A DNA stretch of 45,093 nucleotides from Clostridia bacterium (GTDB taxonomy: Bacteria; Bacillota; Clostridia; Oscillospirales; CAG-272). Where the stretch lies: contig JAFQUJ010000016.1 in NCBI GenBank assembly GCA_017408585.1, positions 1 through 45,093 of the forward strand, given 5' to 3'. A model generated the notes under the pieces. It was not told the origin of the DNA and searched no databases. It saw nothing but the letters and a program-made list of their open reading frames with translations. The translations under genes were made by a program, and so were the position numbers. Shown piece after piece: positions 1-45,093 of this stretch (its first letter is position 1; each line of letters starts with the position of its first letter).

Positions 1-1758
1 ATCTGCGGTGAACACTGTGTCGGAATTAAGGTATTTTGGGTTGAACACTACAACGCCGAAGGTAATCTTTTTACCGGTACTTTCGTACTCTTGAAGGCTA
101 TCTTGATTTACTACAAAGCCCGTTGCAATTCCGCTATTATCCGGGCCCATTGAGTAGCCAAGGCACTCAAAGATTGGCTTTGCGACAACCTCAGTTGCCT
201 TTTCCAAGCCACAGGTGTTACATTTTAATACCTTTATACCATTTTCTGTATAGTTAGTATATGAAATTGACACAATCTCCAAATCGTGTGTGGGGTCATC
301 ACAGGTATATCTTGTCTTACAGCCTGCACACATTGTTATTCCGCCTATTGTTATTCTTTCGGCTTCATATGCGGAATAGAGTGTAATCATTTGAGCTGCC
401 TTTACCTCGTCAAGAGTGTATGCTCTTCCTGTGTGGCAATACTTTTTGCCATCTGTTGACCAAAGTGTATAGCCACTTGGGATTGCAATTGTGTTCGAGC
501 CAGAATAAGAATAAACGCCATCAATATATGCATTGATTACTGTATATGAGTCGAAGTTATTTCCAGCAATATTCTTCTTTTCCGCTTTAAGAAATACAGC
601 TACCACATCGCCAGACTTTTTTGTTGTGTTCCAAGAATATCCGTAGTTATTTTCATTTTCCAGTGTAGCATTGCTTACCTTCCATACTTTTTTGCCTATT
701 TCTTGGTCAAGTGTAAGCTGTGGTTCACCTGTAAATATATATACATCGCCAGCCGTTATACCTGTGTTGTAGCAGAATAGGGTGTTACCATTATCCTTAG
801 TGTAAACTCCAACTGTCGCACTAATCGCATTTCCGCTAATTTTTTCACCATCGGCACTGAATACATAACGATCGCCTATTTCACCGCCCAAAATAGCAGC
901 GCCTTTTGCTTGATAGTAAGCTTGGTTAGTTGTGATAAAGCCTACTACATTAAACTGGTATGGACCATCTATTGTTTTAAAAACATTATTGTAAATTCTT
1001 CCACCATACATTGTAAACTGTCTATCAGCATATATAAAGCCTACACCGTTTACATTCATTCTTATGCTTGTAAGTAGGTTTCCAAAGATTTCGCCACCGT
1101 ACATATTAAAATAACATGACTTAAAGAGTGGTGCACTAATTACATTGTTACCGTAAATCTCAGCTCCGTCATACATATTGACGGTTTTTGCATAAAGAAG
1201 GCATGCGTTTACATTATCATCCTTTGTTATAGGATTGAAATTAGCAATTGCAGAGCCACTTAGTAGGTTCAAGCAAATATCAGGGAAAGCACCTGCATTA
1301 TATTGTACGTTTTCAACCATCGACACATAGCTAACTCTATCGTGAGTTGCGTTTGAGCCATCAATTGTAAGCGTTCCGCCGTTCATTCCACCTAAATTGA
1401 TAACTATCTTTTCATAAATCTCACTAATATTCATCCAACCATCAGTTGTAGAATAATTTGTAGGCATAATCTTGTAGTTACCACCGTCGGCAATAAAGGA
1501 AACCTCTACATTTGACTGATTCACAACAAGCTTAGAGCTTTCCCAGTCTGCCTTCAGGACATAGGTTATGCTTTTGTTTGCGTAAATGTCACAGGTGAGC
1601 TTAGAATCGACTATAATTGTGTCGCCATTTACTGCGCTTTCGTATGCTGTTTGATATTCAGCATCACTTGATACTGTATATGTTTGGGCACTTACACAAA
1701 TAGCGAACAAAAGCATACACATTATTGCTGTGATTAAGGTAAAAAAATGCTTTCTCAT
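1..1758 (-). CDS. Secreted beta-helix-like surface protein, N-terminal part (runs off the left edge)
   Basis: The minus-strand reading frame is open from an ATG at 1758 to base 1 (586 codons, no stop), so the C-terminus is missing. AAAGGAG precedes the ATG. Residues 1-24 are a signal peptide (MRKHFF, hydrophobic core, cut near VSA-Q). The body resembles a right-handed parallel beta-helix: short strands rich in N, G and T, and a coil motif repeated three times (NMYDGAEIYGN, NMYGGEIFGN, TMYGGRIYNN). Near the edge is a Cys-pair segment (CAGC, then CNTCGLEK) like the modules of the large lipoprotein at 10.7-14.8 kb. The protein is probably exported and surface-attached or released. The enzymatic role, if any, is unknown; polysaccharide binding or cleavage is only a guess. 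Confidence 0.75.
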   Translation of the reverse strand, partial: MRKHFFTLITAIMCMLLFAICVSAQTYTVSSDAEYQTAYESAVNGDTIIVDSKLTCDIYANKSITYVLKADWESSKLVVNQSNVEVSFIADGGNYKIMPTNYSTTDGWMNISEIYEKIVINLGGMNGGTLTIDGSNATHDRVSYVSMVENVQYNAGAFPDICLNLLSGSAIANFNPITKDDNVNACLLYAKTVNMYDGAEIYGNNVISAPLFKSCYFNMYGGEIFGNLLTSIRMNVNGVGFIYADRQFTMYGGRIYNNVFKTIDGPYQFNVVGFITTNQAYYQAKGAAILGGEIGDRYVFSADGEKISGNAISATVGVYTKDNGNTLFCYNTGITAGDVYIFTGEPQLTLDQEIGKKVWKVSNATLENENNYGYSWNTTKKSGDVVAVFLKAEKKNIAGNNFDSYTVINAYIDGVYSYSGSNTIAIPSGYTLWSTDGKKYCHTGRAYTLDEVKAAQMITLYSAYEAERITIGGITMCAGCKTRYTCDDPTHDLEIVSISYTNYTENGIKVLKCNTCGLEKATEVVAKPIFECLGYSMGPDNSGIATGFVVNQDSLQEYESTGKKITFGVVVFNPKYLNSDTVFTAD

Positions 1759-1793
1759 AAAATTCTCCTTTTATTTTTAGTTTTTTCAGTTTA

Positions 1794-1822
1794 ATTATAT
1801 CACTCAAAAAAGCAAAATACAA
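1794..1822 (-). promoter_or_regulatory. Sigma-A promoter for the beta-helix protein
   Basis: On the minus strand, -35 TTGTAT (1822-1817), a 17-nt spacer and -10 TATAAT (1799-1794), with AGTGA just before the -10 box (extended -10). Confidence 0.65.
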
Positions 1823-1843
1823 TAGGATTTTTTTGTTAAAATA

Positions 1844-1872
1844 TGGACAAAAGTGTTTTTTTGTGATAGAAT
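1844..1872 (+). promoter_or_regulatory. Sigma-A promoter for the AraC regulator
   Basis: -35 TGGACA (1844-1849), 17-nt spacer ending TGTGA, -10 TAGAAT (1867-1872). It diverges from the promoter of the beta-helix gene, so the regulator may control that gene. Confidence 0.65.
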
Positions 1873-1894
1873 ATTATAAAAAAGAGGTGATAAT

Positions 1895-2719
1895 ATGTAT
1901 TTTTATTCCGGAAAATTAAGCCTCGGTAAATATACCGATACTGACAATTTTATCTTTGTTAATGATTTTGGATATTGCGAAGACTATTCAAAAATGTTCA
2001 CATGTCGTGAAGGTGGAAGGCTAGACTATCAGCTTATTTATGTTAAATATGGCACTCTTACCATACATGAGAAAAACCAAAAGCACAAGCTTACAGCCGG
2101 AGATGTATGTCTATTTAGACCAACCGAGCCACAGATATATAGCATAGACGGGGAAAACACAACGCACTACTGGATTCTTTTCACCGGCACTGCGGTAAAA
2201 AGAATGCTAGGATTTTTCAAGGAGCGCTCATACCACATAGGTGCTTTCCCCGAGTTTGAGCATTTTTGTCGTAGCTTATGGAGCGATTTTCAAGCTGAGC
2301 AAGAAAGTGCTGAGCTTCTTTTGGACGGAGCGCTAATAACAATTATTGCTCGCATAGCTCAATTTGCAAATCAAAATGAAAAAAGCAATACCGAGTTAAG
2401 CAAGCTACGCCCTGCTATTGAAATTATGAAATCGGAATGCCATATACAGCGCTCAAATGACGAGCTTGCCTCTCTTTGTGGATTAAGTAAGTTTTATTTT
2501 ATAAAGCTTTTCAAGAAAAACATAGGATTAGCGCCACATGAATATTATACAAAGCTAATAATGGACAAAAGCTCCAATTTATTGCTAAATACCAATTCTA
2601 GCATTAATGAAATTGCTAAGCTTTGTGGATTTGAGGATGCGCTATATTTTAGCAAAAAATTCAAAAAATATATGGGAATGTCGCCACGAGTATATCGAAA
2701 AAATAATAATTTTTTATAA
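1895..2719 (+). CDS. AraC-family transcriptional regulator
   Basis: A 274-residue regulator with the usual AraC layout. The N-terminal half is a cupin-like sensing domain (YQLIYVKYGTLTI, then AGDVCLFRPTEPQIY, a typical sugar-sensor barrel). The C-terminal ~100 residues hold two helix-turn-helix motifs (LASLCGLSKFYFIKLFKK and INEIAKLCGFEDALYFSKKFKK) and end in the family hallmark GMSPRVYR. The start is set by AGAGGTGA 4 nt upstream. It is transcribed away from the secreted protein at 1-1758, and a bidirectional terminator separates it from the hexosaminidase operon. The ligand is unknown; a sugar is likely from context. Confidence 0.9.
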   Translation: MYFYSGKLSLGKYTDTDNFIFVNDFGYCEDYSKMFTCREGGRLDYQLIYVKYGTLTIHEKNQKHKLTAGDVCLFRPTEPQIYSIDGENTTHYWILFTGTAVKRMLGFFKERSYHIGAFPEFEHFCRSLWSDFQAEQESAELLLDGALITIIARIAQFANQNEKSNTELSKLRPAIEIMKSECHIQRSNDELASLCGLSKFYFIKLFKKNIGLAPHEYYTKLIMDKSSNLLLNTNSSINEIAKLCGFEDALYFSKKFKKYMGMSPRVYRKNNNFL

Positions 2720-2724
2720 ATTAG

Positions 2725-2755
2725 AATAGAGCCTGAATAATCAGGCTCTATTTTA
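2725..2755. terminator. Bidirectional Rho-independent terminator
   Basis: A 12-bp stem (AATAGAGCCTGA / TCAGGCTCTATT) with loop ATAA, T-rich on the plus side. It lies between the convergent AraC and hexosaminidase genes. Confidence 0.8.
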
Positions 2756-2771
2756 ATGCGGTTTTTCAAGG

Positions 2772-3782
2772 TTAAAATTTTTCATCTATTGTATTGGCGA
2801 TTTGCTCTGTATGAAGCCATCTTCCCTTTTCTCCATACAGTAATCTTTTTGCTAAATCGCCTGAGGCGCACCATGTGGTCATTAAAAGTCCGTTTATATG
2901 ACCTGTATCGTGCTTGGTTGCGTAGTCTATAAAGGCTTCAAGATTGCCTTTATCTCTCCAAGGGCTTACCATTATTTTAAAGCCCTTATCGGCAAAAATA
3001 TCTACCGAGGGGTATTTTTCGTATTTATCATAATGCCAATCGCATATGATAATATCCTTAGAAAGCATATCAATAGCGCTATCGCTACCGTCATCAGATG
3101 CCTCCCATCTGTTATAGCCTGTTTCTTTGGTGGAAAGGAGTCTATCTCCCCAGATAAGAGTGCTTCCACCTCGCTTTTTTATATGCTCGTTTAGTGAATT
3201 AATCCAGCTTGAAATAAGCTCTGCTCTTGATTTTTTCGAGCATTCAGGACACAGTCCTGCATTAAACACCTCATCACATCCGATATGTATCATATCTGAC
3301 TCGAATGCGTCCATTAGCTCGTCTATTAGCTCGCATATGACAATTTTTGCGCCCTTACTACTTAGGCATATGCTTCGAGAGTAAAGAATTGCCTTTGTGC
3401 CACACTGCTCATCAAAATCGGGATAAGCTCGCAAAAGTCCGTCGCATATATCGGGCAGAACCTCGTTATGACCGTGCAATATACCATCGGTTGGCTCATT
3501 GGGAAAGCCCGACTGGTGACCTATAAGGTTCATTTTAGGTACTAATTTTATATTATTTTTTCTGCATACTGCAAGTAGCCTTTTTACATCATCAAATGAA
3601 AGAGGATCATATCCCCACACCTCCGGATGACGCCTAAACTGATAGCGATATCTTACCTGCATAACTATCATATTAAAGCCACGGGGTGCTAAATATTCGT
3701 CAATGAATTTTATAACATCATCAAGCTCGTCGCTCAAGGGAGCGGTTAAGACTATGCCCTTTGTTTTCCAAGATAATTTCAT
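2772..3782 (-). CDS. GH20-like beta-N-acetylhexosaminidase (catalytic domain only)
   Basis: A 336-residue cytoplasmic protein with no signal peptide. The (beta/alpha)8 barrel carries HIGCDEVF, matching the GH20 H-x-G-x-D-E motif whose Asp/Glu pair supports substrate-assisted cleavage of terminal GlcNAc or GalNAc. Later aromatic residues (WGDRL, CDWHYDKYE, TTWCASGD) fit the sugar-binding rim. The N-terminal GH20b domain of classical enzymes is absent, making it a short variant. It is the last gene of the minus-strand operon, 12 bp after the EamA transporter. It likely trims N-glycan, chitin or mucin fragments inside the cell. Substrate specificity cannot be read from the sequence. Confidence 0.8.
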   Translation of the reverse strand: MKLSWKTKGIVLTAPLSDELDDVIKFIDEYLAPRGFNMIVMQVRYRYQFRRHPEVWGYDPLSFDDVKRLLAVCRKNNIKLVPKMNLIGHQSGFPNEPTDGILHGHNEVLPDICDGLLRAYPDFDEQCGTKAILYSRSICLSSKGAKIVICELIDELMDAFESDMIHIGCDEVFNAGLCPECSKKSRAELISSWINSLNEHIKKRGGSTLIWGDRLLSTKETGYNRWEASDDGSDSAIDMLSKDIIICDWHYDKYEKYPSVDIFADKGFKIMVSPWRDKGNLEAFIDYATKHDTGHINGLLMTTWCASGDLAKRLLYGEKGRWLHTEQIANTIDEKF

Positions 3783-3794
3783 AATTTTGTCCTA

Positions 3795-4688
3795 TCAAAA
3801 AATACCTACTATTAAAATTGCCACTATACCGATAGCAAAGCCGATACCCTGTCTTTTTGTTGGCTTATCCTTGTATATGAGTGCTGATATAAGGCTTGAC
3901 AAAAGCATGCTTCCTACATTGTAAACGGGGAACAATATTATTGAGGGTAGCTTGCCTGACAAGCTTAAATTTAAGAAGTTTAGTAGTCCAACGCATACAC
4001 CAAGGCACAAGGGAACTACTACTTTTTTTATTACTCGCTGTTTTTTGGACAAGGTGGGCTCATTTTCTTCGCTTTTACGAATTAATAAAGACGCTATGCC
4101 TGTAAACAATGATGAAAAGAACAAGGAATACACCAAAAAGAATTGTAGTTCATCGGCAAAGGCGGAATATTGGTGCGTTTTTTGAAATATTGCGTTAGCT
4201 CCTGAGCCAAGCATAGCCAAGGTTGCAAACGGAAGCCACGCAAGGAGCTTTCCTCCCTTTTCTCTTTTGAACACTATCAAGCATAGTGCCACTACAAGTA
4301 AAACGATGCCGAGCCATTGATAAATGGACACTCCCTCGTTCCAAAAAACCAACCCATAAAAGATAGGCACTAAAAATCCACAGGCATACACAAGCGACAC
4401 TAGTGACGCAGGTCCATTACCCATAGCCTTTGATTGCATAATCTGAGTTAGCGCCACCGATATTCCAAAGAATACAGAAAGGACGATAGAAAATGTAGAT
4501 ATTTCAAACAGCTTATAAAATTCATCGGCAACGAAAATCAAGGATATTGCAAATGCAACAAAAAGAGCCTTGAAATTTAATATTGCTGTTTCCTTTTTTG
4601 AATATTGCCCTGTTCCCAACGCCTTGCAAAACAGCGCCTTTCCTGTTGCCAACAAAGTTGACAACGCTAAAATAAAATATTTATCCAC
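3795..4688 (-). CDS. EamA/DMT-superfamily transporter
   Basis: A 297-residue membrane protein with about ten hydrophobic segments in two homologous halves, the standard drug/metabolite transporter fold (two EamA repeats). The start is GTG at 4688 with GAGGT 5 nt upstream; the family-like N-terminus begins there. The C-terminal half contains the typical PVYNVGSMLLSSLISALIYKDKPT segment before the last helices. It sits between the FAD oxidoreductase and the hexosaminidase with a 12-bp downstream gap, so it is probably co-transcribed and may move the sugar or the oxidised product. The substrate is unknown. Confidence 0.8.
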   Translation of the reverse strand: MDKYFILALSTLLATGKALFCKALGTGQYSKKETAILNFKALFVAFAISLIFVADEFYKLFEISTFSIVLSVFFGISVALTQIMQSKAMGNGPASLVSLVYACGFLVPIFYGLVFWNEGVSIYQWLGIVLLVVALCLIVFKREKGGKLLAWLPFATLAMLGSGANAIFQKTHQYSAFADELQFFLVYSLFFSSLFTGIASLLIRKSEENEPTLSKKQRVIKKVVVPLCLGVCVGLLNFLNLSLSGKLPSIILFPVYNVGSMLLSSLISALIYKDKPTKRQGIGFAIGIVAILIVGIF

Positions 4689-4714
4689 TTTAACCTCTGT
4701 ACTATTTTGAAATT

Positions 4715-4825
4715 TCAGTAATTATCCAATGGCATGGCAATTCCCACAAAGCCATAGCCCTTAGGGTGAGCACCCTCTACTGAACCATATTCTGCACATG
4801 GTGCAAGATCCTTAAAATATATATT
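4715..4825 (-). other. Out-of-frame C-terminal continuation of the FAD oxidoreductase
   Basis: Directly after the oxidoreductase stop (TAA, 4826-4824), the +1 frame is open for 36 codons to TGA at 4717-4715. It reads NIYFKDLAPC... and ends GYGFVGIAMPLDNY. The frame has no start codon or ribosome-binding site of its own. Joining it to the end of the annotated protein gives ...KHLGE-NIYFKDL..., a natural continuation. The extension also shortens the gap to the EamA start from 135 to 26 nt, a normal operon spacing. Most likely this is a one-base deletion or a sequencing error; recoding is possible. Confidence 0.55.
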
Positions 4826-6119
4826 ATTCTCCCAAATGCTTTTGTATTTCCTTTACATCAACTTGAGATAATTTTACATTTTGTTTTACGGATAATGCGG
4901 CGGCGACACCAGCAGCCTCGCCGATTGCAATACATACGGACATAATTCTGAAATTTGAATGAGCAAGATGTGAGCCACTGATGTTTCTTCCCGAAAGAAG
5001 CAATCCCTCTACTCCTTTTGGAAGCAAGCATCCATATGGGATTGTGTATTCTTTGTTCTGCTTCCAGCCGTGTTGAACACCTGTTTTATCAAGGCTTGCG
5101 CCTGTCAAATTATGTACATCAAAATTAAACCATCCGCGTCGAACAACCCAATTATCGTAATATTTTGCTTCAAGAATATCGTTCTTACTAAGCGATTCCA
5201 TTCCTTCAAAATGACGAGTTTCTCGAACGCCTATTAGAGATGCGGAGCTCATAAGCCAACAATTTTCGTATCCCGGTACATATTCGCGTAAAAATTTAAT
5301 AATTGGCACTATTTGAGAACGACAGATAAGCACTCCCTTTGTCAAGCTTTCACTATCTGTTCCGTCGATTTCAATGGCATTTGTCATATTACAGCAAACT
5401 GTACCGGGCATTGGCTGTTTATACAAAAGCACATGACCTGCCGGAAATGGCAACAGCTTTTTTGCAAGCGCTTGAAGCTCGCCCTTTTCCGTTTCGACGG
5501 TCGTTTCAAAGGATGGTGGAAATACAGCTCTTTCAAAATCAACTCCGCCTACATTAAACATAATTGTGCAGGGTTGCATTCTGTTATCCGTTTCTCTGCC
5601 TCTAAAGTATGGAACGCCTGCCGATGCGGCAACATCTCCGTCGCCTGTGGAATCTATTACGCGCTTAGCTTTTATAAAGCCACGGCCGCTTTTATTTTCC
5701 ACTATGACGCCAACAATCGCTCCGTCCTCGACTACTGCCTTACATACAAGAGTATAGTAAAGCACTCTTATTTTTTCTTTTAAAACCATTTCCTCAAGTA
5801 CGATTTTTTGTATGTCGTGGTAAATTGCATCCTTACCGCTTTTGTTTTCCTGCGCCCAGCCGATATCCTTTGCCTTTTCATATGTTAAATCCCATATTTC
5901 AGGCATGATTTTACTTGATGAGCGTCCGCCCCAATGTGACATCATTCCTGCGGTTGCAATTCCGCCAAGACATCCCTGTGACTCTACAAGCATTACACTT
6001 GCTCCAAGTCGAGCAGCCATAATTGATGCTCCAATTCCGGCAGGACCTGCGCCACATACCAAAACATCAACATCGGCTATCATTGGAACTTGATTATTTT
6101 CATTTATATAATTCAACAT
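4824..6119 (-). CDS. FAD-dependent oxidoreductase (FAD_oxidored family), probably frameshifted at the C-terminus
   Basis: 431 residues as read. The N-terminus has the dinucleotide-binding fold (DVLVCGAGPAGIGASIMAARLGASVMLVE, about residues 18-46), then GGIATAGMMSHWGG, and later RVIDSTGDGDVAASAGVP. The C-terminal part has the second FAD motif (GLLLSGRNISGSHLAHSNFR, then GEAAGVAAALS). These are marks of the PF12831 family, often found in sugar or uronate catabolic clusters. AAGGAG precedes the ATG. First gene of the operon with the EamA transporter and the hexosaminidase, and divergent from the PocR/AraC regulator that probably controls it. The substrate is unknown. The reading frame appears broken a few codons before the natural end (see 4715-4825). 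Confidence 0.85.
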   Translation of the reverse strand: MLNYINENNQVPMIADVDVLVCGAGPAGIGASIMAARLGASVMLVESQGCLGGIATAGMMSHWGGRSSSKIMPEIWDLTYEKAKDIGWAQENKSGKDAIYHDIQKIVLEEMVLKEKIRVLYYTLVCKAVVEDGAIVGVIVENKSGRGFIKAKRVIDSTGDGDVAASAGVPYFRGRETDNRMQPCTIMFNVGGVDFERAVFPPSFETTVETEKGELQALAKKLLPFPAGHVLLYKQPMPGTVCCNMTNAIEIDGTDSESLTKGVLICRSQIVPIIKFLREYVPGYENCWLMSSASLIGVRETRHFEGMESLSKNDILEAKYYDNWVVRRGWFNFDVHNLTGASLDKTGVQHGWKQNKEYTIPYGCLLPKGVEGLLLSGRNISGSHLAHSNFRIMSVCIAIGEAAGVAAALSVKQNVKLSQVDVKEIQKHLGE

Positions 6120-6232
6120 AATATATACTCCTTGACATTGTTTTAATTTTATTATATAATAGAAAATAACACAAAACCTTTGTTTTTCAACTGAATTTCT
6201 TTAAAAAACAACTATATATGAAAGGAGCTTCT

Positions 6233-7102
6233 ATGAATTCTTCTATTTTACAGGAATGCTTAAGCTATATTGATTTTTTAAAGGGCTTAGGATATTTTGT
6301 TTCATTAAGTGGCTTTAGCTCCGTGCTTAATCCTTATATTGACAAGCTATTAAATTATGAAATTCATCTTCATAGCGTATGCTTTTATCTCAAGCAAAAC
6401 AGTAGCACTATTGATAAATGCCTTCTCAACAAAAAAATGCTAAACAAAGCAAAAATAACCGAGCCATATTATTCATGCTGTTATGCGGGAGTTGAAGAAT
6501 TTGTTGTTCCTGTTATCTACGAGGGGGAATCTATTTTAAGAATTAACATCTCGGGCTTTAGAGGCACGCTTGCTAAATCAAAAAAATTCATGGAGCGTCT
6601 TTCTTTAAAATGCGATAGCTATTTTCCTAAATTATATATGGAATTATCCACAACTCCTCCAACGCTTGATGAGATTATGCGCTTTATTACTCCTCTAAAA
6701 TATATGGTTATAGAGCTATATAAGCATTGTCAAAATATTGCCGATAATCACAAGGAAAATTCACCTACAAAACAAACATTTATCAAGGTGTTGCATTATA
6801 TTAACGAAAATTATATGCAACAAATCTCGTGCGATTCTATATCCTCAAAATTCAACTATTCGACCTCTTATATGCAATATATATTCAAAAAAGAGGGTAA
6901 CACCACAATAAAAGCTTACATAAACAATGTGAGATTAAATCAGGCAAAATACCTTTTATCTCATTCCTACACTAGTATAACAAGCATTGCCCTTGCGTGT
7001 GGCTTTTTGGATTCCAATTATTTTTCAACCGCTTTTAAAAACAAATATGGAATTTCTCCTAAAAAATACAGGGATATGTACTTCCAAAAGGCAAATTTTT
7101 AA
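6233..7102 (+). CDS. AraC-family regulator with PocR-like sensor domain
   Basis: 289 residues. An upstream in-frame ATG at 6218 exists, but AAAGGAG lies between the two ATGs, 5 nt before 6233, so 6233 is the real start. Residues ~1-160 look like a PocR ligand-binding domain (CLLNKKMLNKAKITEPYYSC, then CYAGVEEFVVPVIYEGE), known to sense small metabolites. The C-terminal ~100 residues are the AraC double helix-turn-helix (ISSKFNYSTSYMQYIFKK and IALACGFLDSNYFSTAFKNKYGISPKKYR). It diverges from the FAD oxidoreductase operon, the obvious target. The ligand is not known. Confidence 0.88.
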   Translation: MNSSILQECLSYIDFLKGLGYFVSLSGFSSVLNPYIDKLLNYEIHLHSVCFYLKQNSSTIDKCLLNKKMLNKAKITEPYYSCCYAGVEEFVVPVIYEGESILRINISGFRGTLAKSKKFMERLSLKCDSYFPKLYMELSTTPPTLDEIMRFITPLKYMVIELYKHCQNIADNHKENSPTKQTFIKVLHYINENYMQQISCDSISSKFNYSTSYMQYIFKKEGNTTIKAYINNVRLNQAKYLLSHSYTSITSIALACGFLDSNYFSTAFKNKYGISPKKYRDMYFQKANF

Positions 7103-7130
7103 TGCCGGTATTAGCTTAAATGCAAAGCAA

Positions 7131-7157
7131 AAGCACTCCGTTTGGAGTGCTTTTTTC
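7131..7157. terminator. Rho-independent terminator
   Basis: Stem AAGCACTCC / GGAGTGCTT with loop GTTT and a run of T on the plus side. It ends the AraC gene and, read backwards, can end the convergent hydrolase gene. Confidence 0.85.
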
Positions 7158-7161
7158 GTTA

Positions 7162-9159
7162 TTACTCGCAGATTTCGAGAATGCTATAAATGTCTATGCG
7201 AGGGATTGAGCATGAGATTTTTCCGTCAGGGTTATAGGTGATTGGAAGCTCTGTTTCTTCGGGATGAAGAATGAGTTTTTTTGCGTTTGACGCTGAAATA
7301 GTGAGCTTTACATCGAGCACGGGTGGGATATAGTCATCGGTGGCAACTGCTCTATCGGCGTGAGTGCCTCCTGCATTGACGAGCTGTATCATTGTTTTTC
7401 CGTCCTTTTTGGTGGCTATGATTTCTAGTCTGCCAAGAGAGGAATCAACCCTTACCATCGGTTCATAGAGGCTCAATATTTCCTTTAGGAGCTCTCTGTG
7501 CATAAACTGTGTTGCGTTTAGATATTGAGAGCCTATATCGAAGCCTATCGCTGTTATTGTTCCGTTTTCATACGGGACTGTAACTGACAATTTAACGAGG
7601 GGTGTGTCTTGTTTTTCGGCAAATAGTGCATTTACCTTGCCATCTGCCACAATCTCGCATGGTGCGAATAGTGAGCCATAGCTACGGCTATCTAATGTAA
7701 AGGAATAAGGAACTAGCTTGTTTGAGGTTTTATTATTGTGTCCGTCCTCGGAGCCCTTAATTTCAGTTTCAAAAAATTCCCTTTGCTCCTTACATTCAAA
7801 TGCGCCACTTGCTTTTGCAAATATCTTACAGGTGTTCTTGCCCGAAAGCACAAGATTTCCACCATTTTTTGCGTAGTCCAAGAGTAGCTTTATGGTTTCG
7901 TCCTCGAGCCCACTATAAAGCTCCGGCACGACTATCATTTTATATTCGCTTATAGTTTTCTTTAAGGTGTGCTCACACGCAATTTCCAAAGATGCGCCGA
8001 CATCGCACAAAAGCGCTGTCATTCCCATTACCTTTTCGTAGCCTGTTCTGGAATAGAGGTGGTATGACTCTCTGTGACGGTCATAGGTAGATAACAGGAG
8101 CGCGACCTCGTGAATTGGTGTTGCTCTATGGCAGAATGGCTTACGAGCTAAGACAAAGTCTGAGAGCTCCTTTAAGCCTCTTACCTCCCACATTTTAGGC
8201 GAGCCATCTCTGTTTTGAGGTACATAATCTTGGAATGCGCCACCTAATGCGATAACCGCTGACGCCTCTTGCTTTAGTTGATTTACATGCTTAGGCACAT
8301 AGGCTGAGTGTCCGGCAACATTGTTTCTAAAATTCCACGACATAAGATCCCACACATAGCCTTGCTGTTGTGCGAGCGCTCTTGCTGCGTAGCGTGCAGA
8401 GTTAAAGGAGTTAAGTGGGTTTAAATCTCCCGACAAGAAATCGACATTTACAGACACCTCCTCGGGCATATGGTCACTAAACGCCCAGTTTGAGCAAATC
8501 TCAAAGTTGGGATATTTTTCGTGAACTGCGTCTATATAATGACTAAGATATCTTTTGAAAAGCGTGCGATTATAGTCTCTATATTCATAAAAATACGGGT
8601 CATTGTCGGTGGCCGGAATTTTGCCATTTAGGTTAATTCCTGTTTCCTCTTCAAAGGCGTCAAGTGTTTCCCTCGAAAAGTCGGCAAGAGCCATCCAGCA
8701 CTCACCATCAACCCATACTCCATCAACCTCGTAATCACCTGCAAGCTCCATTAGCTGAGGAATTAGCAGGTCATCTGCGTAAGAGCCATTTAATTTAGTT
8801 GAGCCGAAATGGCGATAGCCATCTGCCATAAGGACTCTTTGCTGTGGGTGCTCGCTACAATATTTTACATCATATACGCCTGAATAGTGCATATAAAGAG
8901 CTATATTTTCTTCTCTTGTCACTTTTCTCCAAAGCTTTAAGGTATCCTGTGCGAACTCGGGCACTGCGTTTCCAAGCTTTGATGGGTACGAGGTCCAGCC
9001 CGGGTGTCCCTTACAGTCAATTTGGATAAAATCGGGCTTTAAAAGGTGGCAAATTTCCCTTATGCTCTCTTCTGTTAATGTTTTTCCTTGTATGCCATCA
9101 TTCGGGGTTGCGTGGAAGTCAAAATGAACGCCCCAAAAGCTTTCTCTTCTTTTTTTCAT
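7162..9159 (-). CDS. Putative glycoside hydrolase, alpha-L-fucosidase-like (GHL6/GH151-like), with C-terminal GATase-like domain
   Basis: 665 residues, no signal peptide. The N-terminal ~330 residues form a (beta/alpha)8 barrel with conserved-looking blocks FWGVHFDFHA, IDCKGHPGWTSYPSKLG, ALYMHYSGVYD and DYEVDGVWVDGECW; the Asp/Glu of WVDGE are good catalytic candidates. Residues ~345-560 resemble the class I glutamine-amidotransferase-like (beta-galactosidase trimerisation) domain, including a KMIVVPELYSGLEDETIKLLLDYAKNGG-type segment. A small C-terminal beta domain follows. This layout fits the GHL6/GH151 group, some members of which are alpha-L-fucosidases. The family call is from memory of the motifs and is tentative. 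It lies 11 bp after the FGGY kinase in one operon. Confidence 0.6.
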   Translation of the reverse strand: MKKRRESFWGVHFDFHATPNDGIQGKTLTEESIREICHLLKPDFIQIDCKGHPGWTSYPSKLGNAVPEFAQDTLKLWRKVTREENIALYMHYSGVYDVKYCSEHPQQRVLMADGYRHFGSTKLNGSYADDLLIPQLMELAGDYEVDGVWVDGECWMALADFSRETLDAFEEETGINLNGKIPATDNDPYFYEYRDYNRTLFKRYLSHYIDAVHEKYPNFEICSNWAFSDHMPEEVSVNVDFLSGDLNPLNSFNSARYAARALAQQQGYVWDLMSWNFRNNVAGHSAYVPKHVNQLKQEASAVIALGGAFQDYVPQNRDGSPKMWEVRGLKELSDFVLARKPFCHRATPIHEVALLLSTYDRHRESYHLYSRTGYEKVMGMTALLCDVGASLEIACEHTLKKTISEYKMIVVPELYSGLEDETIKLLLDYAKNGGNLVLSGKNTCKIFAKASGAFECKEQREFFETEIKGSEDGHNNKTSNKLVPYSFTLDSRSYGSLFAPCEIVADGKVNALFAEKQDTPLVKLSVTVPYENGTITAIGFDIGSQYLNATQFMHRELLKEILSLYEPMVRVDSSLGRLEIIATKKDGKTMIQLVNAGGTHADRAVATDDYIPPVLDVKLTISASNAKKLILHPEETELPITYNPDGKISCSIPRIDIYSILEICE

Positions 9160-9170
9160 ATAGCTCTCCT

Positions 9171-10550
9171 TTATTTGTTGTAGCTTATGTATTCGGCAAA
9201 GCCATTATTATAGGTGATTTTTTGAATTGCGAGGGCACTAAAGAGAGCCACTCCTGTGGCGGACTCCTCCTCGACATTATTTAATTGAACGGTGGCGCCA
9301 AAGCGATTGGCGATTAGTATTCTTAGCACCTCATTTTTCTTTATTGTGCCACCCGATGCAACCACCCTTGCTTTCTTGCTTGGCAAGCGCTCGTATAGCT
9401 CATAAAGCTCATTACACATACCACAAAGAAATCCGAGGGCGAGAGCTGACGGGGTGAAATTTTCTCTGCCTATTTCTCTAATTGAGCCTCTTAGGTCAGG
9501 ATTGCTTCGCTTTCCGCAGAAGCATGAGTCAACTAGAAGTGGCGCTTCTCCCTCCTCGTATGCCTTGGCTGCGAGCTTGTTTATTATGCTATATTGAGAT
9601 TTTTCCTCGTTTGTTGCGCTTAGCATATAGCTTCTAAAGAATTTTTCGAGCATTGCATAGGCGTAGCCACCACAGAGTGCCGAGCCACAAATTAGGTATT
9701 TGCCCTCGATAAGTGGTCTTAGCTCCAATTCCCTATCGACAATGGTAAAATCGTCGCAAGCGACTGATATTTGCGAGCCTGTGCCGGCATTGACTAGCAC
9801 TGTGTCGCTATTTTCGCTAATTGAGCCTAAAAAGCTTGCTTGATTATCTCCTATCGGTACGCAAACGGGTATGCCTCTACACTCGCCAATGATTGCGCTT
9901 TTGGGTGTTATGATGGGAAGTATGCTCTCGTCTATGCCTAGCAAGTGTAGTTTGTCGGTCTTGAAGCAATTTTTTTGGAGATCAAAGAGCCCTAGGCTTG
10001 CGCCAACGGATGTGTGCGTTATTGGCTTTTTAATACCACAAATTTTCATTGCGAGCAGGTCCATTATTGTGCAAAGTCCACTTGCGTCGTTTGGTACAAG
10101 AGCGTTTAGCATATTATAATAATGGGTTGCTATTCCATAGCCTGCCGATATATGCTCGCCTGTTATATCGCAAATTAGCTCACAGGTGCTTTTTCCATTG
10201 TCAAGCACTAAATCTGCGCGCTTATCCTGCCAATTTATAAGATTTGACACGGCAGAGCCGTCCTTATCGACATACACAATTCCGTGCATTTGTCCTGTTA
10301 TACCGATACTGACAATACCATCATAAGTATCTATTATTTCGTAGAGCAAGTTTTCTGCGCTATCCATGATTACGGACACGCTTTGCTCCGAAAAATCTCC
10401 TGATTTTAGATATGAGCTGTGAGGAATGGTGTAGGCTCTTAGCTGTTTTTTGCTTTCAAGGTCATAAACCATGGCACTAATTGTTGTTGTGCCTATATCT
10501 ATTCCTACGCAAAGCTCTAACCTCGATACAATGCTATTTTTGGCGTTCAT
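9171..10550 (-). CDS. FGGY-family carbohydrate kinase (sedoheptulokinase-like)
   Basis: 459 residues, ATP-dependent sugar kinase. The N-terminal phosphate-1 motif is GIDIGTTTISAMVYD. GITGQMHGIVYVDKDG and NWQDKRAD are most like sedoheptulokinases. GDNQASFLGSI holds the likely catalytic Asp, VNAGTGSQIS is the phosphate-2 region, and ASGGTIKKNEVLRILIANRF is the adenosine motif. The start is ATG at 10550 with AGGAGAG upstream. First gene of a two-gene operon with the fucosidase-like hydrolase, so it may phosphorylate the released or isomerised sugar. The true substrate (sedoheptulose, fuculose, other ketose) cannot be told. Confidence 0.85.
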   Translation of the reverse strand: MNAKNSIVSRLELCVGIDIGTTTISAMVYDLESKKQLRAYTIPHSSYLKSGDFSEQSVSVIMDSAENLLYEIIDTYDGIVSIGITGQMHGIVYVDKDGSAVSNLINWQDKRADLVLDNGKSTCELICDITGEHISAGYGIATHYYNMLNALVPNDASGLCTIMDLLAMKICGIKKPITHTSVGASLGLFDLQKNCFKTDKLHLLGIDESILPIITPKSAIIGECRGIPVCVPIGDNQASFLGSISENSDTVLVNAGTGSQISVACDDFTIVDRELELRPLIEGKYLICGSALCGGYAYAMLEKFFRSYMLSATNEEKSQYSIINKLAAKAYEEGEAPLLVDSCFCGKRSNPDLRGSIREIGRENFTPSALALGFLCGMCNELYELYERLPSKKARVVASGGTIKKNEVLRILIANRFGATVQLNNVEEESATGVALFSALAIQKITYNNGFAEYISYNK

Positions 10551-10607
10551 TTGCTCTCTCCTTTGAATTTGTCCAAGCTATATAACAAATTTTTAACTCT
10601 TTTAACT

Positions 10608-10636
10608 ATTATAGCATTTGTTGGAATAAAAGTAAA
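10608..10636 (-). promoter_or_regulatory. Sigma-A promoter of the FGGY kinase operon
   Basis: Minus strand: -35 TTTACT (10636-10631), 17-nt spacer ending TGC, -10 TATAAT (10613-10608). Direct repeats of GTTAAAA follow the -10 box. Confidence 0.6.
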
Positions 10637-10671
10637 TATTTTTATACTATTTTTTGTGGTTAAATAAGCAT

Positions 10672-10701
10672 AAAAGGAACACTCTTGCGAGTGTCCCTTT
10701 T
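10672..10701 (-). terminator. Rho-independent terminator of the Cys-repeat lipoprotein gene
   Basis: Stem AAAAGGgACACTC / GAGTGTtCCTTTT around a TTGC-type loop on the minus strand, followed by a T-rich stretch. It lies 17 bp after the lipoprotein stop codon. Confidence 0.8.
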
Positions 10702-10717
10702 ATGTTATTCTTTTGTG

Positions 10718-13700
10718 TTATTTTACAACACCGATTACAATTCCTGAGTCTTCAATATAGTTATATTGATTTCCGTCGATTTCGATTGCGTCAAGGGTTT
10801 CATATTCGTCATAAGAGAAGTCTTCAACATTTGCATCAACTATTATGAAATCTATTGCGCCACATTCCTCTTTGGAATATTCATAGATATAATATGTGTA
10901 GGTCTTGCCTGCCTCAAGGTAAAATGCGATTGCAAAGTTTGATTCAAGTGCATCATCTTTACATACACCACTTATACATTCGGAATCACACCAAAGCTCT
11001 GCATAGGTATCAAAATCAGTTACGCTATATACGGTATAGTAGCCACTTACCTCCGGTGTAAATGAGAATTCATAGACATACTCGCCATTACCATATGCAT
11101 CTACGGGTGTTCCGGAATACAGAGTTGATGTGCGCTTTGTCGAGCAACCTGAGCAGATTGCCTCAAGCTTTGTTGTTTGGTCAACCTTTGTTGCGCTCAA
11201 CACATAGGTGTGAAGCTCAGCTGTGTCACCCTTGAAGGTGCGCTTGTAAAGCTCCTCAGAGCCAAATGCTACAACAATTGTAGTTTCCATTTCCTCATAG
11301 CAAGCGCTATCATTTGCGTCAGCTGCCTTGACTGTGAAGGTCAGGTCACAGCCTGAGCATTCATAAATGTCGCTATCGTCTGTGCTTGGCTGAAGGAGTC
11401 CGTCATTACAAAAATACTCATAGCTCTTGCCACATTTACAAGTCATTACATAGAATGAGTGCCCGTCACAAATTTCTTTTGTTACTAGCTCGTTGGAGAT
11501 ATTTGTGTCAACTATTTCGTGATGATATATAGTTTCTACCGAGGTATCGCCACAATCGGAGCACACTCCAATTCTCTCTACGCCATCCTCAGAGCAATCA
11601 TCTCCTGTTAGGTGGTAGGTGTAATCATAGCTGTGCGATGTGTACCAATAGCTATACTCTTCAAATTCACAAATAACGGTGTCGCCATTATAGGCGGTGT
11701 GAGTTGCGTCAAAATATGAATCGCAGCCTTCCTGCACGAGCTTTGATACAACTACATACTTAAGAGTACAATTTGCACAGGTATAGGTTTCTGTTGCAAT
11801 GGTTTCGCCATCAACATCCTCGGTCTCGCGCTGTTGAACAAATTCGCAGTTGAACTCCCAATCAATATTTGAGATTTTTCCGCACAAGCAAGCTCTTTGA
11901 AGAATACTTCCTCCACAGCCCTCGTCGATTTCTACCGATGTTGATACAATCTGTTGGTGAGTTGTGAATTCGGCGATTCTTGAAATCATAGTACACTTAG
12001 TGCAACAATCCAGAGTAATTACACCACTTTCACAATTTTCGGTTTCTGTTTTGAAAAGCGCATTTGTAGCATAGCCCTCTCCACAATAATTACATTCAGC
12101 AACTGCGCCCTCTACAAATACAATAGGAATCTCGATTTCATCGCTAAAGTTATAGCGACCTACCTTGTAAACATAGGTTTTTCCCGCCTCAAGCTCGTAT
12201 GAGATTAAGAAGTTAGATGATACTCCACTATCGTCATCATTTATGTATAATAATTCATCTAATTGCTCTGCGTAGGATAGAGTTGCGTAGGTGTCATTGT
12301 CAGATGCACTATACATAGTATAGATTCCTGTCTTTGTCGGAGTAAATGTATAGGTTGCGTAATATTCTCCATTTGACTGCATTTCCGCCTTGAGTATTTC
12401 TACCTTTTGAGTAATGGCTCTTGAGCAGTCAGAGCAGGTATTGATTAGAGTTATCTTACCATTGTCACAAGAGATATTCTTTGTGTCATTATGGCTTTCG
12501 TAGCTAACGGAAGAGCTGTCTGTGAATTTTTCTGTATCGCCTACAAATACCTTTGTTGTTGTAGTTTCTGTTACAATGCATCCGTTTTTAGTTGTCTCTT
12601 TAGAAATGACTATCTTAAAGTCACAGCTGTCGCAGGTATATGTTTCTGTATTTTCTGTCTGCTGATAATTGAGATTATAGCTATCAAAGGACATTGAGCT
12701 TTCCTTACCACAAGGACATTTAACCATTGAGAATTCATGTGAAGAGCAAATATCAAACGCATCAGCATCTAGCTCATAAATTGTTTGTGTTTGGTGCCAA
12801 TCAATGTATGACACATCGAAGTATGAATCGCAATTCTTGCATCCCGTAAATACAAACATGCCATCACTGCAAGAGTCTCCGAGGAATTTATATTTTAGAG
12901 TGATTTTTTCGTGAGAGTCGGTTATATCCTTTTGAGCAACAACATCGTCTATAATAGTCTCTCCGTTTGCCTCACAGGTTACATTTGCAACATAAACAGA
13001 GGTGCATCCCTCGTCGTATTCCCTTTCTACAAGGGTGATTTTAACCTTTTCTCCAGGTGATAGGAGGATCATTGTGGTAACGGAAACGCCATCGACAACT
13101 TCTTCATTTCCGCCGGCGAATGAAAATTGCTCCATAGTTTCTTCATCTATTAGCATTCCGGTTTCAGCCTTACATGCACACTCATTAACAATGACTACGC
13201 CGGTCAAGCCTTCCTCAAGCTCTGATAGATCATATACCTTTGAATTTAGTGGAAGATGGACTTTTTCATTAGCGGTTTCTGTATAGTCACAATCAGCGCA
13301 AGAGATGTTTATTATAATGCCATCCTCACACGAGGTTGCTCCATCCGCCAAGGTTGCGGAATATATCTCGTTATGATCGTCATATTCATAGACATTCTCA
13401 TTCTTATACAAGGTTGTATCGCCATAGCGCAATTCCGCTGTGCTAATAGATCTACACTTACAATCTTGAGTGCTTTCGGTACGCGTCAAGATTACTACGA
13501 GATCACAATCCTCACAGGTATGTGTTTGAATTTCAATCTCTGCACCTGTTATTGGATCGATTTCGGTTGCGTAGTCAGCCATGAGATTACAGTCAAGCTC
13601 CCAAAGTGAGTAATCGGTATATTTTTCACAAACAGGACACTGCTCTAAAATGATTTTGCCATTGCAAATGCCCTCACACGCTGTGATATCAAGCTCTACA

Positions 13701-14827
13701 TCCTCGGTTTCTGGGTGGTAGTACGAAACAGTTGCACTATCTATGCCACATTTGTTACACCTTCCAATGAAAGCACAGCCATCCTCACAGCTATCTGCGC
13801 CCTGCATCAAGATAAATTCACTCTCCAGATCGTGTCCTACGCTTGGGCCTCTCTCGGTTTGGGAAAGGTCATAAATCAGAGTGTCGTTTTCGTCATAGAT
13901 TTTAATGTTAGTATTAGCAATTGAATCACATCCTACGGGTGTGAGCCATTTGTCAATTACAATTTTTAGTGAGCAGTCCTCACAGTCAACTGTGGTAATC
14001 TCGTGATTTATGCCATCAATCATAGTGTTGGTAGGCTCAGGCAAAACGCCACCATTACAAAAGATTTTAAAGTCATAAAGATATGCATGGTCACATCTTT
14101 TGCACTTATCGACATTAATATAATTATAGCAATCGCTATATTTTCTCAAGTCGAGAGGCTGTTCTTCCGAGTTATGAGATTCGTACTCAATTTTAATTAA
14201 CGCATTGTTCAAAAGAACGGTGTCGCCCTTCTTTACGGTAATTAAGCTTTCAAAAATCTCGTGACAGTCATCTGTTTTTGACTCTTTAATGCTCAAATTA
14301 AAGGTTGTTGAGCATACAGGACAGGTAGCGCTTTCAAATTCGTCGCCCAAGTCACAGGTATATGCGAAATAATTTGTATCAACCTCTTGCGCGCCACAAG
14401 CCTTACACTCGGTAAATCTTATTGCGCCATCGCACATTCCAACATCCTTGAGCCTTACTGTTGTTGTAGTTTTTTCAGCGTGCTCACACACAGGCTCGGG
14501 CTCTGGCTCGGGCTCTGGATTTGGGTTAGGGTTAGGGTTTGGATTAGGATTTGGGTCAGGGTTTGTACCTGAGCCTGTTTCTGTTTCCGTTTCCGTCTCC
14601 GTCTCCGTTTCAGTTTCAGTTTCAGTTTCTGTTTCGGTTTCGGTTTCGGTTTTTGTATCCGATTCCGTTTCCTTTTCTGTTTCCTTTTCTGTGCTTGACT
14701 CGGAGCTTGATTCAGAGCTTGGCTCTGTGCTTGAGCTTTCCTCGTCATCACCACACGATGTGAGCATAAAAATGCTACACAAGGTGAATATCAAGCAAAG
14801 TAAAAGGGCAAATAATCTTTTCTTCAT
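10718..14827 (-). CDS. Giant cysteine-repeat lipoprotein
   Basis: 1369 residues from ATG 14827, chosen because AGGAGGA sits 6 nt upstream; an earlier in-frame ATG at 14857 lacks one. Lipoprotein signal MKKRLFALLLCLIF...LTSC: Cys after LTS would be lipidated. Then come an acidic Ser/Glu stretch, a Thr-Glu tandem tract, (Asn-Pro)n and (Glu-Pro)n linkers, and from about residue 115 some five to six imperfect modules of ~150-170 residues. Each module has CxxC pairs (CKAC, CPVC, CKRC, CEDC, CNKC, CDSC, CANC, CSDC, CKCGK, CSGC), a TxTCxxCDLxIV strand, a lone Cys, a SHxxxY stretch and CxDG. Two PPC-like beta domains interrupt it (GEYYATYTFTPTKTGIYTMYS and GEYVYEFSFTPEVSGYYTVYS). I know no named family. 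Zinc or other metal binding, or disulfides, are possible. It has its own promoter and terminator. Confidence 0.85.
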   Translation of the reverse strand: MKKRLFALLLCLIFTLCSIFMLTSCGDDEESSSTEPSSESSSESSTEKETEKETESDTKTETETETETETETETETETETETETGSGTNPDPNPNPNPNPNPNPEPEPEPEPVCEHAEKTTTTVRLKDVGMCDGAIRFTECKACGAQEVDTNYFAYTCDLGDEFESATCPVCSTTFNLSIKESKTDDCHEIFESLITVKKGDTVLLNNALIKIEYESHNSEEQPLDLRKYSDCYNYINVDKCKRCDHAYLYDFKIFCNGGVLPEPTNTMIDGINHEITTVDCEDCSLKIVIDKWLTPVGCDSIANTNIKIYDENDTLIYDLSQTERGPSVGHDLESEFILMQGADSCEDGCAFIGRCNKCGIDSATVSYYHPETEDVELDITACEGICNGKIILEQCPVCEKYTDYSLWELDCNLMADYATEIDPITGAEIEIQTHTCEDCDLVVILTRTESTQDCKCRSISTAELRYGDTTLYKNENVYEYDDHNEIYSATLADGATSCEDGIIINISCADCDYTETANEKVHLPLNSKVYDLSELEEGLTGVVIVNECACKAETGMLIDEETMEQFSFAGGNEEVVDGVSVTTMILLSPGEKVKITLVEREYDEGCTSVYVANVTCEANGETIIDDVVAQKDITDSHEKITLKYKFLGDSCSDGMFVFTGCKNCDSYFDVSYIDWHQTQTIYELDADAFDICSSHEFSMVKCPCGKESSMSFDSYNLNYQQTENTETYTCDSCDFKIVISKETTKNGCIVTETTTTKVFVGDTEKFTDSSSVSYESHNDTKNISCDNGKITLINTCSDCSRAITQKVEILKAEMQSNGEYYATYTFTPTKTGIYTMYSASDNDTYATLSYAEQLDELLYINDDDSGVSSNFLISYELEAGKTYVYKVGRYNFSDEIEIPIVFVEGAVAECNYCGEGYATNALFKTETENCESGVITLDCCTKCTMISRIAEFTTHQQIVSTSVEIDEGCGGSILQRACLCGKISNIDWEFNCEFVQQRETEDVDGETIATETYTCANCTLKYVVVSKLVQEGCDSYFDATHTAYNGDTVICEFEEYSYWYTSHSYDYTYHLTGDDCSEDGVERIGVCSDCGDTSVETIYHHEIVDTNISNELVTKEICDGHSFYVMTCKCGKSYEYFCNDGLLQPSTDDSDIYECSGCDLTFTVKAADANDSACYEEMETTIVVAFGSEELYKRTFKGDTAELHTYVLSATKVDQTTKLEAICSGCSTKRTSTLYSGTPVDAYGNGEYVYEFSFTPEVSGYYTVYSVTDFDTYAELWCDSECISGVCKDDALESNFAIAFYLEAGKTYTYYIYEYSKEECGAIDFIIVDANVEDFSYDEYETLDAIEIDGNQYNYIEDSGIVIGVVK
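14491..14740 (-). repeat. Low-complexity hexanucleotide repeat coding for the (TE)n/(NP)n/(EP)n linker
   Basis: In-phase 6-nt units encode the extended linker after the lipid anchor: GAAACx units for Thr-Glu, AACCCT-like units for Asn-Pro, GAGCCx units for Glu-Pro. Because the unit is two codons, slippage changes linker length without shifting the frame. Confidence 0.9.
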
Positions 14828-14880
14828 ATGATGTCCTCCTATATTGTTTTTCATCATTTTTCAGATTACTCTGTAATTCT

Positions 14881-14909
14881 ATTTTAATATATTTTATTGT
14901 CTTTGTCAA
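14881..14909 (-). promoter_or_regulatory. Strong sigma-A promoter of the Cys-repeat lipoprotein
   Basis: Minus strand: perfect -35 TTGACA (14909-14904), 17-nt spacer, -10 TAAAAT (14886-14881). An inverted repeat AACATA-CGC-TATGTT (14919-14933) lies just upstream of the -35 box. Confidence 0.8.
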
Positions 14910-14943
14910 TGTTTTTCGAACATACGCTATGTTTTTTTATTCA

Positions 14944-14976
14944 AAAGGGCGCGCCTACATATGTGGCGCGCCCTTG
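14944..14976 (-). terminator. Rho-independent terminator of the GH38/GH32-like operon
   Basis: Very stable GC stem (AAGGGCGCGCC / GGCGCGCCCTT) with loop TACATATGT, followed on the minus strand by TTGAATAAAAAAA-type sequence. It lies just after the alpha-mannosidase stop. Confidence 0.8.
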
Positions 14977-14983
14977 ATTTTTA

Positions 14984-17413
14984 TTATACTAGGAGCTCAT
15001 AGGCTTCGGTGAGCTTATTGCTTTCATAGATGATGGTTTTAACCTCATATTTGCCAAAGGATAGTGGCAAGCGCGCTCCGTTGACCTCAATATATGACTC
15101 CACAGCATTTGGTGTATTATTGAGCAAGCGGAAAATTATTGCCTCAGAGCCATATGCCTTTTTCATTGTTGGCATAGCTATTATATCTGTGCCAAGTGAC
15201 ACGCTCAGGCTTCCCTTTGCCTTTGATTTTGCAGGAATTGGGAATATATTGAGCGCATATGGAGCTTGAACAAATTCCATCGCTCTTCTCTCAAGCTGTT
15301 CTCTTGGTGCGACGGTGAGCCTAAATGAGTAATTGTTTTCGCCTTGGTCTATCTTTTTAGTAAATCTATCATTCGGAATTAATTGTCTTTCGCCTATTGG
15401 GTGGGCGCAATAGGTAACGCCACGCACAAGTGACATATAGAGGCAATTGTTTTCGTAGTGACTACCATAAACGCCACGATTTAGAAGCGCAAGGCACGAG
15501 CCCTCTCTGTCATTTGCGACAAATCTATGCGCTACATTTTCTCTTCCGTCCATAAAGAGCTTATCTGTTCCAAACGGGCATTGACCTATAAGCGTGCCCT
15601 CTTGTGCTATTGGGAGCTTTAGCTTGATTATTTTATTGATATCGCACATATACAAGGTGACATCAATATCAATATCGTCATTATTTTTGTAGATTTTATA
15701 GAGTATTCTTGCGCTTGTTTTATCAAGCTCAAAGAAAGCCTCAATTCCAAGATATATTTCTCCGTCCTCGACGATTTGAACACTCTTCATACCATCGAAA
15801 ACGCCATTTGGTGCTTGGGATAGGGTGAATTGTCTTTCGTTTTTCCCCATTCTAAGAAGCTGTTCTCTTGCCATGCCCCACGGGTCTGCGTTATCGTCAA
15901 GGCTACAAAGTCCAAAGCCCTCTCCTATGTATTCGACTCCGTCAATTTTATACGAGGTGAGAAGTCCTGTTTTTTCGTCTATTTTTACATATTTTCTTCC
16001 GTTATCAAATTCAAACGAGGTTGGCGCTTCTGCTTTTGTTGCTTCGACAAAATCAACATATATGCTATAACGAGAGAGCGACAAGGGGGCAAGGTGTGCC
16101 TCAAATATGATGCGCTTTCTCCAATCAAGCGTTAGGTTGCTTTCCTCCTTTATTACTTGATATGGAACGGAGCATCCGTTTTCATCCTTAACTGTGATAA
16201 ATGATGAGATATTTTCGTTCCAGTTTTGATCGGCTAAGGTAAACTCGCACTCCACATTACTGCAAAGCTCATATGGGTGGGGGTTGAAGACAACGACAGG
16301 ATATTCTCCCTCAGATGATGGTGCTTGAGAGGCTGAGAGTGCAAAATACGCCTTCATCTTAGCGCGCTCTGCCTCGAGCATTCCATGATTTAGATATCTT
16401 ATGCCTGCGTCCTCTCCGCATTGGATTGATGTGCCCGGGAGAACATCGTGGAACTCTGCGTTTAATAAATCCTCGACAGCGGTTTGTATTTCTGCCTCAG
16501 GATATTCGCTAAGCGCACCTGTTGCATATGCAACTGACGCTATCTTTTCAGCCATTGAGATTTCCGCTTCAAGCTGTGCGTGTAGCTTCTTTATGCGATA
16601 CATAGAGGTGTAACAGCCGGGCATGGAAATACGAAGAGAGTCCTCGACTATGCCATTTGGTGAAATTTCGGCAAAGAATGCCTCGGGATTTGAGTGAATA
16701 AATTCTATTTCAGTATCGGTCAAAAGCTGATCTCTTATGTCGCCCAAATCCTTGCGTGATGGTCCGCCACCATGGTTACCGACGCCCCAAAGCGCAACAC
16801 AGGTTGGGGTGTGTTGAATATTTGCCCTGTCACGAATGACCTTAGCGCTTTTACCAAGCCCTGAGTTGTAGCTACAAACTCTTGTTGCCTTTATTTCGCT
16901 TCCGTCAAGGCCTCGCCAAACAAATTGGTCGTTCTCGAGAGCTAGCTCGTGTGGGAAGGGGCGCATGAACATATAGCTATCCTGCCCGCATTTTTTAACG
17001 ATTTGAACAAGTCCTACTGAGTGACCGAATGGGTCAAAATTTATAGCGGTTGTTGGCACTATTCCAAATTTTTCCTTGAAATATCTTTGTCCCTCTCTTA
17101 TTTGACGAACAAAGCTTTCACCTGATGGCATATTACAGTCGGGCTGAAGATACCAGCCACCCATTATGTGCCACTTTCCCTGCTTTACAAGCTCTTGAAT
17201 TCGTGCAAAAAGCTCGGGAGCATATTTCTCGACATATTTATATACTGTTACCTCGTTGTGACAGAATATGTAATCGAACTCGTCGCTGAGCTTAACGGCT
17301 GAATAGAAGGTGGAAAGTGTTGCGCTAACACCCTCGGGCCAGTCCCATTGCCATATTGGGTCGATATGTGCGTTACATATCATATGTACGCGTTTTTTAC
17401 TTTGAGTTTCCAT
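14984..17413 (-). CDS. GH38 alpha-mannosidase
   Basis: 809 residues from ATG 17413; GAGGAG sits 6 nt upstream, so the in-frame ATG at 17476, inside the upstream gene, is rejected. HMICNAHIDPIW near the N-terminus gives zinc ligands H16 and D18. NFDPFGHS around D127 carries the GH38 nucleophile Asp. CYNSG and WGVGNHGGGPS are further GH38 marks. A helical middle domain follows, then the C-terminal beta-sandwich. No signal peptide, so it is cytoplasmic and trims alpha-mannose from imported glycans such as N-glycan fragments. It is 16 bp after the GH32-like gene, in one operon. Confidence 0.92.
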   Translation of the reverse strand: METQSKKRVHMICNAHIDPIWQWDWPEGVSATLSTFYSAVKLSDEFDYIFCHNEVTVYKYVEKYAPELFARIQELVKQGKWHIMGGWYLQPDCNMPSGESFVRQIREGQRYFKEKFGIVPTTAINFDPFGHSVGLVQIVKKCGQDSYMFMRPFPHELALENDQFVWRGLDGSEIKATRVCSYNSGLGKSAKVIRDRANIQHTPTCVALWGVGNHGGGPSRKDLGDIRDQLLTDTEIEFIHSNPEAFFAEISPNGIVEDSLRISMPGCYTSMYRIKKLHAQLEAEISMAEKIASVAYATGALSEYPEAEIQTAVEDLLNAEFHDVLPGTSIQCGEDAGIRYLNHGMLEAERAKMKAYFALSASQAPSSEGEYPVVVFNPHPYELCSNVECEFTLADQNWNENISSFITVKDENGCSVPYQVIKEESNLTLDWRKRIIFEAHLAPLSLSRYSIYVDFVEATKAEAPTSFEFDNGRKYVKIDEKTGLLTSYKIDGVEYIGEGFGLCSLDDNADPWGMAREQLLRMGKNERQFTLSQAPNGVFDGMKSVQIVEDGEIYLGIEAFFELDKTSARILYKIYKNNDDIDIDVTLYMCDINKIIKLKLPIAQEGTLIGQCPFGTDKLFMDGRENVAHRFVANDREGSCLALLNRGVYGSHYENNCLYMSLVRGVTYCAHPIGERQLIPNDRFTKKIDQGENNYSFRLTVAPREQLERRAMEFVQAPYALNIFPIPAKSKAKGSLSVSLGTDIIAMPTMKKAYGSEAIIFRLLNNTPNAVESYIEVNGARLPLSFGKYEVKTIIYESNKLTEAYELLV

Positions 17414-17429
17414 GCTTTTCTCCTCAAAT

Positions 17430-18629
17430 TTACATTTGCTCGAATACAAGTATTCCGTTATTATCTGCGTGAGCACGACTGAAGGTCATCGATCCGGCAT
17501 AGCCATTTATTACCTTAAATCCTGTAAATACAAGCTCACCATTCCAAAAGGCGCATTTGGGTACGCCTGCGCAAGGAATTATTGGGTCTTGTGGGAGAGC
17601 GAAGCCATCAAAGGGCTTATCTGATATCATATAGTAGCCTCTACCACGAAGACTATATACAAGGTAGTATTTTCCGTTATATTTGAAGTAATCGGGGCAC
17701 TCGGGCTGATCTCCGTTTGGCACGATATAAAATGGCTCGTCGCACTCGCTCCACTCCTCTAAATCCCTTGACACATAGTGAGCAAGACAGCCTTGATTAT
17801 TGGCTGAAAGGCTTGTGGTTAAGAGCATATGAAAAAGTCCGTCCTCTCCATAAAAGACCTTGGGGTCTCTTGTGCTTGCCTTATCGTATTTATCAGAGAT
17901 AACAAAGCAAAAGCTCTTATCCTTTATAAAGTGATATCCATCGCTTGACACGCTTCGACTGATAAGCGCAGATTGTCCGTTACCTCGTCTTATTGTGTAG
18001 TAGAGATATTCTGTGTCACCGTTTTTTATCCATGAGCCTGTACAGATTGAGCCCTCCTCCTTATCGGTGATTGGCACTGCCATTGGGTGAACTTGCCATG
18101 TCTTGAAGTCCTTAGTTGAGATATGCTCCCATTGATGAGCGCCCATTCCCCATTTGCTCTTATGATGGTGTCTATCCTTTAAGTACAAAACATGATATTC
18201 GTCATTTCTTCTATATGGCATACAGTCGCCAACAAACACTCCGTCTCCGGGATACCAGCCCTCTGCGCACTCAAAGCTTGAAATCACGCTTGGTAGCTCT
18301 GACTCGGTGTGATGGTGTTCCGTTACCTGTATGTCCAAATCAAGCTCGTCACTTAGGCAAAATAGTCTATTGCCTGCGGGCCAATCCTCGTCCATTAGCT
18401 TACCATTTATGTATAGCTCTATTCTATAATCCAGCAAAATAAGCTCCACCATATCGCCCTCCCCTATACAAGAGGTTAGGATTAGTGGGCGTTGTTCATA
18501 ATCGTACCATATTGACACATTGAGAGCGCCCTCGCTTGCTTGAATTTCAAGCGCCCTTTGTCCGTTTTTTTGAGATACCGCATATAGTGGTAGCTTTTCT
18601 ATTTTAAATGTAATTTTTAGGTCCTGCAT
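17430..18629 (-). CDS. GH32-like glycosidase with N-terminal beta-sandwich
   Basis: 399 residues from ATG 18629 (AGGAG 7 nt upstream; the ORF start at 18644 is rejected). The catalytic five-blade propeller spans about residues 120-395. It has VGDCMPYRRNDEYHVLYL where GH32 has its NDPNG nucleophile block, GMGAHQWEHISTKDFKTW, STRDPKVF (the RDP motif) and PECPDYFKYNGKYYLVYS (the EC acid/base motif). Residues ~1-110 look like the beta-sandwich that normally follows the propeller in GH32 (VELILLDYRIELYINGKLM). Fructosidase activity is not assured; linkage to the alpha-mannosidase suggests another sugar. Cytoplasmic; first gene of the operon. Confidence 0.72.
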   Translation of the reverse strand: MQDLKITFKIEKLPLYAVSQKNGQRALEIQASEGALNVSIWYDYEQRPLILTSCIGEGDMVELILLDYRIELYINGKLMDEDWPAGNRLFCLSDELDLDIQVTEHHHTESELPSVISSFECAEGWYPGDGVFVGDCMPYRRNDEYHVLYLKDRHHHKSKWGMGAHQWEHISTKDFKTWQVHPMAVPITDKEEGSICTGSWIKNGDTEYLYYTIRRGNGQSALISRSVSSDGYHFIKDKSFCFVISDKYDKASTRDPKVFYGEDGLFHMLLTTSLSANNQGCLAHYVSRDLEEWSECDEPFYIVPNGDQPECPDYFKYNGKYYLVYSLRGRGYYMISDKPFDGFALPQDPIIPCAGVPKCAFWNGELVFTGFKVINGYAGSMTFSRAHADNNGILVFEQM

Positions 18630-18652
18630 AGTAAATCTCCTCATATTTGCTT

Positions 18653-18692
18653 ATACAATTTAAATTGTATCATACGAATTTTTAAAACGCAA
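18653..18692 (-). promoter_or_regulatory. Promoter of the GH32-like/GH38 operon with palindromic operator candidate
   Basis: Minus strand: -35 TTGCGT (18692-18687), 17-nt spacer ending TATGA, -10 TACAAT (18669-18664). A perfect 18-bp palindrome, ATACAATTTAAATTGTAT (18653-18670), covers the -10 box and start site, where a repressor could block initiation. The region to 18775 holds nothing else I recognise. Confidence 0.55.
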
Positions 18693-18775
18693 TATTTATT
18701 TGAAATTTTATCCTTAATTATTCTTTTTTTGAATGTTAGTATTAGCTTTTTATTGATTTTATTTGAAAGGATTTC

Positions 18776-18804
18776 TTGACATAGTTTTCCTATTATGATA
18801 AAAT
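18776..18804 (+). promoter_or_regulatory. Sigma-A promoter of the GH51 gene
   Basis: Perfect -35 TTGACA (18776-18781), 17-nt spacer ending TATGA, -10 TAAAAT (18799-18804). Confidence 0.85.
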
Positions 18805-18833
18805 AACATTATCACACTCGTTGGGGGTAAATT

Positions 18834-20321
18834 ATGAAGGCAAAGCTTAACATAAATAAAAACGAAATCATAAGCAAGATTGACAGGCGTATTTATGGCT
18901 CATTTATTGAGCATCTTGGAAGGGCTGTATATGGTGGAATATATGAGCCGACGCACGATAGCGCTGATGAGCTTGGCTTTAGAGGCGATGTTTTGGAGCT
19001 GGTGCGCAATTTAAAGGTTCCAATTGTTCGCTATCCCGGTGGAAACTTCGTGTCAGGCTACAACTGGGAGGACGGAATTGGTGACAAGAGCAAGCGTCCT
19101 CGCAAGCTTGATTTGGCTTGGCTATCTGTTGAAACAAACGAGGTAGGCATTGACGATTTTCAAGCTTGGGCTAAAAGAGCTAACACCGATGTTATGATGG
19201 CAGTAAATCTCGGCACAAGAGGTCCTGACGAGGCAAGGGCGTTAATTGAGTATTGTAATGGTGAAACAAACACCTATTATGCAAATTTGCGTCGTGAAAA
19301 CGGATATGAAGAGCCATTTGGTTTTAAGCTTTGGTGTCTTGGAAACGAGATGGACGGAGATTGGCAAATTTGCCATAAAACCGCCGAGGAATATGCAAGG
19401 GTGGCAACAGAGACAGCAAAGGTTCTTAGATGGGTTGACCCTTCGATTGAGCTTGTTGCGTGTGGTAGCTCCGACCACCATATGCCAACCTATGGAGAAT
19501 GGGAGAGCACTGTGCTTGAGCACACCTATGACTACATTGATTATCTATCTCTACACTGCTATTACGGAAACTACAAGGGAACTCCCGATTTTCTTGCAAG
19601 AGCTGAGGATATGGATCGCTTTATTAAGGAAACTGCGAGCATATGTGACAAGGAAAGGGCAAGAAGAAATAGCGACAAGGTAATTAATCTCTCCTTTGAT
19701 GAATGGAATATTTGGTACAGGACAAAGGACGAGGAAAAGACTGCGCCAAGATGGCTTGTTGCTCCCCCGTTACTAGAGGAAAAATTCAACTTTGAGGACG
19801 CTTTGCTTGCCGGCTGTATGCTAATAACTCTTCAAAACAACTCTGACAGGGTTAAGATTGCTTGTCTTGCTCAGCTTGTAAATGTTATAGCACCTATTAT
19901 GACGGAAAATGGTGGTGTGGCGTGGAAGCAAACCATCTTTTATCCATACATGTACGCTTCTCTTTTTGGAAATGGTGTGGCGCTAAGCACTAAGGCAGAG
20001 GTTGACGCATATACCTCGGCAGAGGGCTGGAATGTGCCTTATCTTTGCTCCTCGACGATTTTTGACGAGGAAAATGGACGCTTGGTTATATTTGCAGTAA
20101 ATCGCTCGCTTGATGACAAAATAGAGCTTGATGTGTCGCTAAAAGGCCTTGAGGGCTATACCTTAGCCGAGCATATTGAGCTATACTGTGACGATTTGAA
20201 GGCTACCAACAGCAAGGAAGAGCAAAGAGTCGCTCCACGCAAAAAAGAGATTAGCTGTGGCTCATCTATTAGTCTAGAAAAGCACTCATGGAATATGCTT
20301 GTTTTTGAAAGAAATAGCTAA
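18834..20321 (+). CDS. abfA: GH51 alpha-L-arabinofuranosidase
   Basis: 495 residues, full length for intracellular GH51 enzymes, no signal peptide. The retaining catalytic pair is visible: acid/base E172 in LGNEMDG and nucleophile E290 in LSFDEWNIWY. Other family blocks are YGSFIEHLGRAVYGGIYEP, VRYPGGNFVSGYNWEDGIG and LHCYYGN. The C-terminal ~120 residues form the usual beta-sandwich. GGGGGT precedes the ATG. It has a single-gene unit with its own consensus promoter and a strong terminator. It removes arabinofuranose from arabinoxylan or arabinan oligosaccharides in the cytoplasm. Confidence 0.95.
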   Translation: MKAKLNINKNEIISKIDRRIYGSFIEHLGRAVYGGIYEPTHDSADELGFRGDVLELVRNLKVPIVRYPGGNFVSGYNWEDGIGDKSKRPRKLDLAWLSVETNEVGIDDFQAWAKRANTDVMMAVNLGTRGPDEARALIEYCNGETNTYYANLRRENGYEEPFGFKLWCLGNEMDGDWQICHKTAEEYARVATETAKVLRWVDPSIELVACGSSDHHMPTYGEWESTVLEHTYDYIDYLSLHCYYGNYKGTPDFLARAEDMDRFIKETASICDKERARRNSDKVINLSFDEWNIWYRTKDEEKTAPRWLVAPPLLEEKFNFEDALLAGCMLITLQNNSDRVKIACLAQLVNVIAPIMTENGGVAWKQTIFYPYMYASLFGNGVALSTKAEVDAYTSAEGWNVPYLCSSTIFDEENGRLVIFAVNRSLDDKIELDVSLKGLEGYTLAEHIELYCDDLKATNSKEEQRVAPRKKEISCGSSISLEKHSWNMLVFERNS

Positions 20322-20362
20322 TTAGTCTAATTTCAATCCAATGCACGAATACTATAAAAAAT

Positions 20363-20403
20363 AAGCACCTAACAAGACACTTCCCTCTTGTTAGGTGCTT
20401 TTT
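20363..20403. terminator. Bidirectional Rho-independent terminator
   Basis: A 14-bp perfect stem, AAGCACCTAACAAG / CTTGTTAGGTGCTT, with T runs on both sides. It lies between convergent GH51 and nagB. Confidence 0.9.
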
Positions 20404-20435
20404 GGGTTATAGCAAGTCTTAAATGCTTTTGAGGC

Positions 20436-21146
20436 TTAGTTTTCGCTATAAATTACGGTAAGGTCGGGGTGTAGCTGAAGAATAGAGGCAGGAACCTCAG
20501 GGGTGATTGGACCAAAGAATGCCCTTTCGATAATATCCCTTTTACCCTTACCATTTGCAATTAGCAAAACCTTCTTTGCTGACATAATGCCACCCATACC
20601 CATAGTAATTGCTGTTTTAGGAACATCGTCACGAGTTGCAAAGAAGCGTGAATTTGCTTCAATTGTAGAGTCATCGAGGGTCACCTTATGGGTTGCCTTT
20701 TCAAAATAGGTATCAGGCTCGTTAAAGCCGATATGTCCATCGTAGCCAATTCCCAAGAGCTGAAGGTCAATTCCGCCAAGGCTCGCTATCAATTCATCAT
20801 AAGCTCTGCACTCTGCATCTATGTCGCTAGCACAGCCATTAGGAACATAAGTATTGCTTATATCAATGTTTATATGCTTGAATAGATTGTTATTCATAAA
20901 ATAACGATAGCTTTGATCGTGATCGCCATCAAGTCCTACATACTCGTCAAGATTGATAGACTTAACATTTGAAAAATCAACCTCTGACGCCTTGTTTTTT
21001 TCGATTATTTTTGCATACGCTCCAAGAGGTGATGAGCCTGTTGCCAAGCCGAGAACGCAATTTGGCTTGATGGCAACCTGACCGCAAATGATGGCAGAGG
21101 CGCGAGTGCTAAGCTCCTCATATGTGTTAACTCTGATAAAATTCAT
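20436..21146 (-). CDS. nagB: Glucosamine-6-phosphate deaminase/isomerase
   Basis: 236 residues, the usual Firmicutes size. Converts glucosamine-6-phosphate to fructose-6-phosphate plus ammonia, and is reversible. Motifs: LGLATGSSPLGAY (phosphate loop), SINLDEYVGL (catalytic Asp), LLGIGYDGHIGFNEP (His/Glu active-site pair) and SRFF. It is the last gene of the HTH-GlmM operon (24 bp downstream of the acetyltransferase). There is no NagA or GlmS in the window, so it could serve either hexosamine breakdown or, run backwards, glucosamine-phosphate supply. Confidence 0.95.
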   Translation of the reverse strand: MNFIRVNTYEELSTRASAIICGQVAIKPNCVLGLATGSSPLGAYAKIIEKNKASEVDFSNVKSINLDEYVGLDGDHDQSYRYFMNNNLFKHINIDISNTYVPNGCASDIDAECRAYDELIASLGGIDLQLLGIGYDGHIGFNEPDTYFEKATHKVTLDDSTIEANSRFFATRDDVPKTAITMGMGGIMSAKKVLLIANGKGKRDIIERAFFGPITPEVPASILQLHPDLTVIYSEN

Positions 21147-21170
21147 AACATTTCTCCTTTGAAAATTAAA

Positions 21171-21833
21171 TTATACTCTTTTTACTATTACCTTGGTGGA
21201 CTTTACAATACAGTCACATGGATAAACACCACGCAAAGCAGTCAAGGGATAGACAGATGTATTTTTTCCTATTATAGTGCCCGGATTTATAACAGCACCA
21301 CAGCCTACATCTACGCCATCTGCAAGAATACCACCAATTTTGCGCAAGCCTGTTTCGTAATCGACATCACCATGTATAACTACCGGCTTTCCGTCAGCTT
21401 TAAGGTTTGAGCATATTGTTCCTGCACCTGTATGAGCCTTGTTACCTAATATAGAGTCCCCTATATAATTATAATGCGGTATTTGCACTCTGTCAAGTAA
21501 AATACAATTTTTTAATTCTGAAGAATTGCCAATTACACAGTCTTCTCCGGTTATAACACCACCTCTTATGAACGCTCCCGGGCGCACCTCAGAGCCTGAG
21601 CCTATAATGGTTGGTCCTTCTATTGTAGCAGTGGGATATATTTTAACATTTTCGCCTACAAGCACATTTTCGGCTATAAGAGTATATCCGGTCATGCCAC
21701 TTTTAATAAGGTCAAGTATATAGTCCTTTATCTTAGGAAGCATTTGCCAAGGATATTCACACAAGTCAAAAAGTGGTACGAGGTGCTCCGGCACTATGGA
21801 ATATAAATCCTTTGTCCTAACAAGCTTATTCAA
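21171..21833 (-). CDS. GlmU C-domain-like left-handed beta-helix acetyltransferase
   Basis: 220 residues from TTG 21833, which has GGGAGGA 7 nt upstream; ATG at 21851 is an alternative but overlaps that SD. Repeated hexapeptides (VLVGENVKIYPTATIEGPTIIG..., GVITGEDCVIGN..., GAVINPGTIIGKNTSVYP) form a left-handed beta-helix. PHYNYIGDSILGNKAHTGAGTICSN matches the GlmU acetyltransferase block around its catalytic His and acetyl-CoA site. The uridylyltransferase half of GlmU is absent. Expected reaction: glucosamine-1-phosphate plus acetyl-CoA to N-acetylglucosamine-1-phosphate. It overlaps the end of HTH-GlmM by 8 nt, so the two are translationally coupled. Confidence 0.8.
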   Translation of the reverse strand: MNKLVRTKDLYSIVPEHLVPLFDLCEYPWQMLPKIKDYILDLIKSGMTGYTLIAENVLVGENVKIYPTATIEGPTIIGSGSEVRPGAFIRGGVITGEDCVIGNSSELKNCILLDRVQIPHYNYIGDSILGNKAHTGAGTICSNLKADGKPVVIHGDVDYETGLRKIGGILADGVDVGCGAVINPGTIIGKNTSVYPLTALRGVYPCDCIVKSTKVIVKRV

Positions 21834-23445
21834 CGCAGTGTCCTCCCTCATTGATAACTTTTATTATCCTTTCGGTATATTCAACACATTTTTCGTAGGC
21901 TTCTGCCTCAACCATAACTCGTATAACAGGCTCTGTTCCACTTTGGCGAATAAGGACTCTGCCTTTTTTGTTTATGAGCCTTTCGATATTTTCAACCTCT
22001 CTTTTTACATTTTCGTCCTCGATAACGGCAGATTTATCCCTTACATGTACGCTTTTAAGATACTGGGGATAAAGCTCTATGGGCTCTGCAAGCTTTGAAA
22101 GAGTCGCCTTTGAGTCGCACATTTCCTCTACTACCATAATAGCAGTCAATATTCCATCGCCTGTTGTAGCGTATTTTTTCATAATAATATGTCCTGACTG
22201 CTCGCCACCGATTGCGTAATCGTTATTTTGCATACATTCATACACAAAGCGATCACCCACAGTAGTTTGAACGCATTTAATGCCTATCTTATCCATGCTT
22301 GCAATAAAGCCACTATTTGACATAACAGTCATGACAACCGTGTTGTCATTTAGCATTCCCTTTGCCTTTAATCGCTTGCCGAGAATGTAGATTATAGCAT
22401 CTCCATCAACTAAATTTCCATTTTCGTCAACTGCAAGGCATCTATCGGCATCGCCATCAAAGGCAAAGCCTACATCAAGGTGCTTTTCCTTAACTAATCT
22501 TTGAAGATTTTCAATGTGTGTTGATCCACACCCCTCATTGATGTTAAGTCCGTTAGGCTCGTTTCCAATAACATATGTTTGTGCACCAAGAGCGCTAAAT
22601 ACTGCGTTTGCTATATACCACGAGGCTCCGTTTGCACAGTCAAGTCCTATCTTTAATTTTTTGTAGGAATTTGACGCAATCGAAATTAAATAACCAATAT
22701 AACGATTTCTGCCCGCTGAATAATCGTGAATACAGCCTATGCTTGCCTTTTGCGCTAATGGAAGGTCATCACCTATCACTCCGAGTGTAGCAAGGTCTCC
22801 ATCAAGGTATGCTTCAATTAGCGCGGTGGTTTCATCATCAAGCTTTTCTCCGTGTGAGTTTATAACCTTGATACCATTATCAAAATAGGGGTTATGAGAG
22901 GCGGTTACCATGATACCACAATCAAATTCGTCTATACGCGTTACATAAGAAACGCTTGGTGTAGTTGTTACATGAAGCATATAAGCATCTGCTCCCGATG
23001 CGGTTATTCCTGCGACTATGGAATATTCAAGCATATAGCTTGAGCGACGAGTATCCTTTCCTATTACAATGCGAGGGCGATATCCGGGCTTTGTACAGCC
23101 GGACAGCTTTGATGAAAAGTACCAGCCAAGAAACCTTCCTACCTTGTATGCCTGCATAGAGGTAAGGCTTGCGTTTGCCTCGCCACGAAATCCGTCTGTA
23201 CCAAAATACTTGTTTCTTTTTGGCTTAGTCGATATGCTTGATATGTCTATTTTGTCATACAGAAGCTCATCTGTCGAAACGCCAAAAATCTGTGCGAGCT
23301 TGAGCACCTTGTCTATTTGTGGAAGCGCCTGCCCGATTTCCCATTTAGATACAGACTGTCTTGAAACTCCAAGCGCCTCAGCGAGATGCTCTTGAGAGAT
23401 ATCCTTAGATATTCTAAGTCGCATAATTTTTTCACCAATTTTCAT
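21826..23445 (-). CDS. glmM: XRE helix-turn-helix fused to phosphoglucosamine mutase (HTH-GlmM)
   Basis: 539 residues; normal GlmM is ~445. Residues 1-66 are a complete XRE-type helix-turn-helix (ISQEHLAEALGVSRQSVSKW, then LPQIDKVLKLAQIFGVSTDELL). After a ~12-residue linker, GlmM begins at KYFGTDGFRG. It carries the phosphoserine loop VTASHNP (S183), the metal loop FDGDADR (330-335), the sugar loop GGEQSGH and phosphate-binding RQSGTEP. All key residues are present, so it should interconvert glucosamine-6- and -1-phosphate. There is no ATG or Shine-Dalgarno sequence between the domains, so the mutase is made only as the fusion. It leads the operon with the acetyltransferase and nagB. GCAAC-N5-GTTGC palindromes upstream are its likely operators. 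Confidence 0.92.
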   Translation of the reverse strand: MKIGEKIMRLRISKDISQEHLAEALGVSRQSVSKWEIGQALPQIDKVLKLAQIFGVSTDELLYDKIDISSISTKPKRNKYFGTDGFRGEANASLTSMQAYKVGRFLGWYFSSKLSGCTKPGYRPRIVIGKDTRRSSYMLEYSIVAGITASGADAYMLHVTTTPSVSYVTRIDEFDCGIMVTASHNPYFDNGIKVINSHGEKLDDETTALIEAYLDGDLATLGVIGDDLPLAQKASIGCIHDYSAGRNRYIGYLISIASNSYKKLKIGLDCANGASWYIANAVFSALGAQTYVIGNEPNGLNINEGCGSTHIENLQRLVKEKHLDVGFAFDGDADRCLAVDENGNLVDGDAIIYILGKRLKAKGMLNDNTVVMTVMSNSGFIASMDKIGIKCVQTTVGDRFVYECMQNNDYAIGGEQSGHIIMKKYATTGDGILTAIMVVEEMCDSKATLSKLAEPIELYPQYLKSVHVRDKSAVIEDENVKREVENIERLINKKGRVLIRQSGTEPVIRVMVEAEAYEKCVEYTERIIKVINEGGHCVE

Positions 23446-23516
23446 ATTAAATCTCCTTAAATCATTATTTCGATATAAGATATCGCCACACAGGGTGGGC
23501 TTTTTCTAATATACAT

Positions 23517-23545
23517 ATTGTAACAAACACAAGCTTCTTTTGCAA
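23517..23545 (-). promoter_or_regulatory. Promoter of the HTH-GlmM operon
   Basis: Minus strand: -35 TTGCAA (23545-23540), 17-nt spacer, -10 TACAAT (23522-23517). The -35 box is part of the leftmost, degenerate palindrome, so a protein bound there would exclude RNA polymerase. Confidence 0.75.
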
Positions 23546-23555
23546 CCAACTTTGC
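23542..23555. promoter_or_regulatory. Operator candidate O1 (degenerate GCAAC-N4-TTTGC) over the -35 box
   Basis: GCAACCAACTTTGC, an imperfect copy of the two perfect palindromes to its right, overlapping the -35 box of the HTH-GlmM promoter. Confidence 0.5.
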
Positions 23556-23568
23556 ATTGAAATTTTTG

Positions 23569-23583
23569 GCAACTAAGGGTTGC
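23569..23583. promoter_or_regulatory. Operator candidate O2, GCAAC-N5-GTTGC
   Basis: GCAACTAAGGGTTGC. Read on the minus strand with flanks it is TTAGCAACC-N4-GTTGCC, the same as O3. Its centre is ~27 bp from O1. Confidence 0.6.
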
Positions 23584-23650
23584 TAAAGGGATAATTTTCG
23601 AATAAATAACCAAAATTCAACTTAAAATGCAATAAATCCTCCTTTTGTTA

Positions 23651-23665
23651 GCAACCGTTGGTTGC
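23651..23665. promoter_or_regulatory. Operator candidate O3, GCAAC-N5-GTTGC
   Basis: GCAACCGTTGGTTGC with flanks TTA...CTTT, in opposite orientation to O2, centres 82 bp apart. It lies outside both mapped transcripts, so it acts as DNA rather than as an RNA hairpin. Bases 23666-23791 hold no gene, only a GCGC-rich patch near 23684-23710. Confidence 0.6.
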
Positions 23666-23791
23666 CTTTCTTTATCGTCTGCTCGCGCACAATAGCGCAA
23701 GCCAAGCGCTCCTACACCACCTATTAAATGCTCAAGATTCGATATGGTGACTTACCGAAAAGAAAATCCACCCTAAAATAAAAAATATCTA

Positions 23792-23820
23792 TTGACAAAT
23801 CAAAGCTTAAGTATTACAAT
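23792..23820 (+). promoter_or_regulatory. Consensus sigma-A promoter of the antiporter
   Basis: -35 TTGACA (23792-23797), 17-nt spacer, -10 TACAAT (23815-23820). Confidence 0.85.
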
Positions 23821-23859
23821 GTATAAGGTTAAAAATTCTACAAAAGGATTGACTTGATT

Positions 23860-25152
23860 ATGGAAATTTTATTTTGCTTATCTATTGCGTTGTTCGCAGG
23901 ACTGCTCTTATCCAGACTTGCTAAGCTTTTAAAGCTTCCCGCAGTTACAGCCTATCTTGTTGCAGGTGTGCTGATCGGTCCGTTTTGCCTTGGCGCGTTT
24001 GGTGTTGAGGGGCTTGGCTTTATCAGTCTTGAAAATGCCGAGGAATATTCGATAATATCAGATGTTGCTCTAGGCTTTATTGCTTTTTCAATTGGTAATG
24101 AGTTTAGATTAAAGGAGCTTAAGCATATCGGCAAGCAAGCAACCGTCATTGGTATTCTTCAAGCGATATTTACTACTCTTGTGGTTGATATTGCGCTTAT
24201 CGCGCTTCACTTCGCAATTCCCGAAACGCTTCCACTTCCCGCTGCTATAATTCTTGGCGCGGTTGCGTCAGCTACTGCTCCTGCGGCGACTCTTATGGTT
24301 GTAAAGCAGTACAAGGCTAAGGGCCCTGTAACTAGCACGCTTTTGCCTGTTGTTGCGCTTGATGACGCAGTTGGACTTGTTTTATTTGCTATTTCGTTTG
24401 GAATTGCAAGAGCGATTATGGCAGGCGAGGTCAGCTTACTTTCAATCATTTTAGAGCCACTGCTCGAGGTTATCTTATCCCTAGCTCTTGGCGCTATTAT
24501 GGGTATTATCTTCACATTTATCGAGCGTTTCTTCCATTCAAGATCAAAGCGTCTTGCAGTATCGGTTGCTTTTGTCTTTTTGACTGTTGCGATTTCGATG
24601 ATTTCGTTTAAAATCGGCTCTGTTCACATTGCCTTCTCATCGCTTCTCAGCTGTATGATGCTTGGAACGATATTCTGCAACATTTGTGATTTCTCAGCCG
24701 AGCTTATGGATCGCTTGGATCGTTGGACTGCTCCTATTTATGTATTGTTCTTTGTTCTTAGCGGTGCTGAGCTTAATCTCAGTGTATTTAAGGACTACAT
24801 GGTTGTAATTATCGGTCTTGTTTACATTATTTTCCGTTGCGCCGGAAAATACTTCGGTGCAAGGCTTAGCGCAAATATTGTAGATGCTGATTCCAATGTT
24901 AAAAAATATCTCGGAATTACACTTTTCCCACAGGCAGGCGTTGCACTTGGCATGGCGATGAAGGCGATGACGCTTGGCTCTATTGGAATTATCGTTTCAA
25001 ACATTGTGCTATTCTCTGTTCTTATCTACGAGATTGTCGGTCCTTTCCTTACAAAGATTTCACTTTCTAAGGCAGGAGAAATCGACCCCGAGAGCAAGAC
25101 AAGTAACAGAATTAAGCATCACGACAAAACCATTCCTACAACTAAAATTTAA
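23860..25152 (+). CDS. Cation/proton antiporter, CPA2 (Kef/NhaP-like)
   Basis: 430 residues from ATG 23860; TTG at 23854 is the alternative start (AAAGGA at 23843-23848 could serve either). Twelve or so membrane helices. The family pattern includes KLPAVTAYLVAGVLIGP (helix 2), DVALGFIAFSIGNEF, and SATAPAATLMVVKQYKAKGPVTSTLLPVVALDDAVGLVLF, in which the ALDDA Asp pair would carry the exchanged cation and proton. There is no C-terminal TrkA-N domain, so it is shorter than KefB/KefC. It has its own promoter and terminator and probably works in pH and Na+/K+ homeostasis. The exact cation cannot be assigned. Confidence 0.87.
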   Translation: MEILFCLSIALFAGLLLSRLAKLLKLPAVTAYLVAGVLIGPFCLGAFGVEGLGFISLENAEEYSIISDVALGFIAFSIGNEFRLKELKHIGKQATVIGILQAIFTTLVVDIALIALHFAIPETLPLPAAIILGAVASATAPAATLMVVKQYKAKGPVTSTLLPVVALDDAVGLVLFAISFGIARAIMAGEVSLLSIILEPLLEVILSLALGAIMGIIFTFIERFFHSRSKRLAVSVAFVFLTVAISMISFKIGSVHIAFSSLLSCMMLGTIFCNICDFSAELMDRLDRWTAPIYVLFFVLSGAELNLSVFKDYMVVIIGLVYIIFRCAGKYFGARLSANIVDADSNVKKYLGITLFPQAGVALGMAMKAMTLGSIGIIVSNIVLFSVLIYEIVGPFLTKISLSKAGEIDPESKTSNRIKHHDKTIPTTKI

Positions 25153-25163
25153 TACTTAAAATG

Positions 25164-25192
25164 AAGAGGGCAACAGATGTTGCTCTCTTTTA
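25164..25192 (+). terminator. Rho-independent terminator of the antiporter
   Basis: Stem AGAGgGCAAC / GTTGCtCTCT, loop AGAT, then TTTTAT. Confidence 0.75.
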
Positions 25193-25237
25193 TGTATTAC
25201 CAAAAAAATACAAATTTAGTTAATATTTAATTAACAC

Positions 25238-25266
25238 TTGATATTTTATATCATGTGTGATATAAT
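25238..25266 (+). promoter_or_regulatory. Promoter of the VTT-PlsC fusion gene
   Basis: -35 TTGATA (25238-25243), 17-nt spacer ending TGTGA, -10 TATAAT (25261-25266). The ~95-nt leader has a hairpin base ATTGAGC / GCTCAAT (25292-25298 with 25325-25331) of unknown role. Confidence 0.75.
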
Positions 25267-25365
25267 AAAGTGTCTAATTACTTTAAAATATATTGAGCGC
25301 CTATGCTTATTGCCTTACGGGTGTGCTCAATTCCCTTATAGAAACAGTTTTTACAGGTATTTGTT

Positions 25366-27300
25366 ATGAAAAATAAAAATTTGAAGGTAAAGGGGCTAGT
25401 GCTTTTTGGCTTTATAATTTTATTAGCCTTGCTTTTATTGCTTCTTTTATCCGGTGGAAACCTTGAAATAATTAAAAGTGTATTTATCGTAGATTACACA
25501 AATGACCAAATTCAAGACAAGCTAAGCGATCTTGGCTTCCGTGGTTGGATAACGGTTGTTATTTTATCCATGCTCCAGGTGGTTATTCCCTTCCTTCCTG
25601 CCGAGCCTGTTCAAGTGCTCGCAGGGCTTGCGTTTGGATTTCCTGTCGGTCTTGCATGCTGTATGATTGGCGTATTCCTTGGAAACACCTTTATATTCAT
25701 GCTATACAAGCTTTTGGGTGACAAGATTGGGGAATATTTTGTTAAAAATCTGCACTTTGACCTTGAAAAAGCGGCGTGCTCTACTCAGCTCACGCTGATA
25801 ATATTTATAATGTATTTTCTACCGGCAATTCCATACGGAATGATTTGCTTTTTGGCGGTAAGCATGGAAATGAAATATCCCAGATACATAATTGTAACTA
25901 TTCTCGGCTCTATCCCCTCCGTTTGTATCGGAGTTGGACTGGGACACATCGCACTTGCGTCCAGCTGGATTGTATCGGTTGCTATTTTTGTGGTTTTGGT
26001 TATTATTATCGCAATAATTACGATCAAGAGAAAATTCATTTTTGACAAAATAAATGCGTATCTTGACAAGCCCCCATATTCGTCTAAGACGACAGTTAAA
26101 AAATACAAGGCGTCCTCTCTTAATTTGCCATATATAATTTCAAAAATCGTGCTATTCTTTAAAAGAATAAAAGTTAAGTACAAAAACAAGATAGATGGCG
26201 AAATTGAGACACCCTGTATCGTTCTTTGTAATCATGGAGCATTTACAGATTTTGTATATGCAGGCACATTACTTCGCAAAAAAGCGCCAAACTTTATTGT
26301 TGCAAGGCTTTACTTTTATAAGAAATGGTTTGGCAAGCTTTTAAGGCGCTTTGGTTGCTTCCCTAAGAGTATGTTTACAACTGACCTTGAAAGTGCAAAG
26401 AACTGCCTTAGAGTTTTAAAATTTGATGGCGTGCTTGCGATGATGCCGGAGGCTAGGCTATCAACCGTTGGTCGCTTTGAGGACATTCAAGAGGAGACAT
26501 ATGCTTTTCTTAAAAAGGCGGGAGTTACTGTATATTCGATAAAGATGAGCGGTGACTATTTATGTAGCCCAAAATGGGGAAATGGCATGCGCTGTGGCTC
26601 TTATGTAGAGGCGGAGCTTGATATTCTCTTTACTAAGAGCGAGCTTTTAGAGCTTTCCGTTCAACAAATCAAGGAGCGCGTTGATAGCAGACTAAGCTAT
26701 AACGAGCTTGAATGGCTTGACGAGCACCCCGAGCTTGAATATCGTTCAAAGGCCTTGGCCAAGGGTCTTGAAAACATTTTAACAACCTGTCCAGAATGCA
26801 ACAGTAAATTCACCCTTAGCACTAAGGGACACGATATTTTCTGCGAAAAATGTGGAAAAATAGCAACTCTTGACTCTAGATATTCATTTACTAATGCTAC
26901 TCCGTTTAAGAACTTTGTAGAATGGTATGATTGGCAATTTGAGGCTCTAAGAGAAAAAATCGAGAGTAACGAGGACTTTTCTATGAGCTCTGAGGTTACT
27001 CTTAAAATGCAATCTATTGGTGGTAAGGGGTCACTAAGGGTGGCAGGTCAAGGCGTTTGCACGCTTAATAAAGGTGGTCTTATTTACGAGGGAACTCAGG
27101 ACTCAGAGAATGTAACGCTCACCTTCCCTATTGACCAAATTTACAGGCTTCTGTTTGGTGCAGGAGAGGATTTTGAGATTTATGTTGGAAAGGAAATATA
27201 CTATTTTGAGCCGAGCGAAAGACGCTCCTGTGTGGAATGGTATATTGCCTCAATTATTCTTGTTGATAATGCAAAAAGGCTCACTTTGACAAATCAATAA
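25366..27300 (+). CDS. VTT/DedA membrane domain - PlsC-type acyltransferase - zinc ribbon fusion
   Basis: 644 residues. N-terminal helix 8-30, then a VTT (SNARE-associated/DedA/TVP38) domain ~45-220 with FLPAEPVQVLAGLAFGFPVG and YFLPAIPYGMICF, the re-entrant-loop signature of lipid scramblase/floppase-type DedA proteins. Residues ~275-440 are a PlsC-like acyltransferase: H290 and D295 give the HX4D motif (CNHGAFTDF), and MMPEARLS stands where FPEGTRS normally lies. Residues 475-496 form a CxxC...CxxC zinc ribbon. The last ~140 residues are a soluble domain I do not recognise. It could couple transbilayer lipid movement to acylation. It is followed 18 bp later by the YfcC-type carrier. Confidence 0.82.
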   Translation: MKNKNLKVKGLVLFGFIILLALLLLLLLSGGNLEIIKSVFIVDYTNDQIQDKLSDLGFRGWITVVILSMLQVVIPFLPAEPVQVLAGLAFGFPVGLACCMIGVFLGNTFIFMLYKLLGDKIGEYFVKNLHFDLEKAACSTQLTLIIFIMYFLPAIPYGMICFLAVSMEMKYPRYIIVTILGSIPSVCIGVGLGHIALASSWIVSVAIFVVLVIIIAIITIKRKFIFDKINAYLDKPPYSSKTTVKKYKASSLNLPYIISKIVLFFKRIKVKYKNKIDGEIETPCIVLCNHGAFTDFVYAGTLLRKKAPNFIVARLYFYKKWFGKLLRRFGCFPKSMFTTDLESAKNCLRVLKFDGVLAMMPEARLSTVGRFEDIQEETYAFLKKAGVTVYSIKMSGDYLCSPKWGNGMRCGSYVEAELDILFTKSELLELSVQQIKERVDSRLSYNELEWLDEHPELEYRSKALAKGLENILTTCPECNSKFTLSTKGHDIFCEKCGKIATLDSRYSFTNATPFKNFVEWYDWQFEALREKIESNEDFSMSSEVTLKMQSIGGKGSLRVAGQGVCTLNKGGLIYEGTQDSENVTLTFPIDQIYRLLFGAGEDFEIYVGKEIYYFEPSERRSCVEWYIASIILVDNAKRLTLTNQ

Positions 27301-27318
27301 TATTATAAGGTGAATTTT

Positions 27319-28776
27319 ATGAGTAATACAAAAACTCAAGTAGACGAAAACGGTGGCAAGGAAAAGGCCCTGGCGACTATTGGTCTTAAATCTTTTTTAA
27401 CTGTTGTAATTATTCTTGTGTCTGTTCTCATTATTTGTGGAGCGCTTTCGTACCTTGTTCCGCAGGGCTCGTTTGAGCGTGACGAGAATGGCGCTATTAT
27501 TACTGACTCTTATGTTAGCTCTGAGGTTGACGGAATTGCCATTTGGAGAATTATTACCGCTCCTGTGCGTGTTTTTGCATCAGAGGATGCTCTAACGATT
27601 ATCATGATAAGCTTATTTTTGCTTATTATGAGTGGTGTGTTTAATCTTCTTGAAAAAACAGGTGGCATAAAGATCTTTATTGGTCGCATCATGTGCCATT
27701 TGCGCAACAAGGGTGGCCCTGTTGTTTGCATTACCGTTTTGATTTTCATGCTATTTGGTAGCTTCTTTGGAATGTTTGAGGAGCTTGTAACGCTTTTGCC
27801 GATAATTATCATATTTATGCTATCGATGAACATGGACACAATGACCGGTCTTGGTGCGTGTCTGTTAGCATCGTGCTTTGGCTTCTCGGCTGCGATAACT
27901 AACCCGTTCTCTGTTGGTCTTGCATCTCAGGTTGGCGGTGTTGCGGTTACCTCAGGCGTATGGCTTCGCATAGTATTCTTCGGCATCACTTATGGCGTGC
28001 TTTGTCTGTTTTTGATGCTTCATCTTCGCAAGATTGAGAAAAAGCCCGAGGCGTCGCCTACATATGAGATTGACCTTGAAAAGCGCGCGAGCATGGCAAG
28101 CTACACCTATGAAACAAATCCTGAGAACTCAAAGGTGTTCAAGGTATTCTCCGTTTTCTTTGGAGTTCAGATTGTCATTTTAATTCTTATCGCATCTATA
28201 AGAGCGGTTTCGGGGCTTGCAATTCCAATTCTTTCGGTTAGCTTCCTTATTGCCGGCATTGTGTGCGGGCTTATCGTTTCAAATGACAAAAAAATAATAT
28301 TCAAGTACATTTTACAGGGGGCTGTGTCAATGCTTCCCGCAGTTTTGATGATTGCGCTCGCATCGTCTGTCAAGCTTGTTATGACGGAGAGTGGCATAAT
28401 CGACACAATAATGCACTATGTAATTGAGCTTCTTGCAGGTAAAAATGGCTTTGTTGCAATTTTGCTAATATATCTATTCATTTTATTCCTTCAGCTCTTT
28501 ATAGGCTCGGCATCGGCAAAGATTATTCTTATAATGCCTATCATTATGCCTATTGCGGTGGCTCTTGGAATTTCGCCCTCTCTTGTCATTTTGGCATATT
28601 GCATGGCTGATGGATTTACAGATGTTATTTTGCCTACAAATCCCGTTTTGCTAGTTGGTCTATCAATGGCAAATGTTTCCTATGGAAAGTGGTTTAAGTG
28701 GACATGGAAGCTACAAGCTATCGTGTTTGTGATAACAATTGCAGTTCTATTCTTCGGTGTGGCAATTGGATATTAA
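27319..28776 (+). CDS. YfcC/DcuC-family membrane carrier
   Basis: 485 residues from ATG 27319, with AAGGTGA 5 nt upstream (the GTG at 27310 lies within the SD region). Twelve or more hydrophobic helices. Family-like blocks: ISYLVPQGSF-type start (ALSYLVPQGSFERDENG), GSFFGMFEELVTLLPIIIIFM, GFSAAITNPFSVGLASQVGG, and the C-terminal FIGSASAKIILIMPIIMPIAVALGIS with ADGFTDVILPTNPVLLVGLSMA. YfcC/DcuC-type proteins carry amino acids, peptides or short organic acids by secondary transport; the substrate here is unknown. Probably in one transcript with the VTT-PlsC gene and ended by the hairpin at 28784. Confidence 0.82.
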   Translation: MSNTKTQVDENGGKEKALATIGLKSFLTVVIILVSVLIICGALSYLVPQGSFERDENGAIITDSYVSSEVDGIAIWRIITAPVRVFASEDALTIIMISLFLLIMSGVFNLLEKTGGIKIFIGRIMCHLRNKGGPVVCITVLIFMLFGSFFGMFEELVTLLPIIIIFMLSMNMDTMTGLGACLLASCFGFSAAITNPFSVGLASQVGGVAVTSGVWLRIVFFGITYGVLCLFLMLHLRKIEKKPEASPTYEIDLEKRASMASYTYETNPENSKVFKVFSVFFGVQIVILILIASIRAVSGLAIPILSVSFLIAGIVCGLIVSNDKKIIFKYILQGAVSMLPAVLMIALASSVKLVMTESGIIDTIMHYVIELLAGKNGFVAILLIYLFILFLQLFIGSASAKIILIMPIIMPIAVALGISPSLVILAYCMADGFTDVILPTNPVLLVGLSMANVSYGKWFKWTWKLQAIVFVITIAVLFFGVAIGY

Positions 28777-28783
28777 GATAATT

Positions 28784-28817
28784 AAAAAGACTCGACAAAA
28801 ATTGTCGAGTCTTTTTT
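28784..28817 (+). terminator. Rho-independent terminator
   Basis: Stem AAAAAGACTCGACAA / TTGTCGAGTCTTTTT with a 3-nt loop and T run. Confidence 0.92.
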
Positions 28818-28848
28818 GTTTTTTATGATTATTTTAGGCGTTTTTAGA

Positions 28849-28877
28849 TTGACATTCCATATAGTATATGATAAAAT
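28849..28877 (+). promoter_or_regulatory. Sigma-A promoter of the ADP-ribosylglycohydrolase/GH3/GH43 operon
   Basis: -35 TTGACA (28849-28854), 17-nt spacer ending TATGA, -10 TAAAAT (28872-28877). The -10 region is identical to that of the GH51 gene. Confidence 0.85.
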
Positions 28878-28917
28878 TAAAATAATAATATTTTTGTTTT
28901 TTGAAGGAGAACAAATC

Positions 28918-30276
28918 ATGGAAAATTTAAGCTTTATTCCAAGCTATGACAAGCTTCATCTTTGGGAGCTTTATTTTGAGGATCTTGGCACAGAGTATCG
29001 TCAATGCATCGAGGAGGGCCTTGATATTGAGGCGTACAAGGAGCTTTTTGAGGCTGTACAAAAGCTTCCTCGCGGAGAGGAAAAGAAAAGGCTCGCTGAT
29101 GTTATTTTTGACATTGTTCGTTGTGCAAAAGCAAAAGAGGGCTACAAGTATAACGAGCCATCAACGCTTGACGAGATAAGAGCGCTACGAGCTCCCTATC
29201 CTGTTGAAAAAAGAGAGCTTGATGATAATACGCTATATGACAAGGTTCTTGGTGCTTGGGTTGGTAGAATTTGCGGTTGCCTTCTCGGAAAGCCAATTGA
29301 GGGCTGTTGGAAGGAGCATATTTGGGAGATGCTAAGGGATAATGGCAATTTCCCTATGACAAGATATATTCACTATAACAAGTTTAGCGACGAGCTGAAC
29401 GCAAAATATCCTTGGCTAAAGGGCAGATGCTTTGGCGACAAGGTAAGCTATATGCCTTTTGATGACGATACGAACTACATGGTTCTCGGTCAAGAGGTTA
29501 TAAAAAGATACGGAAGAGATTTTACGCCATATAACATGGCACAGGCGTGGGTTTCGCTTCAACCTAAGGACTCGTATTGCACAGCTGAAAGAGTGGCGTT
29601 TATCAACTTTGTAAATGGTATTTTACCTCCCGCATCAGCGCAACATAAGAACCCCTACAGAGAGTGGATTGGCGCGCAAATTCGCGGTGACTATTTTGGC
29701 TATATAAACCCTCAAAATCCGGAGCTTGCGTCTGACATGGCATGGAGAGATGCGTCTATTTCTCACATTAAGAATGGTATTTATGGTGAAATGTGGGCAT
29801 CTGCCATGATTGCGCTTTCGTTCTCGACTGATTGCCTTGAGGACATTATAAAGGGTGGTCTTGCGCAAATTCCTAGCACCTCTCGTCTTTACGAAAGAGT
29901 TAACGCTGTTATTGATTGGTACAAGAGTGGCGTTTCGCAAGAGGATTGCTTTAAGAAAATTTACGAGGAATGGGACGACCACAATTTCCACAATTGGTGT
30001 CACACAATTTCAAATGCAATGATAGTTACAGCCTCGCTCCTTTATGGTGAGGGTGACTATGGCAAGAGCATTTGCATGGCGGTTCAAGCCGGCTTTGACA
30101 CGGACTGTAATGGTGCAACCGTTGGCTCTATTGTTGGAATTATCAATGGTGCCGGTGGCATTGACGAGGAATGGACTGCTCCAATAAATGACATGCTTCA
30201 AACAACTATATTTGGCTACACAATGGTTAAAATTAGCGATTGCGCTAAAAAAACGCTTGAGCATATCGAAAAATAA
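28918..30276 (+). CDS. ADP-ribosylglycohydrolase (ARH/DraG)-like protein
   Basis: 452 residues from ATG 28918, which has GAAGGAGA upstream and lies downstream of the promoter; the longer ORF from 28816 would begin before the promoter. ARH fold marks: LGAWVGRICGCLLGKPIEG, the first metal Asp cluster FDDDTNYMVLGQEV, and the second AVQAGFDTDCNGATVGSIVGIING. Both Mg2+-binding sites look intact. About 130 extra N-terminal residues precede the ARH domain. First gene of an operon with GH3 and GH43 enzymes. Such ARH homologues occur in sugar and nucleoside clusters and may cleave a glycosidic bond in a small metabolite rather than protein ADP-ribose. Confidence 0.85.
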   Translation: MENLSFIPSYDKLHLWELYFEDLGTEYRQCIEEGLDIEAYKELFEAVQKLPRGEEKKRLADVIFDIVRCAKAKEGYKYNEPSTLDEIRALRAPYPVEKRELDDNTLYDKVLGAWVGRICGCLLGKPIEGCWKEHIWEMLRDNGNFPMTRYIHYNKFSDELNAKYPWLKGRCFGDKVSYMPFDDDTNYMVLGQEVIKRYGRDFTPYNMAQAWVSLQPKDSYCTAERVAFINFVNGILPPASAQHKNPYREWIGAQIRGDYFGYINPQNPELASDMAWRDASISHIKNGIYGEMWASAMIALSFSTDCLEDIIKGGLAQIPSTSRLYERVNAVIDWYKSGVSQEDCFKKIYEEWDDHNFHNWCHTISNAMIVTASLLYGEGDYGKSICMAVQAGFDTDCNGATVGSIVGIINGAGGIDEEWTAPINDMLQTTIFGYTMVKISDCAKKTLEHIEK

Positions 30277-30298
30277 AAAGGGGGCATATGCCCTCTTT
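30277..30298 (+). terminator. Weak intercistronic hairpin
   Basis: AAAGGGGGCATATGCCCTCTTT between the ARH-like and GH3 genes, with a short, poor T tract. It may attenuate transcription or protect the RNA end rather than stop transcription fully. Confidence 0.5.
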
Positions 30299-30321
30299 AA
30301 AATAAATTAGGAGAAAAAACA

Positions 30322-32202
30322 ATGACTTTTTTGGAAAGAGCAAGAGAATTAGTTTCAAAAATGACACTTGAGGAGAAGATGGCGCAAATGCGCTATGACG
30401 CTCCTGCAATTGAGCGTTTGGGTGTGCCTGCGTATAACTGGTGGAACGAGTGCTTACATGGTGTTGCCCGTCAAGGCTGTGCTACTGTTTTTCCTCAGGC
30501 AATTGGACTTGCGTCAAGCTTTAATACAGAGCTCATGCACAAGGTTGCTACCGCCATTTCAGACGAGGCGAGAGCAAAATATAACGAGTTTAAGAGGTTT
30601 GGCTCTACTGAGCAATATCAAGGACTTACCTTCTGGTCGCCTAATATAAATATTTTTAGAGATCCCAGATGGGGTCGCGGACACGAAACATATGGTGAGG
30701 ATCCGCTTCTTACAGGCAAGATGGGTGTTGCGTTTATAAAGGGCTTACAGGGCGAGGGCAAGTACAGAAAGCTTGATGCGACAATCAAGCATTATGCTGT
30801 TCACAGTGGTCCTGAAAGCGAGCGTCACAGCTTTGATGCGATTGTATCAGATGCCGACCTTTATGAAACTTATCTTAGCGCATTTAAGTATTGCATTGAG
30901 AATGCCGATCCATCGGCTGTTATGGGCGCTTACAATCGTGTAAATGGTGAGGCGTGCTGTGCTAGCAAGAGGCTTCTTGGGGATATTCTCTATGGCGAGC
31001 TTGGCTTTAAGGGCTATGTTGTATCGGACTGTGGTGCGATAAGAGATATTCACGCAGGGCATCACATCACCTCGTGTGAGGCGGAGAGTGTTGCGCTTGC
31101 GCTAAATAATGGCTGTCAGCTCAATTGTGGCGATGCTTATTTAAGCTTATATGAGGCTTATGAAATGGACCTTATAAGCGAGGAAACGATAACTGAGGCG
31201 GTGACAAAGCTATTTGAGGCGCGCTTCCGTCTTGGAATGTTTGATGACGATTGCGAATATGACAATATTCCGTTTGAGGTTGTTGAATGTGATGAGCATA
31301 CTGCGCTTAATCGCAAGATGGCTCAACAGAGCATTGTTTTACTTAAAAACAATGGCATTTTGCCTCTTGACAAGAGCAAGTATAAAACCATTGCGGTAAT
31401 TGGACCTAACAGTGACAGATTTAGTGTTTTGATAGGTAACTATAACGGAAATCCTTCTAAATATGTTACTCCTCTTCGCGCTATTCAGGAGGAATTTGAC
31501 GGCAAGGTCATTTTTTCGGCAGGCTGTCACCCGAGTGACATCGGCTCGTGTATGTGGAGTGGATATCCCTTACGCGAGGGAATAATTTGCGCGAGCAAGG
31601 CGGATCTTGTTATTATGTGTATGGGACTGAATCCCGGAATGGAGGGAGAGGAAGGCGACGCATTTAATGGAGATGTGGCGGGTGATAAAAAGGACATTGA
31701 GCTTCCTGCGCCACAAAAAAAGCTCTTTGATGAGATTATAAAGCTGGGAAAGCCCGTTATTTTTGTAAATATTAGCGGTAGCTGTATCTCGCTTTGCGAG
31801 CAAGACGAAAAATGTGACGCGGTTATTCAATGCTTTTATCCCGGCGCTCAGGGTGGAAATGCGCTGGCAGATATTCTTTTTGGCAAGGTATCACCTAGTG
31901 GGCGCTTGCCTGTTACCTTCTATCGCTCAACTGATGACCTTCCACCATTCAGAGATTACAGTATGAAAAATCGCACCTACAAGTTCTTTGAGGGCGATCC
32001 ACTCTATCCGTTTGGTCATGGTCTTACATATGCTCAAATCGAGGAAAATTGGATAAGTGAAAACGAGGTTGAGCTAACAAACAAAGGCGGAATGGACACA
32101 TCCTATGCCGTTTTGAAATTCAAGCACGAGCCACACAAGGAGCTACTTGATTTTAAGAAGGTATTTATAAGAGTTGGCGAAAAAATTACTGTTACATTTT
32201 AG
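30322..32202 (+). CDS. GH3 beta-glycosidase (beta-xylosidase/beta-glucosidase type), short C-terminus
   Basis: 626 residues, no signal peptide. Domain 1 has LGVPAYNWWNECLHGVAR, FWSPNINIFRDPRWGRGHETYGEDP, KHYAVHSGPESERHSFD and the nucleophile D236 in GYVVSDCGAI. Domain 2 has SIVLLKNNGILPL and IAVIGPNSD, and MEGEEGD is a likely acid/base region. The RDPRWGRGHETYGEDP and NWWNECLHG blocks are typical of xylosidase-like GH3 members. The C-terminal fibronectin-III-like domain starts about residue 565 but ends early at VGEKITVTF, without its last strands. The stop codon is part of the GH43 Shine-Dalgarno. Cytoplasmic release of xylose or glucose from oligosaccharides. Confidence 0.92.
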   Translation: MTFLERARELVSKMTLEEKMAQMRYDAPAIERLGVPAYNWWNECLHGVARQGCATVFPQAIGLASSFNTELMHKVATAISDEARAKYNEFKRFGSTEQYQGLTFWSPNINIFRDPRWGRGHETYGEDPLLTGKMGVAFIKGLQGEGKYRKLDATIKHYAVHSGPESERHSFDAIVSDADLYETYLSAFKYCIENADPSAVMGAYNRVNGEACCASKRLLGDILYGELGFKGYVVSDCGAIRDIHAGHHITSCEAESVALALNNGCQLNCGDAYLSLYEAYEMDLISEETITEAVTKLFEARFRLGMFDDDCEYDNIPFEVVECDEHTALNRKMAQQSIVLLKNNGILPLDKSKYKTIAVIGPNSDRFSVLIGNYNGNPSKYVTPLRAIQEEFDGKVIFSAGCHPSDIGSCMWSGYPLREGIICASKADLVIMCMGLNPGMEGEEGDAFNGDVAGDKKDIELPAPQKKLFDEIIKLGKPVIFVNISGSCISLCEQDEKCDAVIQCFYPGAQGGNALADILFGKVSPSGRLPVTFYRSTDDLPPFRDYSMKNRTYKFFEGDPLYPFGHGLTYAQIEENWISENEVELTNKGGMDTSYAVLKFKHEPHKELLDFKKVFIRVGEKITVTF

Positions 32203-32210
32203 GAGATACT

Positions 32211-33671
32211 ATGAAGCAGGCTTTTAACCCATATTTACCGCTTAACGAATACACCCCCGATGGTGAGCCTCATATTTTTGGTGACAGAGTGTACATTTAC
32301 GGCTCTCACGATGCTGAAAACGGCGACCACTTTTGTATGCTTGATTATGTTACATATTCGGCAAGCGTTGACGATCTTACCGATTGGAGATACGAGGGTG
32401 TAATTTATAAGGCGTCAAGCGATCCTCTTTATCCAAAATACAAATATATGTTTGCGCCCGATGTGGTTATGGGAAATGACGGAAGATACTATCTTTTCTA
32501 TTCTCTATCTAACGATTATCCCGATTGCTCTTACATTATGAGTGTGGCTGTTTGCGACACACCCTCGGGCGAATTCAAGTTTCACGGATATGTAAAACGC
32601 GAAAACGGTGAGCCCTTAACTGATGGCGTCATTTTTGACCCCGGTGTGATAAATGACAATGGCATTGTTCGTCTTTACTACGGAATGTGGTGGAATTTTG
32701 AGCAGGATTTTGATTATGAGGAAGGTCTAAAAAGGCAGATTAGCACATTTAGAAAATCGCGTTCTGAGATTGAGGGTGCGCCAGATGGCGTTATGGGACC
32801 CTTTATGGTAGAGCTATGCGATGACATGCTGACGATAAAGAGCGACCCTGTGAGAATATTTCCACGCGATTTTAGAGGAACTAGCTTTGAGGGGCATGAG
32901 TTTTTCGAGGCTAGCTCAATGCGAAAAATCGGTGAAAAATATTATTTTGTTTACTCTACCTTTAAGGGTCACGAGCTTGCCTATGCGACAAGTGATTTTC
33001 CAAACAGAGATTTTGTCTTTGGCGGTGTCATTGTTTCTAATGGCGATATCGGCTACAAGGGTAGGCGCACAGAGGACCAAATAATGCGTGTTGGAAACAA
33101 TCACGGAAGCATTATTGAAATAAATGGTGAGTGGTATGTTTTCTATCACAGGCACACAACAAAAACAGAGCTTTCAAGACAGGCGTGTGCTGAAAAAATC
33201 ACTATCTTGCCTGATGGCTCAATTCCACAGGTTGAAATCACCTCCTGCGGTCTTAATGGTCGCCCTTTACGCACACAGGGTGCGTATCCTGCGATAATTT
33301 GCTGTGCATTAACTAACGGTAAATTACACTACGGAGAGTGCAAGGGTGAGAGGCTACCTCACATTATTTGCAAAAATGGTGAGCGGTTTCTTTGTGAGAT
33401 TGAAAATGGCTCTCTGTTTGGCTACAAGTATTTTGACTTTAAGGGAAAAACCTCTATTGCGATTAAATATCGCTCGGGCGATATTGAGCCATATGGTGCT
33501 CTTGAAATTTTGACCGAGGAAGATGGCGAAAGGATTGGTAAAATTGAGATTTCACCATCTATAAATTGGGCAAAAGCCTCAACCTGTGTCGATATTTCGG
33601 GAAAAAGTGCTCTCTATTTTAGGTACGAGGGCTCAGGAGCGATTGATGTTATCGAAATTTTATTTGAATAA
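32211..33671 (+). CDS. GH43 glycosidase with C-terminal carbohydrate-binding-like domain
   Basis: 486 residues, no signal peptide. Five-blade propeller, residues ~1-330: NPYLPLNEYTPDGEPHIFGDRVYIYGSHD, MFAPDVVMGNDGRYYLFYS (the pKa-modulating Asp) and EGHEFFEASSMRKIGEKYYFVYS (the acid Glu). The usual N-terminal base Asp of the DP motif appears as Glu (GEPH). Residues ~345-486 are a beta-rich domain like CBM6. AGGAG overlaps the GH3 stop and lies 5 nt before the ATG. Probably arabinofuranosidase or xylosidase activity together with the GH3 and GH51 enzymes; specificity is not readable. Confidence 0.87.
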   Translation: MKQAFNPYLPLNEYTPDGEPHIFGDRVYIYGSHDAENGDHFCMLDYVTYSASVDDLTDWRYEGVIYKASSDPLYPKYKYMFAPDVVMGNDGRYYLFYSLSNDYPDCSYIMSVAVCDTPSGEFKFHGYVKRENGEPLTDGVIFDPGVINDNGIVRLYYGMWWNFEQDFDYEEGLKRQISTFRKSRSEIEGAPDGVMGPFMVELCDDMLTIKSDPVRIFPRDFRGTSFEGHEFFEASSMRKIGEKYYFVYSTFKGHELAYATSDFPNRDFVFGGVIVSNGDIGYKGRRTEDQIMRVGNNHGSIIEINGEWYVFYHRHTTKTELSRQACAEKITILPDGSIPQVEITSCGLNGRPLRTQGAYPAIICCALTNGKLHYGECKGERLPHIICKNGERFLCEIENGSLFGYKYFDFKGKTSIAIKYRSGDIEPYGALEILTEEDGERIGKIEISPSINWAKASTCVDISGKSALYFRYEGSGAIDVIEILFE

Positions 33672-33674
33672 AAC

Positions 33675-33701
33675 AAAAAAGGATGCGTACGCATCCTTTT
33701 T
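33675..33701. terminator. Bidirectional Rho-independent terminator
   Basis: Near-perfect palindrome AAAAAGGATGC-GTAC-GCATCCTTTTT with A/T runs on both sides, between convergent GH43 and the hypothetical gene. Confidence 0.88.
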
Positions 33702-33703
33702 AT

Positions 33704-34345
33704 TTATACTAGGTGGATTGTTGCGATGATTTTGGCGTTTTGCCATTTTTGCTCTGCGCCCTCCTCGTGAGCATAGAGTGCCACCTGATCCTCGAAGGAA
33801 AAATCCTTTTCCTTTATAACGCTTTTTACCTCGTATTGAACACTTATATCTTGACATTTGAGCGTTACTCTATCGCCTGCGTCGATAAATCTGATTTCGG
33901 GGTAGTCATCTATTATTAGAACCCTTTCGCGCTCTGCTGTGTCTAGCTGTTCTTTTGTTACCTCGATGACATAGTCCTCGCTTATGTCCTCGGGGATAAA
34001 GGCATTTGGATCAAAGCGCCTTGAGAGTGGGGGCATTCCGTCTGTGTAGTCGTCCTCGGGATTTGAGCTGATATCCCATCTAAATGCGTAGCGTGAGTAA
34101 TCCATTGAGCCGTGATGGTCGTATGCTTCTGCCATAAGTCCACCAAAGCCTCTTTGAGAATAGAGGCGCTTTTTGCCATCATTTAAAACGGGGGTGCAGT
34201 TCATTGACTCTTGATGATCCCAGCCTGTAAAGGAATAGCCATTTTCTCTTATATCATCTATTATTGCCTGTGTTGCCGCCTCGGTTACCTCTCCGCTTGG
34301 CACATCGCTTTCCCATTCGGTCCAGCCTATTACCTTATATTTCAT
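33704..34345 (-). CDS. Hypothetical protein, acidic and soluble
   Basis: 213 residues from ATG 34345; AGAGGTGA lies 5 nt upstream, so the GTG at 34354 is not used. No signal peptide or membrane segment. The first ~110 residues are rich in aromatic and acidic residues (VIGWTEWESDVPSGEVTEAATQA, GYSFTGWDHQESMNC, RGFGGLMAEAYDHHGSMDYSRYAF). The last ~70 look like a small beta domain (IRFIDAGDRVTLKCQDISVQYEV). I do not recognise a family. Single gene, transcribed away from the valS T-box. It could be a ligand-binding or antitoxin-like protein, but nothing proves either. Confidence 0.75.
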   Translation of the reverse strand: MKYKVIGWTEWESDVPSGEVTEAATQAIIDDIRENGYSFTGWDHQESMNCTPVLNDGKKRLYSQRGFGGLMAEAYDHHGSMDYSRYAFRWDISSNPEDDYTDGMPPLSRRFDPNAFIPEDISEDYVIEVTKEQLDTAERERVLIIDDYPEIRFIDAGDRVTLKCQDISVQYEVKSVIKEKDFSFEDQVALYAHEEGAEQKWQNAKIIATIHLV

Positions 34346-34424
34346 TATAGTCACCTCTCTTTATGCTTCTATTCTATCATTTTTATATCCTAGTGTCAAG
34401 AATAATATAAAAGTAAAAAATATA

Positions 34425-34454
34425 TTGACAAACGAGTGTTATATGTGATAAAAT
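34425..34454 (+). promoter_or_regulatory. Sigma-A promoter of the valS transcript
   Basis: -35 TTGACA (34425-34430), 18-nt spacer ending TGTGA, -10 TAAAAT (34449-34454). Confidence 0.8.
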
Positions 34455-34464
34455 ACAGTAAATG

Positions 34465-34685
34465 CGAAGAAAAAGAGGAGTAATGTCCCCTCTTCCTTAA
34501 AGAGAGCCGTCGATGGTGGGAGCACGGTAGGTATGGGATATGAAGGTAGCTTTGGAGCTTCATAGGTGAGCTTAGTAGCCTATGGCGTATGTCTGCGTTA
34601 AAGATTTTGAGTGCGTATCTTTGATACGAATTCAGGTGGTACCGTGTATTTTTGCACCCTGATTTTTCGGGGGGCTTTTTTATTT
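34465..34685 (+). ncRNA. T-box riboswitch, Val (GUA) specifier
   Basis: Stem I starts with GAGGAGTAA and GAGAGCCGTCGATGGTGGGAGC, the usual T-box distal region. The 3' side reads TGAAG-GTA-GCTTTGGAGCTTCA, where GTA (34546-34548) sits at the specifier position and is a valine codon. The T-box sequence AGGTGGTACCGTG is at 34634-34646, followed by the terminator GCACCCTGA/TCGGGGGGC with TTTTTT (34654-34681). Uncharged tRNA-Val should pair with GUA and the T-box bulge to form the antiterminator and let valS be transcribed. Confidence 0.92.
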
Positions 34686-34702
34686 TTGCAGAGCAAAAAT
34701 AA

Positions 34703-34866
34703 AGTGCGGAATGCACTGCTACACAAGTGCGGAATGCGGATAAGCGACAGTCCAAGAACACGAGCAAAGCGATGTGCGATTGGGTATTGGAGCTTATGCA
34801 AGCGACCGAAGGGAGTCGCAATGCGCAATGCGGAATGCGGAATGCGAAGTGAGGAGTGCGGAATTA
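34703..34866 (+). repeat. Heptanucleotide tandem repeats (GGAATGC type) in the valS leader
   Basis: AAGTGCGGAATGC occurs at 34702-34714 and 34725-34737. At 34818-34866 seven heptamers stand in tandem: GCAATGC twice, GGAATGC twice, then GAAGTGA, GGAGTGC and GGAATTA. They lie after the T-box terminator, in RNA made only on read-through. No protein is evident; the short ORFs here are repeat translations. Confidence 0.8.
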
Positions 34867-34942
34867 ACGCTCCATAGGAGCGTATCGAGTCCCAGAGGGA
34901 ATATCGACTACTTACGCCTCGGACGCTCGTCCGTGAGGAATT
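34867..34942 (+). other. Structured spacer before valS
   Basis: Hairpins ACGCTCC-ATA-GGAGCGT (34867-34883) and CCTCGGAC...GTCCGTGAGG (34917-34938), with TATCGA repeated between them. Next comes an A/T-rich stretch leading to AAGGAG before the valS ATG. Function unknown. Confidence 0.55.
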
Positions 34943-34980
34943 ATTATTTTGTTAAATTTATCTTTTAAGGAGATTTTATT

Positions 34981-37608
34981 ATGAAAGAGCTTGCGAAAAC
35001 ATATTCGCCCTCAGAATTCGAGGAAAGAATTTACAAGAATTGGTGCGATAGGGGCTATTTTACGCCACAAATCGACCATTCAAAGCCACATTATTCTATT
35101 GTTATTCCACCGCCAAACATTACAGGTCAGCTCCATATGGGTCACGCCCTTGACAACACTCTTCAGGATATTCTTATCCGTTACAAGAGAATGAATGGCT
35201 ACTGCACCCTTTGGCTTCCCGGCACTGACCATGCGTCTATTGCAACCGAGGCAAAGATTGTCGAGGCTATGCGAGGCGAGGGCGTTACAAAGGAAGATAT
35301 TGGTCGTGATGGCTTCCTTACTCGCGCTTGGGCTTGGAAGGAGCAATATGGTGGAAGAATTATCTCTCAGCTTAAAAAGCTAGGCTCGTCCTGTGACTGG
35401 TCAAGGGAGCGTTTTACCATGGACGAGGGCTGTTCTCAGGCTGTAAAGGAGGTATTTGTTCGCCTTTACAACAAGGGACTTATATATCGTGGTGAAAGAA
35501 TTATAAACTGGTGTCCACATTGTCTTACATCAATCTCCGATGCCGAGGTTGAGTACGAGGAGCAGGCAGGTCATTTTTGGCATATCAAGTATCCCTTCAC
35601 TGATGGTAGTGGTTATCTTGAATTTGCGACAACCCGTCCTGAAACCATGCTGGGTGATACTGCGGTTGCGGTAAATCCTAAGGACGAAAGATACAAGGAT
35701 TTAATTGGAAAGACTCTTCTTATTCCACTTGTAAATCGTGAAATTCCTGTTATTGCCGACGAATATGTTGAGATGGATTTTGGAACAGGTGTTGTTAAGA
35801 TTACGCCTGCGCATGACCCTAACGACTTTGAGGTTGGAAAAAGACACAATCTTCCTATTATCAATGTAATGACCGCTGATGCGAAAATCACAGACGATTA
35901 TCCAGCTTATGCCGGTATGGATCGCTTTGAGGCAAGGCGCGCTATTGTTGCTGATCTTGAAAAGCTCGGCTACCTTATTCGAGTAGAGGATTATGCGCAC
36001 AATGTTGGTACTTGCTATCGTTGTGGCACGACCGTTGAGCCTAGAGTTTCGCTTCAATGGTTTGTTAAGATGGAACCTTTGGCTAAGCCTGCAATTGAGG
36101 CTGTTCGCTCGGGTGAGATTAAGTTCGTTCCTGAGCGCTTTGAAAAGAACTATTTCCACTGGATGGAAAACATTCGTGACTGGTGTATTTCTCGTCAGCT
36201 TTGGTGGGGACACAGAATTCCTGCGTTCTACTGTGACGATTGTGGAGAGATTGTTGTAACTAAGGACACAGAGGCTACTTGTCCTAAATGTGGCAAGGCT
36301 ATGCGTCAAGATCCCGACACGCTTGACACTTGGTTCTCTAGTGCGCTTTGGCCCTTCTCTACTCTCGGTTGGCCAAATGAAACTGAGGATCTAAAGTATT
36401 TCTATCCTACAAATACTCTTGTAACAGGCTATGATATTATCACCTTCTGGGTATCAAGAATGATATTCTCAGGTCTTGAATACATGGGTGAAAAGCCATT
36501 TGACACAGTTTTAATTCACGGTCTTGTTCGTGATGCACTTGGAAGAAAGATGTCAAAATCGCTTGGAAACGGAATTGACCCTCTTCTAATTATTGAAAAA
36601 TATGGTGCTGATGCACTTCGCTTTGCACTTGCAACAGGCAACTCCCCCGGAAACGATATGCGCTTCTCCGACGAGAAGATTGAGAGTGCGCGTAACTTTG
36701 TAAACAAGCTTTGGAATGCATCGCGCTTTGTTATGATGAATGTTGATATCGACAAGGTAGAGCTTCCATCCTCTGACAAGCTTGGTCTTGCTGACAAGTG
36801 GATTTTGAGTCGCCTCAATGCGCTTATCAAGAATGTTCGTACACAGCTTGACGCATTTGAGCTTGGAATTGCGCTTGACGAGCTTTACAAGTTCGTTTGG
36901 GATGTATTTTGTAGCTGGTATATTGAGCTTTCGAAGCCTGCATTCATGGCTAAGGGCACAGAGCAAAACAAGGTTTCTCAAAATGTTATTATCTATGTGC
37001 TTGAAAGCATCTTGAAGCTCCTACACCCATTTATTCCTTTCATTACAGAGGAAATTTATGGATCTCTTCCTCACTTTGAGGACTGCGAGAGCATTATGAT
37101 TTCAACATATCCTAGCGCAAGCGACGAGTTTGATTTTGAGGACGAGTGCGAGAAGATGGAAAAAATCATCGCTGTAATTGACGCTATTCGTGCAAGGCGT
37201 AGTGAAATGAATGTTCCACCATCAAGAAAGGCAAAGGTATTTATTGCTACCTCTTATAAGAGCGCATTTACGCCTGACACATACGATTTCTTCAAGGCGC
37301 TTGCTTCTGCCTCCGAGGTTGAGGTTCTTGACGAATATGATGGCGAAAATTCAGTTCAAATTATCACTCACGCAGGCACAGTTTACATTCCTATGGCTGA
37401 TATGGTTGATACGGAAAAGGAGCTTGCAAGGCTTAATGGTGAGCTTATTAAGGTTCAAGCGGAGATTGATCGTCTTGTAACTAAGCTTTCAAATCCGGAG
37501 TTTGTAAACAAAGCGCCTGAAAGAGTTGTTAATATGGAAAGAGAAAAGCTTGCTAAGTACGAGAGCACAAAGCAAGGAATTCTCGACGCTATTGCATCAC
37601 TTAAATAA
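34981..37608 (+). CDS. valS: Valyl-tRNA synthetase
   Basis: 875 residues, full-length class I synthetase that charges tRNA-Val. HMGH (52-55, in [16 protein letters not shown]) and KMSKS (523-527) form the ATP site. [17 protein letters not shown] and [17 protein letters not shown] are the editing domain. [20 protein letters not shown] and two CxxC pairs (CDDC, CPKC) suggest zinc knuckles. The C-terminal ~65 residues are the coiled coil ([20 protein letters not shown]). AAGGAG precedes the ATG. Regulated by the T-box 300 nt upstream. Monocistronic, with a hairpin after the stop. Confidence 0.98.
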
Positions 37609-37612
37609 TTAT

Positions 37613-37642
37613 AAATGGAGCAAGAAATTCTTGCTCCATTTT
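37613..37642 (+). terminator. Rho-independent terminator of valS
   Basis: Stem AAATGGAGCAAG / CTTGCTCCATTT with a T-rich tail, 5 nt after the valS stop. Confidence 0.88.
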
Positions 37643-37738
37643 ATTTTGATATATTTTTGCTTTTAGGGTTGATTTTGTGAAATTTTTGTGCTAATATGCA
37701 TATGTTATATTATTAATATCATTTAGGAGATTTTATAT

Positions 37739-38980
37739 ATGTTAAAGGCTCGCTATTCCAAAAAAGGAATAGTTTTACTTTGCACCATAGCTTATTTTGC
37801 AAGCTATTTTTCAAGAAAGACCTTTGCTGTTGTAATGGTTGAAATGCTTGAAAACGGTGTTATCGAAAGAGAGATTGCCGGTGTGGTTGGTACTGCTCTT
37901 TTCGTTTTTTACGGAGCAGGACAGCTAATTAGTGGTTATTTAGGAGATAGGATTTCGCCGAGATATCTTATGTTCTCGGGGCTTATGGTATCGGCGCTAT
38001 GCAATCTGCTTTTACCTCTTGTTCCAAATCAATATCTTATGATACCGATATGGGCTATAAATGGCTTTGCACAGGCGCTTTTGTGGCCACCCATTGTTCG
38101 TATCCTCTCTGACAATTTAAGCCACGAAAAATATGTTAGTGCTAGTCTTATTGTAACCTGTGGAGCGCATGTATCGACGATTGTTTTATACATTTTAGCG
38201 CCGATTTGCATATCGTTTATGTCGTGGAAGAGTGTATTTTTTATTTCTACTATCTTTTGCGTCGTTGTCGGTGTGATTTTCCTTGTGGCTATGTGCTTTA
38301 TTTTGAAAAGTGACAAAAGTGAGGAGCTTGAAGAAAAGGCAAGCGTGGAGCACGACTCCGTTCATATTTTTAAGACCTTTTGGGAATCCGGTGTGATTTG
38401 GATTTTCATCTGCATTATTGCCATGGGCTTTATGCGCGACGGAATTGAATCGTGGCTTCCTACGCTTTATAGCGAGGCGTTTGGGCGTGATAGCTCGGAG
38501 TCAATTTTGGTGTCGGTTGCACTTCCTATATTCTCTATTATCAGTATCTTTGTGGTGAGAACAATTCACAAGGGCAGGGTGTTTAATAACGAGGTAATGG
38601 GTAGTGGCATTTTGTTTGGAATTTCTGTTGTTCTTTGTATTCCGCTTGCTATTCTCATAAACACAGAGAGCGCTATTGCAAGAGTGATTTGTCTTGCCTT
38701 GGCGGGACTCGTTTGCGCTTGCATGCACGCGTGCAATTTCTTACTTATTTCGTGTGTTCCCGGTCGATTTGCAAAAACGGGTAGAGCATCAACAATTGGT
38801 GGCCTTTGCAATGCCTGCACTTATATTGGAGCTGCAAGCTCCATGTATGGAATTGCGCTCGTTTCAAAGCATCTTGGCTGGAGTGCTACTGCTTGCTCAT
38901 GGATTGGAATTTGCGCTCTTGGAATTATCTTCTGTGTTGTAGCATTTAAAAAATATACTAGGTTTTTACATCATGAATAA
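37739..38980 (+). CDS. MFS transporter, organophosphate:phosphate antiporter-like
   Basis: 413 residues, twelve hydrophobic segments in two six-helix halves. The first helix reads AYFASYFSRKTFAVVM, like the Y-x-x-R-x-x-F pattern of GlpT/UhpT-type carriers whose Arg binds phosphate. SGYLGDRISPRYLMFSG is the MFS loop 2-3 motif. AGGAG lies 9 nt upstream of the ATG; no clear promoter was found in the 130-bp gap. It would import a sugar phosphate or glycerol phosphate by exchange, but the assignment rests only on helix 1 and the general layout. Terminated by a bidirectional hairpin. Confidence 0.8.
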   Translation: MLKARYSKKGIVLLCTIAYFASYFSRKTFAVVMVEMLENGVIEREIAGVVGTALFVFYGAGQLISGYLGDRISPRYLMFSGLMVSALCNLLLPLVPNQYLMIPIWAINGFAQALLWPPIVRILSDNLSHEKYVSASLIVTCGAHVSTIVLYILAPICISFMSWKSVFFISTIFCVVVGVIFLVAMCFILKSDKSEELEEKASVEHDSVHIFKTFWESGVIWIFICIIAMGFMRDGIESWLPTLYSEAFGRDSSESILVSVALPIFSIISIFVVRTIHKGRVFNNEVMGSGILFGISVVLCIPLAILINTESAIARVICLALAGLVCACMHACNFLLISCVPGRFAKTGRASTIGGLCNACTYIGAASSMYGIALVSKHLGWSATACSWIGICALGIIFCVVAFKKYTRFLHHE

Positions 38981-39010
38981 AAAATTGCTTGGCATTGCCA
39001 AGCAATTTTT
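38981..39010. terminator. Bidirectional Rho-independent terminator
   Basis: Stem AAAATTGCTTGGC / GCCAAGCAATTTT with loop ATT, between the convergent MFS and aminotransferase genes. Confidence 0.92.
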
Positions 39011-39023
39011 GTTATTCTAAGAA

Positions 39024-40307
39024 TTATTTTGAAAGTAGCTTTTCAATACTGGAAAGCTTTACACAGAGTGTAAATAGCTCCGCTGCGGTGATGAGATCAC
39101 CAATCGATGGGTACGAGGGAGCGATACGGATATTGCTATCGTGTGGGTCTTTACCATAGGGATATGTTGCGCCTGCTCCTGTCATCTCGACGCCTGCCTT
39201 TTTGCATCTTGCGACAATGTCCTTAGCACAACCATCAAGCGAGTCAAAGGAGATAAAATATCCACCCTTTGGCTTTGTCCATTCGCCAATTCCAAGTCCA
39301 CCAAGCTCACGCTCTAGGATTTCGAGCACTGCCTCAAATTTAGGGCGAAGAATGTCGGCATGGCGTTTCATATGAGCCTTAATTCCCGCGATATCACGGA
39401 AAAATCTCACATGGCGTAGCTGATTTACCTTATCGTGACCGATTGTTTGAACGGAGAGCTGTTTTTTGATATCAGCTAGGTTATTAAGTGACGATGCGAG
39501 CACGCTAACACCGGAGCCCGGGAAGCTGATTTTTGAGGTTGATGCGAACTTATAAACCATGTCGGGATTGCCCGCCTTTTTACATTCCTCAAGAATTTCA
39601 ATTAGCTCGTCTTGGTCATCATCATAGAGGTGGTGCACTGTATATGCGTTATCCCAATAAATTCTGAAATCGTTTGCCTTAGGCTCAAGCGCTGCGAAGC
39701 GTCTTACTGTTTCAGCTGAGTATGAGTAGCCCTGTGGGTTTGAATACTTTGGAACGCACCAAATTCCCTTTATACTCTCGTCCTCGCTAACGAGGCGCTC
39801 TACCATGTCCATATCGGGACCGTCGGGAGTCATTGGGATATTTATCATTTCGATGCCGAAATATTCGGTGATTTTAAAGTGTCTATCGTAGCCGGGGACA
39901 GGGCAAAGGAACTTGACCTTATCAAGCTTACACCAAGGGGTTGAGCCCATGACACCATGAGTCATTGATCTCGCGATTGTGTCGTACATTACATTAAGGC
40001 TTGAGTTTCCGTAAATAATAACATTATCTACGCTAACCTCCATCATATCGGCGAGGAGCACCTTTGCCTCGTGTACGCCGTCGAGAACACCATAGTTTCT
40101 GCAATCAGTGCCATCGTCACAGGTGAGATCGTCATCGCTTCCGAGAACATCCATCATCTCCATTGAGAGATTGAGCTGTTCAACACAGGGCTTTCCTCTT
40201 GCCATGTTGAGCTTTAGATCCTTTGCTTGATATTCCTTATATTTTGTGCTGAGCTCGATTTTTAGAGCCTCGAGCTCCTCTTTTGTCATTTCACTATATT
40301 TCTTCAT
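39024..40307 (-). CDS. PLP-dependent aspartate aminotransferase-like enzyme (MocR-type aminotransferase fold)
   Basis: 427 residues, fold-type I aminotransferase of the Aminotran_MocR/class Ic aspartate aminotransferase group. The PLP Lys is K259 in ASTSKISFPGSG. NMARGKPCVEQLNLS, GNSSLNVMYDTIARS, PKYSNPQGYSYS, YWDNAYTVHHL and the C-terminal substrate Arg in DSNIRIAPSYP complete the active site. No DNA-binding domain is attached. It probably transfers the amino group between aspartate and 2-oxoglutarate. AAGGAG precedes the ATG. Own promoter, 69 bp after the helicase gene. Confidence 0.9.
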   Translation of the reverse strand: MKKYSEMTKEELEALKIELSTKYKEYQAKDLKLNMARGKPCVEQLNLSMEMMDVLGSDDDLTCDDGTDCRNYGVLDGVHEAKVLLADMMEVSVDNVIIYGNSSLNVMYDTIARSMTHGVMGSTPWCKLDKVKFLCPVPGYDRHFKITEYFGIEMINIPMTPDGPDMDMVERLVSEDESIKGIWCVPKYSNPQGYSYSAETVRRFAALEPKANDFRIYWDNAYTVHHLYDDDQDELIEILEECKKAGNPDMVYKFASTSKISFPGSGVSVLASSLNNLADIKKQLSVQTIGHDKVNQLRHVRFFRDIAGIKAHMKRHADILRPKFEAVLEILERELGGLGIGEWTKPKGGYFISFDSLDGCAKDIVARCKKAGVEMTGAGATYPYGKDPHDSNIRIAPSYPSIGDLITAAELFTLCVKLSSIEKLLSK

Positions 40308-40337
40308 ATTATTCTCCTTAGTGGATCAATTTGAAAT

Positions 40338-40366
40338 ATTTTATCACTAACAAACTAAATTTTCAA
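40338..40366 (-). promoter_or_regulatory. Sigma-A promoter of the aminotransferase
   Basis: Minus strand: -35 TTGAAA (40366-40361), 17-nt spacer ending AGTGA, -10 TAAAAT (40343-40338). Confidence 0.7.
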
Positions 40367-40376
40367 TAGTTTTCTG

Positions 40377-42758
40377 CTATTTTTTCCAAAATTCTGTAAC
40401 TTCGCTTAGTAAATCGTTTGCGTTAGTTAAGAATTTGAGGTGCTTCCAATGCTCCGGAATCAAATCGTGATATTCGGGGGTAGCAAAGCGATCATCGATT
40501 AAAACGACAACTCCTCGCTCCTCCTCGCTACGAATTACACGGCCGGCGGCTTGGAGAACCTTTATCATTCCGGGGTAGGTATAGGCATAGGCGTATCCGT
40601 TTTCACGGGTTTTATCGAAGTATTCCTTGACGATATTCAGCTCTGTGCTAATGGTGGGGAGTCCTACTCCTACGATTATCGCACCGATTAGGCGCTCTCC
40701 TCTTAGGTCAATTCCCTCAGAAAAGCTACCACCGAGAACGCAAAAGCCGACTAGCGTGCCTTCCTTTTTGGTGTCGAACGAGTCAAGAAATTCCTTTTTT
40801 GCCCTTTCACTCATGCTTTTGCTTTGGGCAGTTATATTTATTTTGGGATAGCGCTTTTGGAACGCCTCCTTCACCTCGGACAGATAGCTATATGATGGGA
40901 AATAAACTATATAATTTCCTACCTTTCCGGCAATTGTAGCGCGAATTACATTAGCTACATTCATGGCGCTTTTTTCTCTATCCTCGTATCTTGTGCTAAT
41001 ATTATTTATGCCGAGAAGGCACAAATTATCTCTTTCAAAGGGCGAGGGCAGGTTTAGCGCCTCAGTCCTTTCACAGCCTAAGATGTCGGCAAAGTATTCG
41101 GGTGGGGTAAGGGTTGCCGAGAACAGAATTGACGATCTTCCCTTTTTCATGGCTGTATCTAGTAATTTAGACACATCAAGGCACATAAGTCGCAGCTTGA
41201 CCTCGTCGCCTATCGCCTCAATATACATTGTGAAGCGCTTATCGAAGATCTCGCACACCTTTAGCATATGCTTGACCTCGTAATAAACATCCTTTAGCTC
41301 GTCGTCATTTACATCTCTTGAAAAGAGCTTTTCAGCGCCCTTGGTGAAGGAAAGAAATTCGTTTTCGATATCGTCGGGGAGCTGAGTTGTTATATAGAAG
41401 CCATAATACTGTCCCTCGTACTCCCTTTTTTCAGCCATTGCAAGCTCATAGAAGGTATCGAATTTCGAGAGAATTCCCTCAATTGCCTCGGAGATGTGTT
41501 TGTTATTTGGGTATTTCGCTTGTAGGCTCTTAAAGGTGGAGCGCAAAAGCGTTGACGAGTACATTTCTCTTGCTCTATCGGGCAGGTTGTGCGCCTCGTC
41601 GATTAGGAATATATAGCTTGCGTCAGGGGCGGTAAAGTATCGTCTTAGGTAAACCTGTAAATCGAATAGGTAGTTATAGTCACAGACGATTAGCTCACAC
41701 CACTCGGATAGCTCAAGCGAGAGCTCATATGAGCAGACGCAATATTTTTCTGCGATTTTATCTATTACTTCCTTTGTGTAGGTGCGATAATTTTCAAGCA
41801 AATCAAGTAAGGCGACATTTATTTTATCGTAATATGCCTGTGCTCTGGGACAGCTTTTTGGGTCACATTTTCTTGTTTCGTTAGGCTTAAAGGTTGTACA
41901 GCATTTATCCTTTGAGCTAATCAAAATCGAGCGAAAATCAGGCAGAGCCTCTCTCATGATTTCGACTGCGTTAAGTGCTGAATAGGCAGTTGTTGCCTTG
42001 CCTGTAAAATAGAATATTTTATCGGCATAGCCCTCTCCTATTGATTTGAGCGAGGGATAGAGTGATGCCATTGTTTTTCCTGTTCCTGTTGGGGCTTGTA
42101 CCATTAGCCTTTTACGAGCCTTGATGGCGCGAAATGCCTCGAGGATAAAGTCCTTTTGTGCGTCACGCACTCCACCCTTAAATGGGAACTTAAGCGCAGA
42201 GAGCTGTCTTGTTGCGTCATGAGCACGAGAGGCTATGATTTTTAGGAAGGGAGAAACCATATCGACCATGCTATTAAAATGGAGCTCCGCCTCTTCCCTT
42301 GATAGCTCTTGGGCGAAGGTTCTCATTTCATCGTCTCCGTCCTTTATAAACACTAGTCTTGCGTTTATTTTACTTCCGCCTAGATTTCTAAATGCGATGT
42401 ATGCCGAGGTTATGATAGCGGAGATTGAAATTTCAAGCTCTCCGTTTGAGATATCGTCAAGATTATAGGGGACTGTGTGTATTTTTTCGATGGTGTACGA
42501 GCCATCGTCCTCTCGTCTTATTCCCTCAGGATAAGTATAGACATTGATTGTTATCCCCTCATACATTAAGGATACGGAATAGGCATCAGATATGCTTGGC
42601 TTTTGTGGCTTCATTTGATGCGACACGATAGCTCCGCCATTTTTGTTTCCGCGCTTGAAGGTGCGATTATCAATATCTCCACCACGCAAGGCGTATGCGC
42701 AAAGCTCATATGCGCTAACAAAAACGGTATTTAGTCTTTCGTCATAAATTGCGCTCAT
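40377..42758 (-). CDS. DinG/XPD-like superfamily 2 DNA helicase with Fe-S cysteines
   Basis: 793 residues from ATG 42758 (AAGGAGG 6 nt upstream; the ORF start at 42791 has none). Walker A MVQAPTGTGKT near residue 222, DEAH box FLIDEAHNLPDRA, SATLTPPEYF and helicase motif VI QAAGRVIRSEEERGVVVLID. Cysteines in KDKCCTT, RKCDPKSCPRA and YCVCSYE fit the four-Cys Fe-S cluster of the XPD/DinG family. The ~190 N-terminal residues are not a motif I can name; they could be a degenerate PD-(D/E)XK nuclease-like domain as in some DinG relatives. Expected role: 5'-3' unwinding in DNA repair or replication-conflict removal. Confidence 0.88.
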   Translation of the reverse strand: MSAIYDERLNTVFVSAYELCAYALRGGDIDNRTFKRGNKNGGAIVSHQMKPQKPSISDAYSVSLMYEGITINVYTYPEGIRREDDGSYTIEKIHTVPYNLDDISNGELEISISAIITSAYIAFRNLGGSKINARLVFIKDGDDEMRTFAQELSREEAELHFNSMVDMVSPFLKIIASRAHDATRQLSALKFPFKGGVRDAQKDFILEAFRAIKARKRLMVQAPTGTGKTMASLYPSLKSIGEGYADKIFYFTGKATTAYSALNAVEIMREALPDFRSILISSKDKCCTTFKPNETRKCDPKSCPRAQAYYDKINVALLDLLENYRTYTKEVIDKIAEKYCVCSYELSLELSEWCELIVCDYNYLFDLQVYLRRYFTAPDASYIFLIDEAHNLPDRAREMYSSTLLRSTFKSLQAKYPNNKHISEAIEGILSKFDTFYELAMAEKREYEGQYYGFYITTQLPDDIENEFLSFTKGAEKLFSRDVNDDELKDVYYEVKHMLKVCEIFDKRFTMYIEAIGDEVKLRLMCLDVSKLLDTAMKKGRSSILFSATLTPPEYFADILGCERTEALNLPSPFERDNLCLLGINNISTRYEDREKSAMNVANVIRATIAGKVGNYIVYFPSYSYLSEVKEAFQKRYPKINITAQSKSMSERAKKEFLDSFDTKKEGTLVGFCVLGGSFSEGIDLRGERLIGAIIVGVGLPTISTELNIVKEYFDKTRENGYAYAYTYPGMIKVLQAAGRVIRSEEERGVVVLIDDRFATPEYHDLIPEHWKHLKFLTNANDLLSEVTEFWKK

Positions 42759-42783
42759 GCTATTCCTCCTTAATAGATTTTTT

Positions 42784-42799
42784 CTTGTCACTTGACAAG
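42784..42799. promoter_or_regulatory. Perfect inverted repeat CTTGTCA-CT-TGACAAG overlapping a -35 box
   Basis: Two 7-bp arms with a 2-bp spacer lie between the divergent helicase and zinc-ribbon genes. They cover the -35 TTGACA of the latter, a natural repressor site for either gene. Confidence 0.5.
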
Positions 42800-42820
42800 C
42801 CTTATTTTTTGTAGTATACT
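42792..42820 (+). promoter_or_regulatory. Consensus sigma-A promoter of the zinc-ribbon protein gene
   Basis: -35 TTGACA (42792-42797), 17-nt spacer, -10 TATACT (42815-42820). Confidence 0.85.
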
Positions 42821-42851
42821 TTATTTAATGTAAAAAAACGAGGTATTTTAA

Positions 42852-43490
42852 ATGATTTTAAATCAAAAGCAAACAACTCTCGCTTATAGATGCCCCTGCT
42901 GTGGCGGTGTGCCAACCAGCATGGTGGGAGTTTTCTCTCTTAGTGGTAATCTTTTCAAGCTAAAATGTGATTGTGGTGGCAGTGTTATGACTGTTGAAAA
43001 AACAAGCGATGGCAAGATGCGTCTTAGCGTTCCTTGTCTTGTTTGCAACTGCTCCCACAGCTATTTAATTTCCAGCTCTGTTTTCTTTGATAGTGATATT
43101 TTTGTAATTCCATGCTCTCTTTCGGGCGTTGACATTTGCTTTATTGGCAAAAGTGAAAGCGTTGAGAGGGCGGTTGACGAGTCTAACAGGGAGCTTCTCG
43201 CTCTTCTTGGCGAGGAGGATCTCGAGGCACTTAGAAATCAAGAGAGAAATCGTGATGAGCTCTCTGACCCACAGGTGCTTGAAATTGTTAGATATGTCAT
43301 AAATGAATTAAACGAGGAAAATGCAATTTACTGCAATTGCCCCGAGGGTCACGGTGAATATAACTGTGATATTTATGACGATTATGTTACTGTTAGATGC
43401 GTAAAATGTGGAGCAAAGCAGGATATTCCAACCAACAGCACAATAAAGGCGCATGAATTTTTGGAATGTGATAAGCTTATTTTAAAATAA
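42852..43490 (+). CDS. Hypothetical multi-zinc-ribbon protein
   Basis: 212 residues, no signal peptide. Cysteine pairs: CPCCGG (near residue 14), CDCGG, CLVCNCSH in the first 70 residues, and CNCPEGHGEYNC plus CVKCGAKQD in the last 50. That suggests two or three zinc ribbons around an acidic helical middle (ALLGEEDLEALRNQERNRDELSDPQ). GAGGT precedes the ATG. I do not recognise a named family; conserved hypothetical proteins of this kind occur in Clostridia. It diverges from the DinG-like helicase, so a role in nucleic acid handling or metal sensing is possible but unproven. Confidence 0.8.
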   Translation: MILNQKQTTLAYRCPCCGGVPTSMVGVFSLSGNLFKLKCDCGGSVMTVEKTSDGKMRLSVPCLVCNCSHSYLISSSVFFDSDIFVIPCSLSGVDICFIGKSESVERAVDESNRELLALLGEEDLEALRNQERNRDELSDPQVLEIVRYVINELNEENAIYCNCPEGHGEYNCDIYDDYVTVRCVKCGAKQDIPTNSTIKAHEFLECDKLILK

Positions 43491-43496
43491 AATGTA

Positions 43497-43523
43497 ACAA
43501 CCGACAGCATTCGACATAGTATA
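43497..43523 (+). promoter_or_regulatory. Possible sigma-K/sigma-E-like (sporulation) promoter
   Basis: AC (43497-43498), 16 nt, then CATAGTATA (43515-43523), matching the sigma-K pattern AC-N16-CATAnnnTA. A hairpin GAGGGT / ACCCTC (43529-43557) follows in the leader. No sigma-A promoter is evident here. Confidence 0.35.
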
Positions 43524-43582
43524 TAACAGAGGGTTGAAGATGCTTCTTTTTACCCTCAAATCCAACAAGGTCAGGTATTACT

Positions 43583-43678
43583 ATGAACAACTGTTTATGT
43601 GGTCTTTTTGACAACGAAGTAATTTGGCTTATCATAATTGCAGTCATTCTACTTCAATGCTGCTGTGGCGGAAGATAA
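43583..43678 (+). CDS. 31-residue Cys-rich membrane peptide
   Basis: ATG 43583 to TAA 43678. The peptide starts MNNCLCGLFDNEVIW, has one hydrophobic helix (IWLIIIAVILL) and ends QCCCGGR. AGG-rich sequence lies ~8 nt upstream. A strong terminator follows 12 nt after the stop, so the unit is a complete small gene. Similar tiny Cys-rich one-helix peptides are common in Clostridia and often appear with sporulation genes, but the role is unknown. Confidence 0.65.
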   Translation: MNNCLCGLFDNEVIWLIIIAVILLQCCCGGR

Positions 43679-43689
43679 ATAATACTTTT

Positions 43690-43722
43690 AAAACACCCAC
43701 AAGCTAACTTGTGGGTGTTTTT
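43690..43722. terminator. Bidirectional Rho-independent terminator
   Basis: Stem AAACACCCACAAG / CTTGTGGGTGTTT, loop CTAA, then TTTTT. It separates the small peptide gene from the convergent IspH-S1 gene. Confidence 0.92.
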
Positions 43723-43730
43723 TATTGCTA

Positions 43731-45093
43731 TTATGCGTCTGCGTTTTCGTCATCAGCAGGAGCGTCAGTTGCTACCTCAGCTACCTCTTCTACTACCTCT
43801 GCTACTTCCTCAGCAACCTCTTCGACAACCTCTTCTACTGATTCCTCAGCAGGAGCGTCAGCTGTTTGTTCAGCTACCTCTTCCTCAGGAAGAAGAGCAC
43901 GAATTGAAAGGCTTACCTTTTGCTTTTCGTCGTCGATAGCTACAATCTTAGCCTCAACTACATCGCCAACCTTGATAATGTCATTAACATTTTCAATCTT
44001 TTGGTTTGCGATTTGGCTGATGTGGATAAGTCCATCTACACCGGGAACGATTTCTGCGAATACGCCGAAGCTTGTGATACTTACAATCTTAACCTCTGCT
44101 ACATCGTCAAGAGTGTACTTCTCTGTGAAGATGTTCCAAGGATTTTGATCCTCTGTCTTATAGCCAAGAGAAATCTTTCTTGCGTCCTTATCAAAGGATT
44201 TAACGAATACCTTGATAACATCGCCTACACTTACAACCTCGCTTGGATGCTTAATTCTCTTCCATGATAGCTCGGTAATGTGAACGAGTCCATCAAGAAC
44301 TCCGAGGTCAACAAATGCGCCATATGTAGTGATGCTCTTAACAGGTCCTTCAAGCTCTACGCCCTCCTCGATGCCTGCCCAGAATGCCTCCTCGGCTGCC
44401 TTTCTTTCCTCTTTTAGAACTGCCTTGATTGAGCCGATAGCTGAACGCTTGTCCGCCTTAATCTCAACAATCTTGATTTTTTGATTTGTTCCAACAAGAA
44501 CTGAGAAATCCTTATCTCTGCCAACACCTGTCATAGATGCGGGAACGAATACATCAACGCCATCAACCACTGCGATAAGTCCGCCCTTGGTTGCTCTGGT
44601 AATTGTAGCCTCAACTATCTCGCCTGTGCTTGCAAGCTCAACAATCTTTTCCCAATTCTTAACGTCATCAACCGCTTTCTTGGACAAGACTATCTCGCCA
44701 TCTCTGTCGCTCTTGCTAATAACCTTAGCTTCAATTTCGTCACCGATCTTGAATAGGTCGCAGAGTCTTATGTCGTTATCAGATGTAATTTGGTCGCGCT
44801 TTATGCTACCGGTTTGCTTTACACCTAGATCAAGACATATCTCATTTTCTGAGATAGACATTACAATACCCTTGACAATTGCTCCTTTATATATTTTTGG
44901 TGTTTCTCTTTCGCTTGCTTCAAAAAGCTCGGCGAAATTTTCTTCCATGATGTTGCTCATAGTTTTTTTAACCTCCTGTATTATATTATCCGGAGTTGAA
45001 GCTCCGGCAGTTATCCCTATTGTGTGTGCACCCTTGATTTCATCAAACGGAATATCAAGATGCGTTTGTATCCAAAACGCCCTTTTAGCGTGA
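43731..45093 (-). CDS. IspH-ribosomal protein S1 fusion (C-terminal part; N-terminus off the right edge)
   Basis: The frame is open to the window edge: 453 codons plus stop. The first 44 residues are the end of IspH/LytB (FDEIKGAHTIGITAGASTPDNIIQEV), the isoprenoid-pathway HMBPP reductase. They run without a stop into four S1 domains (about residues 65-385 here: GAIVKGIVMSISENEICLDLG, GEIVEATITRATKGGLIAVVDG, GVELEGPVKSITTYGAFVDLG, DVAEVKIVSITSFGVFAEI), then a ~50-residue Glu/Val/Ala tail. IspH-RpsA fusions are known in Clostridia. An internal AGGAGG (44977-44972) 11 nt before ATG 44960 could also yield S1 alone. Confidence 0.93.
   Translation of the reverse strand, partial: HAKRAFWIQTHLDIPFDEIKGAHTIGITAGASTPDNIIQEVKKTMSNIMEENFAELFEASERETPKIYKGAIVKGIVMSISENEICLDLGVKQTGSIKRDQITSDNDIRLCDLFKIGDEIEAKVISKSDRDGEIVLSKKAVDDVKNWEKIVELASTGEIVEATITRATKGGLIAVVDGVDVFVPASMTGVGRDKDFSVLVGTNQKIKIVEIKADKRSAIGSIKAVLKEERKAAEEAFWAGIEEGVELEGPVKSITTYGAFVDLGVLDGLVHITELSWKRIKHPSEVVSVGDVIKVFVKSFDKDARKISLGYKTEDQNPWNIFTEKYTLDDVAEVKIVSITSFGVFAEIVPGVDGLIHISQIANQKIENVNDIIKVGDVVEAKIVAIDDEKQKVSLSIRALLPEEEVAEQTADAPAEESVEEVVEEVAEEVAEVVEEVAEVATDAPADDENADA
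44958..44977 (-). promoter_or_regulatory. Internal Shine-Dalgarno and ATG at the IspH/S1 junction
   Basis: AGGAGG (44977-44972) encodes part of IspH QEV and lies 11 nt before an in-frame ATG that opens the S1 part (MSNIMEEN). The spacing is long but usable. Confidence 0.45.

Follow-up and report, generated by a model that had tools for sequence, protein, structure and literature searches.

A gene in the window analysed here (45,093 nucleotides of a single contig) encodes an XRE-type DNA-binding domain and a phosphoglucosamine mutase (GlmM) in one polypeptide of 539 residues (21826..23445, on the reverse strand, as are all features given below except a T-box leader). Our reading, to which we assign a probability of roughly 0.7, is that this fusion protein is a working mutase that also regulates its own operon by binding to its own promoter. 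Comparison with related genes shows the domain structure, the retained catalytic loops, a candidate operator upstream of the gene itself, and the lack or degradation of this operator in four relatives in which the helix-turn-helix (HTH) is lost or ruined. An enzyme in a group of gut bacteria thus probably switches its own gene cluster.

The open reading frame starts with ATG, is preceded by an AAGGAG Shine-Dalgarno sequence (23453..23458), and was recognized as a fusion from Pfam and NCBIfam matches and from 49 distinct homologous fusions. The XRE/HTH_3 domain occupies residues 1-64 (23254..23445) and matches the Pfam HTH_3 model at residues 7-61 (8e-16, 58.2 bits versus a gathering score of 23), with a recognition-helix region that reads VSRQSVSKWE. 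It is followed by a variable linker (residues 65-77, 23215..23253) and a complete GlmM (residues 78-532, 21850..23214). All four PGM_PMM domains (I-IV) were found by Pfam between residues 79 and 528, and the NCBIfam glmM model TIGR01455 matched residues 81-532 over model positions 1-441 of 442 with 502 bits, above the cut-off of 447.55. A complete HTH_3 and an over-cut-off TIGR01455 match within one ORF bear out the original prediction that an XRE domain is joined in frame to a full GlmM. The catalytic loops, all of which had been reported as kept, are each present (SHNP at residue 183, DGDADR at 330, GGEQSGH at 413 and RQSGTEP at 500), and the mutase has no separate start, as had also been claimed, because residues 56-96 include no in-frame ATG, GTG or TTG codon.

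An AlphaFold model based on a 46-row alignment (mean pLDDT 87.1, pTM 0.78) predicts a five-helix HTH (helices at residues 3-13, 18-25, 29-36, 44-54 and 58-62), a poorly ordered linker (pLDDT below 50 at residues 70-75) and a GlmM fold. The HTH had been placed at residues 1-66; the domain itself stands, but its boundaries are mended to about residues 3-62, with the linker at residues 65-77. As determined by fold matching, the closest solved structures are the GlmMs of B. subtilis, B. anthracis and S. aureus, and the GlmM part of the fusion is 47% identical to B. subtilis GlmM (7ojr).

The arrangement might have been an artefact of assembly or of start-codon choice, and the assembly of the window genome is incomplete. 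Full-span fusions were found in 62 genomes from 13 numbered families of one class. In a second set, which partly overlaps the first (three proteins are identical), fusions accounted for 24 of the 80 Clostridia loci kept from 568 relatives, with one more (L055) cut at a contig edge. The proteins range down to 52% identity. An assembly artefact was rejected because of this recurrence, and an artefact of either kind is now extremely improbable. The family search (E ≤ 1e-30, match from query residue 1 or 2) gave full-span fusions in 28 of 196 genomes, plus an incomplete match in G162, which covers residues 1-325 and lies at the end of a contig; the order search (E ≤ 1e-170) gave 28 of 295 genomes, 20 of them new, and the class search (E ≤ 1e-195) gave 15 of 391, 14 of them new. 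The figure of 62 genomes is a lower bound, since the strict E-value limits in the order and the class would miss more divergent fusions. The stated source of the 24 loci was ruminant cecum, colon or rectum for 14 and rumen for 1, while 9 were without a gut site.

The 52 fusion loci gave 49 distinct proteins after three identical ones were dropped, the edge-cut L055 being outside the count. All 52 loci have the same joint, and in each a start codon aligns with residue 1 of the window protein (ATG, except for GTG in L051). Mean pairwise identity among the fusions is 61% in the HTH, 70% in the GlmM part and 14% in the linker, and an alignment of 46 fusions shows no variation at residues R11, E19, W35, E36 and D59. 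When L055 is counted as a fusion, a single change of state accounts for the fusions in a tree built from 101 GlmM domains. The identity that persists outside the order (70-75%) and the mixture of fused and unfused GlmM within genera such as g23 and g28 suggest horizontal spread of the fusion. The birth of the fusion from an adjacent XRE gene was considered and rejected: no split ancestor was found at 57 standalone glmM loci with up to 6 kb of flank (less at contig or locus ends), and only one of these (L112) has a similar XRE gene nearby, 1.8 kb upstream.

As judged from its motifs, the fusion is best read as a catalytically competent GlmM. The serine, magnesium, sugar and phosphate loops of TIGR01455 type are kept with minor variants in the 49 fusions. 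Without exception, the serine loop reads SHNP or SHNA, and the metal and phosphate loops fit DGD[ACT]DR and RxSGTE, respectively. In 37 of the 41 carriers checked, the fusion is the sole GlmM above the cut-off (26 of 29 genomes in the first set and 11 of 12 further genomes have exactly one such GlmM). No second over-cut-off GlmM was found in the window genome, in an assembly that is 69% complete. Of the other four carriers, G037 and G140 combine the fusion with another over-cut-off GlmM that stands alone, G162 is partial, and G378 is described below. The fusion loci of G037 and G140 (L016 and L019) have neither an acetyltransferase nor nagB downstream, and the sugar loop of their fusions reads GGESSGH. 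This is one departure among their loops, and the two were not called dead enzymes, since no position that is invariant in the other 47 fusions is altered in both. Partial GlmM-like matches below the cut-off (204 and 298 bits) were also observed beside the main GlmM in G677:C57 and G745:C237, and these are possibly second copies or fragments. A 97% complete genome from the genus of the window genome (G027) showed no over-cut-off GlmM and no full GlmS.

The fusion gene is the first in its operon and is followed by genes for a GlmU-like acetyltransferase without the uridylyltransferase half (21171..21833) and for glucosamine-6-phosphate deaminase, nagB (20436..21146; TIGR00502, 278 bits, above cut-off), both assignments also resting on synteny. 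Residues 33-203 of the acetyltransferase align to positions 216-390 of the TIGR03992 profile, under the cut-off of that model, and its TTG start at 21833 overlaps the stop of the fusion gene. A GlmU-like acetyltransferase that lacks the uridylyltransferase half comes next, overlapping or nearly so, in 40 of the 52 fusion loci; nagB was found downstream in 17 of the 52, many flanks ending too early to tell. The gene cluster is independent of the fusion, since the unfused relatives L108 and L111-L113 share the glmM-acetyltransferase-nagB order. The gene immediately after the fusion is a full glmS in G184, G040, G141, G098 and G060. A search that was positive in all 14 control genomes gave no full-length over-cut-off GlmS for 16 of the 29 fusion genomes, and 9 of those 16 are at least 90% complete. 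Given that nagB is in the operon, salvage or a NagB running in reverse may supply the GlcN-6-P in these genomes. The possibility that a glmS ribozyme or some other leader precedes the fusion was also considered and dropped, because the sole Rfam match in the whole window at gathering scores is a T-box leader (RF00230, 34458-34664, forward strand, 138.5 bits) before an ORF at 34981 that was identified as valS, for valyl-tRNA synthetase, by reading of its sequence.

A conserved candidate operator before the fusion genes is newly described here. It is a palindrome, GCAACYNNNRGTTGC, with the inner bases GCAAC-N5-GTTGC, and in the window it is represented by O1 (GCAACCCTTAGTTGC, 23569..23583). The 300 nt upstream of 49 fusions and of 57 standalone glmM genes were searched for it. 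O1 with a spacer of 5 was perfect, including the outer Y/R bases, in 35 of the 49 fusions and in none of the 57 standalone genes, some of which may be operon-internal and transcribed from promoters outside the searched 300 nt. When only the ten inner bases were considered and one mismatch was tolerated, the counts became 44 of 49 versus 0 of 57. Allowing spacers of 4-6 gave 36 of 49 versus 0 of 57 for perfect sites and 44 of 49 versus 1 of 57 for sites with at most one mismatch, compared to 0.1% and 0.9%, respectively, in base shuffles of the fusion upstreams. The palindrome lies 90-160 nt before the start in 39 of the 49 fusions, and the window carries an extra perfect copy farther upstream (GCAACCAACGGTTGC, 23651..23665). 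The region 23530-23670, which had been guessed as the binding target, does contain the candidate operators.

A second candidate operator, O2 (TCAATGCAAAGTTGG, 23546..23560), is a weaker copy of O1 that lies downstream of it at a distance of 23 bp and abuts the -35 box of a putative promoter, TTGCAA-N17-TACAAT, with a TG before the -10 box (23517..23545). In 38 upstreams anchored on O1, the conserved columns beyond the anchor were the outer Y/R bases, an A-tract, a GTTGSTTG block and the extended -10; O2 is conserved among the columns outside the anchor, and the flanks are low in information. O2-type sites (TCAAN6GTTGS with at most two mismatches) occur 22-24 bp from O1 in 36 of 57 rows, or 36 of 55 distinct HTH-intact genes, versus a mean of 0.4 and a maximum of 3 in shuffled sequences. 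The -10 box lies 60-62 bp from O1 in 35 of 55 rows and is extended by TG in 31 of 55, and a -35 box within two mismatches of the consensus is present in 38 of 55.

If the fusion protein binds to these sites, then repression is the most likely sign of control, because O2 abuts the -35 box of what appears to be a fairly strong promoter with a good -10. The same protein could instead activate its own gene, with a dimer at O2 touching sigma, and this carries appreciable but clearly lesser weight. XRE domains include cI-type activators, and the lambda PRM operators lie at about -66 and -42, while O1 and O2 are centred near -65 and -43 of the inferred start, with the regular spacing of O1, O2 and the -10 just given. 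The spacing of O1 and O2 resembles that at lambda PRM and would allow activation; with a -10 that is strong and often extended and a -35 near the consensus, however, activation should not be needed. Repression is therefore preferred in what follows.

The loss of the HTH was compared with the loss of the operator. Three close relatives (L174, L175 and L176; 65-74% identity) are without the HTH, and their short start resembles its first codons, so that the domain was apparently lost by in-frame deletion. Two of them are without the operator, and L176 keeps a relic with one mismatch. All three nest inside the fusion clade (SH-aLRT 96 for the enclosing fork, with inner forks mostly weaker), and the fewest changes in the HTH tree, five, fit one gain and four losses. 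A start that separates the two domains in close homologues had been named beforehand as a sign of assembly error. These three relatives have that form, but because of their position among intact fusions they are read as secondary deletions and not as a sign of assembly error. In L057 the HTH remains, but the changes Q18R, S28P and R29V, at positions that are each invariant in the other 48 fusions, ruin the recognition helix, and there is no operator.

A perfect operator was found in 46 of 60 HTH-intact rows (45 of 59 distinct genes, L170 and L179 being one gene) compared to 0 of 4 in which the HTH is lost or ruined (Fisher p = 0.005, with relatedness ignored). A tree-aware independent-pairs test was not significant because it had too few supported pairs (2 on supported branches, 5 in total), and in four genes (L026, L032, L047 and L058) the operator is absent although the HTH is intact. 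A further relative, L177, was left out of the HTH/operator tree because its first motif is changed. In all, the prediction that the protein binds DNA and controls its own promoter is strongly supported by the comparison, since a candidate self-operator is conserved in the fusions but absent or decayed in relatives that have lost the HTH. SQE and VSRQ are residues that contact DNA in XRE domains, and they are kept in 46-49 of the 49 fusions. This conservation and the presence of a matching operator make it very improbable that the HTH has given up DNA binding and is kept as a stabiliser or as a module for protein contacts, a role that could be argued from the degenerate HTH retained in L057 and from the action of GlmM through protein contacts with CdaA (as described in the part of PMC8573169 consulted).

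Occurrences of the palindrome elsewhere were counted in 18 fusion genomes. There are 1-13 copies per genome, versus 0-5 for a reversed control, and a perfect copy lies at the fusion in 17 of the 18, the exception being G171, in which the fusion has only a one-mismatch site. Single extra palindromes mean little, because the reversed control equals or exceeds the number of forward hits in 7 of the 18 genomes. Fifteen extra sites, picked for outer Y/R fit, were inspected, and the genes were judged by reading of the ORF beginnings: 5 lie at other XRE genes, 7 within called ORFs and 3 in intergenic regions elsewhere. No recurring amino-sugar gene was recognized at these 15 sites, and a wide regulon was rejected on the strength of these placements and of the control counts. 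Perfect palindromes that may be due to chance were also seen between dnaN-like and recF-like genes (L145, 2989; G000:C19:17388) and before a 6-phosphofructokinase-like gene (L148, 2967; G140:C7:64666), all gene names being assigned by reading.

Of the 5 sites at XRE genes, G171 has two, and G082, G126 and G169 have one apiece, at genes that are orthologous within a single genus. These sites bear on whether the operator might belong to a different XRE regulator whose recognition helix is the same, in which case the HTH of the fusion would be passive or only compete. In L151, L154, L155, L158 and L159 the palindrome lies at the start or upstream of such regulator genes, the recognition helix of which is near-identical to that of the fusion. 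This supports the match of helix and operator, but it also allows cross-binding, and, VSRQSVSKWE being a common XRE helix, the site could be open to paralogous XRE proteins. The imperfect site of the G171 fusion would also fit another regulator. In G133, G157 and G038, however, the palindrome at the fusion is the sole perfect copy in the genome; the four relatives with a lost or ruined HTH keep at most a relic of the operator, and the HTH is far better conserved than the linker. Control by another regulator is therefore considered unlikely.

On the preferred reading of an autoregulating mutase, we infer actual DNA binding and mutase activity, together with the geometry of the dimer on DNA, the sign of control and gating by a ligand. 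A GlmM dimer, paired through domain 1, would carry two XRE heads, and these would bind GCAACYNNNRGTTGC at O1 and also the weaker O2, two helical turns away and against the -35 box. Binding would set the transcription of glmM, the GlmU-like acetyltransferase gene and nagB. Occupancy by GlcN-6-P or GlcN-1-P, or the phosphoserine state, would then loosen DNA binding when flux demands more enzyme. According to the part of PMC8573169 consulted, GlmM dimerises through domain 1 and its domain 4 is mobile. Two heads on one palindrome are reasonable if the dimer pairs through the domain to which the head is attached, and the mobility of domain 4 suggests gating by substrate or phosphoserine. The dependence of DNA binding on substrate state, as originally predicted, is plausible. 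It is a tentative further step, given slightly less than an even chance, to regard the fusion as a one-protein flux sensor in which the sole GlmM of the cell reads the substrate load through its active site or phosphoserine and sets the transcription of the operon.

One fusion outside the set of 49 may have gone beyond this state. L177 (G378:C7:14000-18500) has an intact HTH and scores 381 bits, under the GlmM cut-off; its motifs read FGAHGFRA, ASQSS, EQSGS and QESPAYP, with DGDADR retained. A palindrome lies 175 nt upstream, with perfect inner bases and with outer bases that deviate from the usual Y/R. No other over-cut-off GlmM was found in this genome (G378, 85% complete). We read L177 as a fusion in which catalysis is decaying or gone, and it looks like a natural transition from enzyme to regulator. 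Taken jointly with the flux-sensor reading, and with the same reserve, the clade may form a series from the standalone enzyme through the active fusion with a self-operator and the fusion beside a second GlmM (G037 and G140) to the decayed, HTH-intact regulator (G378), with several reversions by deletion of the HTH. The apparently separate losses make the idea of a path from enzyme to regulator testable.

GlmM makes the precursor of every wall polymer derived from UDP-GlcNAc, and model Firmicutes steer the pathway at GlmS, by a ribozyme, and by GlmR/YvcK and c-di-AMP contacts. A mutase that binds its own operator, if true, would provide a separate solution one step after GlmS. The fusion shares with autoregulated XRE/Cro-cI repressors the HTH_3 domain and palindromic candidate operators at its own promoter, in a tandem two turns apart; it differs from them in that the partner is a whole housekeeping enzyme and not a dimerisation, peptide-binding or cleavage domain. 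BirA, NadR, PutA and RbkR are bifunctional enzyme-regulators, or trigger enzymes, which likewise have catalysis and a DNA-binding domain in one polypeptide and regulate their own pathway, but they are other enzymes with partly other HTH types, and we know of none with a phosphohexomutase fold. The GlmMs of B. subtilis and S. aureus (7ojr and 6gyz) are the same enzyme, with 44-48% identity in fold matches and a domain-1 dimer, but they are without a DNA-binding domain, and the matches span only the GlmM part of the fusion. They moonlight as inhibitors of the c-di-AMP cyclase CdaA/DacA, as described in the parts of PMC8573169 and PMC6368335 consulted.

Enzyme-regulator fusions are thus already known as a kind. 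A GlmM or phosphomannomutase fused to an HTH was not found in the titles and abstract beginnings of the open-licence literature, where one candidate report (PMC12419801) appeared, from the part available, to be unrelated. The closest known system is BzdR, in which, according to the part of PMC3602430 consulted, an XRE domain is joined to a shikimate-kinase fold that has lost kinase activity, senses benzoyl-CoA and controls a catabolic operon, and for which an active chimera, Q1, was built as the supposed ancestor. Both proteins consist of an N-terminal XRE domain, a linker and the fold of a metabolic enzyme. The C-terminal part of the fusion, however, is identified by Pfam as PGM_PMM I-IV and not as shikimate kinase, its catalytic loops are kept, and in most carriers it is the only over-cut-off GlmM. 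If true, the fusion would be a natural and still catalytic intermediate of the path from enzyme to regulator that was argued from the synthetic chimera, and L177 resembles a natural step on the way to the state of BzdR. The fusion family would then be a natural counterpart of BzdR on a different and essential enzyme, with L177 as a possible end-state and with apparent reversions.
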